Positions 1-64,000 of a stretch of 64,000 bases of DNA are shown piece after piece. Made by a program: the position numbers and the translations under genes. The DNA comes from Nocardia altamirensis NBRC 108246 (GTDB taxonomy: Bacteria > Actinomycetota > Actinomycetes > Mycobacteriales > Mycobacteriaceae), in the NCBI RefSeq assembly GCF_001612685.1, contig NZ_BDAY01000015.1, positions 124,001-188,000 of the forward strand, in the 5' to 3' direction. Every line of letters starts with the position of its first letter. The first letter of the stretch is position 1. The notes under the pieces were generated by a model. That model was not told the DNA's origin, did not search any database, and worked only from the letters and a program-made list of their open reading frames with translations.

Positions 1-645
1 GCCGTCGGCGGCAGCCTGGTGGCCAAGTTGCCGCCCGCCGTCCTGGTCGGTGGCTCGCAGCTGTTCATCGCCGCGGGACTGGCGGCGGTGCTGCTCGTCG
101 ACACCGGATCCGGGTGGACCGCACTGATTCCCGCGTTCATCCTGATCGGCATCGGCATGGGCATGTTCAGCCCGGGCCGCGCGGCCTTCTCCATCGCCGT
201 CACCACGCCGGACAAGGCGGGCATGGCCTCGGGTGTCAACGAGACCGCGCAGCAGGCGGGCCTCGCCATCGGCATTGCGGCGATCGGCGCGTTCTTCCAG
301 AACCGGGTCGGCAACTCCTTCACCAATGCCGAGTCGGCGCGAACCGCGTTGGGCGACAAGGTGTCCGAGGTCAGCGACGCGATCGCGGCAGGCGGCGGCG
401 CGCACGTACCCGAGCCGATCAGGGCGGCCGCGAACACCGCGTTCGTCAGCGGGCTGCACCAGGCGATGATTCTCGCCTCGGTGATCGCGGCGATCTCCGG
501 CGTGGTCGCTTTCCTCACGCTGCGCAAGGAAGACCTGAACGAGGCCGCGCTCGCGACCCCCGGCATTCCGCCGGAGGCCGACGATGTCACCCGGCCGCTG
601 CGGCTACCAGGCCAGGTCGACAGCCAGGTTCGCACCAACCGATAG
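1..645 (+). CDS. MFS drug-efflux-type transporter, C-terminal part (5' truncated by window)
   Basis: The reading frame is open from the first base, so this is the C-terminal 214 residues of a larger protein. The visible part has several long hydrophobic segments and a region around residues 55-90 (GMGMFSPGRAAFSIAV, then GMASGVNETAQQAGLAIG). This pattern of Gly-rich helices with a conserved Asn-Glu is typical of the DHA2 (14-helix, EmrB/QacA) drug:H+ antiporters of the plasma membrane. The tail after the last helix (LTLRKEDLNEA) is short, polar and cytoplasmic. The stop overlaps the Shine-Dalgarno sequence of the next gene, so the two are probably co-transcribed. The substrate cannot be deduced. 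Confidence 0.85.
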   Translation, partial: AVGGSLVAKLPPAVLVGGSQLFIAAGLAAVLLVDTGSGWTALIPAFILIGIGMGMFSPGRAAFSIAVTTPDKAGMASGVNETAQQAGLAIGIAAIGAFFQNRVGNSFTNAESARTALGDKVSEVSDAIAAGGGAHVPEPIRAAANTAFVSGLHQAMILASVIAAISGVVAFLTLRKEDLNEAALATPGIPPEADDVTRPLRLPGQVDSQVRTNR

Positions 646-656
646 GAGACGGCGTC

Positions 657-1445
657 GTGTATCTCATCGGCGGGCAACGGCGTGACCACATCAAGCTGGC
701 CATCTCCGGCACCTACTCGACCGGGAAGAGCACGACCACCGAGGCGCTGTCGCTGGCCACCGGCATTCCACGCACGCACGCCATGACCGCGCGCGAAATC
801 CTGATGGAGATCGCGCCGGGCAAGACACTCAACGAACTGAACTCGATCGAGCTGTTGCAGCTCGGCCTGCGCCGGTTCGAGGAACGGGTGCACAACGAAT
901 CCGGCAGTGACTCTTTCATTTCCGACGGATCCGTGGTGCACGAGTGGGTGTACGGCACCGCCCGGCTGCAGGTCGGCATCAACCCGGGCGCGAACTGGGC
1001 GCTGCGGGCGATGAAGGCGGTCACCGGTTTCGGCCGCAAGGCGCCGGTGACCGACTACATCGAGATGTTCGGCGATATCGTCAAGGCGCGGGCCAGCGTG
1101 CTCTACGACGCGTATGTCCATCTGCCGGTGGAGTTTCCGCTGCGCGCCGACGGGCACCGCCCGGTCTCCGAGCCGTTCCGGCGGCTGTCGGACCAGACGC
1201 TGCTCGAGGTGATTCGCGGGCTCGGCGTGCCGTACGAGGTCGTCGGCGGCAGCGTGTACGAACGCGTCAGCCGGATCGCCGAACTGTTCGATCTCGATAT
1301 CGTGATGCCGATCGAGCAGGCGATCGAGCAGGCGCAGCACCGAGTCGGCAGTTCTATCAAGGCGATCGAGGACGACGAGCGGTACAAGGAGGCACAGCGG
1401 AAGAAGTCGCTGAGCCGCCGAGTCACCTATGCCATGCGCTACTGA
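657..1445 (+). CDS. AAA/NadR-like P-loop ATPase or kinase
   Basis: A 262-residue protein starting at GTG 657, chosen because an AGGAG sequence at 644-648 lies 8 nt upstream and the Walker A motif then falls near the N-terminus. Walker A is GTYSTGKST (about residues 18-26), the pattern of the AAA_28 family, which includes the ribosylnicotinamide kinase domain of NadR. The middle has a FISDGSVVHEWVY segment (about 83-95), a likely acidic/substrate region, and the C-terminus is basic and helical. It follows the MFS gene by 11 bp and is probably in the same operon. The ATPase fold is well supported; the substrate is unknown. Confidence 0.8.
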   Translation: MYLIGGQRRDHIKLAISGTYSTGKSTTTEALSLATGIPRTHAMTAREILMEIAPGKTLNELNSIELLQLGLRRFEERVHNESGSDSFISDGSVVHEWVYGTARLQVGINPGANWALRAMKAVTGFGRKAPVTDYIEMFGDIVKARASVLYDAYVHLPVEFPLRADGHRPVSEPFRRLSDQTLLEVIRGLGVPYEVVGGSVYERVSRIAELFDLDIVMPIEQAIEQAQHRVGSSIKAIEDDERYKEAQRKKSLSRRVTYAMRY

Positions 1446-1470
1446 ACGACGCTCGCGCCCTGGACAAAAC

Positions 1471-1503
1471 GTGGGACCCCGAGCCAATCGCTCGGGGTCC
1501 CAC
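1471..1503. terminator. bidirectional hairpin terminator
   Basis: Perfect 14-bp stem GTGGGACCCCGAGC / GCTCGGGGTCCCAC with a 5-nt loop, placed between the convergent ATPase and LysM genes. It can serve both strands. Confidence 0.85.
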
Positions 1504-1526
1504 GGTGTTTCGTTCGACGCCGGTGC

Positions 1527-2090
1527 TTACGGGATGGTCAGCACCTGGCCGGGGTTGATCGCGTCCGGGTTGTCGATGCCGCTCGCGTTCGCGATCTCCT
1601 GGTAGCGGTTGCCGTCACCGTAGAAACGCTCGGCGATCGCCCACAGGGTGTCGCCCGGCTCGACCGTGTAGGTCTGCGCGGCGGGCGGCGGGGGCGGCAC
1701 CTCTTCGGCGGGAGCGGCAGGCGCCTCCGCCACCGGCTCCGGGGCGGCCAGCGGGTTGTCGGTCTTGGTGTTGGACGCCCACAGTGCGCTGCCGTCCTTG
1801 CCGTACAGCACCACGTTGCGGTCCGCCTGCACGGTCAGCCGGTCCGCGTCCTTGCCGTTCGTCTCGGTCGACCAGGCCGCACCCTCACCCTTGTAGAGCA
1901 CGAAGTTGCCGTCCGCCTGCAGCGCCGCGCGCTCGACACCCTGATTGTGAGTCAGGGTGGACCACACGACATTTCCGTCCGGCTCGGACAAGACGAGGTT
2001 GCCGTCGCTCTGCAAAGTGAGGGTGTAAGCACCACCCTGCAGGGACTGGCCGAGTCCGAGTTCTTCACCAACGCGCAGTGTGTCGCCCAC
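1527..2090 (-). CDS. B-lectin domain protein with C-terminal LysM
   Basis: A 187-residue protein. The start is placed at GTG 2090 because an AAGGAAG sequence lies just upstream and homology-like sequence begins there (GDTLRVGEELGLGQ); an ATG further upstream would add residues without character. Residues 1-110 form a bulb-type (monocot mannose-binding) lectin domain with three repeats of the QxDxNxVxY kind (LQSDGNLVLSE, LQADGNFVLYK, VQADRNVVLYG). A Pro/Ala/Glu-rich linker follows, then a LysM domain (about 140-187: TYTVEPGDTLWAIAERFYGDG, ending in INPGQVLTIP). No signal peptide or membrane helix is visible, so export, if any, would need another route. It likely binds glycans and peptidoglycan. 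Confidence 0.85.
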   Translation of the reverse strand: MGDTLRVGEELGLGQSLQGGAYTLTLQSDGNLVLSEPDGNVVWSTLTHNQGVERAALQADGNFVLYKGEGAAWSTETNGKDADRLTVQADRNVVLYGKDGSALWASNTKTDNPLAAPEPVAEAPAAPAEEVPPPPPAAQTYTVEPGDTLWAIAERFYGDGNRYQEIANASGIDNPDAINPGQVLTIP

Positions 2091-2351
2091 GGTTCTTCCT
2101 TTCGAAGTTTTGAAGAGCATCCGACCGATGCACACCGAAAACTCAGGCGTGCATCTAGGCCGAAGATACTGCTCGTTGCGGGGTTACGGAGGGATTACGC
2201 GCTCGGTTCGCCGAAAGTTCACTGTGGGGTGTGTCCTATTGCCGATCTTCGGCAGATGTGCAGCTAATCGCGAGCGTTACCCATATGCGTACCTGCGCAT
2301 TCGCGGCCGCATTCTTCGCCGCACGAACACACCGTCTCCCGCTGTTACCAC

Positions 2352-2357
2352 TAGGGT
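2352..2357 (+). promoter_or_regulatory. leaderless -10 element (TAGGGT) for lipoprotein gene
   Basis: TAGGGT fits the actinobacterial TANNNT -10 consensus and is followed by 7 nt and then the ATG at 2365, with no Shine-Dalgarno sequence. This is the geometry of a leaderless mRNA. Nothing else is seen in the 2091-2364 intergenic stretch. Confidence 0.5.
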
Positions 2358-2364
2358 TGTCGCC

Positions 2365-2826
2365 ATGACTCGAATGTCGGGCGGACGCGCCGCCACAGCT
2401 GTCGCCGTCGTGCTCGGGTGTCTGGTGGCGGCGGGCTGTAGCGGCGCCGATGACGCTGCGGCACAACCCAAGACCAGCACGACAGGCAAGGCAGCGAGTA
2501 CGCCGGTCGAGGAATCCAGCTCGAACCTCGGCAGGGAATTCACTGCGGACCCCACAATCGTTGGGGCACATGCGATCCCGTTTACGTCGTGGACCAAAAT
2601 CGCCGACGACCGGATCGCGGTCAACTTCCAGTCCGGTTCGCCGGAATGCTACGGCGTGGACGCCACTGTGCGCGAGACCGATTCGGCCGTCACCGTGGAG
2701 CTGCGGTCCGGCTCGCGCGCCGACGCGGTCGGCCGGATGTGCACCATGATCGCGGTGTTCGGGACGCTGACCGTGTCATTGAAGGCGCCGCTGAAGAACC
2801 GTCAGGTGCTCAGCGCGGCCCAGTAG
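2365..2826 (+). CDS. secreted lipoprotein (DUF3558-like size), unknown function
   Basis: A 153-residue protein with a lipoprotein signal peptide: a basic start (MTRMSGGR), a hydrophobic core (TAVAVVLGCLVAA) and a lipobox ending at Cys25 (LVAAGC). It is predicted to be lipidated and anchored on the outer face of the plasma membrane. A low-complexity Ser/Thr/Ala linker follows (about 26-55), then a globular domain with two further Cys residues (ECYG and GRMCTM) that may form a disulfide. It resembles small DUF3558-type lipoproteins of actinobacteria, but the family assignment is uncertain. The start is supported by the leaderless -10 at 2352. Confidence 0.8.
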   Translation: MTRMSGGRAATAVAVVLGCLVAAGCSGADDAAAQPKTSTTGKAASTPVEESSSNLGREFTADPTIVGAHAIPFTSWTKIADDRIAVNFQSGSPECYGVDATVRETDSAVTVELRSGSRADAVGRMCTMIAVFGTLTVSLKAPLKNRQVLSAAQ

Positions 2827-2835
2827 GAAGACGCA

Positions 2836-4401
2836 CTAGAGCACGGGCTCGCCGACCGCATCGGCACGCCGCGCGAACTCATGGTAGCTGCCGGCTTGCG
2901 GTGGACCCCAGGTCTGCTGTGCCATGACCCGAAGCGGCATGGTGATCGACACGGCGATCTGCTCGGGTGTCTGCACCGTCGGATCGTCGCACCAGACGAA
3001 CAACCCCGAGCCGAGGTTGCGCTCGTTCTGCGCGGGGCTCAGCCTGCTGCCGTCCACGAACAGCGCGGGATCCCACAGCTGATAAGCGATCGGGGCGGGG
3101 ACGTTGCCTACCGCCGTCGGTCCGCCCGCGACGTAGTAGGTCGGGGTGAATGCCGCGTTCCTGACCTCATGGCCCGCAGCGATGAGATCGGCGGGCGTGC
3201 GGGCCGCGCCGAAGAACGGCAGCGGCAGCTGCGGGATGCCTGCCCTGCTCCAGTAATCGACGACGATGTCCGTGCCGATGGTCAGGGTGCCCGCGCCGGT
3301 GTGCAAGCCGTCGTTCCAGATGCGCGGGCGCTTGCCGTTGGCGCGCACGATGTCCGCGCCCCAGTTGATCAGGCCAAGGAAGGCGTCCACCGGCTGGGCC
3401 TGCGGCCCATAGGTGGCCTTCGCGTACGCGCCGATCTGCGGGTATTCGTCATAGCTCGTGACCATGGCGCCGTCGAGGAGGAACTCGTCCGCGCCGAGGT
3501 GCCAGTAGCGGCCGGGGAACAGCGGAAGAAATTCCTCGAGGATGTCGCGCATCAGGTCGTAGGCGCGCGGATTCGCGATGTCGATGGCCGCGTCGGAGAC
3601 CCGCCCGTTCGCGCTGCGCAACTTCAACTCGGGGTGCGCGGCCAGGATGCCGTTCATGTGGCCGGGGAAGTCCACCTCGGGCACGATCTCGACCTGATAC
3701 CTGGCCGCGTAATCGACCAGCTCTCGGATGTCCTGCTTCGTATAGTGCTGCGCCGCGGTGATTTCCGGGTGCCGGTCGCTGTCTAGCCGGAAGCCGAAGG
3801 TATCCGAGAAATGCAGGTGCAGCAGGTTCAGCTTGAGGTGGCCCATCCGCCGGATCTGCGCACGCAACAGCTCGACCGGCATGAACTCGCGGCCGACGTC
3901 GAGCATCAGGCTGCGTTCCCGATACTGCGGCCAATCGGTCACGGCGCCACCGGGTATCACGGTCCGCTGGCGCAGCAGCTGGAGTGCCGACCTGGTGGCG
4001 TAGAACGCGCCCGCGGTGTCGGCGCCGCGCAGTTCCATGGTGTCGGCGACCGAAATTCGGTAAGCCTCTGGCATTTCCGGTGCGTCCGGCACGAGCCCGG
4101 TGGTCAGGACAATGTCACCGGCACTGCCTGCCGAACCAGGTTGCGCGGCAATGTCGTTGCCCGTGGCCGCTTGCAAGGACGCCGCGAAATCCGTTGCGGT
4201 CTCCCGCAATGCGTCCTGCGTGTACAGCACCCGCGCCTTTGTGCCGAGCGAGAAGTCCGCGCCGCCGGGCTGCCACTGTTTGAGCGACGGCACCGTCCGC
4301 GGCACACCCGGCTCGGCCGAGGCGGCCGGTGTCCCACCGAAACCCACCGAGGCGGTGACGAGCACCGCAGCCACACCGGAAGCCACTGCGCGCACAGACA
4401 T
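2836..4401 (-). CDS. secreted beta-N-acetylhexosaminidase (GH20)
   Basis: A 521-residue protein. Residues 1-29 are a Sec signal peptide (hydrophobic core, cleavage near PAASA-EP). A GH20 N-terminal (GH20b) domain covers about 35-155 and the catalytic TIM barrel about 160-500. Diagnostic motifs are LMLDVGR (166-172), HLHFSD (195-200), PEVDFPGHM (241-249) and the catalytic Asp-Glu pair in HLGADE (301-306; D305 polarises the substrate acetamido group and E306 is the general acid). It should release terminal GlcNAc/GalNAc from glycans such as chitin fragments or muropeptides outside the cell. It is convergent with the lipoprotein gene, and the ATG has a leaderless -10 (TAGAGT at 4408-4413) 6 nt upstream. 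Confidence 0.93.
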   Translation of the reverse strand: MSVRAVASGVAAVLVTASVGFGGTPAASAEPGVPRTVPSLKQWQPGGADFSLGTKARVLYTQDALRETATDFAASLQAATGNDIAAQPGSAGSAGDIVLTTGLVPDAPEMPEAYRISVADTMELRGADTAGAFYATRSALQLLRQRTVIPGGAVTDWPQYRERSLMLDVGREFMPVELLRAQIRRMGHLKLNLLHLHFSDTFGFRLDSDRHPEITAAQHYTKQDIRELVDYAARYQVEIVPEVDFPGHMNGILAAHPELKLRSANGRVSDAAIDIANPRAYDLMRDILEEFLPLFPGRYWHLGADEFLLDGAMVTSYDEYPQIGAYAKATYGPQAQPVDAFLGLINWGADIVRANGKRPRIWNDGLHTGAGTLTIGTDIVVDYWSRAGIPQLPLPFFGAARTPADLIAAGHEVRNAAFTPTYYVAGGPTAVGNVPAPIAYQLWDPALFVDGSRLSPAQNERNLGSGLFVWCDDPTVQTPEQIAVSITMPLRVMAQQTWGPPQAGSYHEFARRADAVGEPVL

Positions 4402-4407
4402 GCGGCT

Positions 4408-4413
4408 ACTCTA
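4408..4413 (-). promoter_or_regulatory. leaderless -10 element (TAGAGT) for GH20 gene
   Basis: On the minus strand TAGAGT lies 6 nt before the ATG at 4401. No Shine-Dalgarno sequence is present, which suggests a leaderless transcript. Confidence 0.5.
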
Positions 4414-4448
4414 CGAAACCCGCACCGCCGACACCCTCGACAAACGCC

Positions 4449-4480
4449 GAACGCCACGTCGGCGGACCGACGTGGCGTTC
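4449..4480. terminator. hairpin terminator downstream of purH
   Basis: Perfect 14-bp stem GAACGCCACGTCGG / CCGACGTGGCGTTC with a 4-nt loop, 13 bp after the purH stop on the minus strand. There is no strong T tract, as is common in actinobacteria. Confidence 0.8.
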
Positions 4481-4493
4481 GAAAACTGCCGAC

Positions 4494-6122
4494 TCAGTGG
4501 GCGAAGTGCCGCGAACCGGTCAGGTACAGCGTCACCCCGGCCTCACGGGCCAGGTCGATGGTCTCCTGGTCCCGCACCGAACCACCCGGCTGCACGATGG
4601 CACGAATGCCTGCCTGCACCAGCTGCTGCGGTCCGTCGGGGAACGGGAAGAAGGCGTCCGAGGCGGCGACCGAGCCCTTGGCCCGATCACCGGCACGCTG
4701 GACGGCGAGCTGCACGGCGTCCACCCGGTTCACCTGTCCCATGCCGACGCCGACCGACGCGCCGTCGTGCGCGAGCAGGATCGCGTTGGACTTCACAGCA
4801 CGGCAAGCGCGCCAAGCGAATTCGAGATCGGCGAGGGTCTCGGCATCGGCCGCCTCGCCCGCCGCCAGCGTCCAGTTGGCCGGGTCGTCGCCCGCGGCGT
4901 CGAGGACGTCGCGCTGTTGCAGCAGCGCACCGCCGCTGATCGGGCGCAGCTCGGCGCCACCGCGGCGCGGCGGCTCCGCGACCAGGATGCGCACGTTCTT
5001 CTTGCGCTGCAACACTTCCACCGCACCGCTCGCGTAGGACGGCGCGACGATCACCTCGGTGAAGATCTCCGCGACCTGCTCGGCCAGCTCCACGGTGACC
5101 TCACGGTTGGCCGCGATCACGCCGCCGAAGGCGCTCACTGGATCGCAGGCGTGCGCCTTGCGGTGCGCCTCGGCGATGTCGGCGCCGATCGCGATGCCAC
5201 ATGGGTTGGCGTGCTTGATGATCGCCACCGTCGGTGCGGTGTGGTCATAGGCGGCGCGCCAGGCGGCGTCGGCATCGGTGTAGTTGTTGTACGACATCTC
5301 CTTGCCGTGCAACTGCTTCGCCTGCGCGAGCCCGAGACTGCCGTCGTTGTTGGCGTAGAGGGCCGCGGCCTGGTGCGGGTTCTCGCCGTACCGCAGCACC
5401 GAGGTGCGCTCCCAGGTGCCACCGAGCCACCCGGGGAACAGCGCGGGGGCGGCGGCCGGTTCGTTCGCGCCCGCCGCAGGGACGAGCACGTTCGTCAGCC
5501 AGCTCGCGACGGCCACGTCGTAACTCGCGGTGTGTTGGAAAGCCTTGGCCGCCAACTCGGTTCGCTCGCGGTAGGTGAACCCGCCGCCCTGCGCGGCGGC
5601 CAGCACGCGGTCGTAGTCACCGCTGTCGACCACCACGGCCACCGACGGATGGTTCTTGGCGGCGGCACGCACCATCGACGGCCCGCCGATGTCGATCTGC
5701 TCGACGCACTCGTCGAGGCTCGCCCCGCTCGCCACGGTCTGGGTGAACGGGTACAGATTCACCACCACCAGCTCGAACGCCTCGACGCCGAGTTCGACCA
5801 GCTGATCGATGTGTTCCTGCCTGCGGAAGTCGGCGAGGATCCCCGCGTGCACCCGGGGATGCAGCGTCTTCACCCGCCCGTCGAGCGTCTCCGGGAAGCC
5901 CGTGAGGTCCTCCACCTTGGTGACGGGGACACCGGCGCCGGCGATCTTGCTCGCGGTCGAGCCGGTCGACACCAGCTCGATGCCCGCGGCGTGCAGGCCG
6001 GTGGCGAGCTCGATGAGACCGGTCTTGTCGTAGACGCTCACCAGCGCCCGGCGAATCGGCCTGCGGTGCGCCGACTCCGTGGCCGCTGCGGGATCGAGGG
6101 TTGCTTCGCTGCGCTCAGTCAC
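4494..6122 (-). CDS. purH: bifunctional AICAR transformylase/IMP cyclohydrolase
   Basis: A 542-residue protein of normal PurH length. An MGS-like IMP cyclohydrolase domain covers about residues 25-165 ([45 protein letters not shown]). The AICAR transformylase domain follows, with the KHANPCG motif that carries the catalytic Lys-His. It performs the last two steps of IMP synthesis: formylation of AICAR by 10-formyl-THF, then ring closure. The GTG start overlaps the purN stop as GTGA, so purN and purH are translationally coupled. The C-terminus ends in [10 protein letters not shown], as usual for the family. The gene order purN-purH matches M. tuberculosis. Confidence 0.97.
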
Positions 6123-6808
6123 CGGAGAACTCGCTCATCTGGGATAACTGCCTTTCGTCCGTCGGAAACTATCCCCCGGGTCGCGACGGCCGCGACGACC
6201 TGCGCCAGCAACCGCCTTTCGACAACCTTGATGCGCTCGTGCAGGCCTGCCTCGTCGTCGTCGGGCAGCACCGGCACCGCCTCCTGCGCGAGGATCGGGC
6301 CGGTGTCGACGCCCGCGTCGACCAGGTGCACGGTCGAGCCGGTGACCTTGACCCCGTAGGCGAGCGCGTCGCGCACCCCGTGCGCGCCGGGGAAGGCAGG
6401 CAGCAGCGCGGGGTGGGTATTGATGATCCGGCCGCCGAACCGGTCGAGGAACGCGGCACCGAGGATCTTCATGAATCCGGCCGAGACCACCAGGTCCGGC
6501 GCGTGCGCGGCGACCGCGTCGGTCAGCGCGGCGTCCCATGCGGTGCGATCGGGGAAGTCGTTCAGCGCCACCCGGAAATGCGGCACCCCGGCGGCGTCGG
6601 CATGGCCGGTGGCCGCGCAGGTCCGGTCGACGCCGACGGCGACGATCTTGGCCGGGAAATCGGGCGCGGCGGCCGCGTCGAGGAGTGCGCGCAGCAACGA
6701 GCCAGTGCCGGAGGCGAGTACGACAACGGTCGCCGGGGACGCGGCGGGGATCCACGGCGCGTGCGGGGACGGCTGGGGGGCGACAGCCGGCGGGGTGGGT
6801 CGGCTCAG
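6119..6808 (-). CDS. purN: phosphoribosylglycinamide formyltransferase
   Basis: GAR transformylase, the third step of purine synthesis, using 10-formyl-THF. Motifs: phosphate-binding [22 protein letters not shown], the catalytic region [15 protein letters not shown] (Asn-His) and the Asp in [10 protein letters not shown]. The ASGTGSLL motif must be included, but between the stop of the upstream gene and that motif the frame contains no ATG, GTG or TTG. The only near-canonical start with a good AGGAG sequence (6816-6820, 7 nt spacing) is CTG at 6808. That gives 229 residues with a Pro-rich N-terminal extension. A TTG at 6697 would remove the phosphate-binding loop. The stop overlaps the purH start. 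The product call is firm; the start codon is inferred. Confidence 0.9.
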
Positions 6809-6864
6809 CGCTCTACTCCTGCGATCGATCGGACGGCGGACGGAAGAGCTCCGCCGCGTAGAGC

Positions 6865-8376
6865 CTAACGACCCTCGACCCGGTCACTTTCCGGCAGGTC
6901 CGCCTCGACCACCTCGGCGTCCACGATGTCCGGTGTGGTATCCGCGCCGGGTGTGCGGACCGTCCCGATCGCGGTCTGCTCCTCGACGAGTTCGCCGTCC
7001 ACCGCGACTTCCAGGTCCGGTCCGTCGTAGTCGGCGTAGTCGTCTTCGTAGTAGTCGCGGTCCTCGGCGTAGTCGTCGTCGGTGTAGTGCTCGTCGTCGT
7101 AGTAATCGTCGTCGTAGTAGTCGTCCTCGTCGTACGGGTCGGCGTAGTCGGCGGGCGCCGTGCCGACCGGGACGAGGAACCAGCGCGCGAACACGAGACC
7201 GGCATAGCCGGGGATGGCCAACCACGCGAAGGTCACCACCGCGAAGATCGGCAGCTCCAACCCGACGTGGCCGAAGGTGCCGAGATCACCGCCTGCGATC
7301 GCGCCGAGCAACAGCAGGGCGACGGTCGCCAGCCCCGCCGAGCTCAGCGTCGCCCACGGCGCGGTGATCCGATCGGTCGAGGTGCGCGCAAGATCGAGCC
7401 CACCGAGCACGCCGATCGCGGCAGGCAGCAGCAACAGCACCGGCCACCAGCCCGCGGCGGGCCCGGTCGGTACCGCCGCCAGCAACGGCACGGCCGGAAT
7501 CGGGCCGCCCACAACGGAAAACACGCCGAAGGAGGCGGCGCCGAGCTGCGCGCCCGAGCCGACGAGCACGCCGACCGCCAGCACAACCAGGTTCGGCAGG
7601 TAGGCCAGCGAGAGCACGGTCAGCCCGATCACCCCTGCGGCATTGCCCGCGCTCTGGTAAGTCTCGCCGACCCGGGTGACGTGCACCAGAAACGCGATGA
7701 CGACGATCGCGGTCGCGCAGCCGAGCATGCGCAAGACAGCGCGGCCCGCGCCGTACATCCCGGAGATCGCCCACTCGGGCAGCCGAAGCAGCGTGAAAAC
7801 CTGCCGCCGGTTCCTGCTCGAGATCCCGCCCGCTGCCGCAACCAGATACAGGCCGCCGACCCAGGCGAACGCGGCGAGGGTGTTCGGCGGCTCCAGCGCG
7901 ACGACGCCGGAGGCGTCCTCCGCGACCGCGAGACAAATGGCGGTGATCAGCAGTGGTCCGGCCAGCGCGGCGCCGACGATCCAACCGAGATCGGCGCGCG
8001 TGCAGTCCGGTTCGACCGCGCGGGCACATTCCCGCCCGGCCAGCCACACCACCAGCGCGGTCGGCACCAACGGAAGCAGGCCGAGCGAAGTCTTGCCGAT
8101 CACCAGCGGAACCTGGTGTACCCCAAGCCATCCCGCGGCGATCGCGCCGGAGGTGCCGGTCAGGTCGCTGCCCGCGCTCAGCAGGGTGGCGAGCGCGAGC
8201 ACGATGACGGCGGTCAGCGCGTAGGTCGTCGGGCGCCCTGCGACGAGCACGAGGACGCGCGCGCGTTCCGGGGTGAGTGACAGAAACCCGGCCTCGTCGG
8301 CGTCGGTGTGCTGCGGTTCCGGCACACCACGAGACCCCGTGGTTCGGCGCGCAAGGGAGTTTCTGGGAGCACTCAT
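6865..8376 (-). CDS. PerM/Rv0955-like polytopic membrane protein (DUF6350) with acidic Asp/Tyr tail
   Basis: A 503-residue membrane protein with roughly ten hydrophobic segments between residues 50 and 405 and a highly acidic cytoplasmic-type tail (409-503). Residues 409-452 are almost only Asp, Glu and Tyr (DEDDYYDDDYYDD). Position and type match M. tuberculosis Rv0955 (PerM), immediately upstream of purN-purH. PerM is needed for persistence in chronic infection and has been linked to divisome stability at low magnesium; assigning that role here is inference from synteny. The ATG at 8376 lacks a clear Shine-Dalgarno sequence. The gene lies 56 bp upstream of the purN CTG start and is probably in the same operon. 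Confidence 0.82.
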   Translation of the reverse strand: MSAPRNSLARRTTGSRGVPEPQHTDADEAGFLSLTPERARVLVLVAGRPTTYALTAVIVLALATLLSAGSDLTGTSGAIAAGWLGVHQVPLVIGKTSLGLLPLVPTALVVWLAGRECARAVEPDCTRADLGWIVGAALAGPLLITAICLAVAEDASGVVALEPPNTLAAFAWVGGLYLVAAAGGISSRNRRQVFTLLRLPEWAISGMYGAGRAVLRMLGCATAIVVIAFLVHVTRVGETYQSAGNAAGVIGLTVLSLAYLPNLVVLAVGVLVGSGAQLGAASFGVFSVVGGPIPAVPLLAAVPTGPAAGWWPVLLLLPAAIGVLGGLDLARTSTDRITAPWATLSSAGLATVALLLLGAIAGGDLGTFGHVGLELPIFAVVTFAWLAIPGYAGLVFARWFLVPVGTAPADYADPYDEDDYYDDDYYDDEHYTDDDYAEDRDYYEDDYADYDGPDLEVAVDGELVEEQTAIGTVRTPGADTTPDIVDAEVVEADLPESDRVEGR

Positions 8377-8444
8377 GACAATTCAGCGTGGCAGCTTCCC
8401 CGGCGTGAGCGGGTCAGGCGCGCCGCGAACGCGCCGGGTTCACC

Positions 8445-8459
8445 CGCCCCGCCGGGGCG
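8445..8459 (-). terminator. possible short hairpin terminator after DUF5336 gene
   Basis: CGCCCC-GCC-GGGGCG, a 6-bp GC stem 20 bp beyond the DUF5336 stop. It is short and without a T tract, so a weak call. Confidence 0.35.
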
Positions 8460-8478
8460 TCCCCGAAGGGAGCAGCTG

Positions 8479-9570
8479 CTACTTGTTGTCGTCGGACGGC
8501 CGGAAGGCCTGGGTGGCATCGTTGGTCGGGTCGGCGCTCTGCTCGCCACCGAACGGCTGGCCCTGCGGACCGCTCGGCTGCGCAGGCTGCTGGCCGGACT
8601 GCGGGGACTGGCTCGGCTGCCCGTACGACGCACCGTAGGGCGACTGCTGCCCCGGCTGTGCGGCGCCGAAATGCTGGGTGGCGCTGTCGTCCTGGCGCGG
8701 CTGCGGCGCACTCGGCGCGCCGTACGGCGAACCCTGTTGTCCCGCACCGTAGGCCGTGGTCGGCTGGCCGTAACCCGGCTGCTGACCGTAAGACTGGCCG
8801 GGCTGCTGCCCGTAGGCCTGCTGGCTCGGCTGGCTCTGACCGTACGGCGAAGCCTGCTGTGCCGCACCGTATCCCGGCTGCTGGCCGTAGGGCGACTGCT
8901 GGCCGTAAGGCTGCGCGGGCTGCTGGCCGTAGCCAGGCTGGCTCTGCCCGAACGACGGCTGACTCTGACCGAACGACGGCTGCTGCTGGCCGAAGCCGCC
9001 CTGTGCGTAACCGGGCGTCGCCGCGGCGGCGGGCCGCGGCGCAGGCGCCTTGACGATGCCCGCCTCGAACAGCACCGCGCCGATCGCGGCAACGGTCTGC
9101 GCCAACGCGAACACCAAGAGCAGGTATGCGCCCCACTTCAACTCGACGCCGTCACCGAAGCTGAAGGACTGGACGGCGAGCGCGAGGAAACCCGCCGTGG
9201 ACGCCGCGGCCGCGGCGCCGGTCCAGTTCTGCTTGGGCAGCAGCGAAAGCCCGGCCAGCAGGCCGCCGAGCAGCAGGATGCCGAGCAGCGACGCGCCGGA
9301 TCCGTCGAACAGGCTTGCCGTCTCGGCGCTGCGCACCGGGGTGCCGCCGAATTCGATCGGCTTGCTGCCGAGGAACGGCACGAAACCGAGCAGGAAGTTG
9401 ATCACACCGAGCGCGGCGACCGCGACCGTCAATAAGAACGGAAGACCTTTGGCCTCGGCACCCGACGCACTCGAGCCTGAGCTGGCACCACCACCCGGGG
9501 TCGAACCGAGGCTGGCTGACGTGGCGGGCGCGGGCTGGTTGTACCCGGAGCCCCCGGACGGGTATGACAT
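8479..9570 (-). CDS. DUF5336 (Rv0954-like) four-helix membrane protein with Gln/Gly/Tyr-rich tail
   Basis: A 363-residue protein. A Gly/Ser-rich N-terminus (1-40) is followed by four hydrophobic segments between about 43 and 180 ([38 protein letters not shown] and others). A long disordered tail from about 190 is built of imperfect repeats such as [16 protein letters not shown] and [10 protein letters not shown]. The helix arrangement and location between sucD and the PerM-like gene match M. tuberculosis Rv0954, a member of the DUF5336 family reported to associate with cell-envelope growth. The ATG is preceded by AGGAG (CTAGGAGACGACCGAC-ATG). The prion-like tail may drive clustering, but this is speculation. 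Confidence 0.85.
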
Positions 9571-9781
9571 GTCGGTCGTCTCCTAGGTCGAGTCGTACGT
9601 GGTCTGCTCTGGTGGATCTCTCCTGACGCTACTGCACTCTTTCGCCCAGGTCATCCTTAACCGAGCCCCCTTAGTGGCACTTAAGCGGCCTGAGGCCAGG
9701 TCGCAAGGCGTTTGCCAACAGCTAGCACCGGCGCGGCTGCCCATTGTTCACCCGGTGCACCATTTGCCCGAAAACGTGGCC

Positions 9782-9823
9782 CGGCCCGGAGCCGCGCGAC
9801 GAACAGTCGCGCACTCCGGGCCG
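9782..9823 (-). terminator. two-part hairpin terminator
   Basis: Outer stem CGGCCCGGAG / CTCCGGGCCG and inner stem GCGCGAC / GTCGCGC around a GAACA loop, starting 16 bp past the stop of the small secreted gene on the minus strand. The rest of the 9571-9838 gap shows no gene; it holds the DUF5336 upstream region. Confidence 0.75.
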
Positions 9824-9838
9824 AGGCCGCCGAATGCA

Positions 9839-10054
9839 CTAGCGGGGCGAAATGAACCAGGCGCCTGGACCGCCGGTGCAGTCGTAGTCGCCCCATTCGC
9901 CGTTTTCGATGCCGATGTTGCCCTGCCGCTCACAGGTGCTGAGCGCCTCGTACGGGCCGAGGCGGGCGGGATCCGGTGCGGCGGAGGCGAGGCCTGCGCC
10001 TGCGAACCCGGCGAACGTGATGGCGGCGATGGCGGCGATGCGTGCGATGGTCAT
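9839..10054 (-). CDS. small secreted two-cysteine protein, paralog 1
   Basis: A 71-residue precursor. Residues 1-26 are a signal peptide (MTIARIAAIAAITFAGFAGA, cleavage likely at ASA-AP). The mature part of about 45 residues contains a Cys pair in the pattern TCERQGNIGIENGEWGDYDC and ends in GAWFISPR. The start ATG has a good AAAGGA sequence 9-10 nt upstream. It lies 42 bp downstream of a clear paralog sharing GN(I/L)GIxNGEWxDYDC, so the two come from a tandem duplication and are likely co-transcribed. No known enzyme motif is present. The two cysteines probably form one disulfide. Function unknown. Confidence 0.75.
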   Translation of the reverse strand: MTIARIAAIAAITFAGFAGAGLASAAPDPARLGPYEALSTCERQGNIGIENGEWGDYDCTGGPGAWFISPR

Positions 10055-10096
10055 GCTGTCGGTCCTTTGCTGATCGGTGAATATGGCAGTGTTTGG

Positions 10097-10351
10097 TCAG
10101 TACCGGGGGATCAGCTGCCAGGCGCCATAGCTGCCGACGCAGTCGTAGTCGGCCCATTCACCGTTCTGGATGCCCAGGTTGCCGCGGGAGAGGCACTGGT
10201 GCTCGTACTCGAACGGGCCGGTGCTACCCGGCGCCGCCGAACCGGAGCCGAAGGGACCCGCGAATGCGGGGGCGATGGCGCCGAAGAAGCCGGCGACGGT
10301 CAGGGCGGCGGTGGCGGCGACACGGGCGGCCGCGGTACGGGTGCTGGTCAT
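10097..10351 (-). CDS. small secreted two-cysteine protein, paralog 2
   Basis: An 84-residue precursor starting at ATG 10351, chosen over an in-frame GTG/ATG upstream because an AAGGA sequence lies 5 nt before it and a normal signal peptide follows (MTSTRTAAARVAATAALTVAGFFG, cleavage near AFA-GP). The mature part has HQCLSRGNLGIQNGEWADYDC and ends in GAWQLIPRY. The Cys spacing and the GNxGIxNGEWxDYDC core are shared with the downstream paralog. Predicted to be released outside the membrane or into the mycolate envelope. No functional family is recognised. Confidence 0.75.
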   Translation of the reverse strand: MTSTRTAAARVAATAALTVAGFFGAIAPAFAGPFGSGSAAPGSTGPFEYEHQCLSRGNLGIQNGEWADYDCVGSYGAWQLIPRY

Positions 10352-10498
10352 TGTCCTTGCTTCCTGGTCAGGTGTAGTGCGTTGCGAGGACAAGATTCCC
10401 GGTCGGCCGTCTCAGCGCGATTTCACCCGCATTTCACGAGGTAAGACCGGGCTTTCGGCGCCGGGAGCCGCACGCAACACCCCTGTTCCGACCGCTGG

Positions 10499-13400
10499 TC
10501 AGTCGCGATCGAGGGCGGCAAGCCGGTCGGTGTACCGACGCCAGCCGAAGCCGGTCGTGCCGAATTCGGCGGTGACGTCCATGCGCTGCGCCTGTGCGGC
10601 GGCCCGGTCGCCTTCCGCGTGCAGGAGCACCGCGGAGATCACGCGGGCCGCCAGCAACGGCACGCCGCCGATGCCCGCCGCAGAGAACTCGTCGAGCAAC
10701 GTTCGCGCCGCGGCGGTTTCCCCCTTGGCGATCAGCACGTCGGCCAGGTCGACGCGGGCCAGGCCCGCCGCCTCCTCCTCGTGCGCGAGGGCGGCGCGGC
10801 AGTAGGACTCGGCGGCGTCGAGCTGACCGGCGACGAGAGCGGCTGCGGCGCGGGTCAAGTCGTTCAGCGGCAGAATCTGCCGATCGTCGAGCCTGCGGGC
10901 GTAACGGTCGGATTCCTCGGCGACGGCAAGCGCCTCGTCCAGCCGCCCCAGATCGAGCAGCGCCTTGGCTTGGTTGCTCAGACCACGGGACAGGCCGTGC
11001 TCGTCGTCGTGCGCGGCATCCACCTTGCTCGACCTGGTGTAGGCCGCGAGTGCCTCGGCCGGGTCGCCCGCGTACAGGAGCGCGGTACCGAGCGCGTCGG
11101 CGAACGACGCGCCCTGCGTGTCGCGCACGGCGACCCGCTCACCTTCGCGCAGCCGGGCGACGGCCTCCGGCAGCCTGCACAGTTCCACGTCGACGATGCC
11201 CTGGTAGTAGCGCACCGTCTGGGCGAGTTCGGCATCGTCGAGTGGCGCGGCCAGCTCGCCTGCCTCGGCAAGCTGCGCCGCCGCCGATTCCAGGTCGCCG
11301 ACCATCAACGTGTGAAATCCGTAGTGGCTCAACGCTTGTGCCAGCTCGTGCGCGGGGATGTCGGGCGCCTCGCGCCCGGCCTGCCATTCCCCGGTGAGTG
11401 CGGCGTAGTGACGTTGCGCCTCCCGGAACCATGCCCTGGCAAGCCACGGCACATGCATGTCTACCGCCAGGCGCAAACCCTCTGGCGCCCTTGCTGTTCC
11501 TGGCGCGTTTTCCAGCGCGGCCAGGATATTCGGCCATTCCGCGAAAACTGCGGCGACCGACTCGGCGGCGGCGAAATCGTCGGGCGTACCGATCGAGCGC
11601 ACCAGGTTTCGACACCACCGCAGGTGCCAGGCCCGCAGGTGCTCGGTTTCCCCCGACTCCTTCAAACGGGCAAGCGCATAATCACGCACCGTCTCCAGCA
11701 GCACGAATCGCCTTGTCTCGCCATAGGTTTGCACCGTGACAAGGTTCCGGTTCACCAAATCCGCGACCGCAGGGGCGATATCACCGGCCTCCAGCTCGCC
11801 GTCGGGGACCACCGCCTCGGCCGCCTCCAGCGTGCACCCGCCTGCGAACACCCCGAGCCTGCGCAAGACCGTGCGTTCCCGCTCGGCCAGCAGCTCGTGA
11901 CTCCAGTCGAGCGCGACCCGCAAACTGGTGTGCCGCCCGCCCGCGGCATCGCGCGCACCGCCGACGAGCAGCCGCACCCGGTCGTCGATCCGTTGTGCCA
12001 GTTGGGAAATCGTCAGGGTCCTGGTGAGACCGGCGGCCAGCTCGATGCCGAGCGGCAGCCAATCCACCGCCGCGCAGATCGCCACCAGCTCTTCCCGCTC
12101 CGAGGCCGTCACCAAGCCGTGCAGCCCGGCGCGCTCGATGAACAACGCCACCCCGACGCTGCGGTCGAGCGGACCGAGCGGATAGACCGACTCCGCCGGC
12201 GCCCCGACCGGCCGCTGCGAGGTCACAAGCACGCTGAAACCTGTTGCCACCCCGACCAATTCGGCGACCGGACCGAGCAGGTGCTCGGCATTGTCGAGAA
12301 TGAGGAGCGGGGGCGGCGTTGCCGCCTCGCGGCCGAGCGCCTCGATGATCCCCGGCAGTGGGTGATTCGGATCGATCGACGCGTCCGACACCAGTCCCGC
12401 CGCCTCCAGCGCCGCGGCTACGGCGGGCAGCACGTCCTCGGCACGACCGAGCGGCGCCAACTCCACCAGCGTGACGGGCCTGCCGGATTGGCAGACCGAA
12501 CGGGCGAGTTCGATGGCGAGGCGCGACTTTCCGCTGCCGGCGACGCCGACCACCGTCGTCAGTCCCGGTGCGGCGAGACGTGCGGTGAGCGTGGTGAATT
12601 CGCGGCCGCGGCCGACGAAACTCGTCGCTGTCACCGCTACCGCCGAGGGTGGCCTCGTCCGGTGTTCCGTTGTCTCGGAACGATTTGCGGTGCTGTCGTC
12701 CGAACCGCTGCCGTCACCCGCTCCAGCGCCGTTGACTCCGCTGCCACCCGCTCCAGCGCTATGTGTCCCAGCGCCATCCGCTCCAGCGCCAAACGTCCCA
12801 GCGCCATACGTCCCAGCGCCATCCGCTCCAGCGCTATATGTCCCAGCGCCAACCGCTCCAGCGCTGTTCGTCTCGGTGCCAACCGCACCGGTGTCCCGGT
12901 ATGCCGCGCCATGCTGCGGCTCGCTCCGCGATTCCTCGCTCAGCGCAAACCCACCCGGACGAGCATCGAACGACGCGCCAGCGCGATTCGGCGAAACCTG
13001 ATCCGCGCCCGCCACACTCCGTGCGGACTGACCGGGCCCGTCCCCGGCGGCAGCGGCCCGCAACGACGGATCATGGTCGAGGATGCGCATTTCCAACGCC
13101 GCGGTATCCGGCGAAGGATCGACGCCCAACTCCTCCGAGAGCACCCGCCGCAACCGCGCCAACCGGTCGAGCGCATCGGCCTGGCGCCCGGTGCGATACA
13201 GCGCCAACGCCAGCAGGCAGGACAACGGCTCGTGCAACGGATGCCGCGCGACCAAACCGGTCAGCTCGGTCACCACCTCCCCCGCCGCGCCGAGTTCGAG
13301 GTTCGCCTCCAGCCCGGCCACGGTCAGCGACAGCCGCCAATCGTCGAGCCGCTCCCCCTCGGCCGCCGCGAACGGAATGGTCCGCAGATCGGCAAGCGCA

Positions 13401-13804
13401 TGCCCGCGCCACAGCGCGAGCGCCTCTCTCGCCGCCGCCGCGACCGCCGGGTAGTCACCGGCCCTGCGGGCCGCGTGTAGTCGCTGTGCGGCCGCCTCAG
13501 CGGCCAGCAGATCGGTCGCGGACACGACCGCCTGATATCCCGCAGGCGTCCGTTCGATCACCTCGGCCAGCGGGCCGAGCGCAGACCGCAGCCGCGACAC
13601 CACGACTCGCAACCGCTGCACCGGCCGCTCGACCTCGGCCCCCCACAAATCCTCGGCCAATCGTCTATCCGGCACCGGCACACGATTCGCCAATGCCAAC
13701 CGCACCAACACAGCCCGTTCCAGCGGCCGATCGACGGTCACCCCCGCACCGTCGGCCAAGGCCTGCACTGGACCAAGCACCAGCACATCCACGCCGACAA
13801 GCAT
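10499..13804 (-). CDS. AfsR/SARP-type regulator: DNA-binding + BTAD + NTPase + TPR
   Basis: An 1101-residue regulator. Residues 8-92 resemble the OmpR-type winged helix of SARP proteins (LGPVQALADG start, RLRVVVSRLRSALG recognition region). Residues 97-245 form the bacterial transcriptional activator domain (ending EELGVDPSPDTAALE). Residues 300-370 are a low-complexity Gly/Ala/Thr repeat linker. The NTPase (NB-ARC/STAND-like) starts with SFVGRGRE (395-402) and Walker A GVAGSGKS (420-427), with LLILDNAEH as Walker B. The C-terminal third is helical TPR-like. Such proteins activate secondary-metabolite genes; a target near the gene is not obvious. It sits as an insertion between sucD and DUF5336 relative to M. 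tuberculosis gene order. Confidence 0.9.
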   Translation of the reverse strand: MLVGVDVLVLGPVQALADGAGVTVDRPLERAVLVRLALANRVPVPDRRLAEDLWGAEVERPVQRLRVVVSRLRSALGPLAEVIERTPAGYQAVVSATDLLAAEAAAQRLHAARRAGDYPAVAAAAREALALWRGHALADLRTIPFAAAEGERLDDWRLSLTVAGLEANLELGAAGEVVTELTGLVARHPLHEPLSCLLALALYRTGRQADALDRLARLRRVLSEELGVDPSPDTAALEMRILDHDPSLRAAAAGDGPGQSARSVAGADQVSPNRAGASFDARPGGFALSEESRSEPQHGAAYRDTGAVGTETNSAGAVGAGTYSAGADGAGTYGAGTFGAGADGAGTHSAGAGGSGVNGAGAGDGSGSDDSTANRSETTEHRTRPPSAVAVTATSFVGRGREFTTLTARLAAPGLTTVVGVAGSGKSRLAIELARSVCQSGRPVTLVELAPLGRAEDVLPAVAAALEAAGLVSDASIDPNHPLPGIIEALGREAATPPPLLILDNAEHLLGPVAELVGVATGFSVLVTSQRPVGAPAESVYPLGPLDRSVGVALFIERAGLHGLVTASEREELVAICAAVDWLPLGIELAAGLTRTLTISQLAQRIDDRVRLLVGGARDAAGGRHTSLRVALDWSHELLAERERTVLRRLGVFAGGCTLEAAEAVVPDGELEAGDIAPAVADLVNRNLVTVQTYGETRRFVLLETVRDYALARLKESGETEHLRAWHLRWCRNLVRSIGTPDDFAAAESVAAVFAEWPNILAALENAPGTARAPEGLRLAVDMHVPWLARAWFREAQRHYAALTGEWQAGREAPDIPAHELAQALSHYGFHTLMVGDLESAAAQLAEAGELAAPLDDAELAQTVRYYQGIVDVELCRLPEAVARLREGERVAVRDTQGASFADALGTALLYAGDPAEALAAYTRSSKVDAAHDDEHGLSRGLSNQAKALLDLGRLDEALAVAEESDRYARRLDDRQILPLNDLTRAAAALVAGQLDAAESYCRAALAHEEEAAGLARVDLADVLIAKGETAAARTLLDEFSAAGIGGVPLLAARVISAVLLHAEGDRAAAQAQRMDVTAEFGTTGFGWRRYTDRLAALDRD
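12701..12889 (-). repeat. 15-bp (pentapeptide) tandem repeats inside the SARP regulator gene
   Basis: About a dozen imperfect copies of a 15-bp unit encoding (G/S)AG(T/A)(Y/D), such as GAGTY, SAGAD and GAGTF, forming the linker between the BTAD and NTPase domains. Units are in frame, so length changes would preserve the protein. Confidence 0.8.
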
Positions 13805-13979
13805 GCCTTGTCCGCAACGTCCGTGTTCGGCCGCCCACTATTGCCGAGCGCCACTGAACCATCCGACCGCTCTATCCGTGTCCCTGAGGAAGACCTCCGC
13901 ATACCTACGGGAAAAGATCAACGGATGGCTGGTCAGGATGCGCGGCCACTGCCCAGGCCGAGCCCGCCCGCCACACATG

Positions 13980-14015
13980 ACGAAGGCCGCCCCTCGCATC
14001 CGGGGCGGCCTTCGT
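13980..14015 (-). terminator. hairpin terminator, second of a tandem pair after sucD
   Basis: Perfect 14-bp stem ACGAAGGCCGCCCC / GGGGCGGCCTTCGT with an 8-nt loop. It lies about 100 bp past the sucD stop, behind a first hairpin with a related arm. The remainder of 13805-13979 is the upstream region of the SARP gene and holds no recognisable gene. Confidence 0.75.
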
Positions 14016-14067
14016 TTGTGGTGGTGCATCCGCGAGAGCGCGACTCACTGATCGACCGTCACACGAC

Positions 14068-14101
14068 GAAGGCCGCCTCCCGAGTACGGCAGGCGGCCTT
14101 C
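14068..14101 (-). terminator. hairpin terminator, first after sucD
   Basis: Perfect 11-bp stem GAAGGCCGCCT / AGGCGGCCTTC with a 12-nt loop, 15 bp after the sucD stop. It shares the GAAGGCCGCC arm with the hairpin at 13980. Confidence 0.8.
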
Positions 14102-14116
14102 ACTGTCACAAACGAA

Positions 14117-15031
14117 TCAGGCGGTGACGCTTGCCTTCTCCAGGATCTCGCGCGCGAGGGCGGCGGTCTCGGACGGCGTCTTGCCGACCTTCACGCCCGC
14201 GGCCTCCAGCGCGTCCTTCTTCGCCTGGGCGGTGCCCGCCGAGCCGGAGACGATGGCTCCTGCGTGGCCCATCGTCTTGCCCTCGGGAGCAGTGAAGCCT
14301 GCGACGTAGCCGACGACCGGCTTGGTGACGTTGGCCTTGATGTAGGCCGCGGCGCGCTCTTCGGCGTCGCCACCGATCTCGCCGATCATCACGATCAGCT
14401 TGGTCTCGGGATCCTTCTCGAACGCCTCGATGGCGTCGATGTGGGTGGTGCCGATGACCGGGTCGCCGCCGATGCCGATGGCGGTGGAGAAGCCGAAATC
14501 GCGCAGCTCGTACATCATCTGGTAGGTCAGGGTGCCCGACTTCGAGACCAGGCCGACCGGGCCCTTGCCGGTGATGTTGGCCGGGGTGATGCCGACCAGC
14601 GCCTCGCCGGGGGTGATGATGCCCGGGCAGTTCGGGCCGATGATCCGGGTCTTGTTGCCCTTCTCCACGTTGTAGGCCCACGCGTACGCGGTGTCCTGCA
14701 CCGGGATGCCCTCGGTGATGACAACGAGCAGCGGGATCTCCGCGTCGATGGCCTCGATGATGGCGTCCTTGGCGAACTTCGGCGGCACGAACGCGATGGA
14801 GACGTCGGCGCCGGTCTCCTTGATCGCCTCGGCGACGGTGCCGTACACCGGCAGTTCGACCGCGTTGCCGTCCTTGTCGGTGTGCGCGACGGTGGTGCCC
14901 GCCTTACGCGCGTTGACACCGCCGACGACCTGCGTGCCCGCCTTCAGCATCAGCGCGGTGTGCTTGGTGCCCTCGCCGCCGGTGATGCCCTGGACGATGA
15001 CCTTCGAATCCTTGTTGAGGAAGATAGACAT
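14117..15031 (-). CDS. sucD: succinyl-CoA synthetase alpha subunit
   Basis: A 304-residue protein. The N-terminal CoA-binding Rossmann domain has [22 protein letters not shown] (12-33), and the ligase domain has [12 protein letters not shown]. The active-site phosphohistidine lies in [21 protein letters not shown] (about residues 240-260). With SucC it converts succinyl-CoA to succinate with substrate-level phosphorylation in the TCA cycle. It begins 11 bp after sucC, with its Shine-Dalgarno sequence (AAGGA) abutting the sucC stop, so the pair forms one operon. Two tandem hairpin terminators follow. Confidence 0.97.
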
Positions 15032-15042
15032 TTCCGGGTTCC

Positions 15043-16209
15043 TTACTTGGCCGCTGCCAGTTCGGCGGCCTTGTCGGCGCCTTCGTCCATTGTCTGCGCA
15101 AGAGTGATCAGCGGGTGCGCGGCATCGACGAGAATTTGACGACCCTCGTCCACCTTGTTGCCGTCGAGCCGGACGACCAGCGGCTTGTTCGCTTCGCCGC
15201 CGAGGATCTCCAGCGCCTTGACGATGCCGTTGGCGACCGCGTCACAGGCGGTGATGCCACCGAAAACATTCACGAACACGCTCTTGACCTGTGCGTCGCC
15301 CAGGATGACGTCGAGACCGGCCGCCATCACCTCGGCCGAGGCGCCGCCACCGATGTCGAGGAAGTTGGCGGGCTTGACGCCGCCGTGGTTCTCGCCCGCG
15401 TAGGCGACCACGTCGAGGGTCGACATGACCAGACCCGCGCCGTTGCCGATGATGCCGACCTCACCGTCGAGCTTGACGTAGTTGAGGTCGTTCTCCTTGG
15501 CCTTGAGCTCCAAGGGATCGGTCGCGTCCTTGTCCGCGAAGGCCTCGTGGTCCGGGTGCCGGAACTCGGCGTTCTCGTCCAGGGTGACCTTGCCGTCCAG
15601 GGCGAGGATCTCGTCCTGCGGGGTGCGCACGAGCGGGTTGACCTCCACCAGGGTGGCGTCCTCCTTGACGAACACCTCCCACAGCTTCTGGATGGTCACG
15701 GCCGCCGCGTCGAGCACCTCGGCGGGCAGGTGGCCCTGCTCGGCGATCGAGCGGGCGAAAGCGAGGTCGACACCCTTGACGGCGTCGACGGCGATCTTGG
15801 CGAGGCGCTCCGGCTTGGTTGCGGCGACCTCTTCGATCTCCATGCCGCCTTCGACCGAGCACATGGCCAGGTAGGTGCGGTTGGACCGATCGAGCAGGAA
15901 GGAGATGTAGTACTCCTCCGCAATGTCCTTGGCTTCGGCGACAAGGATCTTCTTGGTGATGTGGCCCTTGATGTCCAGGCCGAGGATGTTCTGTGCGTGC
16001 GTGAACGCGTCGTCCGCGGTGGCGGCGTACTTGACGCCACCCGCCTTGCCACGGCCACCGGCCTTGACCTGAGCCTTGACCATCACCGGCTTGCCGATTT
16101 CCTCCGCGATGGCGCGGGCGTCCTCGGCCGTGTCCGTGACGCGGCCCTCGGACGAAGGCACTCCGTGCTTAACGAAGAGCTCCTTCGCCTGATATTCGAA
16201 GAGATCCAT
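15043..16209 (-). CDS. sucC: succinyl-CoA synthetase beta subunit
   Basis: A 388-residue protein, the exact usual length, starting at ATG 16209 ([18 protein letters not shown]); in-frame codons further upstream would add residues unlike the family. The ATP-grasp domain occupies about 1-235 ([19 protein letters not shown] nucleotide-binding loop, EVNPLVRT metal-binding segment). The C-terminal ligase domain has [18 protein letters not shown] and [12 protein letters not shown]. The [10 protein letters not shown] pattern does not by itself decide ATP versus GTP preference. First gene of the sucCD operon. Confidence 0.97.
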
Positions 16210-16637
16210 GTACTCACCGTCTCGTCTGCGTTGTGATGACAACGTCTTTGTTGGCGGCCCGACGTCGGAAGCGGGTCGGGTCGGACTCTAATCAGTCACA
16301 TGGACGGCCAATCGGCCACGTTCATCCTAAGTGGCGCAGGTCACGGGCCGATGCCCGCGGCGGGAAAACCGCTGGCCAACGCTACTCGCCAGTAGGTTGC
16401 TGACCGCGCGCCAGGTAAACCCGCCGAAGCTACGAGGCACGGCTCCGTCTACTACCAAATGTCGTGGACGAACCTCCCTCGCGTGCCCAATGCACAGAGG
16501 GATATTCCGTGGTGTTAGCGTGATCAATCTCACATGTTCGGACAGATAGGCCGCTGCGCTTGCGGACGATGCAATCGTTTCGTTACCGTCATTGCGGTCG
16601 ATGTCACAGCACGGTCACGACTAGGAGGACGGCAAGC
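16210..16637. other. intergenic region between divergent sucC and M23 peptidase genes
   Basis: About 430 bp without a supported gene. It must contain the sucC promoter (leftward) and the M23 operon promoter (rightward). A CRP/GlxR-like palindrome lies at 16519-16534. The sequence was examined for a c-di-AMP (ydaO) riboswitch, which often precedes such peptidases, but the conserved blocks were not recognised. Confidence 0.6.
16519..16534. promoter_or_regulatory. CRP/GlxR-like binding site
   Basis: CGTGATCAATCTCACA matches the cAMP-receptor-type consensus TGTGA-N6-TCACA at 9 of 10 specified positions. It lies about 100 bp upstream of the M23 leader ORF Shine-Dalgarno sequence. A match of this quality in high-GC DNA is unlikely by chance, but binding is not shown. 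Confidence 0.5.
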
Positions 16638-16640
16638 TTG

Positions 16641-16760
16641 ATGCAGCACAGCACTCCGCAGATGGAGAGCCGTTCCGCAGTTGACCCGTCGACGCCGCTG
16701 ATCAGCAGGCACCTCGGCCCCGCGAACATCTCCCGCTCCACGATGTGGCACCGCCGATGA
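16641..16760 (+). CDS. possible 39-residue leader ORF coupled to the M23 peptidase gene
   Basis: A strong Shine-Dalgarno sequence AGGAGG (16623-16628) precedes a TTG (16638) and an ATG (16641) that open a short frame (MQHSTPQMESRSAVDPSTPL to STMWHRR). Its TGA (16758-16760) overlaps the ATG of the M23 gene as ATGA. The M23 gene itself has no ribosome-binding site, so the small ORF may deliver ribosomes by translational coupling. The peptide has no recognised motif, and it could also be chance. Confidence 0.4.
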   Translation: MQHSTPQMESRSAVDPSTPLISRHLGPANISRSTMWHRR

Positions 16761-18058
16761 ACTATCGCTCCGCACTTGAAGATCGCGCTCGATCCGGACA
16801 TCGTTATCGCAACGATGACGAATCGTTCGGCGCGCAGGCTCCGCACCGCGCCGCCAGGCCGTCGGTGGACCGGCCGCGGAACTCGCTGTACGCGACACCC
16901 GCCAGTCCGCAGGACGCCTTCGCCCCGGCGAACAATGATTTCAACGCCGCGCCGCGCGCCGACTACGGCAGCGCGACTCCGCAGCACGACTACTTCCAGG
17001 CCGCCGGTGCCACCCAGGACGACGCGCACTACGGCGACAACTCCTGGAACGCGAACGACTCGTGGTCCCAGCAGGAATCGTGGGCCCCACAGGACTCCTG
17101 GTCCGACGGCGCCGCATGGAATGCGGGCGAGGCCTGGGCCGAGCACGACTCCGCGACCCCGGACTACCAGGGTGCCGCCGACTATCACGGCACGCCCGAC
17201 TACAACAGCACGCCCGACTACGACGGCACCTGGGCGCCCGAAGAGTCGTGGGCGCCCGACACCGAGTCGGACACCCCCGCCGCAACACCGACCGTGATTC
17301 CCGCCCGCCGCGCCGCCAAACGCGGTGGCGCACACCGGCTGCCCGCACCGCCCGCCGCCCTCAAGGGTCGTGCCGCGGTCGCCGCCGTCGCCGCGGGTGC
17401 GGTCGTCGCCGCCGGACAGGCCGCGTTGGCGTCCGCCCCCGAAGAGCCGTCGAAGACCGTCGACTACCAGGCCGCGGGACAGATCCACGAGATCGCCGCG
17501 CAGTCGGTCAGCCTGGCCGACCCCACTGCCTCGCCCGAATCGCCGCAGGTGCTCAACGTCGCCGGTCCCACCAACCTCGGCGACTTCAACGACATCCTGC
17601 AAAAGGGCCAGAAGTACGCACAGGACCTGGCCGCCCAGGAAGCCGCGAAGCTGCGCCCGCTGTTCTCCAAGTTCGCCGCGGGCACCTTCACTTCCGGCTA
17701 CGGCGCTCGCTGGGGTGTGCAGCACCTCGGCGTCGACATCGCGGGCCCCATCGGCACCCCGATCGTCGCCGTCGCCGACGGCAAGGTCCTCGAAGCGGGC
17801 CCCGCCAGCGGCTTCGGCATGTGGATCAAGCTGCTGCACGACGACGGCACCATCACGATCTACGGCCACATCGACACCGCCACCGTCAGCCCCGGCCAGC
17901 GCGTCATGGCGGGCGACCAGATCGCCACCATCGGCAACCGCGGCTTCTCCACCGGCCCGCACTGCCACTTCGAGGTCTGGCTCAACGGCAGCGACAAGAT
18001 CGACCCGCTTCCGTGGTTGGCTACTCGGGGCATCAGCCTTGGGCCTGAAAGGGACTGA
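16757..18058 (+). CDS. membrane-anchored M23 family metallopeptidase
   Basis: A 433-residue protein (from ATG 16757; GTG 16745 is the only other in-frame start). Residues 1-190 are disordered, rich in Asp, Trp, Ser and Pro, with repeats such as DYHGTPDYNSTPDYDGT. A single hydrophobic segment (about 195-220, GRAAVAAVAAGAVVAAGQAAL) is a signal-anchor helix. A helical linker leads to the LytM/M23 domain (about 300-430) with zinc ligands in HLGVD, GHID and HCHFEV (HxH). All expected ligands are present, so an active D,D-endopeptidase on the outer membrane face is likely. It matches Rv0950c by position next to sucCD. Confidence 0.9.
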   Translation: MNYRSALEDRARSGHRYRNDDESFGAQAPHRAARPSVDRPRNSLYATPASPQDAFAPANNDFNAAPRADYGSATPQHDYFQAAGATQDDAHYGDNSWNANDSWSQQESWAPQDSWSDGAAWNAGEAWAEHDSATPDYQGAADYHGTPDYNSTPDYDGTWAPEESWAPDTESDTPAATPTVIPARRAAKRGGAHRLPAPPAALKGRAAVAAVAAGAVVAAGQAALASAPEEPSKTVDYQAAGQIHEIAAQSVSLADPTASPESPQVLNVAGPTNLGDFNDILQKGQKYAQDLAAQEAAKLRPLFSKFAAGTFTSGYGARWGVQHLGVDIAGPIGTPIVAVADGKVLEAGPASGFGMWIKLLHDDGTITIYGHIDTATVSPGQRVMAGDQIATIGNRGFSTGPHCHFEVWLNGSDKIDPLPWLATRGISLGPERD

Positions 18059-18216
18059 GGTTCCGGTCGGCCGCTTCCGGGGAAGGTTTGTGGTCGAAGA
18101 GACACGAGCCCTGGTGTAGGTAGCTGCTCACCGAGGGTCGGTGCGCCCCTTGCGGTTGGATGCGCTGTCCGCCTCCGGGAAAGGTATGCGGCTACAGTCG
18201 TTGATCTTGAATCCCT

Positions 18217-18297
18217 GAGATCCGCACTCCTTCTGTGAATCCGCGCCCTTGCAACAGCCCGGAGTGGGTGCGGATCGCCAGAAGGGGTGCGGATCTC
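18217..18297. repeat. long inverted repeat in intergenic region
   Basis: Arms at 18217-18235 and 18279-18297 are 19 bp with one mismatch (GAGATCCGCACTCCTTCTG against its complement). The right part also repeats GGTGCGGATC directly. It lies between the M23 stop and the next gene, about 160 bp past the stop. It may be a terminator, an operator, or a relic of a small mobile repeat. Confidence 0.6.
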
Positions 18298-18379
18298 GGT
18301 GTATCCAGTCGGTGGAGGTCGGGCGGGCACCCTCCGAAGCAGCCGAATCACGGAGTTCGGACTTTCCACAGAGGGTCTG

Positions 18380-18425
18380 CACTGTTCACAGCGCGTCTAA
18401 GCGCGTCTAAGCGCTGTGAACAGTG
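18380..18425. repeat. 15-bp perfect palindrome around two GCGCGTCTAA repeats, with DnaA-box-like words
   Basis: Arms CACTGTTCACAGCGC (18380-18394) and GCGCTGTGAACAGTG (18411-18425) are perfect complements. The spacer carries the second half of a tandem GCGCGTCTAA repeat (18391-18410). Around it are words resembling DnaA boxes (CTTTCCACA at 18363, TGTGGATAG near 18436). It lies about 80 bp upstream of the next gene. The rest of 18059-18502 holds no recognised gene. Confidence 0.6.
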
Positions 18426-18489
18426 TGGAACCTGTGTGGATAGCGCCGAGGGTGATGAGGCGCACGGTTCGGGGGCGGGGATTGGGGGC

Positions 18490-18495
18490 TAGCGT
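18490..18495 (+). promoter_or_regulatory. leaderless -10 element (TAGCGT)
   Basis: TAGCGT followed by exactly 7 nt and the ATG at 18503, with no Shine-Dalgarno sequence. Confidence 0.55.
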
Positions 18496-18502
18496 CGGGG
18501 GT

Positions 18503-19885
18503 ATGGCACGTACATCGACGTACACCCAGTTCATTGCGCTACCAACGGAAGTCGTGTGGGAGGTGCTCGGCGATCCGGTGCGGTGGCCGGCGTGGAATAC
18601 GGCGGTTAGCTCGGTGCGGTTGCATGGGCCGGTGGCGGTGGGGACGACGGGTGACTATCTGCCTCGGGGGCGGGTTTTCGGAGCAGTGCACGGGCGGACG
18701 GCGCCGCCGTTCGTCATCACCACGCTGGTGCCGGGGCGGGCGCTGACGATCGAGCAGCCGGAGCCTGCCGGGCGGATGCGGATGGCGTGGACGTTGACGC
18801 CGCGGGACGGCGGCACCGAAGTCAGCCAGCAGCTCACGTTCAGCGGAGCCTCGGCGGCGGTCGCCAGGATGGTGGTTGGATCACTGCTGGAAGCGGACAT
18901 GCGCGTGTGCTTCGCTCGGCTTGCCCAGCTGGCCGGGCTCGAACCGGCGGCGAACGCGCTGACGGCGGTGATCGCTGGTGGCACAGGAGCTTTGGGGAAG
19001 CACATCGCGGCAGATCTGACCTGTCGCGGACATCGGGTGACCATCCTCACCCGTCGGCGGTCCGCAGGGCTGCCGTTCACTCAGGTGGAGTGGGATGGCA
19101 CGACGGTGGGCACTTGGGTTGCCGCGCTGCGTAATCCGGGGCCGACGGCGATCATCAACCTGGCCGGTAAGCTAGTCGACTGCCGACCGACCTCACGCAA
19201 TATCGACGAATTGCGGCGCAGCCGAGTCGATTCCACTCGCGCGTTGGTGCAGGCGGCCGCCACCCTCGATGCGCCGATCGACTACTGGGTGCAGGCAAGC
19301 ACTACCGCCATCTGGTCGGATGCCGGCGAAATCCGGTGCACCGAAACGACACCGGTGCCGGTCGGTCTGCCGCAGATGACCGGGGTGGCCGAGCCGTGGG
19401 AGCGCGCGTTCGACGGCGCGAACGCCGCGCACTCGACGGTGCTGCGCACCTCGATCGTGCTCGACCCGCAGGCGCCCGCCCTGCGGCGCCTCGGCCAGCT
19501 GACCAAGGCGGGCCTCGGCGGCCGGGTCGGGCCCGGCGATCAGTGGTTCAGCTGGATCCACGTCGAGGACTGGCTCGCCATCGTCCGCGCCGCGCTCGGC
19601 CTCGACCCGGCGGTCACGCTGCCGGACGGAATCCTGGTGGCCGCCACCGACTTTCCGGTGCGCAACCGGGAGCTGATGGCCGCGCTACGCAGGCACCTGC
19701 GTCGCCCGCCTGCCCCGCCGACCCCGGCGCCCATTCTGCAGATCGGCGCGGTCTTCCTCCGCACCGACCCGGCGCTCGGCCTCACCGGCCGCTACGCCAC
19801 CTCCGAAGTCCTCCAGCAGGCCGGATTCGTCTTCCGCTACCCGACCTTGGACGAGGCCCTGAGCGACCTCCTGCCATCGCGATAG
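18503..19885 (+). CDS. SRPBCC domain fused to TIGR01777-type NAD(P)-dependent epimerase/reductase
   Basis: A 460-residue fusion protein. Residues 1-150 form a SRPBCC/polyketide-cyclase-like ligand-binding domain (FIALPTEVVWEVLGDPVRWPAWN). Residues 155-390 are an extended SDR Rossmann domain with AVIAGGTGALGKHIAADL (nucleotide loop) and IINLAGK. Residues 400-460 match the DUF1731 tail (ATSEVLQQAGFVFRYPTLDEAL). This two-domain arrangement is widespread in actinobacteria as an uncharacterised TIGR01777 family. The start is ATG 18503, supported by the leaderless -10 at 18490. Substrate unknown. Confidence 0.88.
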   Translation: MARTSTYTQFIALPTEVVWEVLGDPVRWPAWNTAVSSVRLHGPVAVGTTGDYLPRGRVFGAVHGRTAPPFVITTLVPGRALTIEQPEPAGRMRMAWTLTPRDGGTEVSQQLTFSGASAAVARMVVGSLLEADMRVCFARLAQLAGLEPAANALTAVIAGGTGALGKHIAADLTCRGHRVTILTRRRSAGLPFTQVEWDGTTVGTWVAALRNPGPTAIINLAGKLVDCRPTSRNIDELRRSRVDSTRALVQAAATLDAPIDYWVQASTTAIWSDAGEIRCTETTPVPVGLPQMTGVAEPWERAFDGANAAHSTVLRTSIVLDPQAPALRRLGQLTKAGLGGRVGPGDQWFSWIHVEDWLAIVRAALGLDPAVTLPDGILVAATDFPVRNRELMAALRRHLRRPPAPPTPAPILQIGAVFLRTDPALGLTGRYATSEVLQQAGFVFRYPTLDEALSDLLPSR

Positions 19886-19908
19886 CTGACCGAGCAGTTG
19901 ACGAGCCA

Positions 19909-19944
19909 CTTGTCCGGCCGGGCATCCGTGCCCGGCCGGGCAAG
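19909..19944. terminator. bidirectional hairpin terminator
   Basis: A 16-bp stem, CTTGTCCGGCCGGGCA against TGCCCGGCCGGGCAAG, with one T-G position and a 4-nt loop. It lies between the convergent epimerase and helicase genes. Confidence 0.85.
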
Positions 19945-19946
19945 CC

Positions 19947-22568
19947 TCACAGTTTGACGAGCGTGCGGCTGTATTGCGGAATGAGCCGGATCTTGCCTGC
20001 CGTACCGAAATCGATGGTGACCGTCGCCAGCGGGCCGAAACCTTCGGCGGCGACCACCTTGCCGAGCCCGTACTTGTCGTCGCTGACCCGATCGCCTACG
20101 GCGAGAACGAGATTGGCGTTATTGCGGGCCGCGCCGCCGGGGGCGGGGCGCCGCGGGCCGCGATCGGCACGCACGCCGGGCCGCTGCTCGGACCAGCCGT
20201 CACCGCGAGTCCAGTCGCGTTCCATCCGATCGTCGTCACCGCGACGGCGGATGCCCCTTGTCGCAGGGGAGCCCGCGGGCTCCAGCCGCCGCCAGTCGAT
20301 CAAATGGCCCGGAATCTCCTGCAGGAAACGGGATTCCGGATTCGACACGGGCTGCCCCCACCCGGACCGCACCACCGCGCGGGTCAGATACAGCCGCTTC
20401 CTGGCTCGGGTGATGCCGACGTAGGCGAGGCGACGCTCCTCCGCCAGCTCGGTCGGATCGCCGAGCGCACGCATGTGCGGGAACTGACCGTCCTCCCACC
20501 CGGTCACGAACACCACCGGGAATTCCAACCCCTTCGCGGTGTGCAAGGTCATCATGGTGACCACACCGGTGCCCTCGTCCGGGATCTGGTCGGTGTCCGC
20601 GACCAGCGACACCCGCTCCAGGAACGCGGCGAGCGACCCGGGATCGGGTTCCCCGTCGGCCGCCTCCGGCAGCAGGCCCTCCGCCCTGGCCGCCTCCGCG
20701 TTGTTGTGCGCCTCGGAACTGAATTCCCGTGCGACGCTCACCAACTCGTGCAGGTTGTCCAGCCTGGCGCCGTCCTGCGGGTCGTCGGAGGCCTCCAACT
20801 CGGCCCGGTAACCGGTGCGTTCCAGCACCGCGTCGACGACGTTCCCGACGTCGGGAAAGTCGAGATTCTCCTGCACACCCGCTGCCCTGATCTCCTCGAG
20901 CAGGTCGAGGAATCCGGAGATCGCCCGCACCGCACGGGTGTTCAGCAGCGCGACCTTGCCGTCGGCGGCGTCCCGCAGCGCCGCCGCGAACCCGATCCCC
21001 CGCTGTTCGGCGTGCACGGCGACACACGCCTCGGCCCGATCGCCGATGCCACGCCGCGGCGTGTTCAACACCCGGCGCAGGCTCACCGCGTCGTCGGGGT
21101 TCTCCAGCACCCGCAGATACGCGACGATGTCGCGCACCTCCTTGCGCTCGTAGAACCGCACGCCGCCGACCACCTTGTACGGCAGGCCCATCCGGATGAA
21201 AATCTCTTCCAGCGCACGGGAATTGTTGTTGGTCCGATAGAACACGGCGACGTCGCTGTAGTTGGCGTCGCCCTGATCGACCAGCTTGTCGATCTCCCGC
21301 GCCACGAACGCGGCCTCGTCGTGCTCGTTGTCGGCGACGTAGCCGGTGATCAGATCACCCTCGCCGGAATCGGTCCACAGCTTCTTGTCGCGCCGGTTCT
21401 CGTTGCGCGAGATGACCGCGTTGGCCGCGGACAGAATGTGCTGGGTGGAGCGATAGTTCTGTTCCAGCAGAATCGTTTCCGCGTCGGGGAAGTCGCGTTC
21501 GAATTCCTCGATATTGCGAATGGTCGCGCCGCGGAAGGCATAGATGGACTGGTCCGCGTCACCGACGACGCACAGCTCGCTCGGCGGCGCCTCGTCCTCG
21601 CTTCGGTCTTCGCGGTGGTGGCCGACGAGCTCGCGCACCAGGACGTACTGGGCGTGGTTGGTGTCCTGGTACTCGTCGACGAGCACATGCCGGAACCGCC
21701 GCCGGTAGTACTCGGCGACCTGCGGGTGCTGTTGCAGCAGCGCGACCGTTTCCCCGATCAGGTCGTCGAAATCCAGTGCGTTCGCCGCGCGCAACCGCCG
21801 CTGGTATTCGGTGTAGACCTTCGCGACCAGGCCGGGCAGTTCGGTTTCGTCGGACTCGGCATCCGCGGTGGCCTGCTGCGGGCCGATCAGTTCGTTCTTC
21901 AGATTCGAGATGGCGGTCGCGAGCAGTCGCGGCGTGTATTTCTTGGTGTCGATGTCGAAGTCGCGGCTGACCATCGTGAGCAGTCGGCGGGAATCATCGG
22001 CATCGTAGATGGAGAAATTCGAATTCATGCCGGGCAGCAGTGCCGCCTGCATGCGCAAGATGCGGACACAACTGGAGTGGAACGTCGATACCCACATGTT
22101 GTTCGCGCGCGGACCGACCAGTCCTATTACTCGCTCGCGCATCTCCGCGGCGGCCTTGTTGGTGAAGGTGATCGCCAGCACCTGGCCGGGGGTCACCCCG
22201 CGCGCGGCAAGCAGGTAGGCGATGCGCCGGGTGAGCACCGCGGTCTTGCCCGACCCGGCTCCCGCCACGATCAGCAGCGGAGCGCCGGTGTGCACAACGG
22301 CAGCCCGCTGCTGCGGGTTCAGTCCGTCGAGGAGACGCTCGGCTTCCTCGGCGCGCCGCTTTTCGCGGTCGACACGCCGCTGCTCCTGTTCCGTGTCGGA
22401 CGGCGGCGGCTCGGGCACCGGCGCGCGCCGAGGTTCCCGCACCGCACGCACCTCCTGCCCAGCCGAGCCCGCTGCCTCGGCGTTACCACCGGTGACCTGC
22501 GGGTTATGAGTTGAATCCGGCTGCCGGGCGCGGCCGGCCTGCATCTGGGGCGCCACCGTGATGTCCAT
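19947..22568 (-). CDS. pcrA: UvrD/PcrA superfamily 1A DNA helicase
   Basis: An 873-residue helicase. A charged, disordered N-terminal extension covers 1-75. Walker A GAGSGKT (103-109) follows LNPQQRAAV (Q motif). Walker B is VDEYQDTNHAQ; further motifs are GDADQSIYAFRGA (motif III), LEQNYRST (IV), and HTAKGLEFPVVFVTGWEDGQFPH and RLAYVGITRARKRLYL (V and VI). The C-terminal Tudor-like segment (AVGDRVSDDKYGLGKVVAAEG) binds RNA polymerase in PcrA proteins. It acts in nucleotide-excision repair and in displacing RecA or RNAP. Equivalent to mycobacterial UvrD1 by sequence and position. A TAGCGT -10 lies 5 nt before the ATG. Confidence 0.96.
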   Translation of the reverse strand: MDITVAPQMQAGRARQPDSTHNPQVTGGNAEAAGSAGQEVRAVREPRRAPVPEPPPSDTEQEQRRVDREKRRAEEAERLLDGLNPQQRAAVVHTGAPLLIVAGAGSGKTAVLTRRIAYLLAARGVTPGQVLAITFTNKAAAEMRERVIGLVGPRANNMWVSTFHSSCVRILRMQAALLPGMNSNFSIYDADDSRRLLTMVSRDFDIDTKKYTPRLLATAISNLKNELIGPQQATADAESDETELPGLVAKVYTEYQRRLRAANALDFDDLIGETVALLQQHPQVAEYYRRRFRHVLVDEYQDTNHAQYVLVRELVGHHREDRSEDEAPPSELCVVGDADQSIYAFRGATIRNIEEFERDFPDAETILLEQNYRSTQHILSAANAVISRNENRRDKKLWTDSGEGDLITGYVADNEHDEAAFVAREIDKLVDQGDANYSDVAVFYRTNNNSRALEEIFIRMGLPYKVVGGVRFYERKEVRDIVAYLRVLENPDDAVSLRRVLNTPRRGIGDRAEACVAVHAEQRGIGFAAALRDAADGKVALLNTRAVRAISGFLDLLEEIRAAGVQENLDFPDVGNVVDAVLERTGYRAELEASDDPQDGARLDNLHELVSVAREFSSEAHNNAEAARAEGLLPEAADGEPDPGSLAAFLERVSLVADTDQIPDEGTGVVTMMTLHTAKGLEFPVVFVTGWEDGQFPHMRALGDPTELAEERRLAYVGITRARKRLYLTRAVVRSGWGQPVSNPESRFLQEIPGHLIDWRRLEPAGSPATRGIRRRGDDDRMERDWTRGDGWSEQRPGVRADRGPRRPAPGGAARNNANLVLAVGDRVSDDKYGLGKVVAAEGFGPLATVTIDFGTAGKIRLIPQYSRTLVKL

Positions 22569-22954
22569 CGCCCATCCACGCTACCGGCGGGCACCGACAG
22601 AGATGAAGCCCCGGGTTGCCTGGATGTCCACCGGGTGCGTTGCACGGGAACGAAGAATGAACACACCATGCCCCTGGCTGCGCGGAAACCGTGGCCGCCT
22701 TCTCAGCAGATTCACAAAACCAAACGTTTTGCACATCTACAGGCCCGTGGCAGACTGGCCACATGATCAGTGCCCCCGCGATAGACCCGTTTCGGTTACA
22801 AACCGGATATCGGTATCGCGGCACTAGTCGTTGAACGCACCATCCTGGGGGGACAATTACAGGGCCCTACCAGGTCTGTTTCATGGTGAAAGAACCGATC
22901 GGTAACGAGCCGGACTCACCCGCCGATCCATGTTCTGACACGAGGAGATGAATG
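22569..22954. other. intergenic region between divergent helicase and chorismate mutase genes
   Basis: About 385 bp without a gene. It holds the helicase -10 (minus strand, 22574-22579) and an inverted repeat CAAAAC-CAAAC-GTTTTG at 22715-22731 in an unusually AT-rich patch. No RNA gene was recognised. Confidence 0.55.
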
Positions 22955-23248
22955 ATGAGCACCCCTGCCACGACGACCGGGTCCGATTCGGCGCTGCCGC
23001 AGAGCGAGGCGGAGATCGACAATCTTCGCAAAGAGATCGACCAGCTCGACGCTGCGATCCTCGCCGCCATCAAGCGTCGCACGGAGATCTCCCGGATCAT
23101 CGGCCGGACCAGAATGGCCTCCGGCGGGCCCCGCCTCGTGCACAGTCGGGAAATGAAGGTGCTGGAGAGATTCAGCGAACTCGGCCAGGAAGGCCACACC
23201 CTCGCGATGCTCCTGCTGCGCCTCGGGCGCGGCCGCCTCGGTCACTGA
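22955..23248 (+). CDS. AroQ-type chorismate mutase (Rv0948c-like)
   Basis: A 97-residue protein starting at ATG 22955, 7 nt after GGAG; an ATG at 22952 is too close to it. The all-helical AroQ fold is shown by IDNLRKEIDQLDAAILAAIKRRTEISRIIG, with catalytic Arg/Lys residues, and VHSREMKVLERFSELG. The C-terminus LLLRLGRGRLGH is the hallmark of the AroQ-delta subclass, in which weak intrinsic activity is boosted by a complex with DAHP synthase (AroG) through this tail. It converts chorismate to prephenate for Phe and Tyr synthesis. Same position as in M. tuberculosis, next to uvrD1. Confidence 0.93.
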   Translation: MSTPATTTGSDSALPQSEAEIDNLRKEIDQLDAAILAAIKRRTEISRIIGRTRMASGGPRLVHSREMKVLERFSELGQEGHTLAMLLLRLGRGRLGH

Positions 23249-23321
23249 CCTCAGCACGTCCCGAAGCCGCCACGCGCGGCCCTACCGCCATGCGGCTATC
23301 GAGAGACAACCGCATCCCCAA

Positions 23322-23360
23322 GGCCGCCCCGGGTGTTCACACCCCCGGGGCGGTCGTTTT
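23322..23360 (+). terminator. hairpin terminator with T tract after chorismate mutase
   Basis: A GC-rich stem CCGCCCCGGGTGT against ACACCC..GGGGCGG with a small bulge, followed by TCGTTTT. It sits between the convergent chorismate mutase and dehydrogenase genes. Confidence 0.7.
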
Positions 23361-23391
23361 CATGTCGGGGAGAGGCTCTGCCCCACCGGCA

Positions 23392-24846
23392 TCAGCTGAG
23401 GGCGATGTACTTGGTGGAGAGGTATTCCTCGATGCCCTCGGTGCCACCTTCGCGGCCGAAGCCTGACGCCTTGACGCCGCCGAAAGGTGCTGCGGGATCA
23501 GAGATTACGCCGCGGTTGATGCCGACCATGCCGGACTCCAGCCCCTCGGCGACGCGCAGCGCGCGGTCGAGATCGCGCGTGTAGACGTAGCTGACGAGGC
23601 CGAACTCGGTGTCGTTGGCGGCGGCGAGGCCCTGCTCCTCGGTGTCGAAGCCGACGATCGGCGCAACCGGGCCGAAGACTTCCTCGCGCAGAATCCGCGC
23701 CTGCGGCGGCACATCGCTGAGGATGGTCGCCGGATAGAACCAGCCGGGACCGCCCGGCGCCTTGCCGCCGAGACGCACCTGTGCGCCCGCCGAGACGGCA
23801 TCCTCGACCAGCTCGCTGACCGTGGTGAGCTGCTCCTCGTTGATCAGCGGGCCGAGAGTGGTCGCCGGGTCGGTGCCTGGCCCGAGGGTGACGCTGCCAG
23901 CCATCGCCTCGACGAACTTGGTGGTGAACTCGTCGATGACGCCGTTCTGCACGTGGAAGCGGTTGGCCGCGGTGCACGCCTCGCCGCCGTTGCGCAGCTT
24001 CGCCAGCATCGCGCCCTGCACGGCCGCGTCGATGTCCGCGTCGTCGAACACCACGAACGGCGCGTTGCCGCCGAGCTCCATCGAGGTGCGCAACAACCCG
24101 CCTGCTGCCTTCTCCACCAGCTTCTTGCCGACCTCGGTCGACCCGGTGAAGGTCAGCTTGCGCAGCCGAGGATCGTCGAGCAGCGGCTGGGTCACCGCCC
24201 CGGACCGGCTCGACGTGATCACTGAGAGCACCCCGTCCGGCAGCCCGGCCTCGCTGCAGAGCTTGGCGAGCAACAGCATGGTCAGCGGCGTCGCCGACGC
24301 GGGCTTGACGATCATCGTGCAGCCCGCGGCCAGCGCAGGCCCGATCTTGCGGGTTCCCATGGCAAGCGGGAAGTTCCACGGCGTGATCGCCAAGCATGGC
24401 CCGACCGGCTGCTTGTGCACCATGATGCGTCCGGTGCCCGACGGCGCGTGCAGGTAGCGCCCGTGCACCCGGACAGCTTCCTCGCTGAACCAGCGGAAGA
24501 ACTCGGCGCCGTACTTGACCTCGTTGCGGCTCTCCGGCAGCGCCTTGCCCATCTCCAGGGTCATCAGCAGCGCGAATTCCTCAGCCCGCGCGGTGATCTG
24601 CTCGAAAACCGTGCGCAGGATCTCGCCGCGCTGCCGCGACGGCGTTGCCGCCCATTCGGCCTGCACCGCTACGGCCGCGTCCAGTGCGCGTACCGCGTCC
24701 TCGGGGGTGGCGTCGGCGACCTGGGTCAGCACCTCGCCGGTGGCCGGGTTGTGCACCGGGAAGGTGCCACCGCCGGTGGCCGCGACGGGCCCGCCGATCC
24801 ACAGCTGCGTCGGGACGGATTCGAGAACTTCACGTTCGGACACCAT
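23392..24846 (-). CDS. gabD: NAD(P)-dependent succinate-semialdehyde dehydrogenase
   Basis: A 484-residue aldehyde dehydrogenase. Cofactor region ITPWNFPLAMGTRKIGPALAAG and TFTGSTEVGKKL; catalytic Glu257 in MELGGNAPF; nucleophilic Cys291 in NGGEACTAANRF. The sequence and length fit the succinate/glutarate-semialdehyde dehydrogenase branch, which oxidises succinic semialdehyde to succinate, feeding the TCA cycle from GABA or from alpha-ketoglutarate. Substrate assignment within the ALDH family is moderately sure. A TAGGCT -10 lies 6 nt before the ATG on the minus strand (24853-24858), which suggests a leaderless transcript. Divergent from pgi. Confidence 0.9.
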   Translation of the reverse strand: MVSEREVLESVPTQLWIGGPVAATGGGTFPVHNPATGEVLTQVADATPEDAVRALDAAVAVQAEWAATPSRQRGEILRTVFEQITARAEEFALLMTLEMGKALPESRNEVKYGAEFFRWFSEEAVRVHGRYLHAPSGTGRIMVHKQPVGPCLAITPWNFPLAMGTRKIGPALAAGCTMIVKPASATPLTMLLLAKLCSEAGLPDGVLSVITSSRSGAVTQPLLDDPRLRKLTFTGSTEVGKKLVEKAAGGLLRTSMELGGNAPFVVFDDADIDAAVQGAMLAKLRNGGEACTAANRFHVQNGVIDEFTTKFVEAMAGSVTLGPGTDPATTLGPLINEEQLTTVSELVEDAVSAGAQVRLGGKAPGGPGWFYPATILSDVPPQARILREEVFGPVAPIVGFDTEEQGLAAANDTEFGLVSYVYTRDLDRALRVAEGLESGMVGINRGVISDPAAPFGGVKASGFGREGGTEGIEEYLSTKYIALS

Positions 24847-24949
24847 GACGCCAGCCTAATCCCGGCGGCTCTGCCGGAGTCCGTTCCGCGGACGCCGCGC
24901 GGGCGGCCATGGCTGAGGGGTTTGCCGTGCGCGCGTGCCGGGCGGTGAG

Positions 24950-24955
24950 TAACCT
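24950..24955 (+). promoter_or_regulatory. leaderless -10 element (TAACCT) for pgi
   Basis: TAACCT lies 8 nt before the GTG start of pgi, without a Shine-Dalgarno sequence. Confidence 0.45.
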
Positions 24956-24963
24956 CGGCGAGC

Positions 24964-26601
24964 GTGAGCAGCGACATCACCGCGACGGCGGCCTGGCGGA
25001 AACTGCACGAGCACTTCGACGGGATCGCGGGACGCCACCTGCGGGATATCTTCGCCGACGATCCGGCTCGTGGTCGTGAGCTGACCATCGATGTCGCTGA
25101 CCTGCATATCGACTACAGCAAGCATCGCCTCACCAGGGAAACCCTGCATCTGCTCGTCGAATTGGCGCGGGAGGCACACGTTGCCGAGCGCAGGGACGCC
25201 ATGTACCGGGGCGAGCACATCAACACTTCGGAAGACCGTGCGGTCGCGCATATCGCGTTGCGCCTGCCCGAGGGTGCGTCGCTGACCGTCGACGGCGCGG
25301 ACGCCGGTGCCGACGTGCACGAGGTGCTGCGCCGGATGGGCGATTTCACCGACGCGCTGCGTTCCGGCGCGTGGCGTGGCGCGACCGGCGAACGCATCAG
25401 CACCGTCGTCAATATCGGGATCGGCGGCTCCGACCTCGGTCCGGTGATGGTGTACCAGGCGTTGCGGCATTACGCCGACGCCGGGATCAGCGCTCGGTTC
25501 GTGTCCAATGTCGACCCGGCCGATCTGGTGGCCAAGCTCGACGGACTCGACCCGGCGACAACGCTGTTCATCGTCGCCTCCAAGACCTTCACCACCCTGG
25601 AGACCCTGACCAACGCCACTGCCGCGCGACGTTGGCTGGTGGCCGCGCTCGGCGAGGATGCGGTGGCCAAGCATTTCGTCGCTGTCTCGACCAACGCGGC
25701 GAAGGTGGCGGAGTTCGGCATCGACACCGCGAACATGTTCGGCTTCTGGGACTGGGTCGGCGGCCGCTACTCGGTGGACTCCGCGATCGGCCTCTCGGTG
25801 ATGGCGACCATCGGCAAGGCGCGTTTCGCCGAGTTCCTCGCCGGAATGCACGCCGTGGACGAGCATTTCGCGAACGCGCCGCTCGACGCGAACGCGCCGG
25901 TGCTGCTCGGCCTGCTCGGTGTCTGGTACTCGAACTTCTTCGGTGCGGAATCCCGTGCGGTGCTGCCCTATTCGAACGACCTGGCGCGCTTTCCCGCCTA
26001 CCTCCAGCAGCTGACGATGGAGTCGAACGGCAAGTCGGTGCGCGCCGACGGCACGCCGGTCAGCACCTCCACCGGCGAAATCTTCTGGGGCGAGCCAGGA
26101 ACCAACGGCCAGCACGCGTTCTACCAACTGCTGCACCAGGGCACCCGCCTCATCCCCGCCGACTTCATCGGATTCGCCAGGCCGACCGACGATCTGCCGA
26201 CCCGCGACGGCACCGGCAGCATGCACGACATCCTGATGAGCAACCTGTTCGCGCAGACCAAGGTGCTCGCGTTCGGCAAGACCGCCGAGGAGATCGCCGC
26301 CGAGGGCACCGACCCGAAGGTGGTGCCGCACAAGGTGATGCCGGGCAATCGGCCGAGCACCACCATCCTGGCTCCGCGGCTCACACCCTCGGTGGTCGGA
26401 CAGCTCATCGCGCTCTACGAGCATCAGGTGTTCGTCGAGGGCACCATCTGGGGCGTCGACAGCTTCGATCAGTGGGGCGTGGAACTGGGCAAACAGCAGG
26501 CGCTCGCGCTCGCGCCGCTGCTGACCTCCGCGACCGAACCTGCGTCGCAGGGTGATTCGTCCACCGATGCGCTCATCGGCTGGTACCGCGGCAACAAGTA
26601 G
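24964..26601 (+). CDS. pgi: glucose-6-phosphate isomerase
   Basis: A 545-residue protein of typical length. The first SIS domain has [19 protein letters not shown] and [12 protein letters not shown] (phosphate-binding Ser/Thr). The second has [16 protein letters not shown], the catalytic Glu region ([10 protein letters not shown]), [15 protein letters not shown] (catalytic His) and [10 protein letters not shown] (C-terminal Lys). It interconverts glucose-6-phosphate and fructose-6-phosphate in glycolysis and gluconeogenesis. The start is GTG 24964. It lies on the opposite strand from gabD; M. tuberculosis has pgi in the same neighbourhood. Confidence 0.97.
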
Positions 26602-26621
26602 CTTCGGCGGGGCTGAATCAC

Positions 26622-27308
26622 TCAGTCCCGCAGCACGATCTCGTAGTGCCCGGCACGCTGCCGCAGCACCAGATCGGCGCGGTCCTTCGTGGTGGCGATC
26701 AGGTCGGCGTTGCGCAGGTCGCTGTCGTGCACTTTGACCACCGCGGCCTCGAGACTGCGGCCGCCGCGAATGTGGCGGCGCACCAACCGATCCTCGAGCA
26801 CGCCACGCGGCGCATCGAGGTACCAGCATTCGTCGAGCAGCTTCCGGACCGCGGACCATTCCTGGTCACCGATATCGTCGAGCAGCAGATAGTTGCCCTC
26901 GACGATCGCGATCGTGTGCTGTTCGAAAACGACGCCTGCCGGAATCGGGTCGTGCACCGAGCGGTCGAAGATCGGCCACGGCACCGCGGCGCCGATCGGA
27001 GTGTCGCGCAACCTGCGCAGGTTGTCGACGAACCCCGCGGTGTCGAACGTGTCCGGCTCCCCTTTGCGCGCAAGGTTTCCCGCCGCTTCCAACACCTCGT
27101 TGGTCAGGTGGTAGCCGTCCATCGGCGCGATCTCGGCGCAGCACACCGTGATATCGAGCGCATCCCGGATCCGCGCCGACAGGGTGGACTTGCCCGCACC
27201 CGGCGGACCGGCGATGCCGAGGAGGTATCGCCCGTCTCGCGCAGCGGCGTGCTCGCGCACCCGCTGCGCCAGCCAGCCCACTGATGTCTCGACCCGTGCC
27301 CCTACCAT
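26622..27308 (-). CDS. uridine kinase-like nucleoside/nucleotide kinase family protein
   Basis: A 228-residue P-loop kinase. Walker A GPPGAGKST (about 34-42) is followed by an APMDGYHL substrate-binding motif, FDRSVHDPIPAG, VEGNYLLLDD (Walker B-like) and a LID region RRHIRGGRSLEAA. This pattern fits the phosphoribulokinase/uridine kinase superfamily, YggC/panK-like branch (PRK09270 type), often annotated as nucleoside or fructose-related kinases; the real substrate is not known. It is convergent with pgi (20-bp gap). A TAGGGT -10 lies 8 nt before the ATG (27317-27322, minus strand). Confidence 0.85.
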   Translation of the reverse strand: MVGARVETSVGWLAQRVREHAAARDGRYLLGIAGPPGAGKSTLSARIRDALDITVCCAEIAPMDGYHLTNEVLEAAGNLARKGEPDTFDTAGFVDNLRRLRDTPIGAAVPWPIFDRSVHDPIPAGVVFEQHTIAIVEGNYLLLDDIGDQEWSAVRKLLDECWYLDAPRGVLEDRLVRRHIRGGRSLEAAVVKVHDSDLRNADLIATTKDRADLVLRQRAGHYEIVLRD

Positions 27309-27355
27309 CGCGGGTCACCCTAACCGAGGGCGCGCGAACGGGGACCGGATCGGGA

Positions 27356-28975
27356 TCAGACCAACGCTCTTTCGATGATGGCGCCGGTGTCGACCCCGGT
27401 CGGCAGGGTGCCGAACGCGATGCCCCAGTCGTCGCCGAGTCGGGTGGCGCAGAACGCGTCGGCGACGGCCGGATGACCGTGCCGCACCAGCTGCGCGCCC
27501 TGCAGCACCAGCGCCATCAGCTCGACGACGCGGCGGGCGCGATATTCGATATCGCTGAGGTCGGCGAGTTCCTTGCCGACCTTGGTGATCGCGTCGTCGA
27601 GCCGTGGGTTCGCCCCATGCGCCAGCGAAACCTCGGCGAAGTACGCCTCGACCGTCTCCGGCTGACGGCCCATGGCGCGCAACGCATCCAGCGCCGCGAC
27701 ATTGCCGGAGCCTTCCCAGATGGACATCAGCGGCGCCTCACGGTAAAGCCGTGGCATGCCAGACTCCTCGGCATAGCCGTTGCCGCCGAAGCATTCCAGC
27801 GCCTCGGCTGCGTGTGCAGGCGCACGCTTGCACACCCAATATTTGGTGATGGCCAGCGCGATGCGCCGCAACGCCGCCTCGGCCGGATCGCTGCCTGCGC
27901 GGTCGGTGGCGCCTGCCAGCCGCATCATCACGGTGGTCGCGGCGTCGGACTCGATGACCAGGTCCGCCAGCACATTCCGCATGGCGGGCTGATCGATCAG
28001 CTTGGCGCCGAACGCCTCTCGATGCCTGGCGTGGTGGGCAGCGAACACCGCCCCGGTCCGCATCCCGGTGGCCGAACCGATCACGCAGTCCAACCGCGTC
28101 ATGTTCACCATCTCGATGATGGTCTTGACCCCGGCGCCTTCCGCGCCGACGAGCCAGCCGGTGGCGTTCTCGTATTCGATCTCGGAGGAGGCGTTGGACT
28201 TGTTGCCCAGCTTGTCCTTGAGTCGTTGAATGCGAATGGGGTTGCGGGTGCCGTCCGGCAGCACTCGGGTCAGCAGGAAACAGGACAGGCCACCGGGTGC
28301 CTTGGCCAGCGTCAGGAACATGTCCGACATCGGCGCCGAGGTGAACCACTTGTGCCCGACGATCCGGTACGAGCCGTCGGGTTGCGGTGTCGCCGTTGTG
28401 GTGTTGGCGCGGACGTCGGAGCCGCCCTGCTTCTCCGTCATCGACATGCCCGCGATGAGCCCGGCCTTGGTCGAGGGTTCGCGCAGCCCGAAGTCGTAGA
28501 ACCTGGAGCCGAGCAGCGGTTCGTAGCGCGCCGAGAGTTCCTTGTTGTGTCGCAGCGCGGGGACCACGGCGTAGGTCATCGAGATCGGGCACATGTGGCC
28601 TGCCTCGACGGCGCCCCAGGTGAAGAATTTCGCCGTACGCGCCACATGGGTGCCTGGCCGGTCGTCGAGCCACGGCGCACCGTGCAACCCGTGCGCCACC
28701 GCGACTTTCATCAAGTCGTGCCAGTGCGGATGGAACTCGACCTCGTCTATCCGGTTGCCATAGCGGTCGTGGGTGCGCAGCACCGGCGGATACTCGTTGG
28801 CGATGCGTCCCCACTCCTGCGCCTCGGAACCGCCTGCGAGCACACCGAGTTCGCGCACCTCGGGTTCGGCCCAGCCCGCACCCTCGCGGTGCAGCCCTTC
28901 GAGCAGCGCCGGATTGCGCGAGACGTCGAACGGTGCGATATCGGGTACCTGGTTGAACACGTCATGCGTCTGCAT
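27356..28975 (-). CDS. aidB: AidB family acyl-CoA dehydrogenase (internal start within fused ORF)
   Basis: A 539-residue protein when started at ATG 28975, which has AGGAG 6 nt upstream. It follows E. coli AidB along its whole length: QTHDVFNQVP, REGAGW, FHPHWHDLM, AGHMCPISMTYA, MSMTEKQGGSDVRANTT, VGHKWFTSAPMSD, RLKDKLGNKSNASSEIE, ECFGGNGYAEESGMPRLYREAPLMSIWEGSGN. It is a FAD-containing member of the acyl-CoA dehydrogenase superfamily linked to the adaptive response to alkylation; no true acyl-CoA substrate is established for AidB. The enoyl-CoA hydratase gene is divergent. It may be produced alone, as part of the TetR fusion, or both. Confidence 0.92.
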   Translation of the reverse strand: MQTHDVFNQVPDIAPFDVSRNPALLEGLHREGAGWAEPEVRELGVLAGGSEAQEWGRIANEYPPVLRTHDRYGNRIDEVEFHPHWHDLMKVAVAHGLHGAPWLDDRPGTHVARTAKFFTWGAVEAGHMCPISMTYAVVPALRHNKELSARYEPLLGSRFYDFGLREPSTKAGLIAGMSMTEKQGGSDVRANTTTATPQPDGSYRIVGHKWFTSAPMSDMFLTLAKAPGGLSCFLLTRVLPDGTRNPIRIQRLKDKLGNKSNASSEIEYENATGWLVGAEGAGVKTIIEMVNMTRLDCVIGSATGMRTGAVFAAHHARHREAFGAKLIDQPAMRNVLADLVIESDAATTVMMRLAGATDRAGSDPAEAALRRIALAITKYWVCKRAPAHAAEALECFGGNGYAEESGMPRLYREAPLMSIWEGSGNVAALDALRAMGRQPETVEAYFAEVSLAHGANPRLDDAITKVGKELADLSDIEYRARRVVELMALVLQGAQLVRHGHPAVADAFCATRLGDDWGIAFGTLPTGVDTGAIIERALV

Positions 28976-29611
28976 CGGACACTCCTGATTCCGGCCGAGC
29001 GACAGTCCGCTCGATGCCGCGCGCACGCCGAGTGCACGCAAGGCGAAGGCAATGAGTTCGGGGACAACACTTTCCCCGTGTTGCGCCGTGGCAAGCGGAC
29101 CGACGAGCACCTCGCCGATCGCGCCGACCAGCGCGGCCGCACTGATCAATGGGTCTTGCGGCGGCAGCTCGCCGGACGAAACACCGTCCGCGACAGCCTG
29201 TTCGAAGGCCGCGGCGAAGGCGCGCCGGAAGCGGAGGCGTTCCGCGTCGACCGCGGCGTCGACCGGTTCGACGAGCAGCACGTAGGCGAGCTTCGGATTC
29301 TTCATGGCGCGTCCGGCGAAGGTCTCCACCGCCGCGGTCACCCGCTCGATCGCCGTGCCCGCATGGCTGGCGGCGGCAACGGCGGCCACTTCCCGGATGA
29401 CGACCTTGCGGAACACGGCGGTGACCAACTCGGTCTTGTCCGTGAAGTTCTTGTAGACGGTGCCGGTGGCAACGCCCGCTTCCGCGGCGACCGCCGCCAT
29501 GGACAGCCCCGCGTATCCCGACCTGGACAGCACCTCGGTCGCGGCGGCCACGATCAGGCCCGCCTGCGCGTCGAGGCGGGCCTGCACAGCAGGGGTTCTG
29601 CGGTAGGCCAT
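27356..29611 (-). CDS. TetR regulator fused in frame to AidB-type acyl-CoA dehydrogenase
   Basis: One uninterrupted frame of 751 codons. Residues 1-212 are a complete TetR/AcrR repressor: a helix-turn-helix in LSMAAVAAEAGVATGTVYKNFTDKTELV (about 38-65) and a helical C-terminal domain ending near LIAFALRALGV. Residues 213-751 are a complete AidB-type protein beginning MQTHDVFNQVP. No stop codon separates them; the joining residues are AASSGLSLGRNQECP. A fusion would place a ligand-sensing repressor on a flavoprotein that in E. coli itself binds DNA. Alternatives are a lost stop or a single-base indel: the +2 frame has a TGA just inside aidB. An internal Shine-Dalgarno sequence (AGGAG) also allows AidB to be made separately. 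Confidence 0.7.
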   Translation of the reverse strand: MAYRRTPAVQARLDAQAGLIVAAATEVLSRSGYAGLSMAAVAAEAGVATGTVYKNFTDKTELVTAVFRKVVIREVAAVAAASHAGTAIERVTAAVETFAGRAMKNPKLAYVLLVEPVDAAVDAERLRFRRAFAAAFEQAVADGVSSGELPPQDPLISAAALVGAIGEVLVGPLATAQHGESVVPELIAFALRALGVRAASSGLSLGRNQECPMQTHDVFNQVPDIAPFDVSRNPALLEGLHREGAGWAEPEVRELGVLAGGSEAQEWGRIANEYPPVLRTHDRYGNRIDEVEFHPHWHDLMKVAVAHGLHGAPWLDDRPGTHVARTAKFFTWGAVEAGHMCPISMTYAVVPALRHNKELSARYEPLLGSRFYDFGLREPSTKAGLIAGMSMTEKQGGSDVRANTTTATPQPDGSYRIVGHKWFTSAPMSDMFLTLAKAPGGLSCFLLTRVLPDGTRNPIRIQRLKDKLGNKSNASSEIEYENATGWLVGAEGAGVKTIIEMVNMTRLDCVIGSATGMRTGAVFAAHHARHREAFGAKLIDQPAMRNVLADLVIESDAATTVMMRLAGATDRAGSDPAEAALRRIALAITKYWVCKRAPAHAAEALECFGGNGYAEESGMPRLYREAPLMSIWEGSGNVAALDALRAMGRQPETVEAYFAEVSLAHGANPRLDDAITKVGKELADLSDIEYRARRVVELMALVLQGAQLVRHGHPAVADAFCATRLGDDWGIAFGTLPTGVDTGAIIERALV

Positions 29612-29612
29612 A

Positions 29613-29641
29613 CAAGAAGTGAACCATGAATTCATTTCTTG
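29613..29641. promoter_or_regulatory. likely TetR operator between TetR-AidB and enoyl-CoA hydratase genes
   Basis: Inverted repeat CAAGAAGTGAA (29613-29623) / TTCATTTCTTG (29631-29641), 10 of 11 positions complementary, 7-bp spacer, directly upstream of the TetR start codon at 29611. Its position in the divergent promoter region suggests it controls both directions. Confidence 0.6.
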
Positions 29642-29743
29642 CCACAAGCGCGGTTTTACAACGTATGTTCGGGGCGTGAGCAGACTAATCACAGTCAACG
29701 CCCGCACGGGCGCCACAGAGTCGAACAGCAGCGAGGTGTGGTC

Positions 29744-30505
29744 ATGAGTGTGCGAATCGAACGCGACGGTCCGGTGACCACGGTGATCCTGCACCGCCCC
29801 GAAGCACGCAACGCGGTCGACGGACCGACCGCGGCGGCGCTGGCCGACGCCTTCCGCGAGTTCGACGCCGATCCCAACGCCGCGGCGGCGGTGTTGTGGG
29901 GCGACGGCGGCACCTTCTGCGCAGGCTCCGACCTCAAGAGCCTCGGCACCGAACGGTCCAACCACGCCACCGAGGAAGGCGACGGCCCGATGGGGCCGAC
30001 GCGGATGCGGTTGTCCAAGCCGGTGATCGCCGCCGTTTCCGGCTACGCCGTCGCGGGCGGGCTCGAGCTCGCGCTGTGGTGCGATATGCGAGTTGCCGAG
30101 CAGGACAGCACCTTCGGCGTGTTCTGTCGCCGCTGGGGCGTGCCGCTCATCGACGGGGGCACCCTGCGCCTGCCCCGCATCATCGGCGCGGGCCGCGCGA
30201 TGGACCTGGTGCTCACCGGCCGCCCGGTCGACGCCGCAGAGGCGCTGCAGTTCGGCCTGGTGAACCGTGTCGTCCCGACCGGCGAAGCCCGTAGTGCCGC
30301 AGAACAACTCGCCGCCGAGCTGGCCGCCCTCCCCCAGGCCTGCCTGCGCTCGGACCGCATGTCGCTGCTGGAACAGGACGGGATGGACGAGGTCGCCGCG
30401 CTGCGCAACGAATTCCGGCACGGCTTGACCGCGATGGCCAACGGAGCGCTCGACGGAGCCAAGCGCTTCGCCGCCGGTGCGGGCCGCCACGGCGCAACGG
30501 CGTGA
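29744..30505 (+). CDS. enoyl-CoA hydratase/isomerase family protein (crotonase)
   Basis: A 253-residue crotonase-fold protein starting at ATG 29744 (GAGG 9 nt upstream). Motifs: RPEARNAVDG (N-terminal), oxyanion-hole segments FCAGSDLKSLG and VSGYAVAGGLELALWCDMRVA, and GVPLIDGGTLRLPRIIGAGRAMDLVLTG. In the usual Glu positions the second segment reads WGVPLIDGG, so classical hydratase activity should be checked; some members are isomerases or hydrolases. The TGA overlaps the GTG of the acyltransferase gene, so the two are translationally coupled. It is divergent from TetR-AidB across a palindromic operator. Confidence 0.88.
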   Translation: MSVRIERDGPVTTVILHRPEARNAVDGPTAAALADAFREFDADPNAAAAVLWGDGGTFCAGSDLKSLGTERSNHATEEGDGPMGPTRMRLSKPVIAAVSGYAVAGGLELALWCDMRVAEQDSTFGVFCRRWGVPLIDGGTLRLPRIIGAGRAMDLVLTGRPVDAAEALQFGLVNRVVPTGEARSAAEQLAAELAALPQACLRSDRMSLLEQDGMDEVAALRNEFRHGLTAMANGALDGAKRFAAGAGRHGATA

Positions 30506-31797
30506 ACCGGCCGGGCCGGTTGAGTGTCGTCGACGAGATCTTTCTGCGGACCCATCGTGGCCTCGGCACTCCCATTGCGCTGCAAGGGTTGTGGCGCACC
30601 GCCGACCGCATCGATCCCGACCTGCTGCGGCGGGTGCATGCGGCGTTGCGCACCGGCCCGCTCGGGCGGCGGGTAGTTCGTCCTCGGGTGCCGGGCGCAC
30701 GCCGCGCCTGGCAGGCGAACACGAGCGCGCATCCGCTCGTGCTCGCCGACCGGCCCCTTCCCGCTGCCGCCCTCTTCGAGTGGGCCGACGCGCAGGGCGC
30801 CGACCTGGATCCCGAGTTCGGTCCTGGCTGGCGGCTGTCCGCGACCGCACTGGACGACGGCGGTTCCCTTGTCTCCCTGACCTGTTCGCACGCGCTCGCC
30901 GATGGCCGAGCACTGGTCCTCGCCATCGACGACGCGATGGGCGGCCGGTCGTTGGCAGCCGGACCCGATCGCGCACGCACTGATGCGCACGCGAAGCTCG
31001 ATCCAGGCAGTCAGCCGTATGCTGTTGGCCCCGAGTCGGATTGGGCCGATGCCCGACGCCAGTGGTCGACTGTCCTGCGCGGCACGGCGAAGGCATTGCG
31101 CGGCGGTATTCCCGAGCGCCCACATCCCCAGACAGGCCGCGAACCGGTCCGCACCACCGGCGGACCAACGCATAGCGCGGTACTGCAATGCGCCGCCGCC
31201 GACTGGGACCGCACCGCCGCCGCTCACCAGGGCACCGCGAACAGCCTCTTCATCGCCTTGGTCGCGAACACACTGTGGGCCACCGGATTCCCGAACGACA
31301 CGATCGACGCCAGTCTCCCGGTCGACACTCGGGACGAACCCCGCGTCGACAACGACCTCGCGATGACCGATATCACCGTCGACCGCACCGACACCCCGGC
31401 GACGATCCGCGAAAAGTCCCGCGCCGCTTACGAACATCGCATGTCGAGCCCGGGCGGCATGCCTGAGGAACTGCTTCAGGTGATCCCCGACCGCTGGGCC
31501 TACGCGCTGTCCAAGGGCGCGGGCGAGCGAGACATCCTGTGCTCCAATATCGGCGCCATACCTGCCACGCTGCGCACCCTCGGCCCCCATCGCTGCCTCG
31601 GCGTCGCCGCCCGCGCGATCCACCCCGGTCTCACCGCGGCACATCTGCCGCGTACCCGCCTGTCCGGCTACCTGTGCCGCCTCGCCGACGACTACGTGCT
31701 TTCGCTGGTCAGCCTGGACCCGGATCGCGTCGAATCCGGCTCCGCACTGGCCACGTTCGCCCGCAAGACGCTCGAGCTGCCGGTCCGCGTGTGGTGA
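30502..31797 (+). CDS. PapA/condensation-like acyltransferase (HxxxDG)
   Basis: A 431-residue protein with the condensation/wax-ester-synthase fold signature CSHALADGRALV: His130 and Asp134-Gly135 form HxxxDG, preceded by Ser instead of a second His. The N-terminus (VDEIFLRTHRGLGTP) and the later DASLPVDTRDEPRVDNDLA segment (DFGWG-like region) fit PapA or WS/DGAT-type enzymes that move acyl groups from CoA or carrier proteins to alcohols. It starts by GTGA overlap with the enoyl-CoA hydratase gene. Context suggests an acyl-lipid modification step. Substrates are unknown. Confidence 0.75.
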   Translation: MNRPGRLSVVDEIFLRTHRGLGTPIALQGLWRTADRIDPDLLRRVHAALRTGPLGRRVVRPRVPGARRAWQANTSAHPLVLADRPLPAAALFEWADAQGADLDPEFGPGWRLSATALDDGGSLVSLTCSHALADGRALVLAIDDAMGGRSLAAGPDRARTDAHAKLDPGSQPYAVGPESDWADARRQWSTVLRGTAKALRGGIPERPHPQTGREPVRTTGGPTHSAVLQCAAADWDRTAAAHQGTANSLFIALVANTLWATGFPNDTIDASLPVDTRDEPRVDNDLAMTDITVDRTDTPATIREKSRAAYEHRMSSPGGMPEELLQVIPDRWAYALSKGAGERDILCSNIGAIPATLRTLGPHRCLGVAARAIHPGLTAAHLPRTRLSGYLCRLADDYVLSLVSLDPDRVESGSALATFARKTLELPVRVW

Positions 31798-31804
31798 GCC
31801 GAAT

Positions 31805-33007
31805 TCACTCCGCGGTGTCGAGGTCGTACGCGGTCAGCGCCGCCGCGAACAGCTGGGCGTGGTCGGCCCGGTTGGGGTCGTACCCGGTGAGTGTGCCGAC
31901 CCGGTTGAGCCGATAGTTGAGCGTATTGCGGTGCACCACAAGGGCCGCCGCCGCCTGCTGGCGGTTGTAGTCGTTGTCGATGAGCGCACGCAGCGCGTCG
32001 AGCAGATGCTGCTGGTCGTGCAGCGGATGCAGCAACGTGAGCAGCCAGGAGCGTGCCGGACCCGGCCGCGCGAGCTGATACTGCAGCGCCACGTCGGCCA
32101 TCCGGTACACGGCGGTCGGTCGCCGCAGTTGATAAGCGAGCCTGGCGATTTCGCCCGCCTCCGCCGCGGCGGCGGGGATGTCATCGATCCCTTCCGCGAC
32201 GGCAAGTCCGGCGACCGTCCGCACACCGGCGGCGTGCGCGACCTTGCTGACGAACGTGTCGAGCGCACCCGCGAATTCGCCTGCCGCGCTCGGCACCAGC
32301 ACCACCCCGCCGCCGCGTTCGACGGTGCTCAGCACCCGATCCGACACCGCGTCGATCTCGGCCTGCACGATCCGCAACACCGGCCGCGCACCGGCCGCCG
32401 GATCCGACTCGGCGACCCGGAAGACCAGCACCTCGAACCCGCCGTCCAGCGAGATGCCGAACCGCTCGGCCAGCAGATCGGTGGGCGACCCGTGCAGCAG
32501 CGCCTGTGCCACAGTGCGTTTCGCCTCGCGCTGCTCCCAGTGCAGGTCCTGCCGCTCCCGCAGGTACGCGCCTGCGACACCGGGCGTCACCGCACCGAGG
32601 TAGCCGAGCACGGACGGCACCGCCGCCAGGAGTTGTTCGCGCTGCTGCGGCGACGTCGCCGTGGCGGCCACCGACTTCCAGGCCGCGGCCGCGCCGAAGT
32701 GATAGACCGACAGCACGGTGTCGAGCGGGATCCCGGCCCGTGCCCGCCGCACCGCGACATCGATCAGCTCGGTCAGCTCCTCCTGCTGCGGCGGCCGACC
32801 GTCGACCAGCGACCGCAAAAACAACCGCAGGTTGGCCTCGACGGCGTGCGGCAGATCGTCCTTCGCGTCGGCCGACAACTCCCGATAGTCGGGCACCGCG
32901 ACAAGTACCTCGGACAACAGATCTCGGGCAACGTCGGGCAGCACGGACCTGATGTATTTCGAGAGTTCGTCCAGCGCGGTGGCATCGGTGCGAGCGGTCA
33001 CCCGCAC
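31805..33007 (-). CDS. PucR/CdaR family transcriptional regulator
   Basis: A 400-residue regulator. The N-terminal 1-150 region resembles RsbT co-antagonist-like or GAF-like sensors (VLPDVARDLLSEV, AVRRARAGIPLDTVLSVYHFG). A GGDEF-like middle follows, and the C-terminal PucR helix-turn-helix is clear (LLDALRALIDNDYNRQQAAAALVVHRNTLNYRLNRVGTLTGYDP). The start is GTG 33007; a second in-frame GTG lies 6 nt downstream. An inverted repeat upstream at 33065-33099 may be its operator. Convergent with the acyltransferase gene (7-bp gap). The target genes are not evident. Confidence 0.87.
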   Translation of the reverse strand: MRVTARTDATALDELSKYIRSVLPDVARDLLSEVLVAVPDYRELSADAKDDLPHAVEANLRLFLRSLVDGRPPQQEELTELIDVAVRRARAGIPLDTVLSVYHFGAAAAWKSVAATATSPQQREQLLAAVPSVLGYLGAVTPGVAGAYLRERQDLHWEQREAKRTVAQALLHGSPTDLLAERFGISLDGGFEVLVFRVAESDPAAGARPVLRIVQAEIDAVSDRVLSTVERGGGVVLVPSAAGEFAGALDTFVSKVAHAAGVRTVAGLAVAEGIDDIPAAAAEAGEIARLAYQLRRPTAVYRMADVALQYQLARPGPARSWLLTLLHPLHDQQHLLDALRALIDNDYNRQQAAAALVVHRNTLNYRLNRVGTLTGYDPNRADHAQLFAAALTAYDLDTAE

Positions 33008-33064
33008 ATTGTTTGCACAGACAAACCGCTGCGCACAACACCTAGCCGCGAACCGGTCCGATTA

Positions 33065-33099
33065 GTGCATCCGACCAACCCAAATCCCGTCCGATGCAC
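33065..33099. repeat. inverted repeat upstream of PucR gene
   Basis: GTGCATCCGAC (33065-33075) and GTCCGATGCAC (33089-33099), 10 of 11 complementary. It may be a PucR operator or the terminator of the DUF4436 gene. A smaller GTTTG-N6-CAAAC repeat sits at about 33011-33026, next to the PucR start. Confidence 0.45.
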
Positions 33100-33151
33100 A
33101 AACATCGACCACGATCCCTTGGCATCCGAACGATGAGCAACACCACAGCGG

Positions 33152-34018
33152 CTACTGGACGGCATCCTTGCGCTCGTTCCCGACCTCGTGCCGATAGCCG
33201 ACAAGCACGGTGCAGATCAACGACAACGCCACCACAGTTTCGGCGATGAAGAACGAGCCGAAGTCGATCACCGAACCGATGGGTGGCGAGCCAGGCACCG
33301 CGTTGCGCAACGGGATCATCGCGAACAGCACCGCGGCCATCAAGGTGTTGGCGGGCCAGATCAGCCCGCGCTTGCCGGAAAGCACGTAGAACGCCGCCGT
33401 CCCCGCCGCGAGCGCCAGCCCGAGCATCAGCACCATCACGAACAGCGCGAAAGTCAGCGACGCGGTCGACCTGGACACGGTGACGACCGTGCCGATCGCA
33501 TCGCCGCGCTGCTCGTCATCGATCTTCGGCAGGATCTTGAAGAAGGCATCGAGGCTGTACAGGCTGATCACCATCGGCACGGGCCGGTCACCGCTCGCCG
33601 CGGCGGCATCGATGTTCACGCGGTACTTGTCGAACGGGTAGTCGGTGATCATCCCGCCGCCGCCCATCGCGATCCTGACCTCGGAGGCCGAGATCGTCTC
33701 GCCTGCCTTGGCCAGGATCGGCTCGGGTTTCACGCCGTAGAGGTCGATCGTGGTGTCGGCGCGGAACCGGCCGAGCTCATCGGCCAAGGCACCGCGCGGC
33801 ATCGGCGTCACCTGGACAGACATTTCCTGCAGGGCGGCGTCGATCTGGATCACCACCACGTCGAGATCGACGCGGTCGGCGTCGTCGAGATGGCCGATCA
33901 GGTGCACCGTCTGCACATGATCCTTCTGCAGCTGATAGAGCGTGAGACTGACGACGATCGCGACGGCGACCACCAGGACGGCCGCCAGCGCGGCGAAGGT
34001 CTTCCGGAATCTCGTCAC
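33152..34018 (-). CDS. DUF4436 family membrane protein
   Basis: A 288-residue protein starting at GTG 34018, chosen because GGAG lies 6 nt upstream; an ATG 51 bp further upstream lies inside a hairpin. Topology: one N-terminal helix (FAALAAVLVVAVAIVVSLTLY), a soluble beta-rich domain of about 150 residues with VDLDVVVIQID and PFDKYRVNID, then three C-terminal helices (LTFALFVMVLMLGLALAAG, IWPANTLMAAVLFAMIPL, IAETVVALSLICTVLVG). This layout and the DxxYPFDKY motif fit DUF4436 proteins, which have no defined function. Confidence 0.8.
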   Translation of the reverse strand: MTRFRKTFAALAAVLVVAVAIVVSLTLYQLQKDHVQTVHLIGHLDDADRVDLDVVVIQIDAALQEMSVQVTPMPRGALADELGRFRADTTIDLYGVKPEPILAKAGETISASEVRIAMGGGGMITDYPFDKYRVNIDAAAASGDRPVPMVISLYSLDAFFKILPKIDDEQRGDAIGTVVTVSRSTASLTFALFVMVLMLGLALAAGTAAFYVLSGKRGLIWPANTLMAAVLFAMIPLRNAVPGSPPIGSVIDFGSFFIAETVVALSLICTVLVGYRHEVGNERKDAVQ

Positions 34019-34032
34019 GCTCGTCTCCAGCC

Positions 34033-34069
34033 ATGGTGTGGTGGTGCGAAACAGCAACCACCACACCAT
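34033..34069 (-). promoter_or_regulatory. perfect hairpin/palindrome in 5' leader of DUF4436 gene
   Basis: A 13-bp perfect repeat ATGGTGTGGTGGT / ACCACCACACCAT with an 11-nt loop, ending 14 nt before the GTG start and just ahead of the Shine-Dalgarno sequence. It is either an operator or an mRNA hairpin. The preceding PPOX gene ends only 45 bp upstream on the same strand (stop 34115-34117), so it could also be that gene's terminator. Confidence 0.6.
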
Positions 34070-34114
34070 AAGGGCCGCCCAGCTACGCCGCGGCGAACGA
34101 GCGGTGTGTCGAGG

Positions 34115-34807
34115 TCAGCGCACCGGCAGCAGCACGGTTTCGGCCCGGTCGAGCACGTCGCTCGGCACCGGGATGCCCGGCTCGAGGTCGGGCGAATCGA
34201 TCGGCTCGCCCCACACCTGGCGCACCGGCAGCACACCCGACCACACCCCGCCCGCGGCGATATCCGCCGGATCGTCGCCGGGGCCGCCCGCGCGGATCTT
34301 CACCGAAGCCTCGGCGAGGTCGAGCGCGAGCACCATGGTCGCCGCCAACTCCTTCTTGTTCGGCGGCCGCACCCGCGCCCACGCGCCGGGCGCGGCATGC
34401 TCGGTGATCACCCGGAGCGCGTGCAGCCGCTCAGCGGTGTCGGTGATCTCCGCCGCGCGGCCGTGCACCACCGCGGAGCGGTAGTTCATCGAAAAGTGCA
34501 TCGCCGAGCGGGCATACACGATGCCGTCGACCAGGGTGATCGCGACCGAGATGTCGCCGGCCAATGCCGCGCGCAGGTTGCCAGCGCCGGTCGAGCCGTG
34601 CAGGTACATGGTGTCGCCGTCGCGTCCGTAGATGGTGGGCAGCACCACCGGCGCACCGCCGAGCACCACGCCGAGGTGGCAGATCATCCCTGCGTCGAGC
34701 ACCGCTTCCAGATCGGCTCGATCGCTGCGTCCACGTTCCTTCGACCGGGTCAGCGTGCTGCGCGGGGTCGACGACAGCGGGGTTCTTGGATCGGCTGAAT
34801 GGGTCAT
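34115..34807 (-). CDS. pyridoxamine 5'-phosphate oxidase family (FMN split-barrel) protein
   Basis: A 230-residue protein of the flavin-nucleotide-binding split-barrel type: LDAGMICHLGVVLGGAPVVLPTIYGRDGDTMYLHGST (about 39-75) and VYARSAMHFSMNYRSAVVHG are the FMN-contact strands seen in this subgroup (PPOX class, FPB-like). It is divergent from the MocR regulator, as expected when the regulator controls a B6-related gene. A TATAGT -10 on the minus strand (34833-34838) would give a short leader. The actual reaction (B6, F420 or heme-type ligand) cannot be decided. Confidence 0.87.
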   Translation of the reverse strand: MTHSADPRTPLSSTPRSTLTRSKERGRSDRADLEAVLDAGMICHLGVVLGGAPVVLPTIYGRDGDTMYLHGSTGAGNLRAALAGDISVAITLVDGIVYARSAMHFSMNYRSAVVHGRAAEITDTAERLHALRVITEHAAPGAWARVRPPNKKELAATMVLALDLAEASVKIRAGGPGDDPADIAAGGVWSGVLPVRQVWGEPIDSPDLEPGIPVPSDVLDRAETVLLPVR

Positions 34808-34830
34808 AAGACCAGGATCGAGTGTCGAGT

Positions 34831-34847
34831 GGCACTATAGAAGTACC
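34831..34847. promoter_or_regulatory. shared promoter/operator of the MocR-PPOX divergent pair
   Basis: GGCACTATAGAAGTACC forms an imperfect palindrome (GGNACT-N5-AGTNCC) and contains TATA-type -10 sequences for both directions (TATAGA rightward, TATAGT leftward). A MocR-type regulator bound here would control its own gene and the PPOX gene. Confidence 0.5.
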
Positions 34848-34887
34848 AATTCGAGAAAATTTGAACAGTCCATTCACGAGGTGACCA

Positions 34888-36258
34888 GTGCTCGACGAAC
34901 TCCCCATCACGCTCGACCGCGCCCGCTCGGAACCGCTGTCGGTGCAGGTGGCTGCGAGTCTGCGGAACGCGGCAAGCAATGGACTGCTGCGCGGCGGCGA
35001 CCGGCTGCCGTCCTCCCGCTCGCTGGCCGACCGGCTCGGCGTGAGCCGCACCGTCATCGCCGCGGCCTACGACCAACTGCACGCCGAGGGCTGGATCAGC
35101 GGCAAACGCGGGTCCGGCACCTACCTGACCACCGCACCACCCACCACACCCGCGCGCACGATCGTCCACAACGGGGTTGGTATCGGCCCAGCGCTGCTGG
35201 ATCTGGAACCCGGCGCACCGTGCACCGACGCCATCGACCGGCCCGCCTGGCGCCGGGCCTGGCGCGCCGCCGCCGACGCCTCCCCGCTGGTCCGCAAAGA
35301 CCGTGCGGGCGAGGCGGAATTCCGCACCGCGATCATCGAACACCTGCTCCGGCATCGCGGGCTCGGCGCAGGCACCGAAACGATGCTGCTCGCCACCGCC
35401 GGAACCAGTTCCGCGGTAAGCGAACTCGCGGCCGCCCTGCTTCGTCCCGGCGACAGCGTCGCGATGGAGGACCCCGGATATCAACGTGCCGCAGGCGCTT
35501 TCCGCGCCGCAGGAGTCCACGTGCACCCTGTTCCGGTCGACGCGGCAGGCCTGCGGGTCGATCTGCTTCCGCCGCACATCAAGGCCGTGTATTGCACACC
35601 GGGACACCAGTTTCCGCTGGGTCCCCGCTTGCCTGCCGCCCGCCGCGTCGAGCTCGTCGACCACGCACGGCGGGCTGACCTGCTGATCATCGAGGACGAC
35701 TACGACGGCGAATTGCGTTACGACGCCGCGCCATTGCCACTACTGGCGGCGATGGCGCCGGACGTGGTAGTCCACCTCGGCACCACGAGCAAGATCCTCT
35801 CGCCGAGTCTCGGCGTCGGCTGGCTGGTCGCCGCGCCGGAGATCACCGACGCGATCGTCGCGTATCGGCAGCGCACCGGGACCAGTCCGAGTCCGGCGGG
35901 CCAACAGGTGTTCGTCGCGCTGGCCGCGCACGGCGATCTGGCCAGGCACCTGCGCAGACTGCGCAGGGAGCTGCCGCCACGGCGAGCCTTCGTCGTCACC
36001 GAACTCCGCCGCCGCGGGCTCGACGTGCTCGGCGACGACGCCGGTTCCCATGTGGTGGTGCCGCTGCCCTCGGCCGACGCGGAGGAACGCGCGGTGGCCG
36101 CCGCACAGGCGCAAGGGGTCGGCCTCGACCCGCTGATGCGCCATCACCTCGGCCCGGAACGGCACCACTTCGGTGTCGCCCTCGGCTACACCGCGCTGTC
36201 GTGGCCGGACCTGGCCGTTGCGGTGCCGATCGCCGCCGCGTGCCTGGCCCGGCCGTAG
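34888..36258 (+). CDS. MocR/PdxR-type GntR regulator with aminotransferase domain
   Basis: A 456-residue protein. Residues 12-80 form a GntR winged helix (GLLRGGDRLPSSRSLADRLGVSRTVIAAAYDQLHAEGWI). Residues 100-456 are a fold-type I aminotransferase domain with EDDYDGELRYD (269-279; PLP-ring Asp and Tyr) and the PLP-binding Lys302 in HLGTTSKILSPSLGVGW. Most MocR proteins use PLP as an effector, and PdxR proteins activate vitamin B6 genes. The start GTG 34888 is preceded by GAGGTG. The aminotransferase residues are intact, so PLP binding is expected. Confidence 0.9.
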   Translation: MLDELPITLDRARSEPLSVQVAASLRNAASNGLLRGGDRLPSSRSLADRLGVSRTVIAAAYDQLHAEGWISGKRGSGTYLTTAPPTTPARTIVHNGVGIGPALLDLEPGAPCTDAIDRPAWRRAWRAAADASPLVRKDRAGEAEFRTAIIEHLLRHRGLGAGTETMLLATAGTSSAVSELAAALLRPGDSVAMEDPGYQRAAGAFRAAGVHVHPVPVDAAGLRVDLLPPHIKAVYCTPGHQFPLGPRLPAARRVELVDHARRADLLIIEDDYDGELRYDAAPLPLLAAMAPDVVVHLGTTSKILSPSLGVGWLVAAPEITDAIVAYRQRTGTSPSPAGQQVFVALAAHGDLARHLRRLRRELPPRRAFVVTELRRRGLDVLGDDAGSHVVVPLPSADAEERAVAAAQAQGVGLDPLMRHHLGPERHHFGVALGYTALSWPDLAVAVPIAAACLARP

Positions 36259-36261
36259 CAT
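36256..36261 (+). promoter_or_regulatory. leaderless -10 element (TAGCAT) for DUF2630 gene
   Basis: TAGCAT overlaps the stop codon of the MocR gene and stands 7 nt before ATG 36269; there is no Shine-Dalgarno sequence. Confidence 0.5.
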
Positions 36262-36268
36262 GGTCGGC

Positions 36269-36514
36269 ATGACCGAACAGGATGTGCTGGCCAGGATCAA
36301 AGCCCTCGTCGATCAGGAGCACGAGCTCCGCGCACAGGCCTCGAAGGGCACCTTGGACCCCAAGGTGGAACGCCAGCAGCTCGCTGAGCTCGAGGTGATG
36401 CTCGACCAGGCCTGGGATCTGCTGCGACACCGCAGGGCACGCATCGATCAAGGTGAGTCGCCCGATACCGCGGAACCGAGCTCGCCAGGACAGGTCGAGG
36501 GCTACCTGCAGTAG
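36269..36514 (+). CDS. DUF2630 family small protein
   Basis: An 81-residue protein starting at ATG 36269 (an ATG 9 nt upstream is possible). It is all-helical and charged: MTEQDVLARIKALVDQEHEL, then VERQQLAELEVMLDQAWDLLRHRRARIDQGESPD and the characteristic ending VEGYLQ. These match the DUF2630 family of small cytoplasmic actinobacterial proteins with no known role. The leaderless -10 at 36256 supports this start. The FAD reductase gene begins 8 bp after the stop. Confidence 0.85.
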   Translation: MTEQDVLARIKALVDQEHELRAQASKGTLDPKVERQQLAELEVMLDQAWDLLRHRRARIDQGESPDTAEPSSPGQVEGYLQ

Positions 36515-36522
36515 TCGCGATC

Positions 36523-37959
36523 ATGTCGAGTGCACCTACCGAATACGACGTCATCGTGGTCGGTGGCGGGCCCGCAGGCGAGAACGCCGCGGCCTACGCC
36601 ATCGCCGGGAGCGACCGCACCGCGGTGATCGTGGAACGCGAACTCGTCGGCGGCGAATGTTCCTACTGGGCCTGCGTTCCCAGCAAGGCCCTGCTGCGGC
36701 CGGGGCACGTGCTGTCCGCCGCGCGCGCCATGGACGGGATCACCGCGACCGGCCTCGACGTCGAGGCCGTGCTGCGCAGGCGCGACTCCTTCGTCCACGA
36801 CCTCGACGACGCGTCGCAGGTGCAGTGGGCCAACGACACTCGCATCGACGTCGTCCGCGGCACCGGCAGGCTCGTCGGAGAGCGGCAGGTCGAGGTCGAC
36901 GGCACGGTGCTGCGGGCCAGGCATGCGGTGGTGCTGGCCACCGGCACCCGCGCGAGCGTTCCCGACGTGCCGGGCCTGCGCGACGCGCTGCCGTGGATCT
37001 CCCGCGACGCCACCAATCTGCACGAGGTCCCGCAGCGCGTGGTGATCATCGGCGGCGGCGTGGTGGCCTGCGAGGCGGCCACCTGGCTTGCGTCGCTCGG
37101 CGCATCCGTCACCATGATCGTGCGCGGCGCGGCGGTGCTCGCCAACGCCGAACCGTTCGCGAGCGAACGCGTCGTCGCCGCACTGGAATCGAGCGGCGTC
37201 AAGGTCGCGCTCGGCACCGAACCGACGGCCGTGCACCGTCCCGATGCCAAGGACACCGGCGAAGGTCGCATCCACGGCGGCGCGGTCACCGTGCGACTGC
37301 GCAGCGCCGACGGCGACACCGAGCTCGAGGCCGACGAGATCATCGTGGCCGCGGGCCGCACACCGGCCACCGAGGGCCTGAACCTGGCCGCGGTCGGACT
37401 GCCGGACGGCTACGTGTCCGTCGACGACCACCTGACCGCCCGCGACGTGCCAGGCGACTGGCTCTACTGCGTCGGCGACCTGAATCACCGTGCGGCCCTG
37501 ACGCATATGGGCAAGTACCAGGCGCGGGTGTGCGGCGACGTGATCGCGGCCCGCGCCGAGGGCAAACCACTCACCGACCCGAAGTTCACCGCGAGCGCCG
37601 ACCACAGCCAAGTGCCCCAGGTGGTCTACACCGCCCCCGAGGTCGCGTCCGTCGGGCTGACCGAGGCGGCCGCCCGCAAAGCGGGCCACTCGGTCGAGAC
37701 AGTAGAGCTCGACATCGCAATCGCCGGATCCGCGTTGGCCCGCAACGATTTCGCGGGCCACGCAAAGCTGGTCATCGACACCACCACCGACACCCTCCTC
37801 GGCGCGACCTTCGTCGGCCCCGAGGCAGGCGAACAACTACACGCGGCCACCATCGCGGTCGTCGGCAAGGTGCCGCTGGCAACCCTGTGGCACGCAGTTC
37901 CCGCGTTTCCGGCCGTGAGCGAGTTCTGGTTACGTCTGTTGGAGGCGCGGCGCGCGTAG
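36523..37959 (+). CDS. class I pyridine nucleotide-disulfide oxidoreductase (mercuric reductase/LPD family)
   Basis: A 478-residue flavoprotein. FAD loop VVGGGPAGENAA (12-23); redox-active disulfide Cys46/Cys51 in GGECSYWACVPSK; NAD(P) loop VVIIGGGVVACEAATWLASLG; second FAD motif YCVGDLN. The C-terminal dimer domain has HAVPAFPAVSE, where canonical dihydrolipoamide dehydrogenases carry HxHPTxSE; the usual catalytic His position differs, which is a feature of an actinobacterial subgroup. The substrate may be a low-molecular-weight disulfide or quinone; unknown. It is probably transcribed with the DUF2630 gene. Confidence 0.88.
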   Translation: MSSAPTEYDVIVVGGGPAGENAAAYAIAGSDRTAVIVERELVGGECSYWACVPSKALLRPGHVLSAARAMDGITATGLDVEAVLRRRDSFVHDLDDASQVQWANDTRIDVVRGTGRLVGERQVEVDGTVLRARHAVVLATGTRASVPDVPGLRDALPWISRDATNLHEVPQRVVIIGGGVVACEAATWLASLGASVTMIVRGAAVLANAEPFASERVVAALESSGVKVALGTEPTAVHRPDAKDTGEGRIHGGAVTVRLRSADGDTELEADEIIVAAGRTPATEGLNLAAVGLPDGYVSVDDHLTARDVPGDWLYCVGDLNHRAALTHMGKYQARVCGDVIAARAEGKPLTDPKFTASADHSQVPQVVYTAPEVASVGLTEAAARKAGHSVETVELDIAIAGSALARNDFAGHAKLVIDTTTDTLLGATFVGPEAGEQLHAATIAVVGKVPLATLWHAVPAFPAVSEFWLRLLEARRA

Positions 37960-37960
37960 C

Positions 37961-37966
37961 TACCAT
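37961..37966 (+). promoter_or_regulatory. leaderless -10 element (TACCAT) for carboxylesterase gene
   Basis: TACCAT begins 2 bp after the reductase stop and is followed by 6 nt and ATG 37973. Confidence 0.45.
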
Positions 37967-37972
37967 CGGTGG

Positions 37973-39478
37973 ATGGTGGCATCGACGGATATCCAGACCG
38001 CCGACGGAGTCGTGCGCGGTCGTCGTGGCCGCCGCGTGTTGCGCTGGCGGTCCCTGCCCTACGCGGCCCCTCCGGTGGGTGACTTGCGGTTTCGGGCTCC
38101 ACAACCGGTTACGCGGTGGGCCGGGGTTCGCGAGAGCACCGAGTTCGGGTTCGCGGCGATGCAGCATCGGGCAGGTGCGCGGGTCGGGCCGCGTAGCTAC
38201 CAGCCGACTGCAGAGGATGCGCTGACACTGAATGTCACCGTGCCGACGACCCCGTCGAGCACACCGCGCCCGGTGCTCGTCTTCATCCACGGCGGCGGCT
38301 ACCTCACTGGCACGTCGGCGCTCGCGCTGTACTCCGGCGGGCGGCTCGCGGTGCGCGGGGACGTCGTGCTGGTGTCGCTGAATTATCGGCTCGGCGCGTT
38401 CGGCTACGTCGATTTCGGTGAGTTCTCCACGCCGGACCACGATTTCGAGTCGAATCTCGGCTTGCGCGACCAGGTCGCGGCGTTGGCGTGGGTGCGCACG
38501 AATATCGCCGCGTTCGGCGGCGATCCCGACAATGTGACCGTCTTCGGCGAGTCTGCGGGTGCGCACGCGGTGCTCAGTCTGCTGGCCACGCCCGCCGCGA
38601 AAGGTCTTTTCCATCAGGCCATTTCGCAGAGCCCGCCGGCCGACTGGGCGATGACCGCCGCGGATGCCCGCGCCTTCGCCCTGCGCTGCGTCGACAAGCT
38701 CGGCGCGACGCCGGACACCGCGGCGAAGGCGCTGCTGACGGCGAGCGCCAACGATATTCGCCGGGCCGTCGACCGCACCAGCAATCGGGTGCTGCGCGAA
38801 CGGCGCGGCCTGTTCCCCATCGCCCCGGTGGTCGACGGCGATTTTCTCCCGCAGGCGCCCATCGATGCGATCGCCGAGGGCAACGCCCACCGCGTTCCGC
38901 TCATCATCGGCACGAACCGGGACGAGGGCACGCTGTTCGCGAAGTTCGCCGACTCGCTGCCGACCACGCCGGACCGCCTCCGCGCCGCGGTGGGCGACGA
39001 CGCCGAATCTCGCATCGCGGCAACATATCCCGGTTATCCGGCGGCCAAGGCCGCGGTGCGAGCCGGTGGCGACTTCGTCTTCTGGCGCCCGTCGGTCACC
39101 GTGATGGCCGGACACAGCCGCTATGCGCCGACCTACGCCTACCGCTACGACTTCACGCCGCGCGCGGCACAGCTCGCCGGTCTCGGCTCGACGCACGCCT
39201 CCGACCTGATCCCGGTCTTCGGATTCGGCGAATCGCCTGCCGGCCGCGCCATTACCGCGCCCGGCGGTCGCCGTGGCCTGCGGGCCGTCACCGACCAGTT
39301 CCAGGACAACTGGCTGGCCTTCGCTCGCACCGGCGCGCCGCTGCCGTCCTGGCCCGCCTACACCGAGGACAGCCGCACCACCATGATCATCGACTCCCCC
39401 GCCCGGCTCGAGCACGATCCGGACAAGGCCAAACGCCTTGCCTGGCAAGGTGTCCGAGTACCGACCCTGACTACTTGA
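37973..39478 (+). CDS. type B carboxylesterase
   Basis: A 501-residue alpha/beta-hydrolase of the cholinesterase-like family. The oxyanion hole HGGGY is at 106-110 and the nucleophile Ser194 in GESAGA. The acid lies in NRDEGTLF and the His in STHASDLIPVFG. The N-terminus GVVRGRRGRRVLRWRSLPYAAPPVGDLRFRAP is the typical family entry region. No signal peptide, so cytoplasmic hydrolysis of carboxylic esters is expected. Its 3' end overlaps the convergent glycosylase gene by 8 bp. Confidence 0.92.
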   Translation: MVASTDIQTADGVVRGRRGRRVLRWRSLPYAAPPVGDLRFRAPQPVTRWAGVRESTEFGFAAMQHRAGARVGPRSYQPTAEDALTLNVTVPTTPSSTPRPVLVFIHGGGYLTGTSALALYSGGRLAVRGDVVLVSLNYRLGAFGYVDFGEFSTPDHDFESNLGLRDQVAALAWVRTNIAAFGGDPDNVTVFGESAGAHAVLSLLATPAAKGLFHQAISQSPPADWAMTAADARAFALRCVDKLGATPDTAAKALLTASANDIRRAVDRTSNRVLRERRGLFPIAPVVDGDFLPQAPIDAIAEGNAHRVPLIIGTNRDEGTLFAKFADSLPTTPDRLRAAVGDDAESRIAATYPGYPAAKAAVRAGGDFVFWRPSVTVMAGHSRYAPTYAYRYDFTPRAAQLAGLGSTHASDLIPVFGFGESPAGRAITAPGGRRGLRAVTDQFQDNWLAFARTGAPLPSWPAYTEDSRTTMIIDSPARLEHDPDKAKRLAWQGVRVPTLTT

Positions 39479-40340
39479 GTAGCCTGGACATCCTGCGGTC
39501 GGCGAGGATCTTCCCGCCGGTCTGACAGGTCGGGCAGTACTGGAAGGAACGCTCGGCGTAGGAGACCTCGCGGATGGTGTCACCGCAGACCGGGCACGGC
39601 AGGCCGGTGCGCGCGTGCACCTGCATGCCCGACCGTTTCTCGCCCTTCAGGCGGGCGGCATCCTGGCCGACGGAGCGCTGGACCGCATCGGTGAGCACCG
39701 CACGCATGGCCGCGTACAGCTCCGAGACCTTCGCCGCCGCCATGGTTTTCGTATTGGCGAACGGCGAGACCCGTGCGGTGTGCAGGATCTCGTCGGAGTA
39801 GGCGTTGCCGATACCTGCCAGCAGGGTCTGGTCGACTATCGCAGTCTTGATCCGCTGCGAAGTGCCGCGCAGGATCTCGGTGAACTGCTCCTCGGTCAGC
39901 TCGAGCGCGTCCGGACCGAGCCGCGCGATGCCCGGCACCAGCTTCGGGTCGTCGACGATGTAGACCGCGAGCCGCTTCTTGGTGCCTGCCTCGGTGAGGT
40001 CGATGGCGGGCGTCGCGCCCTCCGGGGTGAAGAAGTGCACCCGCAACGCCAAGGGGCTCTTGCCGCCCGGCTTGGGCGGCGTCTGACTCGGTTCATCGAT
40101 CCAGCGCAGCCAGCCACCCCTGGACAGATGGGTGATCATCCAGATCTCGCCGCACTGCATCCCGAGGAACTTCCCCCAGCGACCGGCACCGGTGACGTCC
40201 CGCCCGGACAGCGCCGTCACCGGCGGATCGAAGGTCTTCACAGCGCTCAATGCCGCCACATCCACGCGCCCGACCACCGCGCCGACCGCATGTTCCCGCA
40301 GAAACTGCGCCAGCGCCTCCACCTCAGGTAGTTCGGGCAC
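39471..40340 (-). CDS. Fpg/Nei family DNA glycosylase/AP lyase
   Basis: A 289-residue protein starting PELPEVEAL after the initiator (GTG 40340). The catalytic N-terminal Pro and Glu3 are present, with the helix-two-turn-helix segment LLAGIGNAYSDEILHTARVSPF and a C-terminal zinc finger with Cys249, Cys252, Cys269 and Cys272 (CPVC ... CPTC). It removes oxidised bases and nicks the strand by beta/delta elimination. Fpg versus Nei preference cannot be told with certainty from the motifs. A TAACCT -10 lies 6 nt before the GTG (40347-40352, minus strand), suggesting a leaderless mRNA. Confidence 0.92.
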   Translation of the reverse strand: MPELPEVEALAQFLREHAVGAVVGRVDVAALSAVKTFDPPVTALSGRDVTGAGRWGKFLGMQCGEIWMITHLSRGGWLRWIDEPSQTPPKPGGKSPLALRVHFFTPEGATPAIDLTEAGTKKRLAVYIVDDPKLVPGIARLGPDALELTEEQFTEILRGTSQRIKTAIVDQTLLAGIGNAYSDEILHTARVSPFANTKTMAAAKVSELYAAMRAVLTDAVQRSVGQDAARLKGEKRSGMQVHARTGLPCPVCGDTIREVSYAERSFQYCPTCQTGGKILADRRMSRLLK

Positions 40341-40471
40341 ACGCCAAGGTTACCGACGACCACCGACAACCACAGGTCTGTCGCGCCCGACGCACCGGCG
40401 ACCGGTGCGCGTCGCGAACGCTCAGCTTCGTCCTGACCACTCTGGCGGCTGTGCCTTCGGTTCGCTCACGC

Positions 40472-41227
40472 TCACAGAACGCCGTGCGGAGCGCCATCGC
40501 GCAGGAGATAGACGTCGAAGATCCACCCCTTGCGCGCCCGCAGCTCGGCGCGGCGGCGCACGATCTCGTCTTCGACCTCGCGCAACGGCCCCTCGATCAA
40601 CGTCTCGTCCGGCATCCCCAGGTAGGCGCCCCACCAAATGTGCACGTCCGCGCCGGGCACCTCGGTGAACGAGCAGTCGCCGTCGAGCAGCACGACCGCC
40701 GAACCGTCGAGCCCGTCGGCCCGCAGCCGCCGGCCGGTGGTCACCTGCACCGGCTCGCCGATGCGATGCAGCACCATCCGATGCCTGGCCGCCAGCGCCT
40801 GCACGCTGGTGACACCGGGAATCACCGCGTACTCGAACCGCACCTGCCCGCGCGCAAGCACCCGCTCGATCATCCGCAATGTGCTGTCGTACAGCGAGGG
40901 ATCACCCCACACCAGGATCCCGCCGATCCCGTCGGCCTGCGCGAAGGCGGCCTCGAGCACCGTGGACCTGCGCTCGTGCCAATCCTCGACCACCCCTTGA
41001 TAATCCGCGGGTGCCCGGTCCCGAGGCGGGTCGGCGATATCGACGATCCGATAGGGCCGATCGACATGCTCAGCCAGGATCGCCGTCCGCACCTCGACGA
41101 GCTCGCGCTTCTCCTCGCCCTTGCCGATCACGAAGAACACGTCGACCTGACGCATCGCCTTGATCGCCTGCACCGTCACCTGGTCGGGATCGCCGGCGCC
41201 GATGCCGATCACATAGAGCATGTGCAT
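40472..41227 (-). CDS. cobF: precorrin-6A synthase (deacetylating)
   Basis: A 251-residue SAM-dependent methyltransferase of the tetrapyrrole family. Start ATG 41227 gives [25 protein letters not shown], with the GIGAGDP loop at the N-terminus. Other motifs: [25 protein letters not shown] and [19 protein letters not shown]. It fits CobF of the aerobic cobalamin pathway, which methylates C1 of precorrin-5 with loss of the acetyl group. Standing alone here, away from other cob genes. It is divergent from thyA; a TAGTCT -10 (41253-41258) overlaps the thyA -10 on the other strand. Confidence 0.9.
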
Positions 41228-41256
41228 GCGCCGAGCTTGCCAGGCCGCAGGAAGAC

Positions 41257-41262
41257 TAGAGT
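41257..41262 (+). promoter_or_regulatory. leaderless -10 element (TAGAGT) for thyA
   Basis: TAGAGT is followed by 8 nt and GTG 41271, with no Shine-Dalgarno sequence. It overlaps the opposite-strand -10 of cobF. Confidence 0.5.
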
Positions 41263-41270
41263 GGCCAGGC

Positions 41271-42071
41271 GTGGCGACCGATACCCAGTACGAGGATTTG
41301 CTCCGGCTGGTGCTGGACTCCGGCACGGCGAAGAAGGATCGCACCGGCACCGGAACGCGCAGCATCTTCGGCCATCAGCTGCGCTACGACCTGTCGGCGG
41401 GCTTCCCACTGATCACCACCAAAAAGGTGCATCTCAAGTCGATCGTCTACGAGTTGCTCTGGTTCCTGCGCGGCGATTCCAACGTGGGCTGGCTGCAGGA
41501 GCACGGCGTCACCATCTGGGACGAATGGGCCGACGCCGACGGCGAACTCGGTCCGGTCTACGGCGTGCAGTGGCGGTCGTGGCCGACGCCGGACGGCATG
41601 CACGTCGACCAGATCTCCGAGGTGCTGCACACGCTGCGCACCAACCCGGACTCCCGGCGCATGCTCGTGTCCGCGTGGAACGTCGCCGAACTCGACAAGA
41701 TGGCGCTGGCGCCGTGCCACGCGTTCTTCCAGTTCTACGTGGCCGACGGCAGGCTGTCCTGCCAGCTGTATCAGCGCAGCGCCGACCTGTTCCTCGGTGT
41801 GCCGTTCAATATCGCCAGCTACGCACTACTCACCTACATGGTGGCCCAGCAGACCGAGCTCGTCCCCGGCGATTTCATCTGGACCGGCGGCGACTGCCAC
41901 ATCTACGACAACCACCTCGATCAGGTCAACGAGCAACTGACCCGCGATCCGTACCCGTTCCCCACACTGCACCTCCGGCCTGCGCCGACCCTGTTCGACT
42001 ACGCCTACGACGACGTGGAAGTGGTTGACTACCAGCATCATCCGGCGATCAAGGCACCGGTGGCGGTGTGA
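41271..42071 (+). CDS. thyA: thymidylate synthase
   Basis: A 266-residue protein of classic ThyA length, starting at GTG 41271 ([18 protein letters not shown] in effect). Motifs: [19 protein letters not shown] (phosphate-binding Arg), [27 protein letters not shown], the nucleophile Cys in [35 protein letters not shown], and [10 protein letters not shown]. It makes dTMP from dUMP using methylene-THF. The TGA overlaps the dfrA GTG, so the thyA-dfrA pair is translationally coupled, matching the recycling of the dihydrofolate it produces. Confidence 0.97.
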
Positions 42072-42571
42072 GTTCCCGCACCATCGGGCTGATCTGGGCG
42101 CAAACCCCCGACGGAGTGATCGGTGTCGAGAACACCATCCCGTGGCGGGTGCCCGAGGACACGGCGAACTTCAAAGCGATCACCATGGGACATCCGGTGG
42201 TGATGGGCAGGCGCACCTGGGATTCCCTGCCTGCCCGATTCCGCCCGCTCGTCGGCAGGCGCAACATCGTGGTGACCAGGCAACCCGAGTGGACCGCCGA
42301 GGGCGCCGAGCGCGCCGGATCGGTGGCCGACGCGCTGGCACTGAGCGGCGACGACACCGTGTGGATCATGGGCGGTGGTGAAATCTATCGCGCCGCTATG
42401 GATTTCGCCTCCGACCTGCTCGTCACCGAGGTGGAGAGCACTGTCGCAGGCGATGCGTTCGCCCCCGAGATCGGCCCGGAATGGACGGTCGACGACGACG
42501 CACCGTGGCAGGAGTCGACGTCGGGCCTCCGATACCGCATCCGCCGCTACACCCGCCGCAAAACCCACTAA
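42068..42571 (+). CDS. dfrA: dihydrofolate reductase
   Basis: A 167-residue protein starting at GTG 42068 within GTGA shared with the thyA stop. Motifs: [48 protein letters not shown] (catalytic Asp/NADPH region), VVTRQ and [14 protein letters not shown]. It reduces the dihydrofolate made by ThyA to tetrahydrofolate; target of trimethoprim-type inhibitors. Length and motifs are ordinary. Confidence 0.96.
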
Positions 42572-42771
42572 TTGGCAAACTCCCCGCATCGATCATTGCG
42601 GCCACACAACACCGTTCGATCACAGAACGCCCCTGCCGTGCAAACACCACCCGTGACCAGGCAGGGTCGGGCATACTCCAGGGTAAGCGGGGCCGGGCCT
42701 TCGTTCGTTCGTGCCCCCGAGCCGGTGCGACCAGCCCTCGCATCGGCTGCTGTCATTGCGAAAGGCGGTCC

Positions 42772-43098
42772 ATGGACAAGAAATCGCTGACTGCGGTTGC
42801 CAGGCAACAGCTCAAGTTGGCCAGCACCGCCACGAGCGGACGCAGTTCGCAAACCATCTACGGCGGTCACGCGAATTCGCTGCGCCAGACCGTGGTCGGC
42901 CTCAGCGCGGGCCAGAGTCTGGCCGAACACGACAATGCGGGCGAAGCCACCATGCTCGTGCTCAGTGGCACGCTGACCTTGATCAGTGGCGACAACGAGT
43001 GGAAGGGCTCCGCGGGCGACCTGATCGTGGTGCCCAAGGCCAGGCACAGCGTCAAGGCTGTCGACGACGTCGCCTTCCTGCTGACGGTCGCCAAGTAG
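42772..43098 (+). CDS. small cupin domain protein
   Basis: A 108-residue protein starting at ATG 42772 (AAAGG 6 nt upstream). A single cupin_2 beta-barrel: QTVVGLSAGQSLAEHDNAGEATMLVLSGTLTLISGD followed by GSAGDLIVVPKARHSVKAVDDVAFLLTV. Metal-binding candidates are His (AEHDN), Glu and the later His (ARHSV). Proteins of this shape often act as small dioxygenases, isomerases or sensors; none can be chosen here. The 200-bp region upstream (42572-42771) shows no gene. Confidence 0.8.
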   Translation: MDKKSLTAVARQQLKLASTATSGRSSQTIYGGHANSLRQTVVGLSAGQSLAEHDNAGEATMLVLSGTLTLISGDNEWKGSAGDLIVVPKARHSVKAVDDVAFLLTVAK

Positions 43099-43158
43099 TA
43101 ACCGGCAACGCCTGCGGCAATCGCGGTGCCGCTCGGTCGGCGGCGCCGCGCCTGGCAC

Positions 43159-43164
43159 TAGGCT
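43159..43164 (+). promoter_or_regulatory. leaderless -10 element (TAGGCT) for DyP-encapsulin operon
   Basis: TAGGCT followed by exactly 7 nt and ATG 43172; supports that ATG over the in-frame ATG at 43166. Confidence 0.5.
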
Positions 43165-43171
43165 GATGATC

Positions 43172-44191
43172 ATGAGTGAGCCGCAGCCGATTCTCGATCC
43201 GCTCACCCCGGCCGCGATCTTCCTGGTCGCCACCATCGACGAGGGCGGCGAGGCGGTCGTGCGGGACACCATCGCCGATCTGTCCGGCCTGCGCCGCTCG
43301 GTCGGTTTCCGGCTGCCGGGGGCGGGGCTCAGCTGCGTCGCCTCGATCGGCTCTGCGGCGTGGGATCGACTCTTCGCCGGACCGAAGCCTGCCGAGCTGC
43401 ACGAGTTCCCCGGCTTCGTCGGCGAGCACCACCAGGCCCCCGCGACGCCAGGCGATCTGCTGTTCCACATTCGCGCGGAGAACCAGGACGCCTGCTTCGA
43501 GCTGGCCATGACGATCGGCGATCGGCTCGCAGGCGCGGCAACGATCGTCGACGAGACCGTCGGCTTCCGCTACTTCGAACAGCGCGACCTGCTCGGCTTC
43601 GTCGACGGCACCGAGAACCCGGAGGGCCGATCCGCCTATGCCGCCGCGTTGGTCGGCGACGAGGACCCCGAGTTCCGCGGCGGCAGCTACGTCATCGTGC
43701 AGAAATACCTGCACCCGATGGCGGACTGGCGCGCGCTGACCGTCGAGCAGCAGGAGAAGATCATCGGGCGCACCAAGCTCGACGACTTCGAGCTCTCCGA
43801 CGCCGACAAGCCCGCCGACTCGCACGTCGCGGTGAACACCATCGTCGACGCCGACGGCACCGAGCGCCAGATCCTGCGCGCCAACATGCCGTTCGGCAGC
43901 GTCAAGGACGGTGAGTTCGGGACGTACTACATCGCCTACGCGGCGACGCCGAGCATCACCGAGCTGATGCTCACCCGCATGTTCGTCGGCACCGACGAGG
44001 CGGCCTACGACCGGATCCTCGACTTCTCCATCGCAGTCACCGGCACGTCCTTCTTCGCGCCGTCGTTGGACTTCCTGGAAGAACTTCCGCCACCACCGGA
44101 GCCTGCGGTCGCGGCGGAAGCGGTGCAGCCCAACGACATCGGCTCGGGCTCACTCGGTATCGGCACGTTGAAAAGGAGCATGCAGTCATGA
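43172..44191 (+). CDS. DyP-type heme peroxidase with encapsulin cargo-loading peptide
   Basis: A 339-residue dye-decolorizing peroxidase. Catalytic Asp145 lies in GFVDGTEN, the proximal heme His218 in DSHVAVN and the distal Arg236 in ILRANMPFG. After the ferredoxin-like fold, a Pro/Ala linker (306-322) leads to a C-terminal tag with SGSLGIGTLKR (325-335). This LGIGxLKR motif is the family 1 encapsulin targeting peptide. The stop overlaps the encapsulin ATG as ATGA, so cargo and shell are co-translated. Oxidative-stress protection inside a nanocompartment is the expected role. Confidence 0.96.
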   Translation: MSEPQPILDPLTPAAIFLVATIDEGGEAVVRDTIADLSGLRRSVGFRLPGAGLSCVASIGSAAWDRLFAGPKPAELHEFPGFVGEHHQAPATPGDLLFHIRAENQDACFELAMTIGDRLAGAATIVDETVGFRYFEQRDLLGFVDGTENPEGRSAYAAALVGDEDPEFRGGSYVIVQKYLHPMADWRALTVEQQEKIIGRTKLDDFELSDADKPADSHVAVNTIVDADGTERQILRANMPFGSVKDGEFGTYYIAYAATPSITELMLTRMFVGTDEAAYDRILDFSIAVTGTSFFAPSLDFLEELPPPPEPAVAAEAVQPNDIGSGSLGIGTLKRSMQS

Positions 44192-44988
44192 ACAACCTCC
44201 ATCGCGAACTCGCGCCGGTCACCGACGAGGCATGGTCGGCGATCGAGGAAGAGGCGACACGCACCTTCAAACGGCACATCGCCGGGCGCCGCGTCGTCGA
44301 CCTGTCCGGCCCGCACGGCCTCGACTACGCCGCGGTCGGCACCGGGCACACCACCCAGATCGCCGCGCCCGCCGAGGGCGTGCTCGCCAAGCAGCGGATC
44401 GTCGCGCCGCTGGTCGAGCTGCGGGTGCCGTTCCGGCTCTCGCGCGAGGAGCTCGACAATGTCGAGCGCGGCGCCAAGGACACCGACCTCGATCCGGTGA
44501 AGGACGCCGCGCAGCGGATCGCGTTCGCCGAGGATCGGGCCATCTTCGAGGGCTATCAGGCCGCAGGCATCACCGGCATGCGAGCCAGCTCGACCAACGA
44601 TCCGATCTCGCTGCCCAACGATCCACGGCTGGTGCCTGAGTCGATCGCGCTCGCGCTCAGCGCGCTGCGGCTGGCCGGCGTCGACGGGCCCTACTCGGTG
44701 CTGCTCAGCGCTGATCTGTTCACCGCGGTCAGCGAGACCTCCGACCACGGCCATCCGATCCGCACGCACATCGAGCGCCTCATCCCGGACGGCGAGATCG
44801 TCTGGGCGCCTGCGATCGACGGCGCGTTCGTGCTGACCACCCGCGGCGGTGACTTCGATCTCCGCCTCGGACAGGACCTTTCGATCGGTTACCTGTCGCA
44901 CGACGCCGACTCGGTGCAGTTGTACTTCCAGCAGAGCCTGACCTTCCTGGTGCACACCGCCGAGGCCGCGGTCGCGCTGCAATCTTGA
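44188..44988 (+). CDS. family 1 encapsulin shell protein
   Basis: A 266-residue HK97-fold shell protein. Characteristic segments are MNNLHRELAPVTDEAWSAIEEEATRTFKRHIAGRRVVDLSGPHG at the N-terminus, REELDNVERGAKDTDLDPVKDAA (E-loop region), YQAAGITGM, and the end FDLRLGQDLSIGYLSHDADSVQLYFQQSLTFLV. The size fits the T=1, 60-subunit, about 24-nm compartments of actinobacterial DyP systems. Coupled directly to the cargo peroxidase gene; a strong terminator follows. Confidence 0.96.
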   Translation: MNNLHRELAPVTDEAWSAIEEEATRTFKRHIAGRRVVDLSGPHGLDYAAVGTGHTTQIAAPAEGVLAKQRIVAPLVELRVPFRLSREELDNVERGAKDTDLDPVKDAAQRIAFAEDRAIFEGYQAAGITGMRASSTNDPISLPNDPRLVPESIALALSALRLAGVDGPYSVLLSADLFTAVSETSDHGHPIRTHIERLIPDGEIVWAPAIDGAFVLTTRGGDFDLRLGQDLSIGYLSHDADSVQLYFQQSLTFLVHTAEAAVALQS

Positions 44989-44994
44989 ACACCC

Positions 44995-45041
44995 GCTCGA
45001 TATCCCGCACGCACGCGCGACGGCCGTGCGGGATATCGAGC
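44995..45041 (+). terminator. strong hairpin terminator after encapsulin gene
   Basis: Perfect 17-bp stem GCTCGATATCCCGCACG / CGTGCGGGATATCGAGC with a 13-nt loop, 6 bp after the encapsulin stop. Confidence 0.88.
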
Positions 45042-45105
45042 GAAATGCGGGAGCACCCGGCGGCCGGTAGCGTGTGCCGCAGCAGGCCGGAAGCAGGTGG
45101 ATGAG

Positions 45106-45636
45106 ATGACAATGGTGCGGGCGGGTGTCGTCCCCACACAGCGCGCGGCGCTGTACAGCGTCCTCGGGATTCTGGCGACCGTCGCGATGGCCGCGGCGAT
45201 CGTCGGACTGTTCGGGGTGAACCGGGTGTTCACCGGATTGCTCGTCGGCGCGATCGCCGGTGTCGCCGTGATGGCGGCGCTGTTCACCCGAGACGCCATC
45301 CTGCTCACCGAGCAGGCGATCTACCGCCGCACGCCGTGGACGGTGTCCAGCATCGACTGGGACCGCGTGGTCGCCGGCCGCTTCACCCTCGACGACCGCG
45401 CGCGCTGGTCGCTCGCCCTCGACCTCTCCGGCGGCGACGAACAACACGGCGAACTGGTGCTGCTCTCGATTCCGCCGGTGCTCCGCCCGGTCTCCGGCGC
45501 CTACGACCTGCGCAAGCGCGAGCAGGTCAACGAAATCCGAGCCCTGCTGCGCCACAAACGAATCCCGGTCACCGTGCTCCCCGAAATCGCGGGTGCGCTG
45601 CAGCAGCACTGGCAGATCGCGCCGCCGACCCGCTGA
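45106..45636 (+). CDS. two-helix membrane protein, unknown function
   Basis: A 176-residue protein if started at ATG 45106 (GTG 45097 and ATG 45112 are also in frame; none has a clear ribosome-binding site). Two adjacent transmembrane helices (ALYSVLGILATVAMAAAIVGLF and FTGLLVGAIAGVAVMAALF) are followed by a soluble PH-like cytoplasmic domain (AIYRRTPWTVSSIDWDRVVAGRF ... QVNEIRALLRHKR). This arrangement is common in small actinobacterial PH-domain membrane proteins. No enzyme motif. Convergent with the TetR gene. Confidence 0.65.
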   Translation: MTMVRAGVVPTQRAALYSVLGILATVAMAAAIVGLFGVNRVFTGLLVGAIAGVAVMAALFTRDAILLTEQAIYRRTPWTVSSIDWDRVVAGRFTLDDRARWSLALDLSGGDEQHGELVLLSIPPVLRPVSGAYDLRKREQVNEIRALLRHKRIPVTVLPEIAGALQQHWQIAPPTR

Positions 45637-45667
45637 TCTCGGCGCGGTCGTCCACAGCGACGCGACC

Positions 45668-46351
45668 TTACGCGGCAGGCGGTTCCAGCCGTTCGAGCAG
45701 CTGGTGTGCCGCCGTGCGCAGCGCGTCCAGGTCGCCGGGCCAGCCGAGCACGCGCAGGGCCGCGTCAGGGATCGTCCGCTCGGCGGCGGCCGGTGCGACA
45801 CCTTCATCCGAGCGGATGCCGATCACCATCTCGACCAGCCGGAACGGCAGGGCTTGCGCGTCGGTGATGCCTGCGCCGCCGACTTCGGCCAGCACGGCGG
45901 CGGCCAAAGCCTCATAGTGTCTGCGCAATTCGTCACGGCGGAGCCGGAAGGTCGCGAATCGGGCGGTACGCACCTCGGGAAGCAGGTAGAGCGCACCGAG
46001 ATTCCAGCGCGCCGCGCAGAGCTGCCTGACGTCGAAGGATGCCAGCGCGTAGAGGCGGGTCGGCGCCGATTCCTTGACCGCGTCCAGCCGGACAGCGAGT
46101 TCCAGTGGGGTGGTGACGGTTTCGGCGAGTAGCGCGTCGAGGATGTCGTCCTTGGCCGCGAAGTGGTGGTACAGCGAGGCCTGTCTGATGCCGACGGCGT
46201 CGGCGATCACCCTGGTCGAGGTGTTGGCATAACCGTTGGTGGTGAACAACTCTCCGGCAGCGTCGAGGATCTCGGCGCGCGGTGTCCCGCCGCGACGGAG
46301 TCGCTGCGCTATCCGGGGACGGCCGGGGCCGAGGTTTGCCACAGGGCCCAT
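45668..46351 (-). CDS. TetR family regulator of the permease/DUF1989 operon
   Basis: A 227-residue protein from ATG 46351; an in-frame start further upstream would add an odd Gly/Arg stretch. The helix-turn-helix is ANTSTRVIADAVGIRQASLYHHFAAKDDILDALL (about 45-80), preceded by RAEILDAAGELFTTNGY. The C-terminal ligand domain has no recognisable motif. It is divergent from the permease operon, with palindromes in the shared region (46396-46413 and 46442-46453), so it likely represses that operon and itself. The effector may be the transported nitrogen compound; inference. Confidence 0.86.
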   Translation of the reverse strand: MGPVANLGPGRPRIAQRLRRGGTPRAEILDAAGELFTTNGYANTSTRVIADAVGIRQASLYHHFAAKDDILDALLAETVTTPLELAVRLDAVKESAPTRLYALASFDVRQLCAARWNLGALYLLPEVRTARFATFRLRRDELRRHYEALAAAVLAEVGGAGITDAQALPFRLVEMVIGIRSDEGVAPAAAERTIPDAALRVLGWPGDLDALRTAAHQLLERLEPPAA

Positions 46352-46395
46352 TCTGGCAGGCGGCGCGGCGCGACGATCGTGCCCACCCCCGCCAC

Positions 46396-46413
46396 ATGGC
46401 ATATTCCTGCCAT
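46396..46413. promoter_or_regulatory. palindrome, possible TetR operator
   Basis: ATGGCA-TATTCC-TGCCAT, perfect 6-bp arms with a 6-bp spacer, in the divergent region 45 bp upstream of the TetR start. Confidence 0.45.
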
Positions 46414-46441
46414 TTACCGCGGACGCCCGGAAATATACCCG

Positions 46442-46457
46442 TAACCGGGGTTAGCGT
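46442..46457. promoter_or_regulatory. palindrome overlapping permease -10 (TAGCGT)
   Basis: TAACC-GG-GGTTA (46442-46453) overlaps TAGCGT (46452-46457), a TANNNT -10 for the permease operon. A repressor bound here would block the promoter. The predicted start site is near 46465. Confidence 0.5.
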
Positions 46458-46464
46458 AAGCGAT

Positions 46465-46544
46465 ACATGCGGGTCACGAAAAGTGCGATCACCTCCTTAA
46501 AACTGTCATCTGATAGGTATTGGCCGCATGCTTAAGGACCCGCC
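46465..46544 (+). promoter_or_regulatory. structured 5' leader with SD-sequestering helices (candidate riboregulator)
   Basis: Three pairings are visible: CATGCGG (46466-46472) with CCGCATG (46524-46530); TCCTTAA (46494-46500) with the Shine-Dalgarno region TTAAGGA (46532-46538); and GCGGGTC (46469-46475) with GACCCGC (46537-46543). The first two cross each other like a pseudoknot; the third excludes both. The stretch GATCACCTCCTT (46487-46498) equals the 3' end of 16S rRNA, so the leader carries its own anti-SD. It does not match guanidine riboswitch classes I-III as far as I can recognise. Regulation is inferred. Confidence 0.45.
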
Positions 46545-48068
46545 ATGGCCGCAACGCTCACCTCCGCCCCACCGCCCGACACCAGCGCGGACGGTCTCGA
46601 CCTCACCCGATTCGGCTATCAGCCGGTGCTGCATCGCAAACTCGGGCGCTACGCCTCGTTCGCCGCAGGGTTTTCCTTCGTCTCCATCCTCACCACGATC
46701 TTCCAGTTCTTCGGCTTCGGCTATTCGTTCGGCGGCGCCGCATTCTTCTGGACCTGGCCGATCGTCTTCGCGGGCCAGTTCCTGGTCGCGCTCAATTTCG
46801 CCGAATTGGCCGCGCATTACCCGATTTCCGGCTGCATATATCAGTGGTCGCGGCGACTCGGCGGCGAGATCGTCGGCTGGTTCGCGGGCTGGATGATGAT
46901 CATCGCGCAGATCGTGACCGCTGCAGCAGCCGCCATCGCGCTGCAGGTGGTCCTGCCGTCCATCTGGAGCGGCTTCCAGCTCATCGGTGACGACACGGCA
47001 CTCACCTCGGCCTCCGGCGCGACGAACGCGGTGCTGCTCGGCAGCGTGCTGCTGATGATCACCACGCTGATCAATGTGATCGGCATCGATGTGATGGCGC
47101 GGATCAATTCGATCGGCGTCACCGTCGAGATCGTCGGCGTGCTCGCGATCATCGCGCTGTTCTTCAGCAACACCGAGCGTGGTCCCGGCGTTGTCCTGCA
47201 GACCGACCAGGCAGCACCGGGCCCGTACTGGGCCGCGTTCCTGGTCTCGGGACTGATGGCCGCCTACGTGATGGTCGGATTCGATTCCGCCGGTGAGCTT
47301 TCCGAGGAAACGAAGAACCCGCGCCGGGTGGCGCCGCGCACCATCCTGACCGCGCTGTCGGCGTCCGCGCTCGGCGGCGGGCTGCTGCTGATCAGCGCGC
47401 TGATGGCCGCGCCGAGCCTGTCCGACGGGGCACTGGCCACCGACGGCCTCGCCTACGTGCTCACCGCCAAACTGAACAGCCCGGCGGGCACGGTGCTGCT
47501 CGGCTGTGTCGCGGTGGCGATCACGGTGTGCACCTTGGCAATTCAGACCGCCGGATCACGCCTGATGTTCTCGATGGCCAGGGACGGCAAGCTGCCGTTC
47601 GCCAAACCACTTGCCGTCGTGCACAACCGCTTCGGCACCCCGGTCCTGCCCTCGATCGTCATCGGCGTGCTCGGAATCGGCTTGCTGCTGGTCAATCTCG
47701 GCAATGCCGCGATCTTCGCCACGCTCGCCAGCGTGTGTATCGTGACGCTGTACCTGGCCTATCTGCTGGTGACGGTGCCGCTGCTGGTGCGACGCTGCAA
47801 GGGCTGGCCTGCCGAGGACCCCGACACGACGCTGTTCAGCCTCGGCCGCTTCGGCATTCCGATCAACGTGCTCGCCGTGACCTGGGGCATTGCGATGGCG
47901 GTGAACCTGGCGTGGCCACGCGCCGAGGTATACACCCCCAAGGGCGGCGGCTGGTGGATGCTCTGGGCCGCACCGCTGTTCGTGCTGCTCGTGGTCGCGG
48001 TCGGCGTGCTCGTGCACTGGTTCGTGCGCACGGCGCCGCGCGCCGAAACCGCTACGCAGCCCGCCTGA
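46545..48068 (+). CDS. APC family amino acid/nitrogen-compound permease
   Basis: A 507-residue membrane protein with about 12 hydrophobic segments. Features of the APC superfamily: RKLGRYASFAAGFSFVSILTTIFQFFGFGYSFGG (TM1 region with the Gly-rich unwound part) and VGFDSAGELSEETKNPRRVAPRTI after TM6, plus SRLMFSMARDGKLPF. AAGGA precedes ATG 46545. Permeases of this subgroup accompany paired DUF1989 and urea/guanidine carboxylase genes and are thought to import the substrate. First gene of a four-gene operon. Confidence 0.92.
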   Translation: MAATLTSAPPPDTSADGLDLTRFGYQPVLHRKLGRYASFAAGFSFVSILTTIFQFFGFGYSFGGAAFFWTWPIVFAGQFLVALNFAELAAHYPISGCIYQWSRRLGGEIVGWFAGWMMIIAQIVTAAAAAIALQVVLPSIWSGFQLIGDDTALTSASGATNAVLLGSVLLMITTLINVIGIDVMARINSIGVTVEIVGVLAIIALFFSNTERGPGVVLQTDQAAPGPYWAAFLVSGLMAAYVMVGFDSAGELSEETKNPRRVAPRTILTALSASALGGGLLLISALMAAPSLSDGALATDGLAYVLTAKLNSPAGTVLLGCVAVAITVCTLAIQTAGSRLMFSMARDGKLPFAKPLAVVHNRFGTPVLPSIVIGVLGIGLLLVNLGNAAIFATLASVCIVTLYLAYLLVTVPLLVRRCKGWPAEDPDTTLFSLGRFGIPINVLAVTWGIAMAVNLAWPRAEVYTPKGGGWWMLWAAPLFVLLVVAVGVLVHWFVRTAPRAETATQPA

Positions 48069-48146
48069 CTCAGCCGCGCGGTGGTGGCGTCGGCCACCAC
48101 CGCGCTGTGCGAATCGAACTGACAGCACCCGTCGAAGGGAGCACTG

Positions 48147-48899
48147 ATGACCAGCACCGCATCCACCATGGGCGCCATGGCGCACGCTCGCGCGCAGGCA
48201 GCCGCCGCGGCCATCGCGGAGCCCGCACTGCCCGAGGGTGTCGACGCCGCCGCCATAACCTTTGCCCAGCGCATTCCGGCGAGCGGCTATGCCAACGTCG
48301 CGCTGGGGCGCGGCACCCGGATCCGGCTGTCCGACCCGGCGGGCGCCGCGTGCGCGCATCTGCTGCTGGTACGCACGGACGCGCCGTGGGAACGACTGAA
48401 TGTCGCTGACACCGTGAAGGTTCCGTGGCAGGCCTATCTCGGCGACGGACATCCGCTGCTGTCCGACCAGGGCCGCGTCCTCGCCACCGTGCTGGCCGAT
48501 ACCTCGGGCCGCCACGACACCCTGTGCGGGCCGACCGCCGAGGCACGGCAACTGCTTCGCCTTGCCGGGGCCAAACACGGTCTGGCACCGCGGGATATCG
48601 GCCCGACAGTGTCGTTCTTCCGCGGGATCCGCGTCGAGGCCGACGGCGCGCTGACCGCCACCGGCAGCGCCGTCGCCGGTGCGTCGGTCGACCTGCTGGT
48701 ACACCTCCCGGTCACCCTGCTTGTCGCCAATGCCGCACATCCGCTCGACGACCGCGCCGCCACCGAGCTCGATGTCGTCGCATGGGCCGCGCAGGCGGAC
48801 CTCGAGGTCACGCACAACACCGACCCGGAATATCAACGGGCGGTGCAGAACACCGAACAGGCCTGGATCGCCGCGCGCACGCCGGAGGTAACGCCATGA
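48147..48899 (+). CDS. DUF1989 protein 1 (urea-amidolyase-associated protein / carboxyguanidine deiminase subunit-like)
   Basis: A 250-residue protein with GGAG 5-6 nt before ATG 48147. The DUF1989 core includes IPASGYANVALGRGTRIRLSDPAGAACAHLLLV and SDQGRVLATVLADTSGRHDTLCGP (His and Cys of the putative metal site), with FFRGIRVEADGAL. Family work on bacterial guanidine assimilation assigns such paired proteins to carboxyguanidine deiminase, which converts carboxyguanidine to allophanate. Its TGA overlaps the next ATG (ATGA), so the subunits are made in a fixed ratio. Confidence 0.88.
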   Translation: MTSTASTMGAMAHARAQAAAAAIAEPALPEGVDAAAITFAQRIPASGYANVALGRGTRIRLSDPAGAACAHLLLVRTDAPWERLNVADTVKVPWQAYLGDGHPLLSDQGRVLATVLADTSGRHDTLCGPTAEARQLLRLAGAKHGLAPRDIGPTVSFFRGIRVEADGALTATGSAVAGASVDLLVHLPVTLLVANAAHPLDDRAATELDVVAWAAQADLEVTHNTDPEYQRAVQNTEQAWIAARTPEVTP

Positions 48900-49513
48900 C
48901 CAGCACGGAGCGTACCGTCGTGCGCGACGAGACCGTCCAAGCCCGCGCTCCGTGGTCCGCGGTGGTCCGGGCGGGTGAGCACCTGGAGATCATCGATCTG
49001 CACGGCAATCAGGCGGTCGACTGCCTCCTGTACTCGGCCGCCGACCACACCGACCGCTACAGCGCCCAGGCCACCGTCGCCGCACAGCGCAACATCTTCC
49101 TCACCACCGGCAGCGTGCTGCTGACCGACACAGGCACCGCCTTGATGACCGTGATCGCCGACGAGGTCGGCAACCACGACACCATCGCGGGTGCCTGCTC
49201 GCAGGAGTCGAACACGCTGCGCTACGGCCACCACACCCGCCATCAGCACGCGTGCGTGGAGAACTTCCTCACCGCGGCGATGCAGTGGGGCCTCGACAAG
49301 CGGGACCTGGTGTCGAACATCAACTGGTTCATGAACGTTCCGGTGGAGCCGGACGGCACCCTCGGCATCGTCGACGGATTGTCCGCGCCCGGAAAGAAAG
49401 TCACGCTGCGTGCCGAGATCGACACCCTGGTGCTGGTGTCCAACTGCCCGCAGATCAACAACCCCTGCAACGGTTTCGACCCGACACCGGTCCGGATGGT
49501 GGTGACGCGATGA
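48896..49513 (+). CDS. DUF1989 protein 2 (urea-amidolyase-associated protein / carboxyguanidine deiminase subunit-like)
   Basis: A 205-residue protein beginning in ATGA shared with the first DUF1989 gene. Motifs: LEIIDLHGNQAVDCLLYSAAD, DEVGNHDTIAGACSQESNTLRYGHHTRHQHAC, NINWFMNVPVEPDGTL and NCPQINNPCNGFDPTPVRMVV. The His/Cys residues fit a metal site. Its TGA (49511-49513) overlaps the ATG of the carboxyltransferase gene. The paired arrangement is the usual one for a heteromeric deiminase, so this half of the guanidine-type pathway looks intact. Confidence 0.9.
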   Translation: MTSTERTVVRDETVQARAPWSAVVRAGEHLEIIDLHGNQAVDCLLYSAADHTDRYSAQATVAAQRNIFLTTGSVLLTDTGTALMTVIADEVGNHDTIAGACSQESNTLRYGHHTRHQHACVENFLTAAMQWGLDKRDLVSNINWFMNVPVEPDGTLGIVDGLSAPGKKVTLRAEIDTLVLVSNCPQINNPCNGFDPTPVRMVVTR

Positions 49514-51609
49514 CCCTCGCAGAACTACACCCCCGCGCCGCACCGACTGGCCCTGAGCCGCAGGCAACGCAGACTCCCGCCGCCGAATGCTGCTCGCCGG
49601 TTGACGGACAACCGGGTGCCTCGGTCACGGTGGTGCGCCCGGGAATGCTGACCACCGTGCAGGATTGGCCGGGACGGACCGGCTACTGGCACGTCGGAGT
49701 GCCGCCATCGGGGCCGATGGACGACCTGTCGTTCCGGCTCGGCAACCGAGCGCTCGGCAACCCCGATGGCGCGGCCGGACTGGAGTGCACGTTGGCCGGG
49801 CCCGCACTGCGCTTCTCCGCGCCGACGTGGATATGCGTCACCGGCGCGCCCGTTGACAGCACCGTGGACGGCGCACGCGTGCCGCAGTGGCGCACGGTCC
49901 TGGTGCCCGCAGGCGGCCTCCTCGAGGTCGGCGCGCTGCGCGGCCCGGGAATGCGGTGCTACGTGTTGGTCGCAGGCGGCCTCCAGCTGCCCGAATATCT
50001 CGGCAGCACCGCCACTTTCACGCTCGGACGGTTCGGCGGCAGCGACGGCGGCGTCCTGCGCGCCGACGAAGTGCTGCCGCTCGGGGCGCCGCACGGCGCC
50101 GTCACGACCGGCGTCCCGGCCGACGATCAACCGGCGATGACCGAACGCTGGGAACTGGCCGTCACCGAGGGCCCGCACGGCGCACCGGAATTCTTCACGC
50201 GCGCCGACGTCGACACCATCATCGGCACCGACTACGCGGTGCACTTCAACTCCGACCGCACCGGCGTTCGCCTCGTCGGCCCCAAGCCGGAGTGGGCACG
50301 CACCGACGGCGGCGAGGCGGGGCTGCACCCGTCGAACATTCACGACACCGCGTATTCGGTTGGTGCACTGGACTTCACCGGCGACACCCCGATCCTGCTC
50401 GGCCCGGACGGTCCGAGCCTCGGCGGTTTCGTCTGCCCGGTGACCGTCGTCGCCGCTGACCGCTGGAAGCTCGGGCAGCTGGCACCGGGCAATGCCGTCC
50501 GGTTCGTGCCCATCCGCGCCGAGCGCGCCGCCTCGCTGCGCGATCTCGGCCCTGGCCGTCGCGCCGCCTGGCCCATCGTGCTGTCGTCGGGCGGCGACGG
50601 TGACGACGGCGTGCTGCGCCGGGCCGAGGTCGACGACGAGACCGGGGTGACCTATCGCCGGGCGGGCGACGACGCGGTACTCGTCGAATACGGCGCCATG
50701 ACATTGGATCTCGGCCTGCGCGCCCGCGTGCACGCCCTCCATCAGCACCTGCTCGCGGCCGGCGTGCGTGGCGTGACCGAACTGACCCCCGGCATCCGGT
50801 CACTCCAGATCCGGGTCGACCCGCACGTCCTCTCCCGCACCGCGCTCCTCGATCTGCTCGCCGAGGCCGAAGCGCAGCTGCCCGCCGCCGATGCGCTCGT
50901 CGTCCCCAGCCGCACCGTGCATCTCCCGCTCTCCTGGGACGACCCGTCCACCCGCGAGGCGATCACCCGCTACATGCACGGTGTCCGCGCCGACGCGCCG
51001 TGGTGCCCGTGGAATATCGAGTTCATCCGCCGGATGAACGGATTGGCCTCGGTGGCAGAGGTTTACGACACCGTGTTCAATGCCGAATACCTCGTCCTCG
51101 GCCTCGGCGACGTGTATCTCGGCGCACCGGTCGCCACCCCGACCGATCCGCGCCACCGCCTGGTGACCACCAAATACAACCCCGCCCGCACCTGGACCCC
51201 GCAGAACGCGGTCGGCATCGGCGGCGCCTACCTGTGCATCTACGGCATGGAAGGCCCCGGCGGCTACCAATTCGTCGGCCGCACCACCCAGGTCTGGAAC
51301 CATCACGCACGCACCGCACTGCCGCCTGGTGCGGACCGCTCCACCGCGGGCGCGGAAACACCATGGCTGCTCCGCTATTTCGATCGCATCCGCTGGTACC
51401 CGGTCGAGGCCGACGAACTCCTGGCCCGTCGTGCCGATTTCGCCGCGGGCATGATCGACGTCGACACCGAGGACGGCGAGTTCAGCCTCGCCGAGTACCG
51501 AAAGTTCCTCGCCGACAACGCCGAGTCCATCGATGCGTTCCGCGCCACCCAGTCCGCGGCCTTCGGTGCCGAACGCAGCTCGTGGCGGGCGGCCGGGGAG
51601 CTCGGCTGA
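49510..51609 (+). CDS. urea carboxylase-like carboxyltransferase lacking BC and BCCP domains
   Basis: A 699-residue protein from ATG 49510. Residues 40-340 are the AHS2/KipA half (VVRPGMLTTVQDWPGRTGYWHVGVPPSGPMDD) and 375-600 the AHS1/KipI half (EYGAMTLDLGLRARVHAL, LTPGIRSLQIRVDP, YNPARTWTPQNAVGIGGAYLCIYGMEGPGGYQFVGR). The tail (600-699) is the urea-carboxylase-specific region ending FLADNAESIDAFRATQSAAFGAERSSW. Normal urea/guanidine carboxylases are about 1200 residues: an N-terminal biotin carboxylase precedes this point and a biotinyl domain follows it. Both are absent, and no stand-alone copy lies in the window. Either partners act in trans or the chemistry differs, as in biotin-free KipI/KipA-type 5-oxoprolinases. 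Confidence 0.9.
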   Translation: MTLAELHPRAAPTGPEPQATQTPAAECCSPVDGQPGASVTVVRPGMLTTVQDWPGRTGYWHVGVPPSGPMDDLSFRLGNRALGNPDGAAGLECTLAGPALRFSAPTWICVTGAPVDSTVDGARVPQWRTVLVPAGGLLEVGALRGPGMRCYVLVAGGLQLPEYLGSTATFTLGRFGGSDGGVLRADEVLPLGAPHGAVTTGVPADDQPAMTERWELAVTEGPHGAPEFFTRADVDTIIGTDYAVHFNSDRTGVRLVGPKPEWARTDGGEAGLHPSNIHDTAYSVGALDFTGDTPILLGPDGPSLGGFVCPVTVVAADRWKLGQLAPGNAVRFVPIRAERAASLRDLGPGRRAAWPIVLSSGGDGDDGVLRRAEVDDETGVTYRRAGDDAVLVEYGAMTLDLGLRARVHALHQHLLAAGVRGVTELTPGIRSLQIRVDPHVLSRTALLDLLAEAEAQLPAADALVVPSRTVHLPLSWDDPSTREAITRYMHGVRADAPWCPWNIEFIRRMNGLASVAEVYDTVFNAEYLVLGLGDVYLGAPVATPTDPRHRLVTTKYNPARTWTPQNAVGIGGAYLCIYGMEGPGGYQFVGRTTQVWNHHARTALPPGADRSTAGAETPWLLRYFDRIRWYPVEADELLARRADFAAGMIDVDTEDGEFSLAEYRKFLADNAESIDAFRATQSAAFGAERSSWRAAGELG

Positions 51610-51620
51610 GCGTTCGCGGG

Positions 51621-51773
51621 CTACCAGCCGAAAAGCTCCGCCATGTCGATCGCTTCGTCGTCCCAGGTCCGTTCGAGCGCCACGCGCTCGGCCTCCGGGA
51701 GATCCGGCGACCAGCCACAGCGGCGCCAGAATTCTTCCCGGTGTTCCTGGGTCAATGGTCTCGGTTTGTCCAT
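51621..51773 (-). CDS. small 50-residue hypothetical protein
   Basis: A short ORF from ATG 51773, with GAGG 8 nt upstream, to TAG 51621. It encodes MDKPRPLTQEHREEFWRRCG, then a WSPDLPEAERVALERTW segment and a Trp-ending tail (MAELFGW). It is acidic and helical, with four Trp, and codon usage is GC-rich at third positions, as in real genes here. It lies in the 250-bp gap between the carboxyltransferase and epoxide hydrolase genes, beyond the latter's terminator. No family recognised. Confidence 0.5.
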   Translation of the reverse strand: MDKPRPLTQEHREEFWRRCGWSPDLPEAERVALERTWDDEAIDMAELFGW

Positions 51774-51811
51774 GGCCGCACCTCACCGACAGTCCTGCTG
51801 CACTGATTGTC

Positions 51812-51845
51812 GGCCTGTTCCGGCAACGACATGCCGGAACAGGCC
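51812..51845 (-). terminator. hairpin terminator after epoxide hydrolase gene
   Basis: Perfect 14-bp stem GGCCTGTTCCGGCA / TGCCGGAACAGGCC with a 6-nt loop, 15 bp past the epoxide hydrolase stop. Confidence 0.85.
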
Positions 51846-51860
51846 AACGGACTTCGCGTT

Positions 51861-53015
51861 TCAGCGCAGATCGCGGAAGAACTCCCTGATGTCGGCCGTC
51901 AGCAGTGCGGGCTCTTCCAGCGCCGCGAAGTGACCGCCGCTGTCGGCCTCGACCCAGCGGGTGATCGTGTGCTCCGGTTCGGAGTAGCGCCGGATCCCGA
52001 TGTCGTGCGCGAAGACGATGACGCCGGTGGGCACGCCGGAGTTCACCTGCGGAGTGCCCCAGCCGCCTGCATGGGCGTAGCCGACGTACGCCGCCGAACC
52101 CGCGGTTGCGGTGAGCCAGTACAACATCACGTTGGTCAGCAGCCGATCCCGCGCAATGATCTTGTCCGGGTCGATGTTTCGCGGATACGTCCACTCACGG
52201 AACTTGTCCATGATCCAGGCGAGCTGTCCCACCGGCGAATCCACCAGCCCGTACGCCAGCGCTTGCGGACGAGTCGACTGAATCGCGATGTAGCCGAACT
52301 CTTCCTGCATGAACGCCTCGATCCGGCGGACCCGATCCTGCTCTACCGCGGTCAGGCTCGCGAACTCGTCCTCGGCCAGCGGCAACGGCGGCATGGGGCC
52401 GGGTCCGCCGTTGACGTGCACGCCCGCAACATGTTCCGGAGCGGTGCGGCCGACCTCAGGGCTCACCGCCGCACCGATGTCACCGCCCTGCACGCCGTAA
52501 CGCTCGTAGCCGAGCCGGTGCATGAGCTCGGCCCACGCTGCGGCGATGCGTTGAACCGTCCAACCCGTCTCCGTCACCGGACCCGAGAAGCCGAAGCCCG
52601 GTAGCGCCGGAATCACCAGGTGGAAGGCGTCTTTCGGGTCGCCGCCATGGGCGGCAGGATCGGTCAACGGGCCGATCACGTCGAGGAACTCGGCCACCGA
52701 GCCAGGCCAGCCGTGCGTCATCAGCAGCGGCAGCGCCCCGTCGTGCGGCGAACGGACGTGCAGGAAGTGGATCGTCTGCCCGTCGATGTCGGTGGTGTAC
52801 TGCGGAAAAGTGTTGAGCTCGGCCTCGGCCGCGCGCCAGTCGTACTCGGTGCGCCAGTAGTCGACCATGTCGCGCAGCCAGGTGGTCGGCACGCCGGTGT
52901 CCCAGCCGTCACCGGGCAGCGGCGCGGGCAGGCGCGCGCCGTCGAGTCGGGCACGCAGGTCGTCGAGCTGCTGCTGCGGGATGTCGATGCGGAATTCGTG
53001 GATCTCGTTGCTCAT
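51861..53015 (-). CDS. epoxide hydrolase (EHN-type alpha/beta hydrolase)
   Basis: A 384-residue protein with the epoxide hydrolase N-terminal domain (1-110: IHEFRIDIPQQQLDDLRARLDGARLP, WLRDMVDYWRTEYDWRAAEAELN). The hydrolase core has HGWPG (101-105, oxyanion hole), nucleophile Asp179 in QGGDIGA and the catalytic His in SGGHFAALE. This is the microsomal/juvenile-hormone-type branch, opening epoxides to diols. The ATG has a TATCGT -10 7 nt upstream on the minus strand (53023-53028). Divergent from the WYL regulator, which may control it. Confidence 0.93.
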   Translation of the reverse strand: MSNEIHEFRIDIPQQQLDDLRARLDGARLPAPLPGDGWDTGVPTTWLRDMVDYWRTEYDWRAAEAELNTFPQYTTDIDGQTIHFLHVRSPHDGALPLLMTHGWPGSVAEFLDVIGPLTDPAAHGGDPKDAFHLVIPALPGFGFSGPVTETGWTVQRIAAAWAELMHRLGYERYGVQGGDIGAAVSPEVGRTAPEHVAGVHVNGGPGPMPPLPLAEDEFASLTAVEQDRVRRIEAFMQEEFGYIAIQSTRPQALAYGLVDSPVGQLAWIMDKFREWTYPRNIDPDKIIARDRLLTNVMLYWLTATAGSAAYVGYAHAGGWGTPQVNSGVPTGVIVFAHDIGIRRYSEPEHTITRWVEADSGGHFAALEEPALLTADIREFFRDLR

Positions 53016-53078
53016 GAATACGACGATATGACCTACCTAGGACAGCTTCCGCCCTAGCTTTCCGGCAGACTGAAACTC

Positions 53079-54029
53079 ATGTTGGAAACCTCCGCACGGC
53101 TGCTTCGGCTGTTGTCGCTCCTGCAGACGCCCCGCGATTGGACCGGCACCGACCTGGCCGAACGCCTCGAGGTCGATGTCCGCACCGTGCGCCGCGACAT
53201 CGACAAGCTGCGCAACCTCGGCTATCCGGTGGAAGCCACCGCCGGTGTCGCGGGCTATCGACTCGGCGCAGGCGCGAAACTGCCACCGCTGCTGCTCGAC
53301 GACGACGAGGCGGTGGCGGTCGCGATCGGGCTGCGCACCGCCGCGGGCGGCACCATCACCGGCATCGAGGACAGTTCGCTGCGTGCCCTCACCAAGCTGG
53401 AGCAGGTGCTGCCGTCGCGCCTGCGGCACCGCGTGAGCGTGCTGCAATCGGCCACCGTCGTGGTGCAGGCAGGCGGGCCGACCGTCGATCCGGATACCCT
53501 CACCGCGATCGCGGGCACGATCAGGGACAGTCACCGCCTTCGCTTCGACTACCGAAGTCATGACGGGGCAACGTCGTTGCGCGTCACCGAGCCACATCGG
53601 CTGGCGCACACCGGCCGTCGCTGGTACCTGATCGGCTGGGACGTCGATCGCGCCGACTGGCGCACCTACCGCGTCGACCGGCTGCATCCCCGCATCCCGA
53701 CCGGACCGCGCTTCACCCCGCGCGAAGCGCCCGATGTCGACCTGTCCGGCTATGTCTCGCGGGGAGTTTCGAGTTCGCCGTACCGGTACGTCGCCAGGAT
53801 CACCCTCAGGGTTCCTGCCGAGGTCGCCGCCGAGCGGATCGCGCCGACCGTCGGGGCCATCGAGGCCGTTGACGCCGAAACCTGCCTATTACGAACGGGA
53901 TCCAACTCCCTCGATGAACTGGCAATCTTCGTCGCCAGCTTCGGCTATCCGTTTCGGGTGCACGAGCCGCCCGAGTTCATCACCCACCTCCGCGAACTCG
54001 CTGCCCGGCTGTCGAATTCGGTCGACTGA
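53079..54029 (+). CDS. WYL domain transcriptional regulator (DeoR-type HTH)
   Basis: A 316-residue protein. Residues 1-60 are the winged helix (RLLRLLSLLQTPRDWTGTDLAERLEVDVRTVRRDIDKLRNLGYPVEA), followed by GVAGYRLGAGAKLPPLLLDDDEAVAVAIGL and the WYL domain (about 140-240: LRFDYRSHD, RWYLIGWDVDRADWRTYRVDRL). WYL proteins bind small ligands or nucleic acids and often control a neighbouring gene, here probably the divergent epoxide hydrolase. A TAGCTT -10 at 53055-53060 gives a short leader. Confidence 0.93.
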   Translation: MLETSARLLRLLSLLQTPRDWTGTDLAERLEVDVRTVRRDIDKLRNLGYPVEATAGVAGYRLGAGAKLPPLLLDDDEAVAVAIGLRTAAGGTITGIEDSSLRALTKLEQVLPSRLRHRVSVLQSATVVVQAGGPTVDPDTLTAIAGTIRDSHRLRFDYRSHDGATSLRVTEPHRLAHTGRRWYLIGWDVDRADWRTYRVDRLHPRIPTGPRFTPREAPDVDLSGYVSRGVSSSPYRYVARITLRVPAEVAAERIAPTVGAIEAVDAETCLLRTGSNSLDELAIFVASFGYPFRVHEPPEFITHLRELAARLSNSVD

Positions 54030-54044
54030 TCGGCGCCACCGCGA

Positions 54045-55112
<1,068 letters not shown>

Positions 55113-55135
55113 GGGTTTTTCCTCGCTAACACGGC

Positions 55136-55150
55136 ACTTACAGCGTAAGT
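55136..55150. promoter_or_regulatory. TetR operator copy 1
   Basis: ACTTAC-AGC-GTAAGT, perfect 6-bp arms and a 3-bp centre, located close to the reductase start. An identical-arm copy lies 34 bp away. Confidence 0.75.
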
Positions 55151-55169
55151 ATCTCACCTCGGACGGTAC

Positions 55170-55184
55170 ACTTACACCGTAAGT
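55170..55184. promoter_or_regulatory. TetR operator copy 2
   Basis: ACTTAC-ACC-GTAAGT, the same arms as copy 1, 19 bp upstream of the TetR ATG. The centre-to-centre distance of 34 bp places both on about the same DNA face. Confidence 0.75.
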
Positions 55185-55203
55185 CCGTCAACCGAAAGAG
55201 CTC

Positions 55204-55869
55204 ATGGCCAAGACCTCAGCCAACGGCACCTCGCGCCCGCCGCTCAACCGGGAAAAGGTGCTGCACACCGCCATTCGACTCGCCGACGAGCAGGGACTTG
55301 CCGCCCTGTCGATGCGCAAACTCGCGCAGACGCTCGGCGTCGAGGCGATGTCGCTGTACAACCACGTCGCCAACAAGGACGACCTGCTCGACGGCATCGC
55401 CGATCTGGTGGTCGCCGAGATGGCCGCCCCCACGATCGACGAGGAGTGGAAGGCGGCCATGCGGGCGCGGGCGACATCGGCGCACGAGGTACTGCTGCGG
55501 CATCCATGGGCCACCGGACTCATCGGCTCCCGACTCAATGTCGGCCCCGCCATGCTCCACTACATCGACGCCACCCTCGGCTGCCTGCGCACGGCAGGCT
55601 TCTCCTACCAGCAGGCCGATCGCGCATGGAACGCGATGGACAGCCACATCTACGGATTCACCTTGCAGGAGGTGAACTTCCCGCTGCAGCCGGACGAATA
55701 TGCCGCAGCGGCAACACAGTTCCTGCCGCGCATCCCCGCCGACGAATTTCCGTACATGAATGCGCTGTCACAGTTGGTGATCGACGGAGAGCACACGGGC
55801 ATAGCCGATTTCGACTTCGGCCTAAACCTGATCCTCGACGGGCTCGAACGCCTCTTGACCGGCGGCTGA
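55204..55869 (+). CDS. TetR family repressor (TetR_C-type)
   Basis: A 221-residue protein. The HTH is LSMRKLAQTLGVEAMSLYNHVANKDDLLDGIADLV (about 37-70), preceded by LNREKVLHTAIRLADEQGLAA. The C-terminal domain (HEVLLRHPWATGLIGSR, YGFTLQEVNFPL) fits the TetR C-terminal branch typical of tetracycline-repressor-like proteins. A GAAAGAG sequence precedes the ATG. Autoregulation together with the divergent reductase is expected through the ACTTAC/GTAAGT operators. Confidence 0.92.
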   Translation: MAKTSANGTSRPPLNREKVLHTAIRLADEQGLAALSMRKLAQTLGVEAMSLYNHVANKDDLLDGIADLVVAEMAAPTIDEEWKAAMRARATSAHEVLLRHPWATGLIGSRLNVGPAMLHYIDATLGCLRTAGFSYQQADRAWNAMDSHIYGFTLQEVNFPLQPDEYAAAATQFLPRIPADEFPYMNALSQLVIDGEHTGIADFDFGLNLILDGLERLLTGG

Positions 55870-55883
55870 CGCCGCCGAGTCGA

Positions 55884-56357
55884 TCATTCGATGCCGATCG
55901 TCGCCTCCGGATTGGCGGCATCGCGAACAATGCGCAACGCGGCGATCAGTGCATCGAGTTGCGCGGGCGTCAACAATCCGGTGAACCAGCGCTCGACGGC
56001 GGCCAGATAGTCCGGCAGCGCCTCCGCGAGCCGCACCGCGCCAGCATCGGTCAGCACCGCGTACGCACTGCGCCGATCGCCGGGGTCGAGCTCGCGCTCC
56101 ACCAGTCCCGCCCGCGCCAGCCGATCCACCAGCCGGGTCACGCCGCTCGTCGACAGCCTGGTCTGCGCAGCCAGATCGGACATGCGCAGTCGCCGCCGCG
56201 GCGAACGACTCAGGCGCATCAGCGCATTCATGTCGAGCCCGGACAGTCCGTGCGTCTTCCAGACCGGCGCCAACCTGCCGACCACGCCCTCGTGCGCCTC
56301 GAAGAGCAGGCCCATCGTGGTCAGCCGTGGGTCATCGAAGAGGTCCGTCGCGTCCAT
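55884..56357 (-). CDS. MarR family transcriptional regulator
   Basis: A 157-residue winged-helix protein: GLSGLDMNALMRLSRSPRRRLRMSDLAAQTRLSTSGVTRLVDRLARAGLVERELDPGDRRSAYAVLTDAG (about 38-107), with the DxRS wing motif. Such dimers respond to phenolic or oxidative ligands. A TAGATT -10 lies 6 nt before the ATG (56364-56369, minus strand). It is divergent from the SGNH hydrolase gene, with repeated TTGACATGAGGA elements between them that are its probable binding sites. Confidence 0.92.
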   Translation of the reverse strand: MDATDLFDDPRLTTMGLLFEAHEGVVGRLAPVWKTHGLSGLDMNALMRLSRSPRRRLRMSDLAAQTRLSTSGVTRLVDRLARAGLVERELDPGDRRSAYAVLTDAGAVRLAEALPDYLAAVERWFTGLLTPAQLDALIAALRIVRDAANPEATIGIE

Positions 56358-56379
56358 GAGGCCAATCTACCCGAGATGA

Positions 56380-56406
56380 TTGACATGAGGATAGTTGACA
56401 TGAGGA
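56380..56406 (+). promoter_or_regulatory. direct repeats TTGACATGAGGA, likely MarR sites
   Basis: TTGACATGAGGA occurs at 56380-56391 and 56395-56406 (15-bp period), in the divergent region upstream of both MarR and SGNH genes. A third, inverted and slightly changed copy lies at 56437-56451. Confidence 0.6.
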
Positions 56407-56436
56407 ATACTCTGTTGTAAAAACATGACTACGCAA

Positions 56437-56451
56437 TATTCCTCGCGTCAA
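56437..56451 (-). promoter_or_regulatory. inverted third copy of the MarR-region repeat
   Basis: TATTCCTCGCGTCAA is the reverse complement of TTGACGCGAGGAATA, 13 of 15 positions matching the direct repeat at 56395-56409. It lies just before the SGNH ribosome-binding site. Confidence 0.55.
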
Positions 56452-56466
56452 CTAATGGAGTGCTCG

Positions 56467-57606
56467 ATGTCTGACACCACCCACTGGGTCGCCGGTTTCC
56501 GTTCCGCGGTCATCAGCCCGGACGAACAGATCAAGCTGACCCAACCGCGCGCCTTCGCCGACGAGACCGTCCGCCAGGTGCTGCATTTGGCCGGCGGCGG
56601 CGAGCAACTCCGGATCCGCCTCACCAACCGTTTCGGGCACGCCCCCTTGGTCATCGGCGCCGCCAAACTCGCGCTCCGCAAATCAGGCAGCGCGATCATC
56701 ACCGAGACCGACACCGCGCTGACCTTCGACGGCGCCGCACAGGTCAGCATCCCCGCGGGCGGCGAAGTGGTCTCCGACGCGGTCCAGCTCGCGGTCGCCG
56801 CGGGCACCGATGTGACACTGAGCCTGTATCTGCCCGGCGAGACCGGGCTGGCGACCTACTCCCATCAGGCCACCGAAATCGCCTACGTCGCACCAGGAGA
56901 CGTCACCTCGGCACCGGATCTGACCGCCACCGACGAGGTGCCGTCCCGATTCTTCGTCACCGGCGTCGATGTGCTTGCCCCCGTGGATGTCCCGGTTGTC
57001 GTGGCGTTCGGCGACTCCTGGTTCGAGGGCGTCGGGTCGACCATCGGCGCGAACCGCCGTTCGGTGGATGTGCTCAGCGAACGGCTGCCGCGCGGCTGGG
57101 CCGTCAACCAGGGCATCGGCGGAAACCGCCTGCTGACCAACGAGATCGGCGTACCAGGGCTCGACCGGTTCAGCCGCGACGTCCTTTCCGTCCCCGGCGC
57201 CACCGCGGTTGTGATCAACTTCGGCATCAACGACCTCATCCTCGGCGGCATGGCCGACCAGCCGCCCGCCACGGCCGACGAACTGATCGCGGGCTACACC
57301 GAGCTGGCCCGCCGCGCGCACGCCGCGGGTCTCACCATCCACGCCGCCACCATCGGGCCCTACGCGGGCTGCATCTACGAAGGTATGCCCATTGCCGAAA
57401 CCCAGGCGACCCGCCGCCAGGTCAACGAATGGATCCGCGGCACCGACGTTTTCGACTCGATCTTCGACGTCGCCGCCGCCGTCGCCGACCCGGCGCGGCC
57501 TGATTTCATCCGCCCAGACCTCGACTCCGGCGACGGCATGCACCTCAACGACGCAGGCCACCGGGTGATGGCCGAATCCGTCGACACCGCAGCACTTTTC
57601 CGCTGA
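56467..57606 (+). CDS. SGNH/GDSL family hydrolase
   Basis: A 379-residue protein from ATG 56467 (GGAG 6 nt upstream); in-frame ATGs at 56425 and 56455 lie within the operator region and lack ribosome-binding sites. A beta-rich N-terminal carbohydrate-binding-like region (1-165) precedes the SGNH core with block I GDSWFEG (Ser184), block II Gly (NQGIGGNRLL), block III GIND and block V DGMHLNDAGHR (Asp-His). This layout resembles rhamnogalacturonan acetylesterase-like lipases. No signal peptide is visible. Divergent from MarR. Confidence 0.9.
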   Translation: MSDTTHWVAGFRSAVISPDEQIKLTQPRAFADETVRQVLHLAGGGEQLRIRLTNRFGHAPLVIGAAKLALRKSGSAIITETDTALTFDGAAQVSIPAGGEVVSDAVQLAVAAGTDVTLSLYLPGETGLATYSHQATEIAYVAPGDVTSAPDLTATDEVPSRFFVTGVDVLAPVDVPVVVAFGDSWFEGVGSTIGANRRSVDVLSERLPRGWAVNQGIGGNRLLTNEIGVPGLDRFSRDVLSVPGATAVVINFGINDLILGGMADQPPATADELIAGYTELARRAHAAGLTIHAATIGPYAGCIYEGMPIAETQATRRQVNEWIRGTDVFDSIFDVAAAVADPARPDFIRPDLDSGDGMHLNDAGHRVMAESVDTAALFR

Positions 57607-57613
57607 GCCCCGA

Positions 57614-57651
57614 CTGGCTCCTCAGGACCGAGGGTGGCCCCGAGGAGCCAG
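57614..57651. terminator. hairpin between convergent SGNH and TetR genes
   Basis: CTGGCTCCTC (57614-57623) and GAGGAGCCAG (57642-57651), perfect 10-bp arms. It overlaps the last codons of the TetR gene. Confidence 0.6.
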
Positions 57652-58251
57652 GCCGCGCAGCACGACAGCGAGTCCGTCGCGAAACTCCTCCGAAGCCGGG
57701 ATCGTCCGCGCCTGGGCTGCCGTTGCCGCAACCAGCGGGTAGTCCTCGACCGCCAGGTGTGCCATCGTTGCGGTGCCAGGCCCGGCGAGCGAGGCGTAGT
57801 GCTCGTTCTGCAAGAAGCCGAACAGGAACGCGATGAGCGTGCGCTGCGCGATCAGCCGATCGCGACCGACGAAGCCACCCTCCGTCAGCGCCGACAGCAT
57901 CGTCTCGATCAGCCCGAGCGACGCTGCCGTCGACTGACGATGCCGCAGCACGAGCGGCACCGTCTCCGGATGCTTCGACACTGCGGCGCACATCCGCTGC
58001 AGCAGTGTCGATATCCGTTCGCGCCATGGCATTTCGGGCGGCAACGTCGCCTCGATGTCGGCGAAGATCCGATCGACCACCAGTATCTCGAGCGCTTCCC
58101 GGTCTGCGACATAGCGATACAGCCCCATGGTGGCCAAGCCGAGCTCTTTGGCGACCGCGCGCATCGTCAGCGCGGCCAGACCGTCACGGTCGATGACCGC
58201 GAGCGCAGCCGCCGACAGATCTTCCTGGGTGAGCGAACGAGGACGTGGCAT
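57622..58251 (-). CDS. TetR family repressor
   Basis: A 209-residue protein from ATG 58251 (MPRPRSLTQEDLSAAALAVI); an in-frame start further upstream would run through the operator. The HTH is LTMRAVAKELGLATMGLYRYVADREALEILVVDRI (about 27-61). The C-terminal part includes LAQRTLIAFLFGFLQNEHYASLAGPG-type helices. Palindromes of the same 6-3-6 design as the previous TetR system lie between it and the divergent peroxiredoxin-like gene, which is the probable target. Confidence 0.9.
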   Translation of the reverse strand: MPRPRSLTQEDLSAAALAVIDRDGLAALTMRAVAKELGLATMGLYRYVADREALEILVVDRIFADIEATLPPEMPWRERISTLLQRMCAAVSKHPETVPLVLRHRQSTAASLGLIETMLSALTEGGFVGRDRLIAQRTLIAFLFGFLQNEHYASLAGPGTATMAHLAVEDYPLVAATAAQARTIPASEEFRDGLAVVLRGLAPRGHPRS

Positions 58252-58260
58252 GGGTTGACA

Positions 58261-58275
58261 GCGTACAAGGTACGC
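58261..58275. promoter_or_regulatory. TetR operator copy 1
   Basis: GCGTAC-AAG-GTACGC, perfect 6-bp arms with a 3-bp centre, 9 bp upstream of the TetR start. Confidence 0.7.
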
Positions 58276-58285
58276 GCATACTAGA

Positions 58286-58310
58286 CGTAGGCGTACTACG
58301 TACACCTACG
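58286..58310. promoter_or_regulatory. TetR operator copy 2 (extended palindrome)
   Basis: GCGTAC-TAC-GTACAC (58291-58305) flanked by CGTAGG and CCTACG gives a near-perfect 25-bp palindrome. Its centre is 30 bp from that of copy 1 and 25 bp before the target gene ATG. Confidence 0.7.
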
Positions 58311-58322
58311 AAAGGAATCTGT

Positions 58323-58883
58323 ATGTCACTGCCGACCACCGTCTCCGCCCGCACGCTGATCGCCGCCGACGGCACCGCGGTTCAGGTACCGGACCCCGAC
58401 CACCTCATCCACCTACAATTCCGCCGCTTCGCAGGCTGCCCCGTCTGTAACCTGCACCTGCGCTCGATCGTCACCCGCCTCCCCGAGATCACCGCAGCCG
58501 GTATTCGCGAAGTCGTCGTATTCCATTCCAGCGCAACAGAACTCCGCAAGTACACCGACGACCTCCCCTTTCCTGCCATCCCCGACCCCGGCCGAGACCT
58601 GTACCGCGAGTTCGGCGTCGAATCCGCCCCGAGGGCCCTCCTCAACCCCAGAACCTGGCCTGCCATCCTTCGCGGCGTCACCAACGACGCCCTGGCCACC
58701 CTTCGCAAGAAACAACCGGCACCCCCGACCACTCCCGAAGGCGGCCGCCTCGGCCTGCCCGCCGACTTCCTCATCGCCCCCACCGGCCACGTCCTGGCCG
58801 CCAAACACGGCACCCACGCCTACGACCAGTGGTCCGTCGACGAACTCCTCACCGTCGCAACGGCTTCGAAGGTCACGCCGTGA
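58323..58883 (+). CDS. peroxiredoxin-like (AhpC/TSA-type thioredoxin-fold) protein
   Basis: A 186-residue protein from ATG 58323 (AAAGGA upstream). The thioredoxin fold has a CxxC motif in RFAGCPVCNLHLRSIV (Cys39, Cys42), VVVFHSSATELRKYTDDLPFPAIPDPGRDLYREFGV, and PADFLIAPTGHVLAAKHG. This matches the peroxiredoxin-like AhpC/TSA subgroup found in actinobacteria. It may reduce peroxides or disulfides; not proven. Controlled by the divergent TetR repressor. Convergent with the NRPS gene (28-bp gap). Confidence 0.87.
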   Translation: MSLPTTVSARTLIAADGTAVQVPDPDHLIHLQFRRFAGCPVCNLHLRSIVTRLPEITAAGIREVVVFHSSATELRKYTDDLPFPAIPDPGRDLYREFGVESAPRALLNPRTWPAILRGVTNDALATLRKKQPAPPTTPEGGRLGLPADFLIAPTGHVLAAKHGTHAYDQWSVDELLTVATASKVTP

Positions 58884-58911
58884 ATCGACCTGCGGTGTGG
58901 TTCGAGGGGTC

Positions 58912-61900
58912 CTACTCCGCAGTGACGATCGTTAGATCGGTGGGTGCGTCTGTCGGGTCGCCTGGGGCGACGAACCAGTGGGTGACCTCGCCGTCGGTGA
59001 GGTCGTCGAGGTGGGGGCCGCCGGAGGGAAGGACCGAGAGGGCGCCTGCGGTGGCGGAGGCCAGGAACTCGAGGAGCGCAGCGCGGCCGGTGGTTGCCGT
59101 GGTGTAGGTGGTGGATTCGTAGGTGATTGCGTAGTGGGCTCGGATCTGCTCGGCGTTGGCCAGCGCCTCGGCCTGGGACAGCGTGACGATCTCGCCCGCA
59201 GCGGGGACGACGAAGGCCGGATGGTCTTCGCCGAGGGGGCGGACTCGGTCCGCGTACGAGACCGGGTGCGGCGCAGCCGCGGCCAGGTCCTGCTGGACCT
59301 GCCGATCGGACGGCACCAGCCAGCGGATATCGCTGTCCGGGTCCGGGTTCATGGTGATCCCGAAACCGGCTCCGGCGGCGGCCATCTCGGCCGCGGTGAG
59401 GTCCGCGGCGAACAGGCATGCCGCGCCTGCCTTCTGGACGGCCCAGATCGCGACGGTGGTGTCCACGGAGCGTGGCAGTGCTACGGCGACAGTGTCGCCG
59501 GGGCCGACGCCACGATCGATGAGCACCCGAGCCAGCTGTGCGGAGCGGCGATCCAGTACCTGGTACGGGATTTCGTCGCTGTCGTCGAGCAACGCGGGCG
59601 CATCGGGGTCCTCCTCCACCACTTCGGCGAGCACCCTGGCGACCGTGCGCGCCCCGACTCGACTCGCCGCATCCGGGTTGGCAACCGTTGCGGTGCTGGT
59701 GGATTCGGCGAGCAGCCGGGCCCGCTCGCCGGCATCGAGGATGTCGATGTCACCGACGAGCCGGTCCGGATCGCCTGCCAGCGCGTCGAGCACCCGAACC
59801 AGCCTGGCAGCAAGGGTTTCCACGTCGTCGGCGGTGAACCGGCTGCTCAGATACTTCAGCGTCAGCTCGAGGGTGTCCGCGGCGGTCACCGCCACTGTCA
59901 ACGGGTAGTGCAGCGCGTTGTCGGCCGTCGACGACTCGTCGGCGGACGCTACCGACATCGCGTCCCGGTCCGTCGGCACGGACTCGAACACCACCAGGGT
60001 GTCGAACAGCGCGCCGTGGCCGACAACCCGCTGGATATCGGTGAGACCGATGTGGTGGTGCTCGAGCAGCTCGGTCTGATCGCGCTGCAACCGCTCCAGC
60101 AGTTTGCCGATGCTTTGGCGCTCGTCGATCCGCAGCCGCACCGGCACGGTGCACAGACCGACCATCGACGCCGCGCCGGATCGCCCGGACACGGTAGCGC
60201 CGAACACCACATCGCCACGGCCGGTGAGCCGTCCGAGCAGGATGCCCCAGGCCGCCTGCACCAGCGTCGGCATCGTGACGCCGAGTTCAGTGGCCTGCTC
60301 GGCGAGTTGACGGGTGCGGTCGACGTCGACCTCGACGACCAGCTCGCCGATCTCGTACTGCTCGGCCGTACGCGGTTGCGGTGCAAGCTGAGTCGGCTCG
60401 GTGACGCCGTCGAGCGCGGTCGCCCACGCCACCAGCGCTGCCTCGTGGCCGCGCTCCGCCGACGGCTCGGCCGGGAAGGCAGCCACCGGATGGTCACCGG
60501 CGTACTGCTCGACCTCCACCGCGAGACCGGCAACGGAGGACGCCGCGAACAGCACCCGCACCGGCAGCTCAGCATCCAACGCCGCACCGAGACGCGCAAC
60601 GACCTGGGTGGCCAGCAGTGAGGTACCGCCGAGATCGAAGAAGTCGTCATCGGCACCGACGCGTTCGACACCGAGCACCTCGGTGTACACCGAGGCCACG
60701 AGCTTCTCGATCGGCGTCGACGGTGCACGGAACACCGGAGCCGCCTGCGTGATTCGGGAATCACCGATCTGCGGCGCGCCATCGGTACGAACCCGATAGT
60801 CCAGCTCACCGTCGGCGTTCCAGGCCACCAGGTCACCGGTGCGATACATCCGGGCACCCGGCTGGAACGGGTTGGCCACGAACCGATCCGCGGTCAGTGC
60901 CGCGTGATCGACGTAGCCCTGCGCGAGTTGTGCACCGGCCAAGTACAACTCACCGGGCACGCCGTCCGGCACCGGCCGCAACCGCGAATCCAGCACATAG
61001 ACCTGACTGTTCCACTCGGGTACGCCGATGGGCACCGAGGCTTTATCCGCCGCGCTCACTCGGTGACTCGTGATCGAGACCGCGACCTCGGTCCGGCCGT
61101 AGAGGTTGAACAGCTCGGTACGAGCGTGATCACGCAGGAACCGTTGTGCCACTGCGCCCGGCAACGCCTCGCCGAGGACCAGCACCCGCCACAGCGAGTT
61201 CGGGAACGCACCAGCGGTCAACGCATCGAGCATCGACGGCTCCACATGCAACGTGGTAACCCACTCGGTAGCCATCAGCTCGTTGAGGTACGCCGGATCT
61301 CGATGACCATCCGGACCGGCGATGACCAGACGACCACCACACACCGCCGCCGACCAGCACTCCCACACCGCAACATCCGCCGTCGCAGCAGTCTTCAACA
61401 CAAACGCATCAGCAGCATCGAGCCCGAACTCGGTCACCTGCCACTGCAACTGATTCACGACCGCAGCATGCGAAACCACGACCCCCTGCGGCTGTCCTAC
61501 CGGGAACAACACATACGCCGTATTCGAAGCCCGCAGCGGCGCAACCCGATCCATGTCCGTGACCGGCGTCTTGTCCAGCTCGGACAACGCGACCACGTCG
61601 ATGAGCACCACGGGTGCGATATCGGAATCGAACCCGGCATCGACGTTCGTCAGCACACACACCGGCGCCACGGTCTCGAGGATGTAATTCGTGCGCTCAG
61701 CAGCCTCGTCCGGATCCACCGGCACATACGCACCACCGGACTTCACCACCGCATACATACCCACGATCAGATCCACCGACCGCCGCAACGCAAGCACCAC
61801 CCGCGACTCCGGGCCCACACCCAACGCAATCAAATGCCGCGCAAGACGATTCACCCGCGCATCGAGTTCACCGTAAGTGACCGACGCGCCGTCCTCGGTG

Positions 61901-64000
61901 ACCAGCGCGACTTCCTTCGGCCCCGCCGCGATGCTCGCGTCGAGCAACGACGCCAGCGTGGCCGTCGAATCCACCGCGTAGTCGGTCGCATTACGCCCCG
62001 ACACCAACGCGGTCCGTTCAGCGGCATCGAGCAGCTCGATGTCATCCACCGCGGTGCGCGGCGCGGCAATAATCGCATCGAGCAGTCGCACGAACCGATC
62101 GGCGAAGCCCTGCACCGTATTCCGATCGAAGATATCGGTGGCATAGGTGAAGACTCCGGTAATGCCTTCCGGCACACCAGCATCGCTGTAACGCTCAGTG
62201 GCGGTCAGCGAAAGGTCGAACTGGGTGTGCTCGGTGCCGATATCCAACCCCGCCACCGTCAGGTTCGGCAGCTCCAGCCCGGCCTGCGCCGGGTTCTGGA
62301 ACGCCAGCCCCACCTGGAACAGCGGATGCCGTGCGGTGCAGCGCTCCGGGTCGAGCACCTCGACCAGCCGGGCGAACGGCAGCTCAGCGTTGACGAACGC
62401 CTGAATGTCGGTATCGGACTGCCGTGCAAGCAGTTCGGTGAACGCCGCCGCGCCGTCGATGCGGCTGCGGAGCACCACCGTGTTCGCGAACATGCCGATC
62501 AGGTCGTCGAGGACCTGCTCGCCTCGACCCGCCGTCGGCGTGCCGATGGCGAGGTCGCCGGTGCCCGACGACCGGGCCAACAGCACCGCGAGCGCGGTGT
62601 GCACGACGGTGAACAGCGTCGTGTTTTCGGTCCGCGCGAGCTCGAGCAACGCCGCATGGGTCACGGCGTCGAGCCGCACGCCAACCTTGCCGCCTGCGAA
62701 GGACCGCACTGCCGGACGCGGACGGTCCGCAGGCAGATCCACCCGATCGGGCAGCCCGGCGAGCGCGCCGCGCCAGTAGGCGCTCTGCTCGGCCGCCAAC
62801 GACTCCGCGTCGTCCGCACTACCCAGCAGCGCACGCTGCCAGCAGCTGTAGTCGGCGTACTGCACCGCAAGCGGAGCCCAGTTCGGCGCCGCTCCTGCCG
62901 AGCGCGCCGCGTAGGCGATCAGCAGATCCCGCGTCAGTGGCCCGAACGAGGAACTGTCACCGCAGAGGTGGTGCAGCACCATCGCCAGGACATACTCGAC
63001 CGCGGCCGACGGCTCGGTGACGCCCGTTGTCTCCCCGGCGATCTGGAACAGCGCGACCTTCACCGGCACTTCGGTGGTGACGTCGAACAGCGTCGAAGTC
63101 AGTGCCACCACGGCGGATTCGATATCCGCGGCGGAAACCACCCGCACCTCGACCCGCGGCACCGCCTGGGCGGGCGGGAGGACTACCTGTACCGGACCCG
63201 CGTCGGTCTGCGGGTAGATCGTGCGCAGGATCTCGTGCCTGCTCACCAGATCCCCGATCGCGGACCGCAGCGCGGCGACATCGAGCGCACCGGTCAACCG
63301 CACCGCGATCGGCACGTTGTCCGCGGCCGAGTCCTGATAGCACCGATTGAGGAACCACACGCGCTGCTGTGCGAGCGACAGTGGAAGGTGTTCCGGCCGT
63401 GGTGCAGCCACCAGCGCAGCGCGTCCGGCCGCATCGGTCCGCTGGGCGACCCGCACCGCCATCGCGGCAACGGTCGGCGCCTCGAACAGCAACCGCACCG
63501 GCACCCGTGTGTTCAGTACGGCACCGAGGCGCGCGGCGACCTGCGTGGCCAGCAGCGAGGTGCCGCCCCGTGCGAAGAAGTCGTCGTCGAGTCCGAACCG
63601 TTCGGCGCTGCCGACCCCTGTGTCGGGTCGCTCCTGCGCGCGCTGATCGGGGGTCCGCAGCACCTCGGCGAAGATATTCGCCACGATCTGCTCGATCGGC
63701 GTGACCGGCGCACGGAACACCGCCTGCTCGAGCATCCGCTCCGGCAACGCCTTCCTGGCCTGCTCACTGCCCCGGTAATTCAGCTCCCCGTTGGCATCCC
63801 ACGCCACCAGGTCGCCGGTGCGATACATGCGAGCACCCGGCACGCCGAACGGATCGGTGACGAACCGCTCGGCGGTGCGCGCCGCGTGACCGAAATAGCC
63901 ACGCGCCAACTGCGCACCCGCCAGGTACAACTCACCGGATACACCGACCGGAACCGGCCGGAGCCTGGCGTCCAGCACATAGACCCGGCTGTTCGATCCC
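58912..64000 (-). CDS. nonribosomal peptide synthetase, C-terminal part with degenerate adenylation domains (5' end beyond window)
   Basis: About 1,695 residues are visible and the frame stays open to the window edge. Order, numbered from 63978: end of an A domain (1-85; GELYLAG, MYRTGDL), carrier T1 (Ser141 in GGTSLL), full condensation domain (195-650; HHLCGDS 336-342), A domain (675-1065), carrier T2 (Ser1120 in GGTSLL), C-terminal half only of a condensation domain (1165-1420), and an N-terminal A fragment (1440-1688) ending at the stop. Both A domains jump from A7 (YRTGDLVAW) straight to the carrier, so A8-A10 with the catalytic Lys are missing. In the second A domain the A3 loop reads AYVLFPVGQPQGVVVSH instead of YTSGSTGxPKG. 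The product cannot be predicted. Confidence 0.85.
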   Translation of the reverse strand, partial: GSNSRVYVLDARLRPVPVGVSGELYLAGAQLARGYFGHAARTAERFVTDPFGVPGARMYRTGDLVAWDANGELNYRGSEQARKALPERMLEQAVFRAPVTPIEQIVANIFAEVLRTPDQRAQERPDTGVGSAERFGLDDDFFARGGTSLLATQVAARLGAVLNTRVPVRLLFEAPTVAAMAVRVAQRTDAAGRAALVAAPRPEHLPLSLAQQRVWFLNRCYQDSAADNVPIAVRLTGALDVAALRSAIGDLVSRHEILRTIYPQTDAGPVQVVLPPAQAVPRVEVRVVSAADIESAVVALTSTLFDVTTEVPVKVALFQIAGETTGVTEPSAAVEYVLAMVLHHLCGDSSSFGPLTRDLLIAYAARSAGAAPNWAPLAVQYADYSCWQRALLGSADDAESLAAEQSAYWRGALAGLPDRVDLPADRPRPAVRSFAGGKVGVRLDAVTHAALLELARTENTTLFTVVHTALAVLLARSSGTGDLAIGTPTAGRGEQVLDDLIGMFANTVVLRSRIDGAAAFTELLARQSDTDIQAFVNAELPFARLVEVLDPERCTARHPLFQVGLAFQNPAQAGLELPNLTVAGLDIGTEHTQFDLSLTATERYSDAGVPEGITGVFTYATDIFDRNTVQGFADRFVRLLDAIIAAPRTAVDDIELLDAAERTALVSGRNATDYAVDSTATLASLLDASIAAGPKEVALVTEDGASVTYGELDARVNRLARHLIALGVGPESRVVLALRRSVDLIVGMYAVVKSGGAYVPVDPDEAAERTNYILETVAPVCVLTNVDAGFDSDIAPVVLIDVVALSELDKTPVTDMDRVAPLRASNTAYVLFPVGQPQGVVVSHAAVVNQLQWQVTEFGLDAADAFVLKTAATADVAVWECWSAAVCGGRLVIAGPDGHRDPAYLNELMATEWVTTLHVEPSMLDALTAGAFPNSLWRVLVLGEALPGAVAQRFLRDHARTELFNLYGRTEVAVSITSHRVSAADKASVPIGVPEWNSQVYVLDSRLRPVPDGVPGELYLAGAQLAQGYVDHAALTADRFVANPFQPGARMYRTGDLVAWNADGELDYRVRTDGAPQIGDSRITQAAPVFRAPSTPIEKLVASVYTEVLGVERVGADDDFFDLGGTSLLATQVVARLGAALDAELPVRVLFAASSVAGLAVEVEQYAGDHPVAAFPAEPSAERGHEAALVAWATALDGVTEPTQLAPQPRTAEQYEIGELVVEVDVDRTRQLAEQATELGVTMPTLVQAAWGILLGRLTGRGDVVFGATVSGRSGAASMVGLCTVPVRLRIDERQSIGKLLERLQRDQTELLEHHHIGLTDIQRVVGHGALFDTLVVFESVPTDRDAMSVASADESSTADNALHYPLTVAVTAADTLELTLKYLSSRFTADDVETLAARLVRVLDALAGDPDRLVGDIDILDAGERARLLAESTSTATVANPDAASRVGARTVARVLAEVVEEDPDAPALLDDSDEIPYQVLDRRSAQLARVLIDRGVGPGDTVAVALPRSVDTTVAIWAVQKAGAACLFAADLTAAEMAAAGAGFGITMNPDPDSDIRWLVPSDRQVQQDLAAAAPHPVSYADRVRPLGEDHPAFVVPAAGEIVTLSQAEALANAEQIRAHYAITYESTTYTTATTGRAALLEFLASATAGALSVLPSGGPHLDDLTDGEVTHWFVAPGDPTDAPTDLTIVTAE

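Follow-up and report, generated by a model that had tools for sequence, protein, structure and literature searches.

A conserved guanidine carboxylase-type carboxyltransferase lacking fused biotin carboxylase and biotin carrier domains in Nocardia altamirensis and its relatives

How might a urea carboxylase-type protein work when its chain holds neither a biotin carboxylase (BC) domain nor a biotin carrier domain (BCCP)? To our knowledge, and in those parts of the literature that the survey covered, all described urea and guanidine carboxylases are single chains with a BC and a BCCP of their own. A protein of 699 residues encoded in the window (the whole 64-kb stretch of Nocardia altamirensis DNA analyzed here; Table 1) has a urea-carboxylase-type AHS2-AHS1 carboxyltransferase without either domain, and is called the CT-only protein below. 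We propose, with a probability of roughly 0.6, that it serves as the carboxyltransferase in a split guanidine carboxylase and obtains carboxybiotin in trans from the alpha subunit of an acyl-CoA carboxylase.

Profile matches to TIGR03428, TIGR03425, TIGR03424 and, in part, TIGR02712 bear out the operon content given by the first-pass annotation, namely a permease, two DUF1989 proteins and a carboxyltransferase. Both DUF1989 proteins, UAAP1 and UAAP2 (the latter scored from base 48899 onward), exceed the cut-offs of the carboxyguanidine deiminase families. That annotation had all genes coupled by ATGA overlaps, which holds for two of the three junctions, 48896-48899 (UAAP1/UAAP2) and 49510-49513 (UAAP2/carboxyltransferase), but not for permease and UAAP1, which are separated by a gap of 78 bp with no overlap. 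Its description of a carboxylase running from AHS2 through AHS1 only was accurate: the protein aligns to TIGR02712 positions 447-1110 of 1201 (956.8 bits, E 1.6e-287), below the cut-off of 1303.85 bits, CT_A_B (62-334) and CT_C_D (381-601) are its only Pfam domains, and NCBIfam and Pfam profiles find neither BC nor a BCCP with a biotinylated lysine in the chain. AHS2 begins after a poorly conserved stretch of about 38 residues, and the C-terminus lies one residue beyond the point up to which most relatives align. The best solved matches, 3va7 and 5i8i, also rank first, 5i8i ahead of 3va7, in a fold search with a low-confidence AlphaFold2 model built on 35 close sequences (mean pLDDT 62.1; below 50 at residues 249-251). 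As had also been stated, no BC or BCCP gene follows; tblastn with five queries is blank across the 64-kb window at E 1e-4. The sole trace is a weak TIGR02712 match (65 positions; 18.8 bits, E 9.5e-4) on the minus strand at 140000-140194 of the contig, C15 (about 16000-16194 of the window).

Table 1. Features of the operon and its upstream region (window positions)
Feature	Positions	Strand	Basis
Divergent TetR-family regulator, AmtR-like	45668..46402	-	generic TetR-type NCBIfam matches; position as in the operon of PMC4222082 (available part)
Palindrome CTGTCATCTGATAG, AmtR-like putative operator, 5' of permease	46503..46516	+	pattern CTNT-N6-ANAG
APC-type permease, likely guanidine importer	46545..48068	+	TIGR03428 842.2 bits, over cut-off
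UAAP1, DUF1989, carboxyguanidine deiminase-type subunit	48147..48899	+	TIGR03425 214.2 bits (cut-off 205.95); PF09347
UAAP2, DUF1989, carboxyguanidine deiminase-type subunit	48896..49513	+	TIGR03424 337.8 bits (cut-off 284.7); PF09347
CT-only guanidine carboxylase protein (AHS2-AHS1), 699 aa	49510..51609	+	TIGR02712 447-1110 only; CT_A_B + CT_C_D
Asp249 codon, column separating CT-only from fused proteins	50254..50256	+	D 145/145 vs 0/27
Asp288 codon (K. lactis 1330), guanidine-type specificity residue	50371..50373	+	D in 144/145 CT-only
Asp534 codon (K. lactis 1584), conserved carboxylase residue	51109..51111	+	D in 171/171 distinct rows

The shortened form is widespread. It occurs in 130 of 148 Nocardia genomes at 75-85% identity, as well as in Rhodococcus, Mycolicibacterium and other genera, so the check on homologs that the annotation had called for finds the domain loss common to many genera, with DUF1989 neighbors intact. 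The CT-only forms make up one clade (support 100/99) in a tree of a 24-row subset, and the gene is under purifying selection, with dN/dS of 0.07-0.19 in 11 pairs. The 18 full-length rows share 175 invariant positions, and 143 of these stay fixed across the 41 CT-only rows; the 699-residue protein is 53-69% identical to 22 guanidine-type fusions over the carboxyltransferase domain. It appears that BC and BCCP were lost once, in the common ancestor of a large clade within the family. One distant CT-only protein (L159) forms a long branch placed apart in the tree; its genome, G457, has a listed contamination of 5% and a weak UAAP1 match (29%), and no second such case turned up in the five genomes that both a family-level and an order-level search took in. 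A convergent origin is not claimed for it, as an AU test is compatible with a single clade that includes the family form (p 0.358).

Which substrate would such a protein carboxylate? Asp at K. lactis positions 1330 and 1584 is given as the signature of guanidine carboxylases in the available part of PMC11410670. CT-only proteins match these specificity residues of the full-length enzyme, with D/D at the Asp288 and Asp534 columns in 144 of 145. The Asp288 column is N in K. lactis and in four urea-type paralogues checked, and the full-length paralogue of N. altamirensis itself shows the urea-type Asn there; the Asp534 column is D in all 171 distinct rows and in K. lactis. Of guanidine, urea and 5-oxoproline, which had been listed side by side, the signature residues thus point to guanidine over urea, and the CT-only protein probably starts guanidine breakdown. 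The literature search found no published biochemistry of the protein. As for 5-oxoproline, the protein falls far below the cut-offs of the PxpC (117.1 of 500 bits) and PxpB (31.4 of 145.55 bits) models, and no PxpA was seen among the operon neighbors inspected. The 5-oxoprolinase PxpABC, which like the CT-only protein has AHS1 and AHS2 without a fused BC-BCCP, requires PxpA, and its subunits PxpB and PxpC are thought to act without biotin.

The operon would then represent a nitrogen-scavenging guanidine pathway, with partners that match those of the full-length guanidine carboxylase system (heteromeric carboxyguanidine deiminase and allophanate hydrolase). The permease would take up guanidine, the 699-residue protein would convert it to carboxyguanidine with N-carboxybiotin that an acyl-CoA carboxylase alpha subunit (BC-BCCP) supplies in trans, UAAP1/UAAP2 would deiminate carboxyguanidine to allophanate, and an allophanate hydrolase, adjacent or encoded elsewhere, would release ammonia. 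Among the matches listed, the hydrolase is over cut-off in 68 of 71 CT-only Nocardia genomes without a full-length match (none over cut-off in G006, G093 and G114) versus 0 of 9 genomes with neither form, a comparison in which one genome is uncertain and the full-length threshold is E 1e-300. Because of this statistical link, the CT-only pathway probably yields allophanate. In this genome the full-length urea carboxylase paralogue sits between a GntR gene and an allophanate hydrolase gene; in 8 of 10 hydrolase loci examined from CT-only genomes without the full-length enzyme, GntR and hydrolase genes stand together and the carboxylase is gone.

Whereas the full-length guanidine carboxylase (BC-AHS2-AHS1-BCCP) has its donor in its own chain, that of the CT-only protein would be unlinked: 41 CT-only loci contain no BC or BCCP match at E 1e-4, and a BC-BCCP gene just beyond the operon, raised earlier as a counter-case, is likewise missing from them. 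A flag for a linked donor at L245 was a spurious match inside the carboxyltransferase gene itself. The suggested genome search returned several BC-BCCP alpha subunits, an allophanate hydrolase and a full-length urea carboxylase, all encoded elsewhere in the genome. AccA3, which serves several beta subunits in mycobacteria, would be the first candidate donor, and a second alpha type (contig C53) the other. According to the available part of PMC11001197, AccA3 is common to three acyl-CoA carboxylases. Judged by its title and chains, PDB entry 9yx5 is an AccA3 complex of M. smegmatis, by title the long-chain acyl-CoA carboxylase, with the AHS1/AHS2 pair MSMEG_0435-0436 sitting on it. This pair comes from the same bacterial family and shares with the CT-only protein an AHS1/AHS2 fold without fused BC-BCCP, but it consists of two separate, PxpB/C-like chains, and its sequence is remote (89 bits across AHS2). 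Of 25 CT-only genomes tested, 24 have an AccA3 orthologue; none was found in the single-contig genome G154, so AccA3 may not donate everywhere. The C53-type alpha is found in 12 genomes, selected on a hint of one from the AccA3 search, and is present in G154. A stand-alone BCCP of the TB7.3 type (C37) was rejected as dedicated partner, as no such small protein is seen in G154, G183 or G457: among their frames whose BCCP part matches TIGR02712 at E 1e-5, the shortest has 249 residues (in G183).

Several other explanations deserve consideration. In some other genera of the family (L122-L128) this operon holds a full-length fusion, as the annotation had foreseen for the case of a mere deletion, and the CT-only gene could accordingly be a local deletion or pseudogene of one strain; its presence across Nocardia, its single clade and its low dN/dS refute this. 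A full-length urea carboxylase, BC and BCCP included, is encoded in the window genome as a paralogue, and the CT-only protein could instead borrow from it or regulate it. We regard that as very improbable, and the paralogue as an unlikely general donor, since a search at E 1e-300 detects no full-length match in 71 of the 130 CT-only Nocardia genomes and the CT-only gene is still under purifying selection. Or perhaps the guanidine label is mistaken, the protein having shifted to a lactam, to urea or to a substituted guanidine. Asp249 adjoins an Arg invariant across 41 aligned rows, so that the site may differ from that of fused guanidine carboxylases, and another transporter takes the place of the permease at two loci (L071, L073), with no permease match seen in 12 of 80 named loci where the set is otherwise complete. 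Such a shift seems improbable in view of the two signature residues and of the DUF1989 pair, joined in part of the loci by the hydrolase, that stays beside the CT-only gene.

The protein could also dispense with biotin, forming carboxyguanidine from ATP and bicarbonate (or another donor) with Asp249 as a new catalytic or metal-binding residue. The Asp249 column is D in all 145 CT-only proteins, the distant L159 included, and in no BC-BCCP fusion out of 27; the full-length guanidine carboxylases have Ala, Ser or Asn there. Asp also stands at this position in stand-alone AHS2 proteins, namely those of this genome, G154 and M. smegmatis (MSMEG_0435), and no BC-BCCP partner is linked. Because Asp249 is invariant, we retain biotin-free chemistry as an alternative, albeit a doubtful one: Pfam finds no ATP-binding domain in the 699-residue protein, stand-alone E. 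coli YbgK carries Asn instead, and MSMEG_0435, which shares this Asp, is reported to sit on the AccA3 complex, such that docking fits this residue equally well. Moreover, the CT-only and fused forms share a common ancestry, which implies an ancestor that used biotin chemistry. It is tempting, if rather speculative, to picture a biotin-independent guanidine carboxylase with Asp249 as undoing the transition that led from stand-alone AHS proteins to the biotin-dependent urea carboxylase. Of the two options offered by the first-pass annotation, we thus favor BC-BCCP supply in trans over the biotin-free enzyme, on the 9yx5 precedent, the conserved carboxyltransferase residues and the retained hydrolase. 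Under supply in trans, plain domain loss leaves Asp249 without explanation.

BC and BCCP have been dropped by a clade that spans much of the family, including mycobacteria, Rhodococcus and Nocardia. If AccA3 feeds the CT-only protein, guanidine nitrogen scavenging would share a carboxybiotin pool with fatty-acid and mycolic-acid synthesis, and the docking of MSMEG_0435-0436 on the AccA3 complex, as titled in 9yx5, would gain a possible meaning. If the protein uses no biotin, the carboxylation chemistry would be new.

The regulator upstream links the operon to a known one. Its TetR-type NCBIfam matches are generic and all below cut-off, and we take it to be AmtR-like from the AmtR sequence and from a published operon. 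The same gene set with a divergent AmtR-like gene makes up the AmtR/GlnR operon (MSMEG_2184-2189, nfa22180-22230) named urea carboxylase or urea amidolyase in the available parts of PMC4222082 and PMC3662644. These list N. farcinica, in whose AmtR operon nfa22230 has the corresponding position (PMC4222082), and report GlnR and AmtR regulation measured in M. smegmatis; their available text does not remark on missing domains, and in that of PMC4222082 the string 'guanidin' is absent. Within the window, no Rfam guanidine riboswitch family reaches its gathering threshold. Of 80 named loci, 75 have a TetR-type gene that adjoins the operon and diverges from it, and the pattern CTNT-N6-ANAG, picked after inspecting the window and with the AmtR consensus as a guide, is found in 89 of 93 distinct upstream regions, where shuffles expect 2.8.

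The domain loss in the carboxylase of the window operon is real, and it is wider than can be seen from the window alone. The operon runs from an APC permease through two DUF1989 proteins of the carboxyguanidine deiminase type (UAAP1, then UAAP2) to the 699-residue protein (Table), and a profile search placed the first three above curated cut-offs (TIGR03428, TIGR03425 and TIGR03424, respectively). The match of the 699-residue protein to the urea carboxylase model TIGR02712 is confined to positions 447-1110 of 1201, its only Pfam domains are CT_A_B and CT_C_D, and tblastn with five biotin carboxylase (BC) or biotin carrier (BCCP) queries found none at E 1e-4 in the 64-kb window. The first-pass annotation was right that BC and BCCP are missing from the carboxylase, while the coupling by ATGA overlaps that it described holds for two junctions but not for the first, which is a 78-bp gap. 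The position of the divergent TetR gene upstream matches that of AmtR in a nitrogen operon, as described in a study that lists N. farcinica nfa22180-22230 (PMC4222082), and the M. smegmatis operon is under GlnR and AmtR control according to two papers (PMC4222082; PMC3662644). An AmtR-type palindrome lies 42 bp before the permease. Its pattern was picked only after the window had been inspected; of 93 distinct upstream regions, 89 contain it, versus 2.8 expected.

Table. Coordinates of the operon and of features noted in the window and in extracted loci.
Feature	Sequence	Position	Strand	Remark
Weak TIGR02712 match	window	~16000-16194	-	BC part; 65 positions, 18.8 bits, in a 414-aa frame
Dyp-type peroxidase, then family 1 encapsulin shell protein	window	43166-44988		ATGA overlap
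TetR gene	window	45668-46402		divergent, upstream of operon
Permease-UAAP1-UAAP2-carboxylase operon	window	46545-51609		
699-aa carboxylase	window	49510-51609	+	
Membrane protein	locus L071	7150-8670		upstream of UAAP1
Membrane protein	locus L073	11799-13322		upstream of UAAP1
Small biotin carrier	locus L011	1495-1827		orphan, ~71 aa

The 414-aa frame is perhaps another ATP-grasp protein, and the peroxidase and shell protein form a typical peroxidase-loaded encapsulin pair. In L071 and L073 an unrelated membrane protein takes the place of the APC permease; by the look of its sequence, it would be a sodium-solute symporter.

Absence of both end domains is shared by many genomes beyond the one first read. 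Some match to the 699-residue protein was found in 147 of 148 Nocardia genomes, and the form that retains only the AHS2-AHS1 carboxyltransferase (CT-only) in 130 of 148, counted as those with a best E-value of 0, plus G129. Two of the remaining 18 (G014 and G096) carry partial carboxyltransferase matches alongside the full-length enzyme, which may be broken CT-only genes. Across the family, 172 of 251 genomes, spread over 24 of 31 genera, give a match with an E-value of 1e-150 or lower; most matches listed lie in frames shorter than 1000 aa and about a dozen in longer ones, with G164, G167, G170, G194, G195, G208 and G210 confirmed as full-length. In the class, 46 of 394 genomes match; among the 31 outside the family, 29 have frames of at least 1211 aa, the match of G412 lies at the edge of a contig, and G457 is CT-only. 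All 80 named loci, from genera including Nocardia, Skermania, Antrihabitans, Prescottella, Rhodococcus, Mycolicibacterium and Mycobacterium, were classed as CT-only from the C-terminal end, and none gave a match to BC or BCCP, although these are the best 80 of at least 587 matches and biased to close relatives, and L203 and L254 have less than 800 bases upstream, too short to reveal an upstream BC. Likewise, neither domain was matched at E 1e-4 in the window or in 40 other loci of 11-19 kb, which makes 41 CT-only loci in all. The distinct CT-only sequences number 145, of which 100 have at least 4.5 kb on each side; a single locus among them was flagged (L245), and it was rejected as a linked donor because the match is a spurious one inside the carboxyltransferase gene itself. 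Elsewhere, a guanidine/urea carboxylase operon was seen ~1 kb from nifHDK on a Serratia plasmid (L261).

One study (PMC11410670) defines guanidine carboxylases by an Asp at each of two positions, 1330 and 1584 in K. lactis numbering. The equivalents in the 699-residue protein are Asp288 and Asp534, and 144 of 145 CT-only proteins carry both (the exception, L159, has Met at 288); position 1330 is Asn in K. lactis and in all four urea-type full-length paralogues checked.

The strongest sign that the CT-only enzyme makes a precursor of allophanate is retention of allophanate hydrolase. The 130 CT-only Nocardia genomes divide into 59 that carry a full-length match as well, with E 1e-300 or better (spanning only 753 of 1201 positions in G070), and 71 that do not. 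In the rows listed, the hydrolase exceeds its family cut-off in 68 of these 71 (not in G006, G093 and G114), in 58 of the 59 (not in G095), in 9/9 genomes with the full-length form alone, and in 0/9 with neither carboxylase. For 68/71 versus 0/9, Fisher p is 9.5e-10 with kinship between genomes ignored; the tally of hydrolase genomes is 136 against 135 in the rows listed, the extra one being G006, G085 or G114, so the contrast could be 69/71 or 1/9. Ten hydrolase loci were taken from genomes that have the CT-only form but not the full-length enzyme. In eight, a GntR gene is followed by the hydrolase and the carboxylase is gone; of the other two, one lacks a GntR match and one (G126) has carboxylase fragments only. 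Where the CT-only operon is present, the hydrolase thus persists after the urea carboxylase has gone. GntR-hydrolase pairs without urea carboxylase were noted in CT-only Nocardia genomes at loci L129, L131, L132 (with carboxylase fragments between) and L133-L138. The hydrolase gene follows immediately 3' of the CT-only one in at least 6 of 20 Nocardia loci, 14 of 20 from other genera and 30 of the 80 named loci (best 80 of at least 587). The window operon has none, as first annotated, but the genome search located one, together with several BC-BCCP alpha subunits: contig C68 encodes a full-length 1219-aa urea carboxylase (1650 bits, over cut-off) flanked by a GntR gene and the hydrolase, which is therefore available to this genome.

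How, then, might a carboxyltransferase without its partners act? We favor a split guanidine carboxylase supplied with carboxybiotin in trans by an acyl-CoA carboxylase alpha subunit. The 18 full-length rows share 175 invariant positions; 143 of these do not vary in any of the 41 CT-only rows either, and the remaining 32 mostly deviate in just one or a few. Judging from these alignments, carboxyltransferase chemistry appears to be kept. The mycobacterial alpha subunit AccA3 is common to three acyl-CoA carboxylases, according to one report (PMC11001197). PDB entry 9yx5, known here from its title, chain names and sequence alignments, holds AccA3 with the stand-alone AHS1/AHS2 pair MSMEG_0435-MSMEG_0436 bound to the M. 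smegmatis long chain acyl-CoA carboxylase complex, and sets a precedent for the docking of an AHS protein on a complex with AccA3. Of the 25 CT-only genomes tested, 24 have an AccA3 orthologue (at least 73% identity, near full length); none was found in the other, G154, a single-contig 3.2-Mb family genome in which just two strong matches to BC appear. Another alpha type, resembling the one that contig C53 of the window genome encodes, was seen in 12 family genomes including G154 (at least 58.8% identity, frame broken in one), all chosen on a prior hint of such a gene, which says nothing on universality. The donor may differ between lineages. An orphan biotin carrier in L011, near sigma factor-like and anti-sigma factor-like genes, resembles mycobacterial TB7.3; in matching the BCCP part of the urea carboxylase model it ranks second to the full-length enzyme.

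Alternatively, the enzyme may be biotin-free and use Asp249, the one alignment column that splits the two classes perfectly: Asp in 145/145 of the CT-only class against Ala, Asn or Ser in 27/27 fused proteins including K. lactis. This fused sample is modest: rows with too short a coverage of the domain were removed before counting, and 18 of its 22 guanidine-type rows either carry Ala, the actinomycete residue, or come from actinomycetes. Positions 598 (His) and 424 (Glu) split less sharply. Asp249 adjoins an Arg invariant in 41 aligned sequences, and Asp is also found at its equivalent in MSMEG_0435 and in stand-alone AHS2 proteins of the window genome and G154, with Asn in E. coli YbgK. Asp249 may serve either the docking of a foreign carrier or a biotin-free reaction. 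The guanidine carboxylase found through much of the family is thus a known enzyme in a new form, split (or biotin-free); no description of one was found in the literature covered, largely outside subscription journals, and an earlier one is possible.

A full-length fusion does occupy the same operon in other genera of the family, beside UAAP1, UAAP2 and an AmtR-like gene in 7/7 loci (L122-L128), although with 130 of 148 Nocardia genomes CT-only, the short form is no one-strain deletion. In a tree of 52 carboxyltransferase cores the 41 CT-only rows fall into a single clade, weakly supported (80/56), and in a wider tree with added Proteobacteria, K. lactis and more actinomycetes, the CT-only rows, 24 of 144 family ones having been picked, do so at 100/99. 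A single loss of both end domains would be the simplest history. The family's full-length guanidine-type proteins cluster in the wider tree with proteins from other families, which leaves room for transfer. The CT-only gene itself has a dN/dS of 0.07-0.19 across 11 close pairs.
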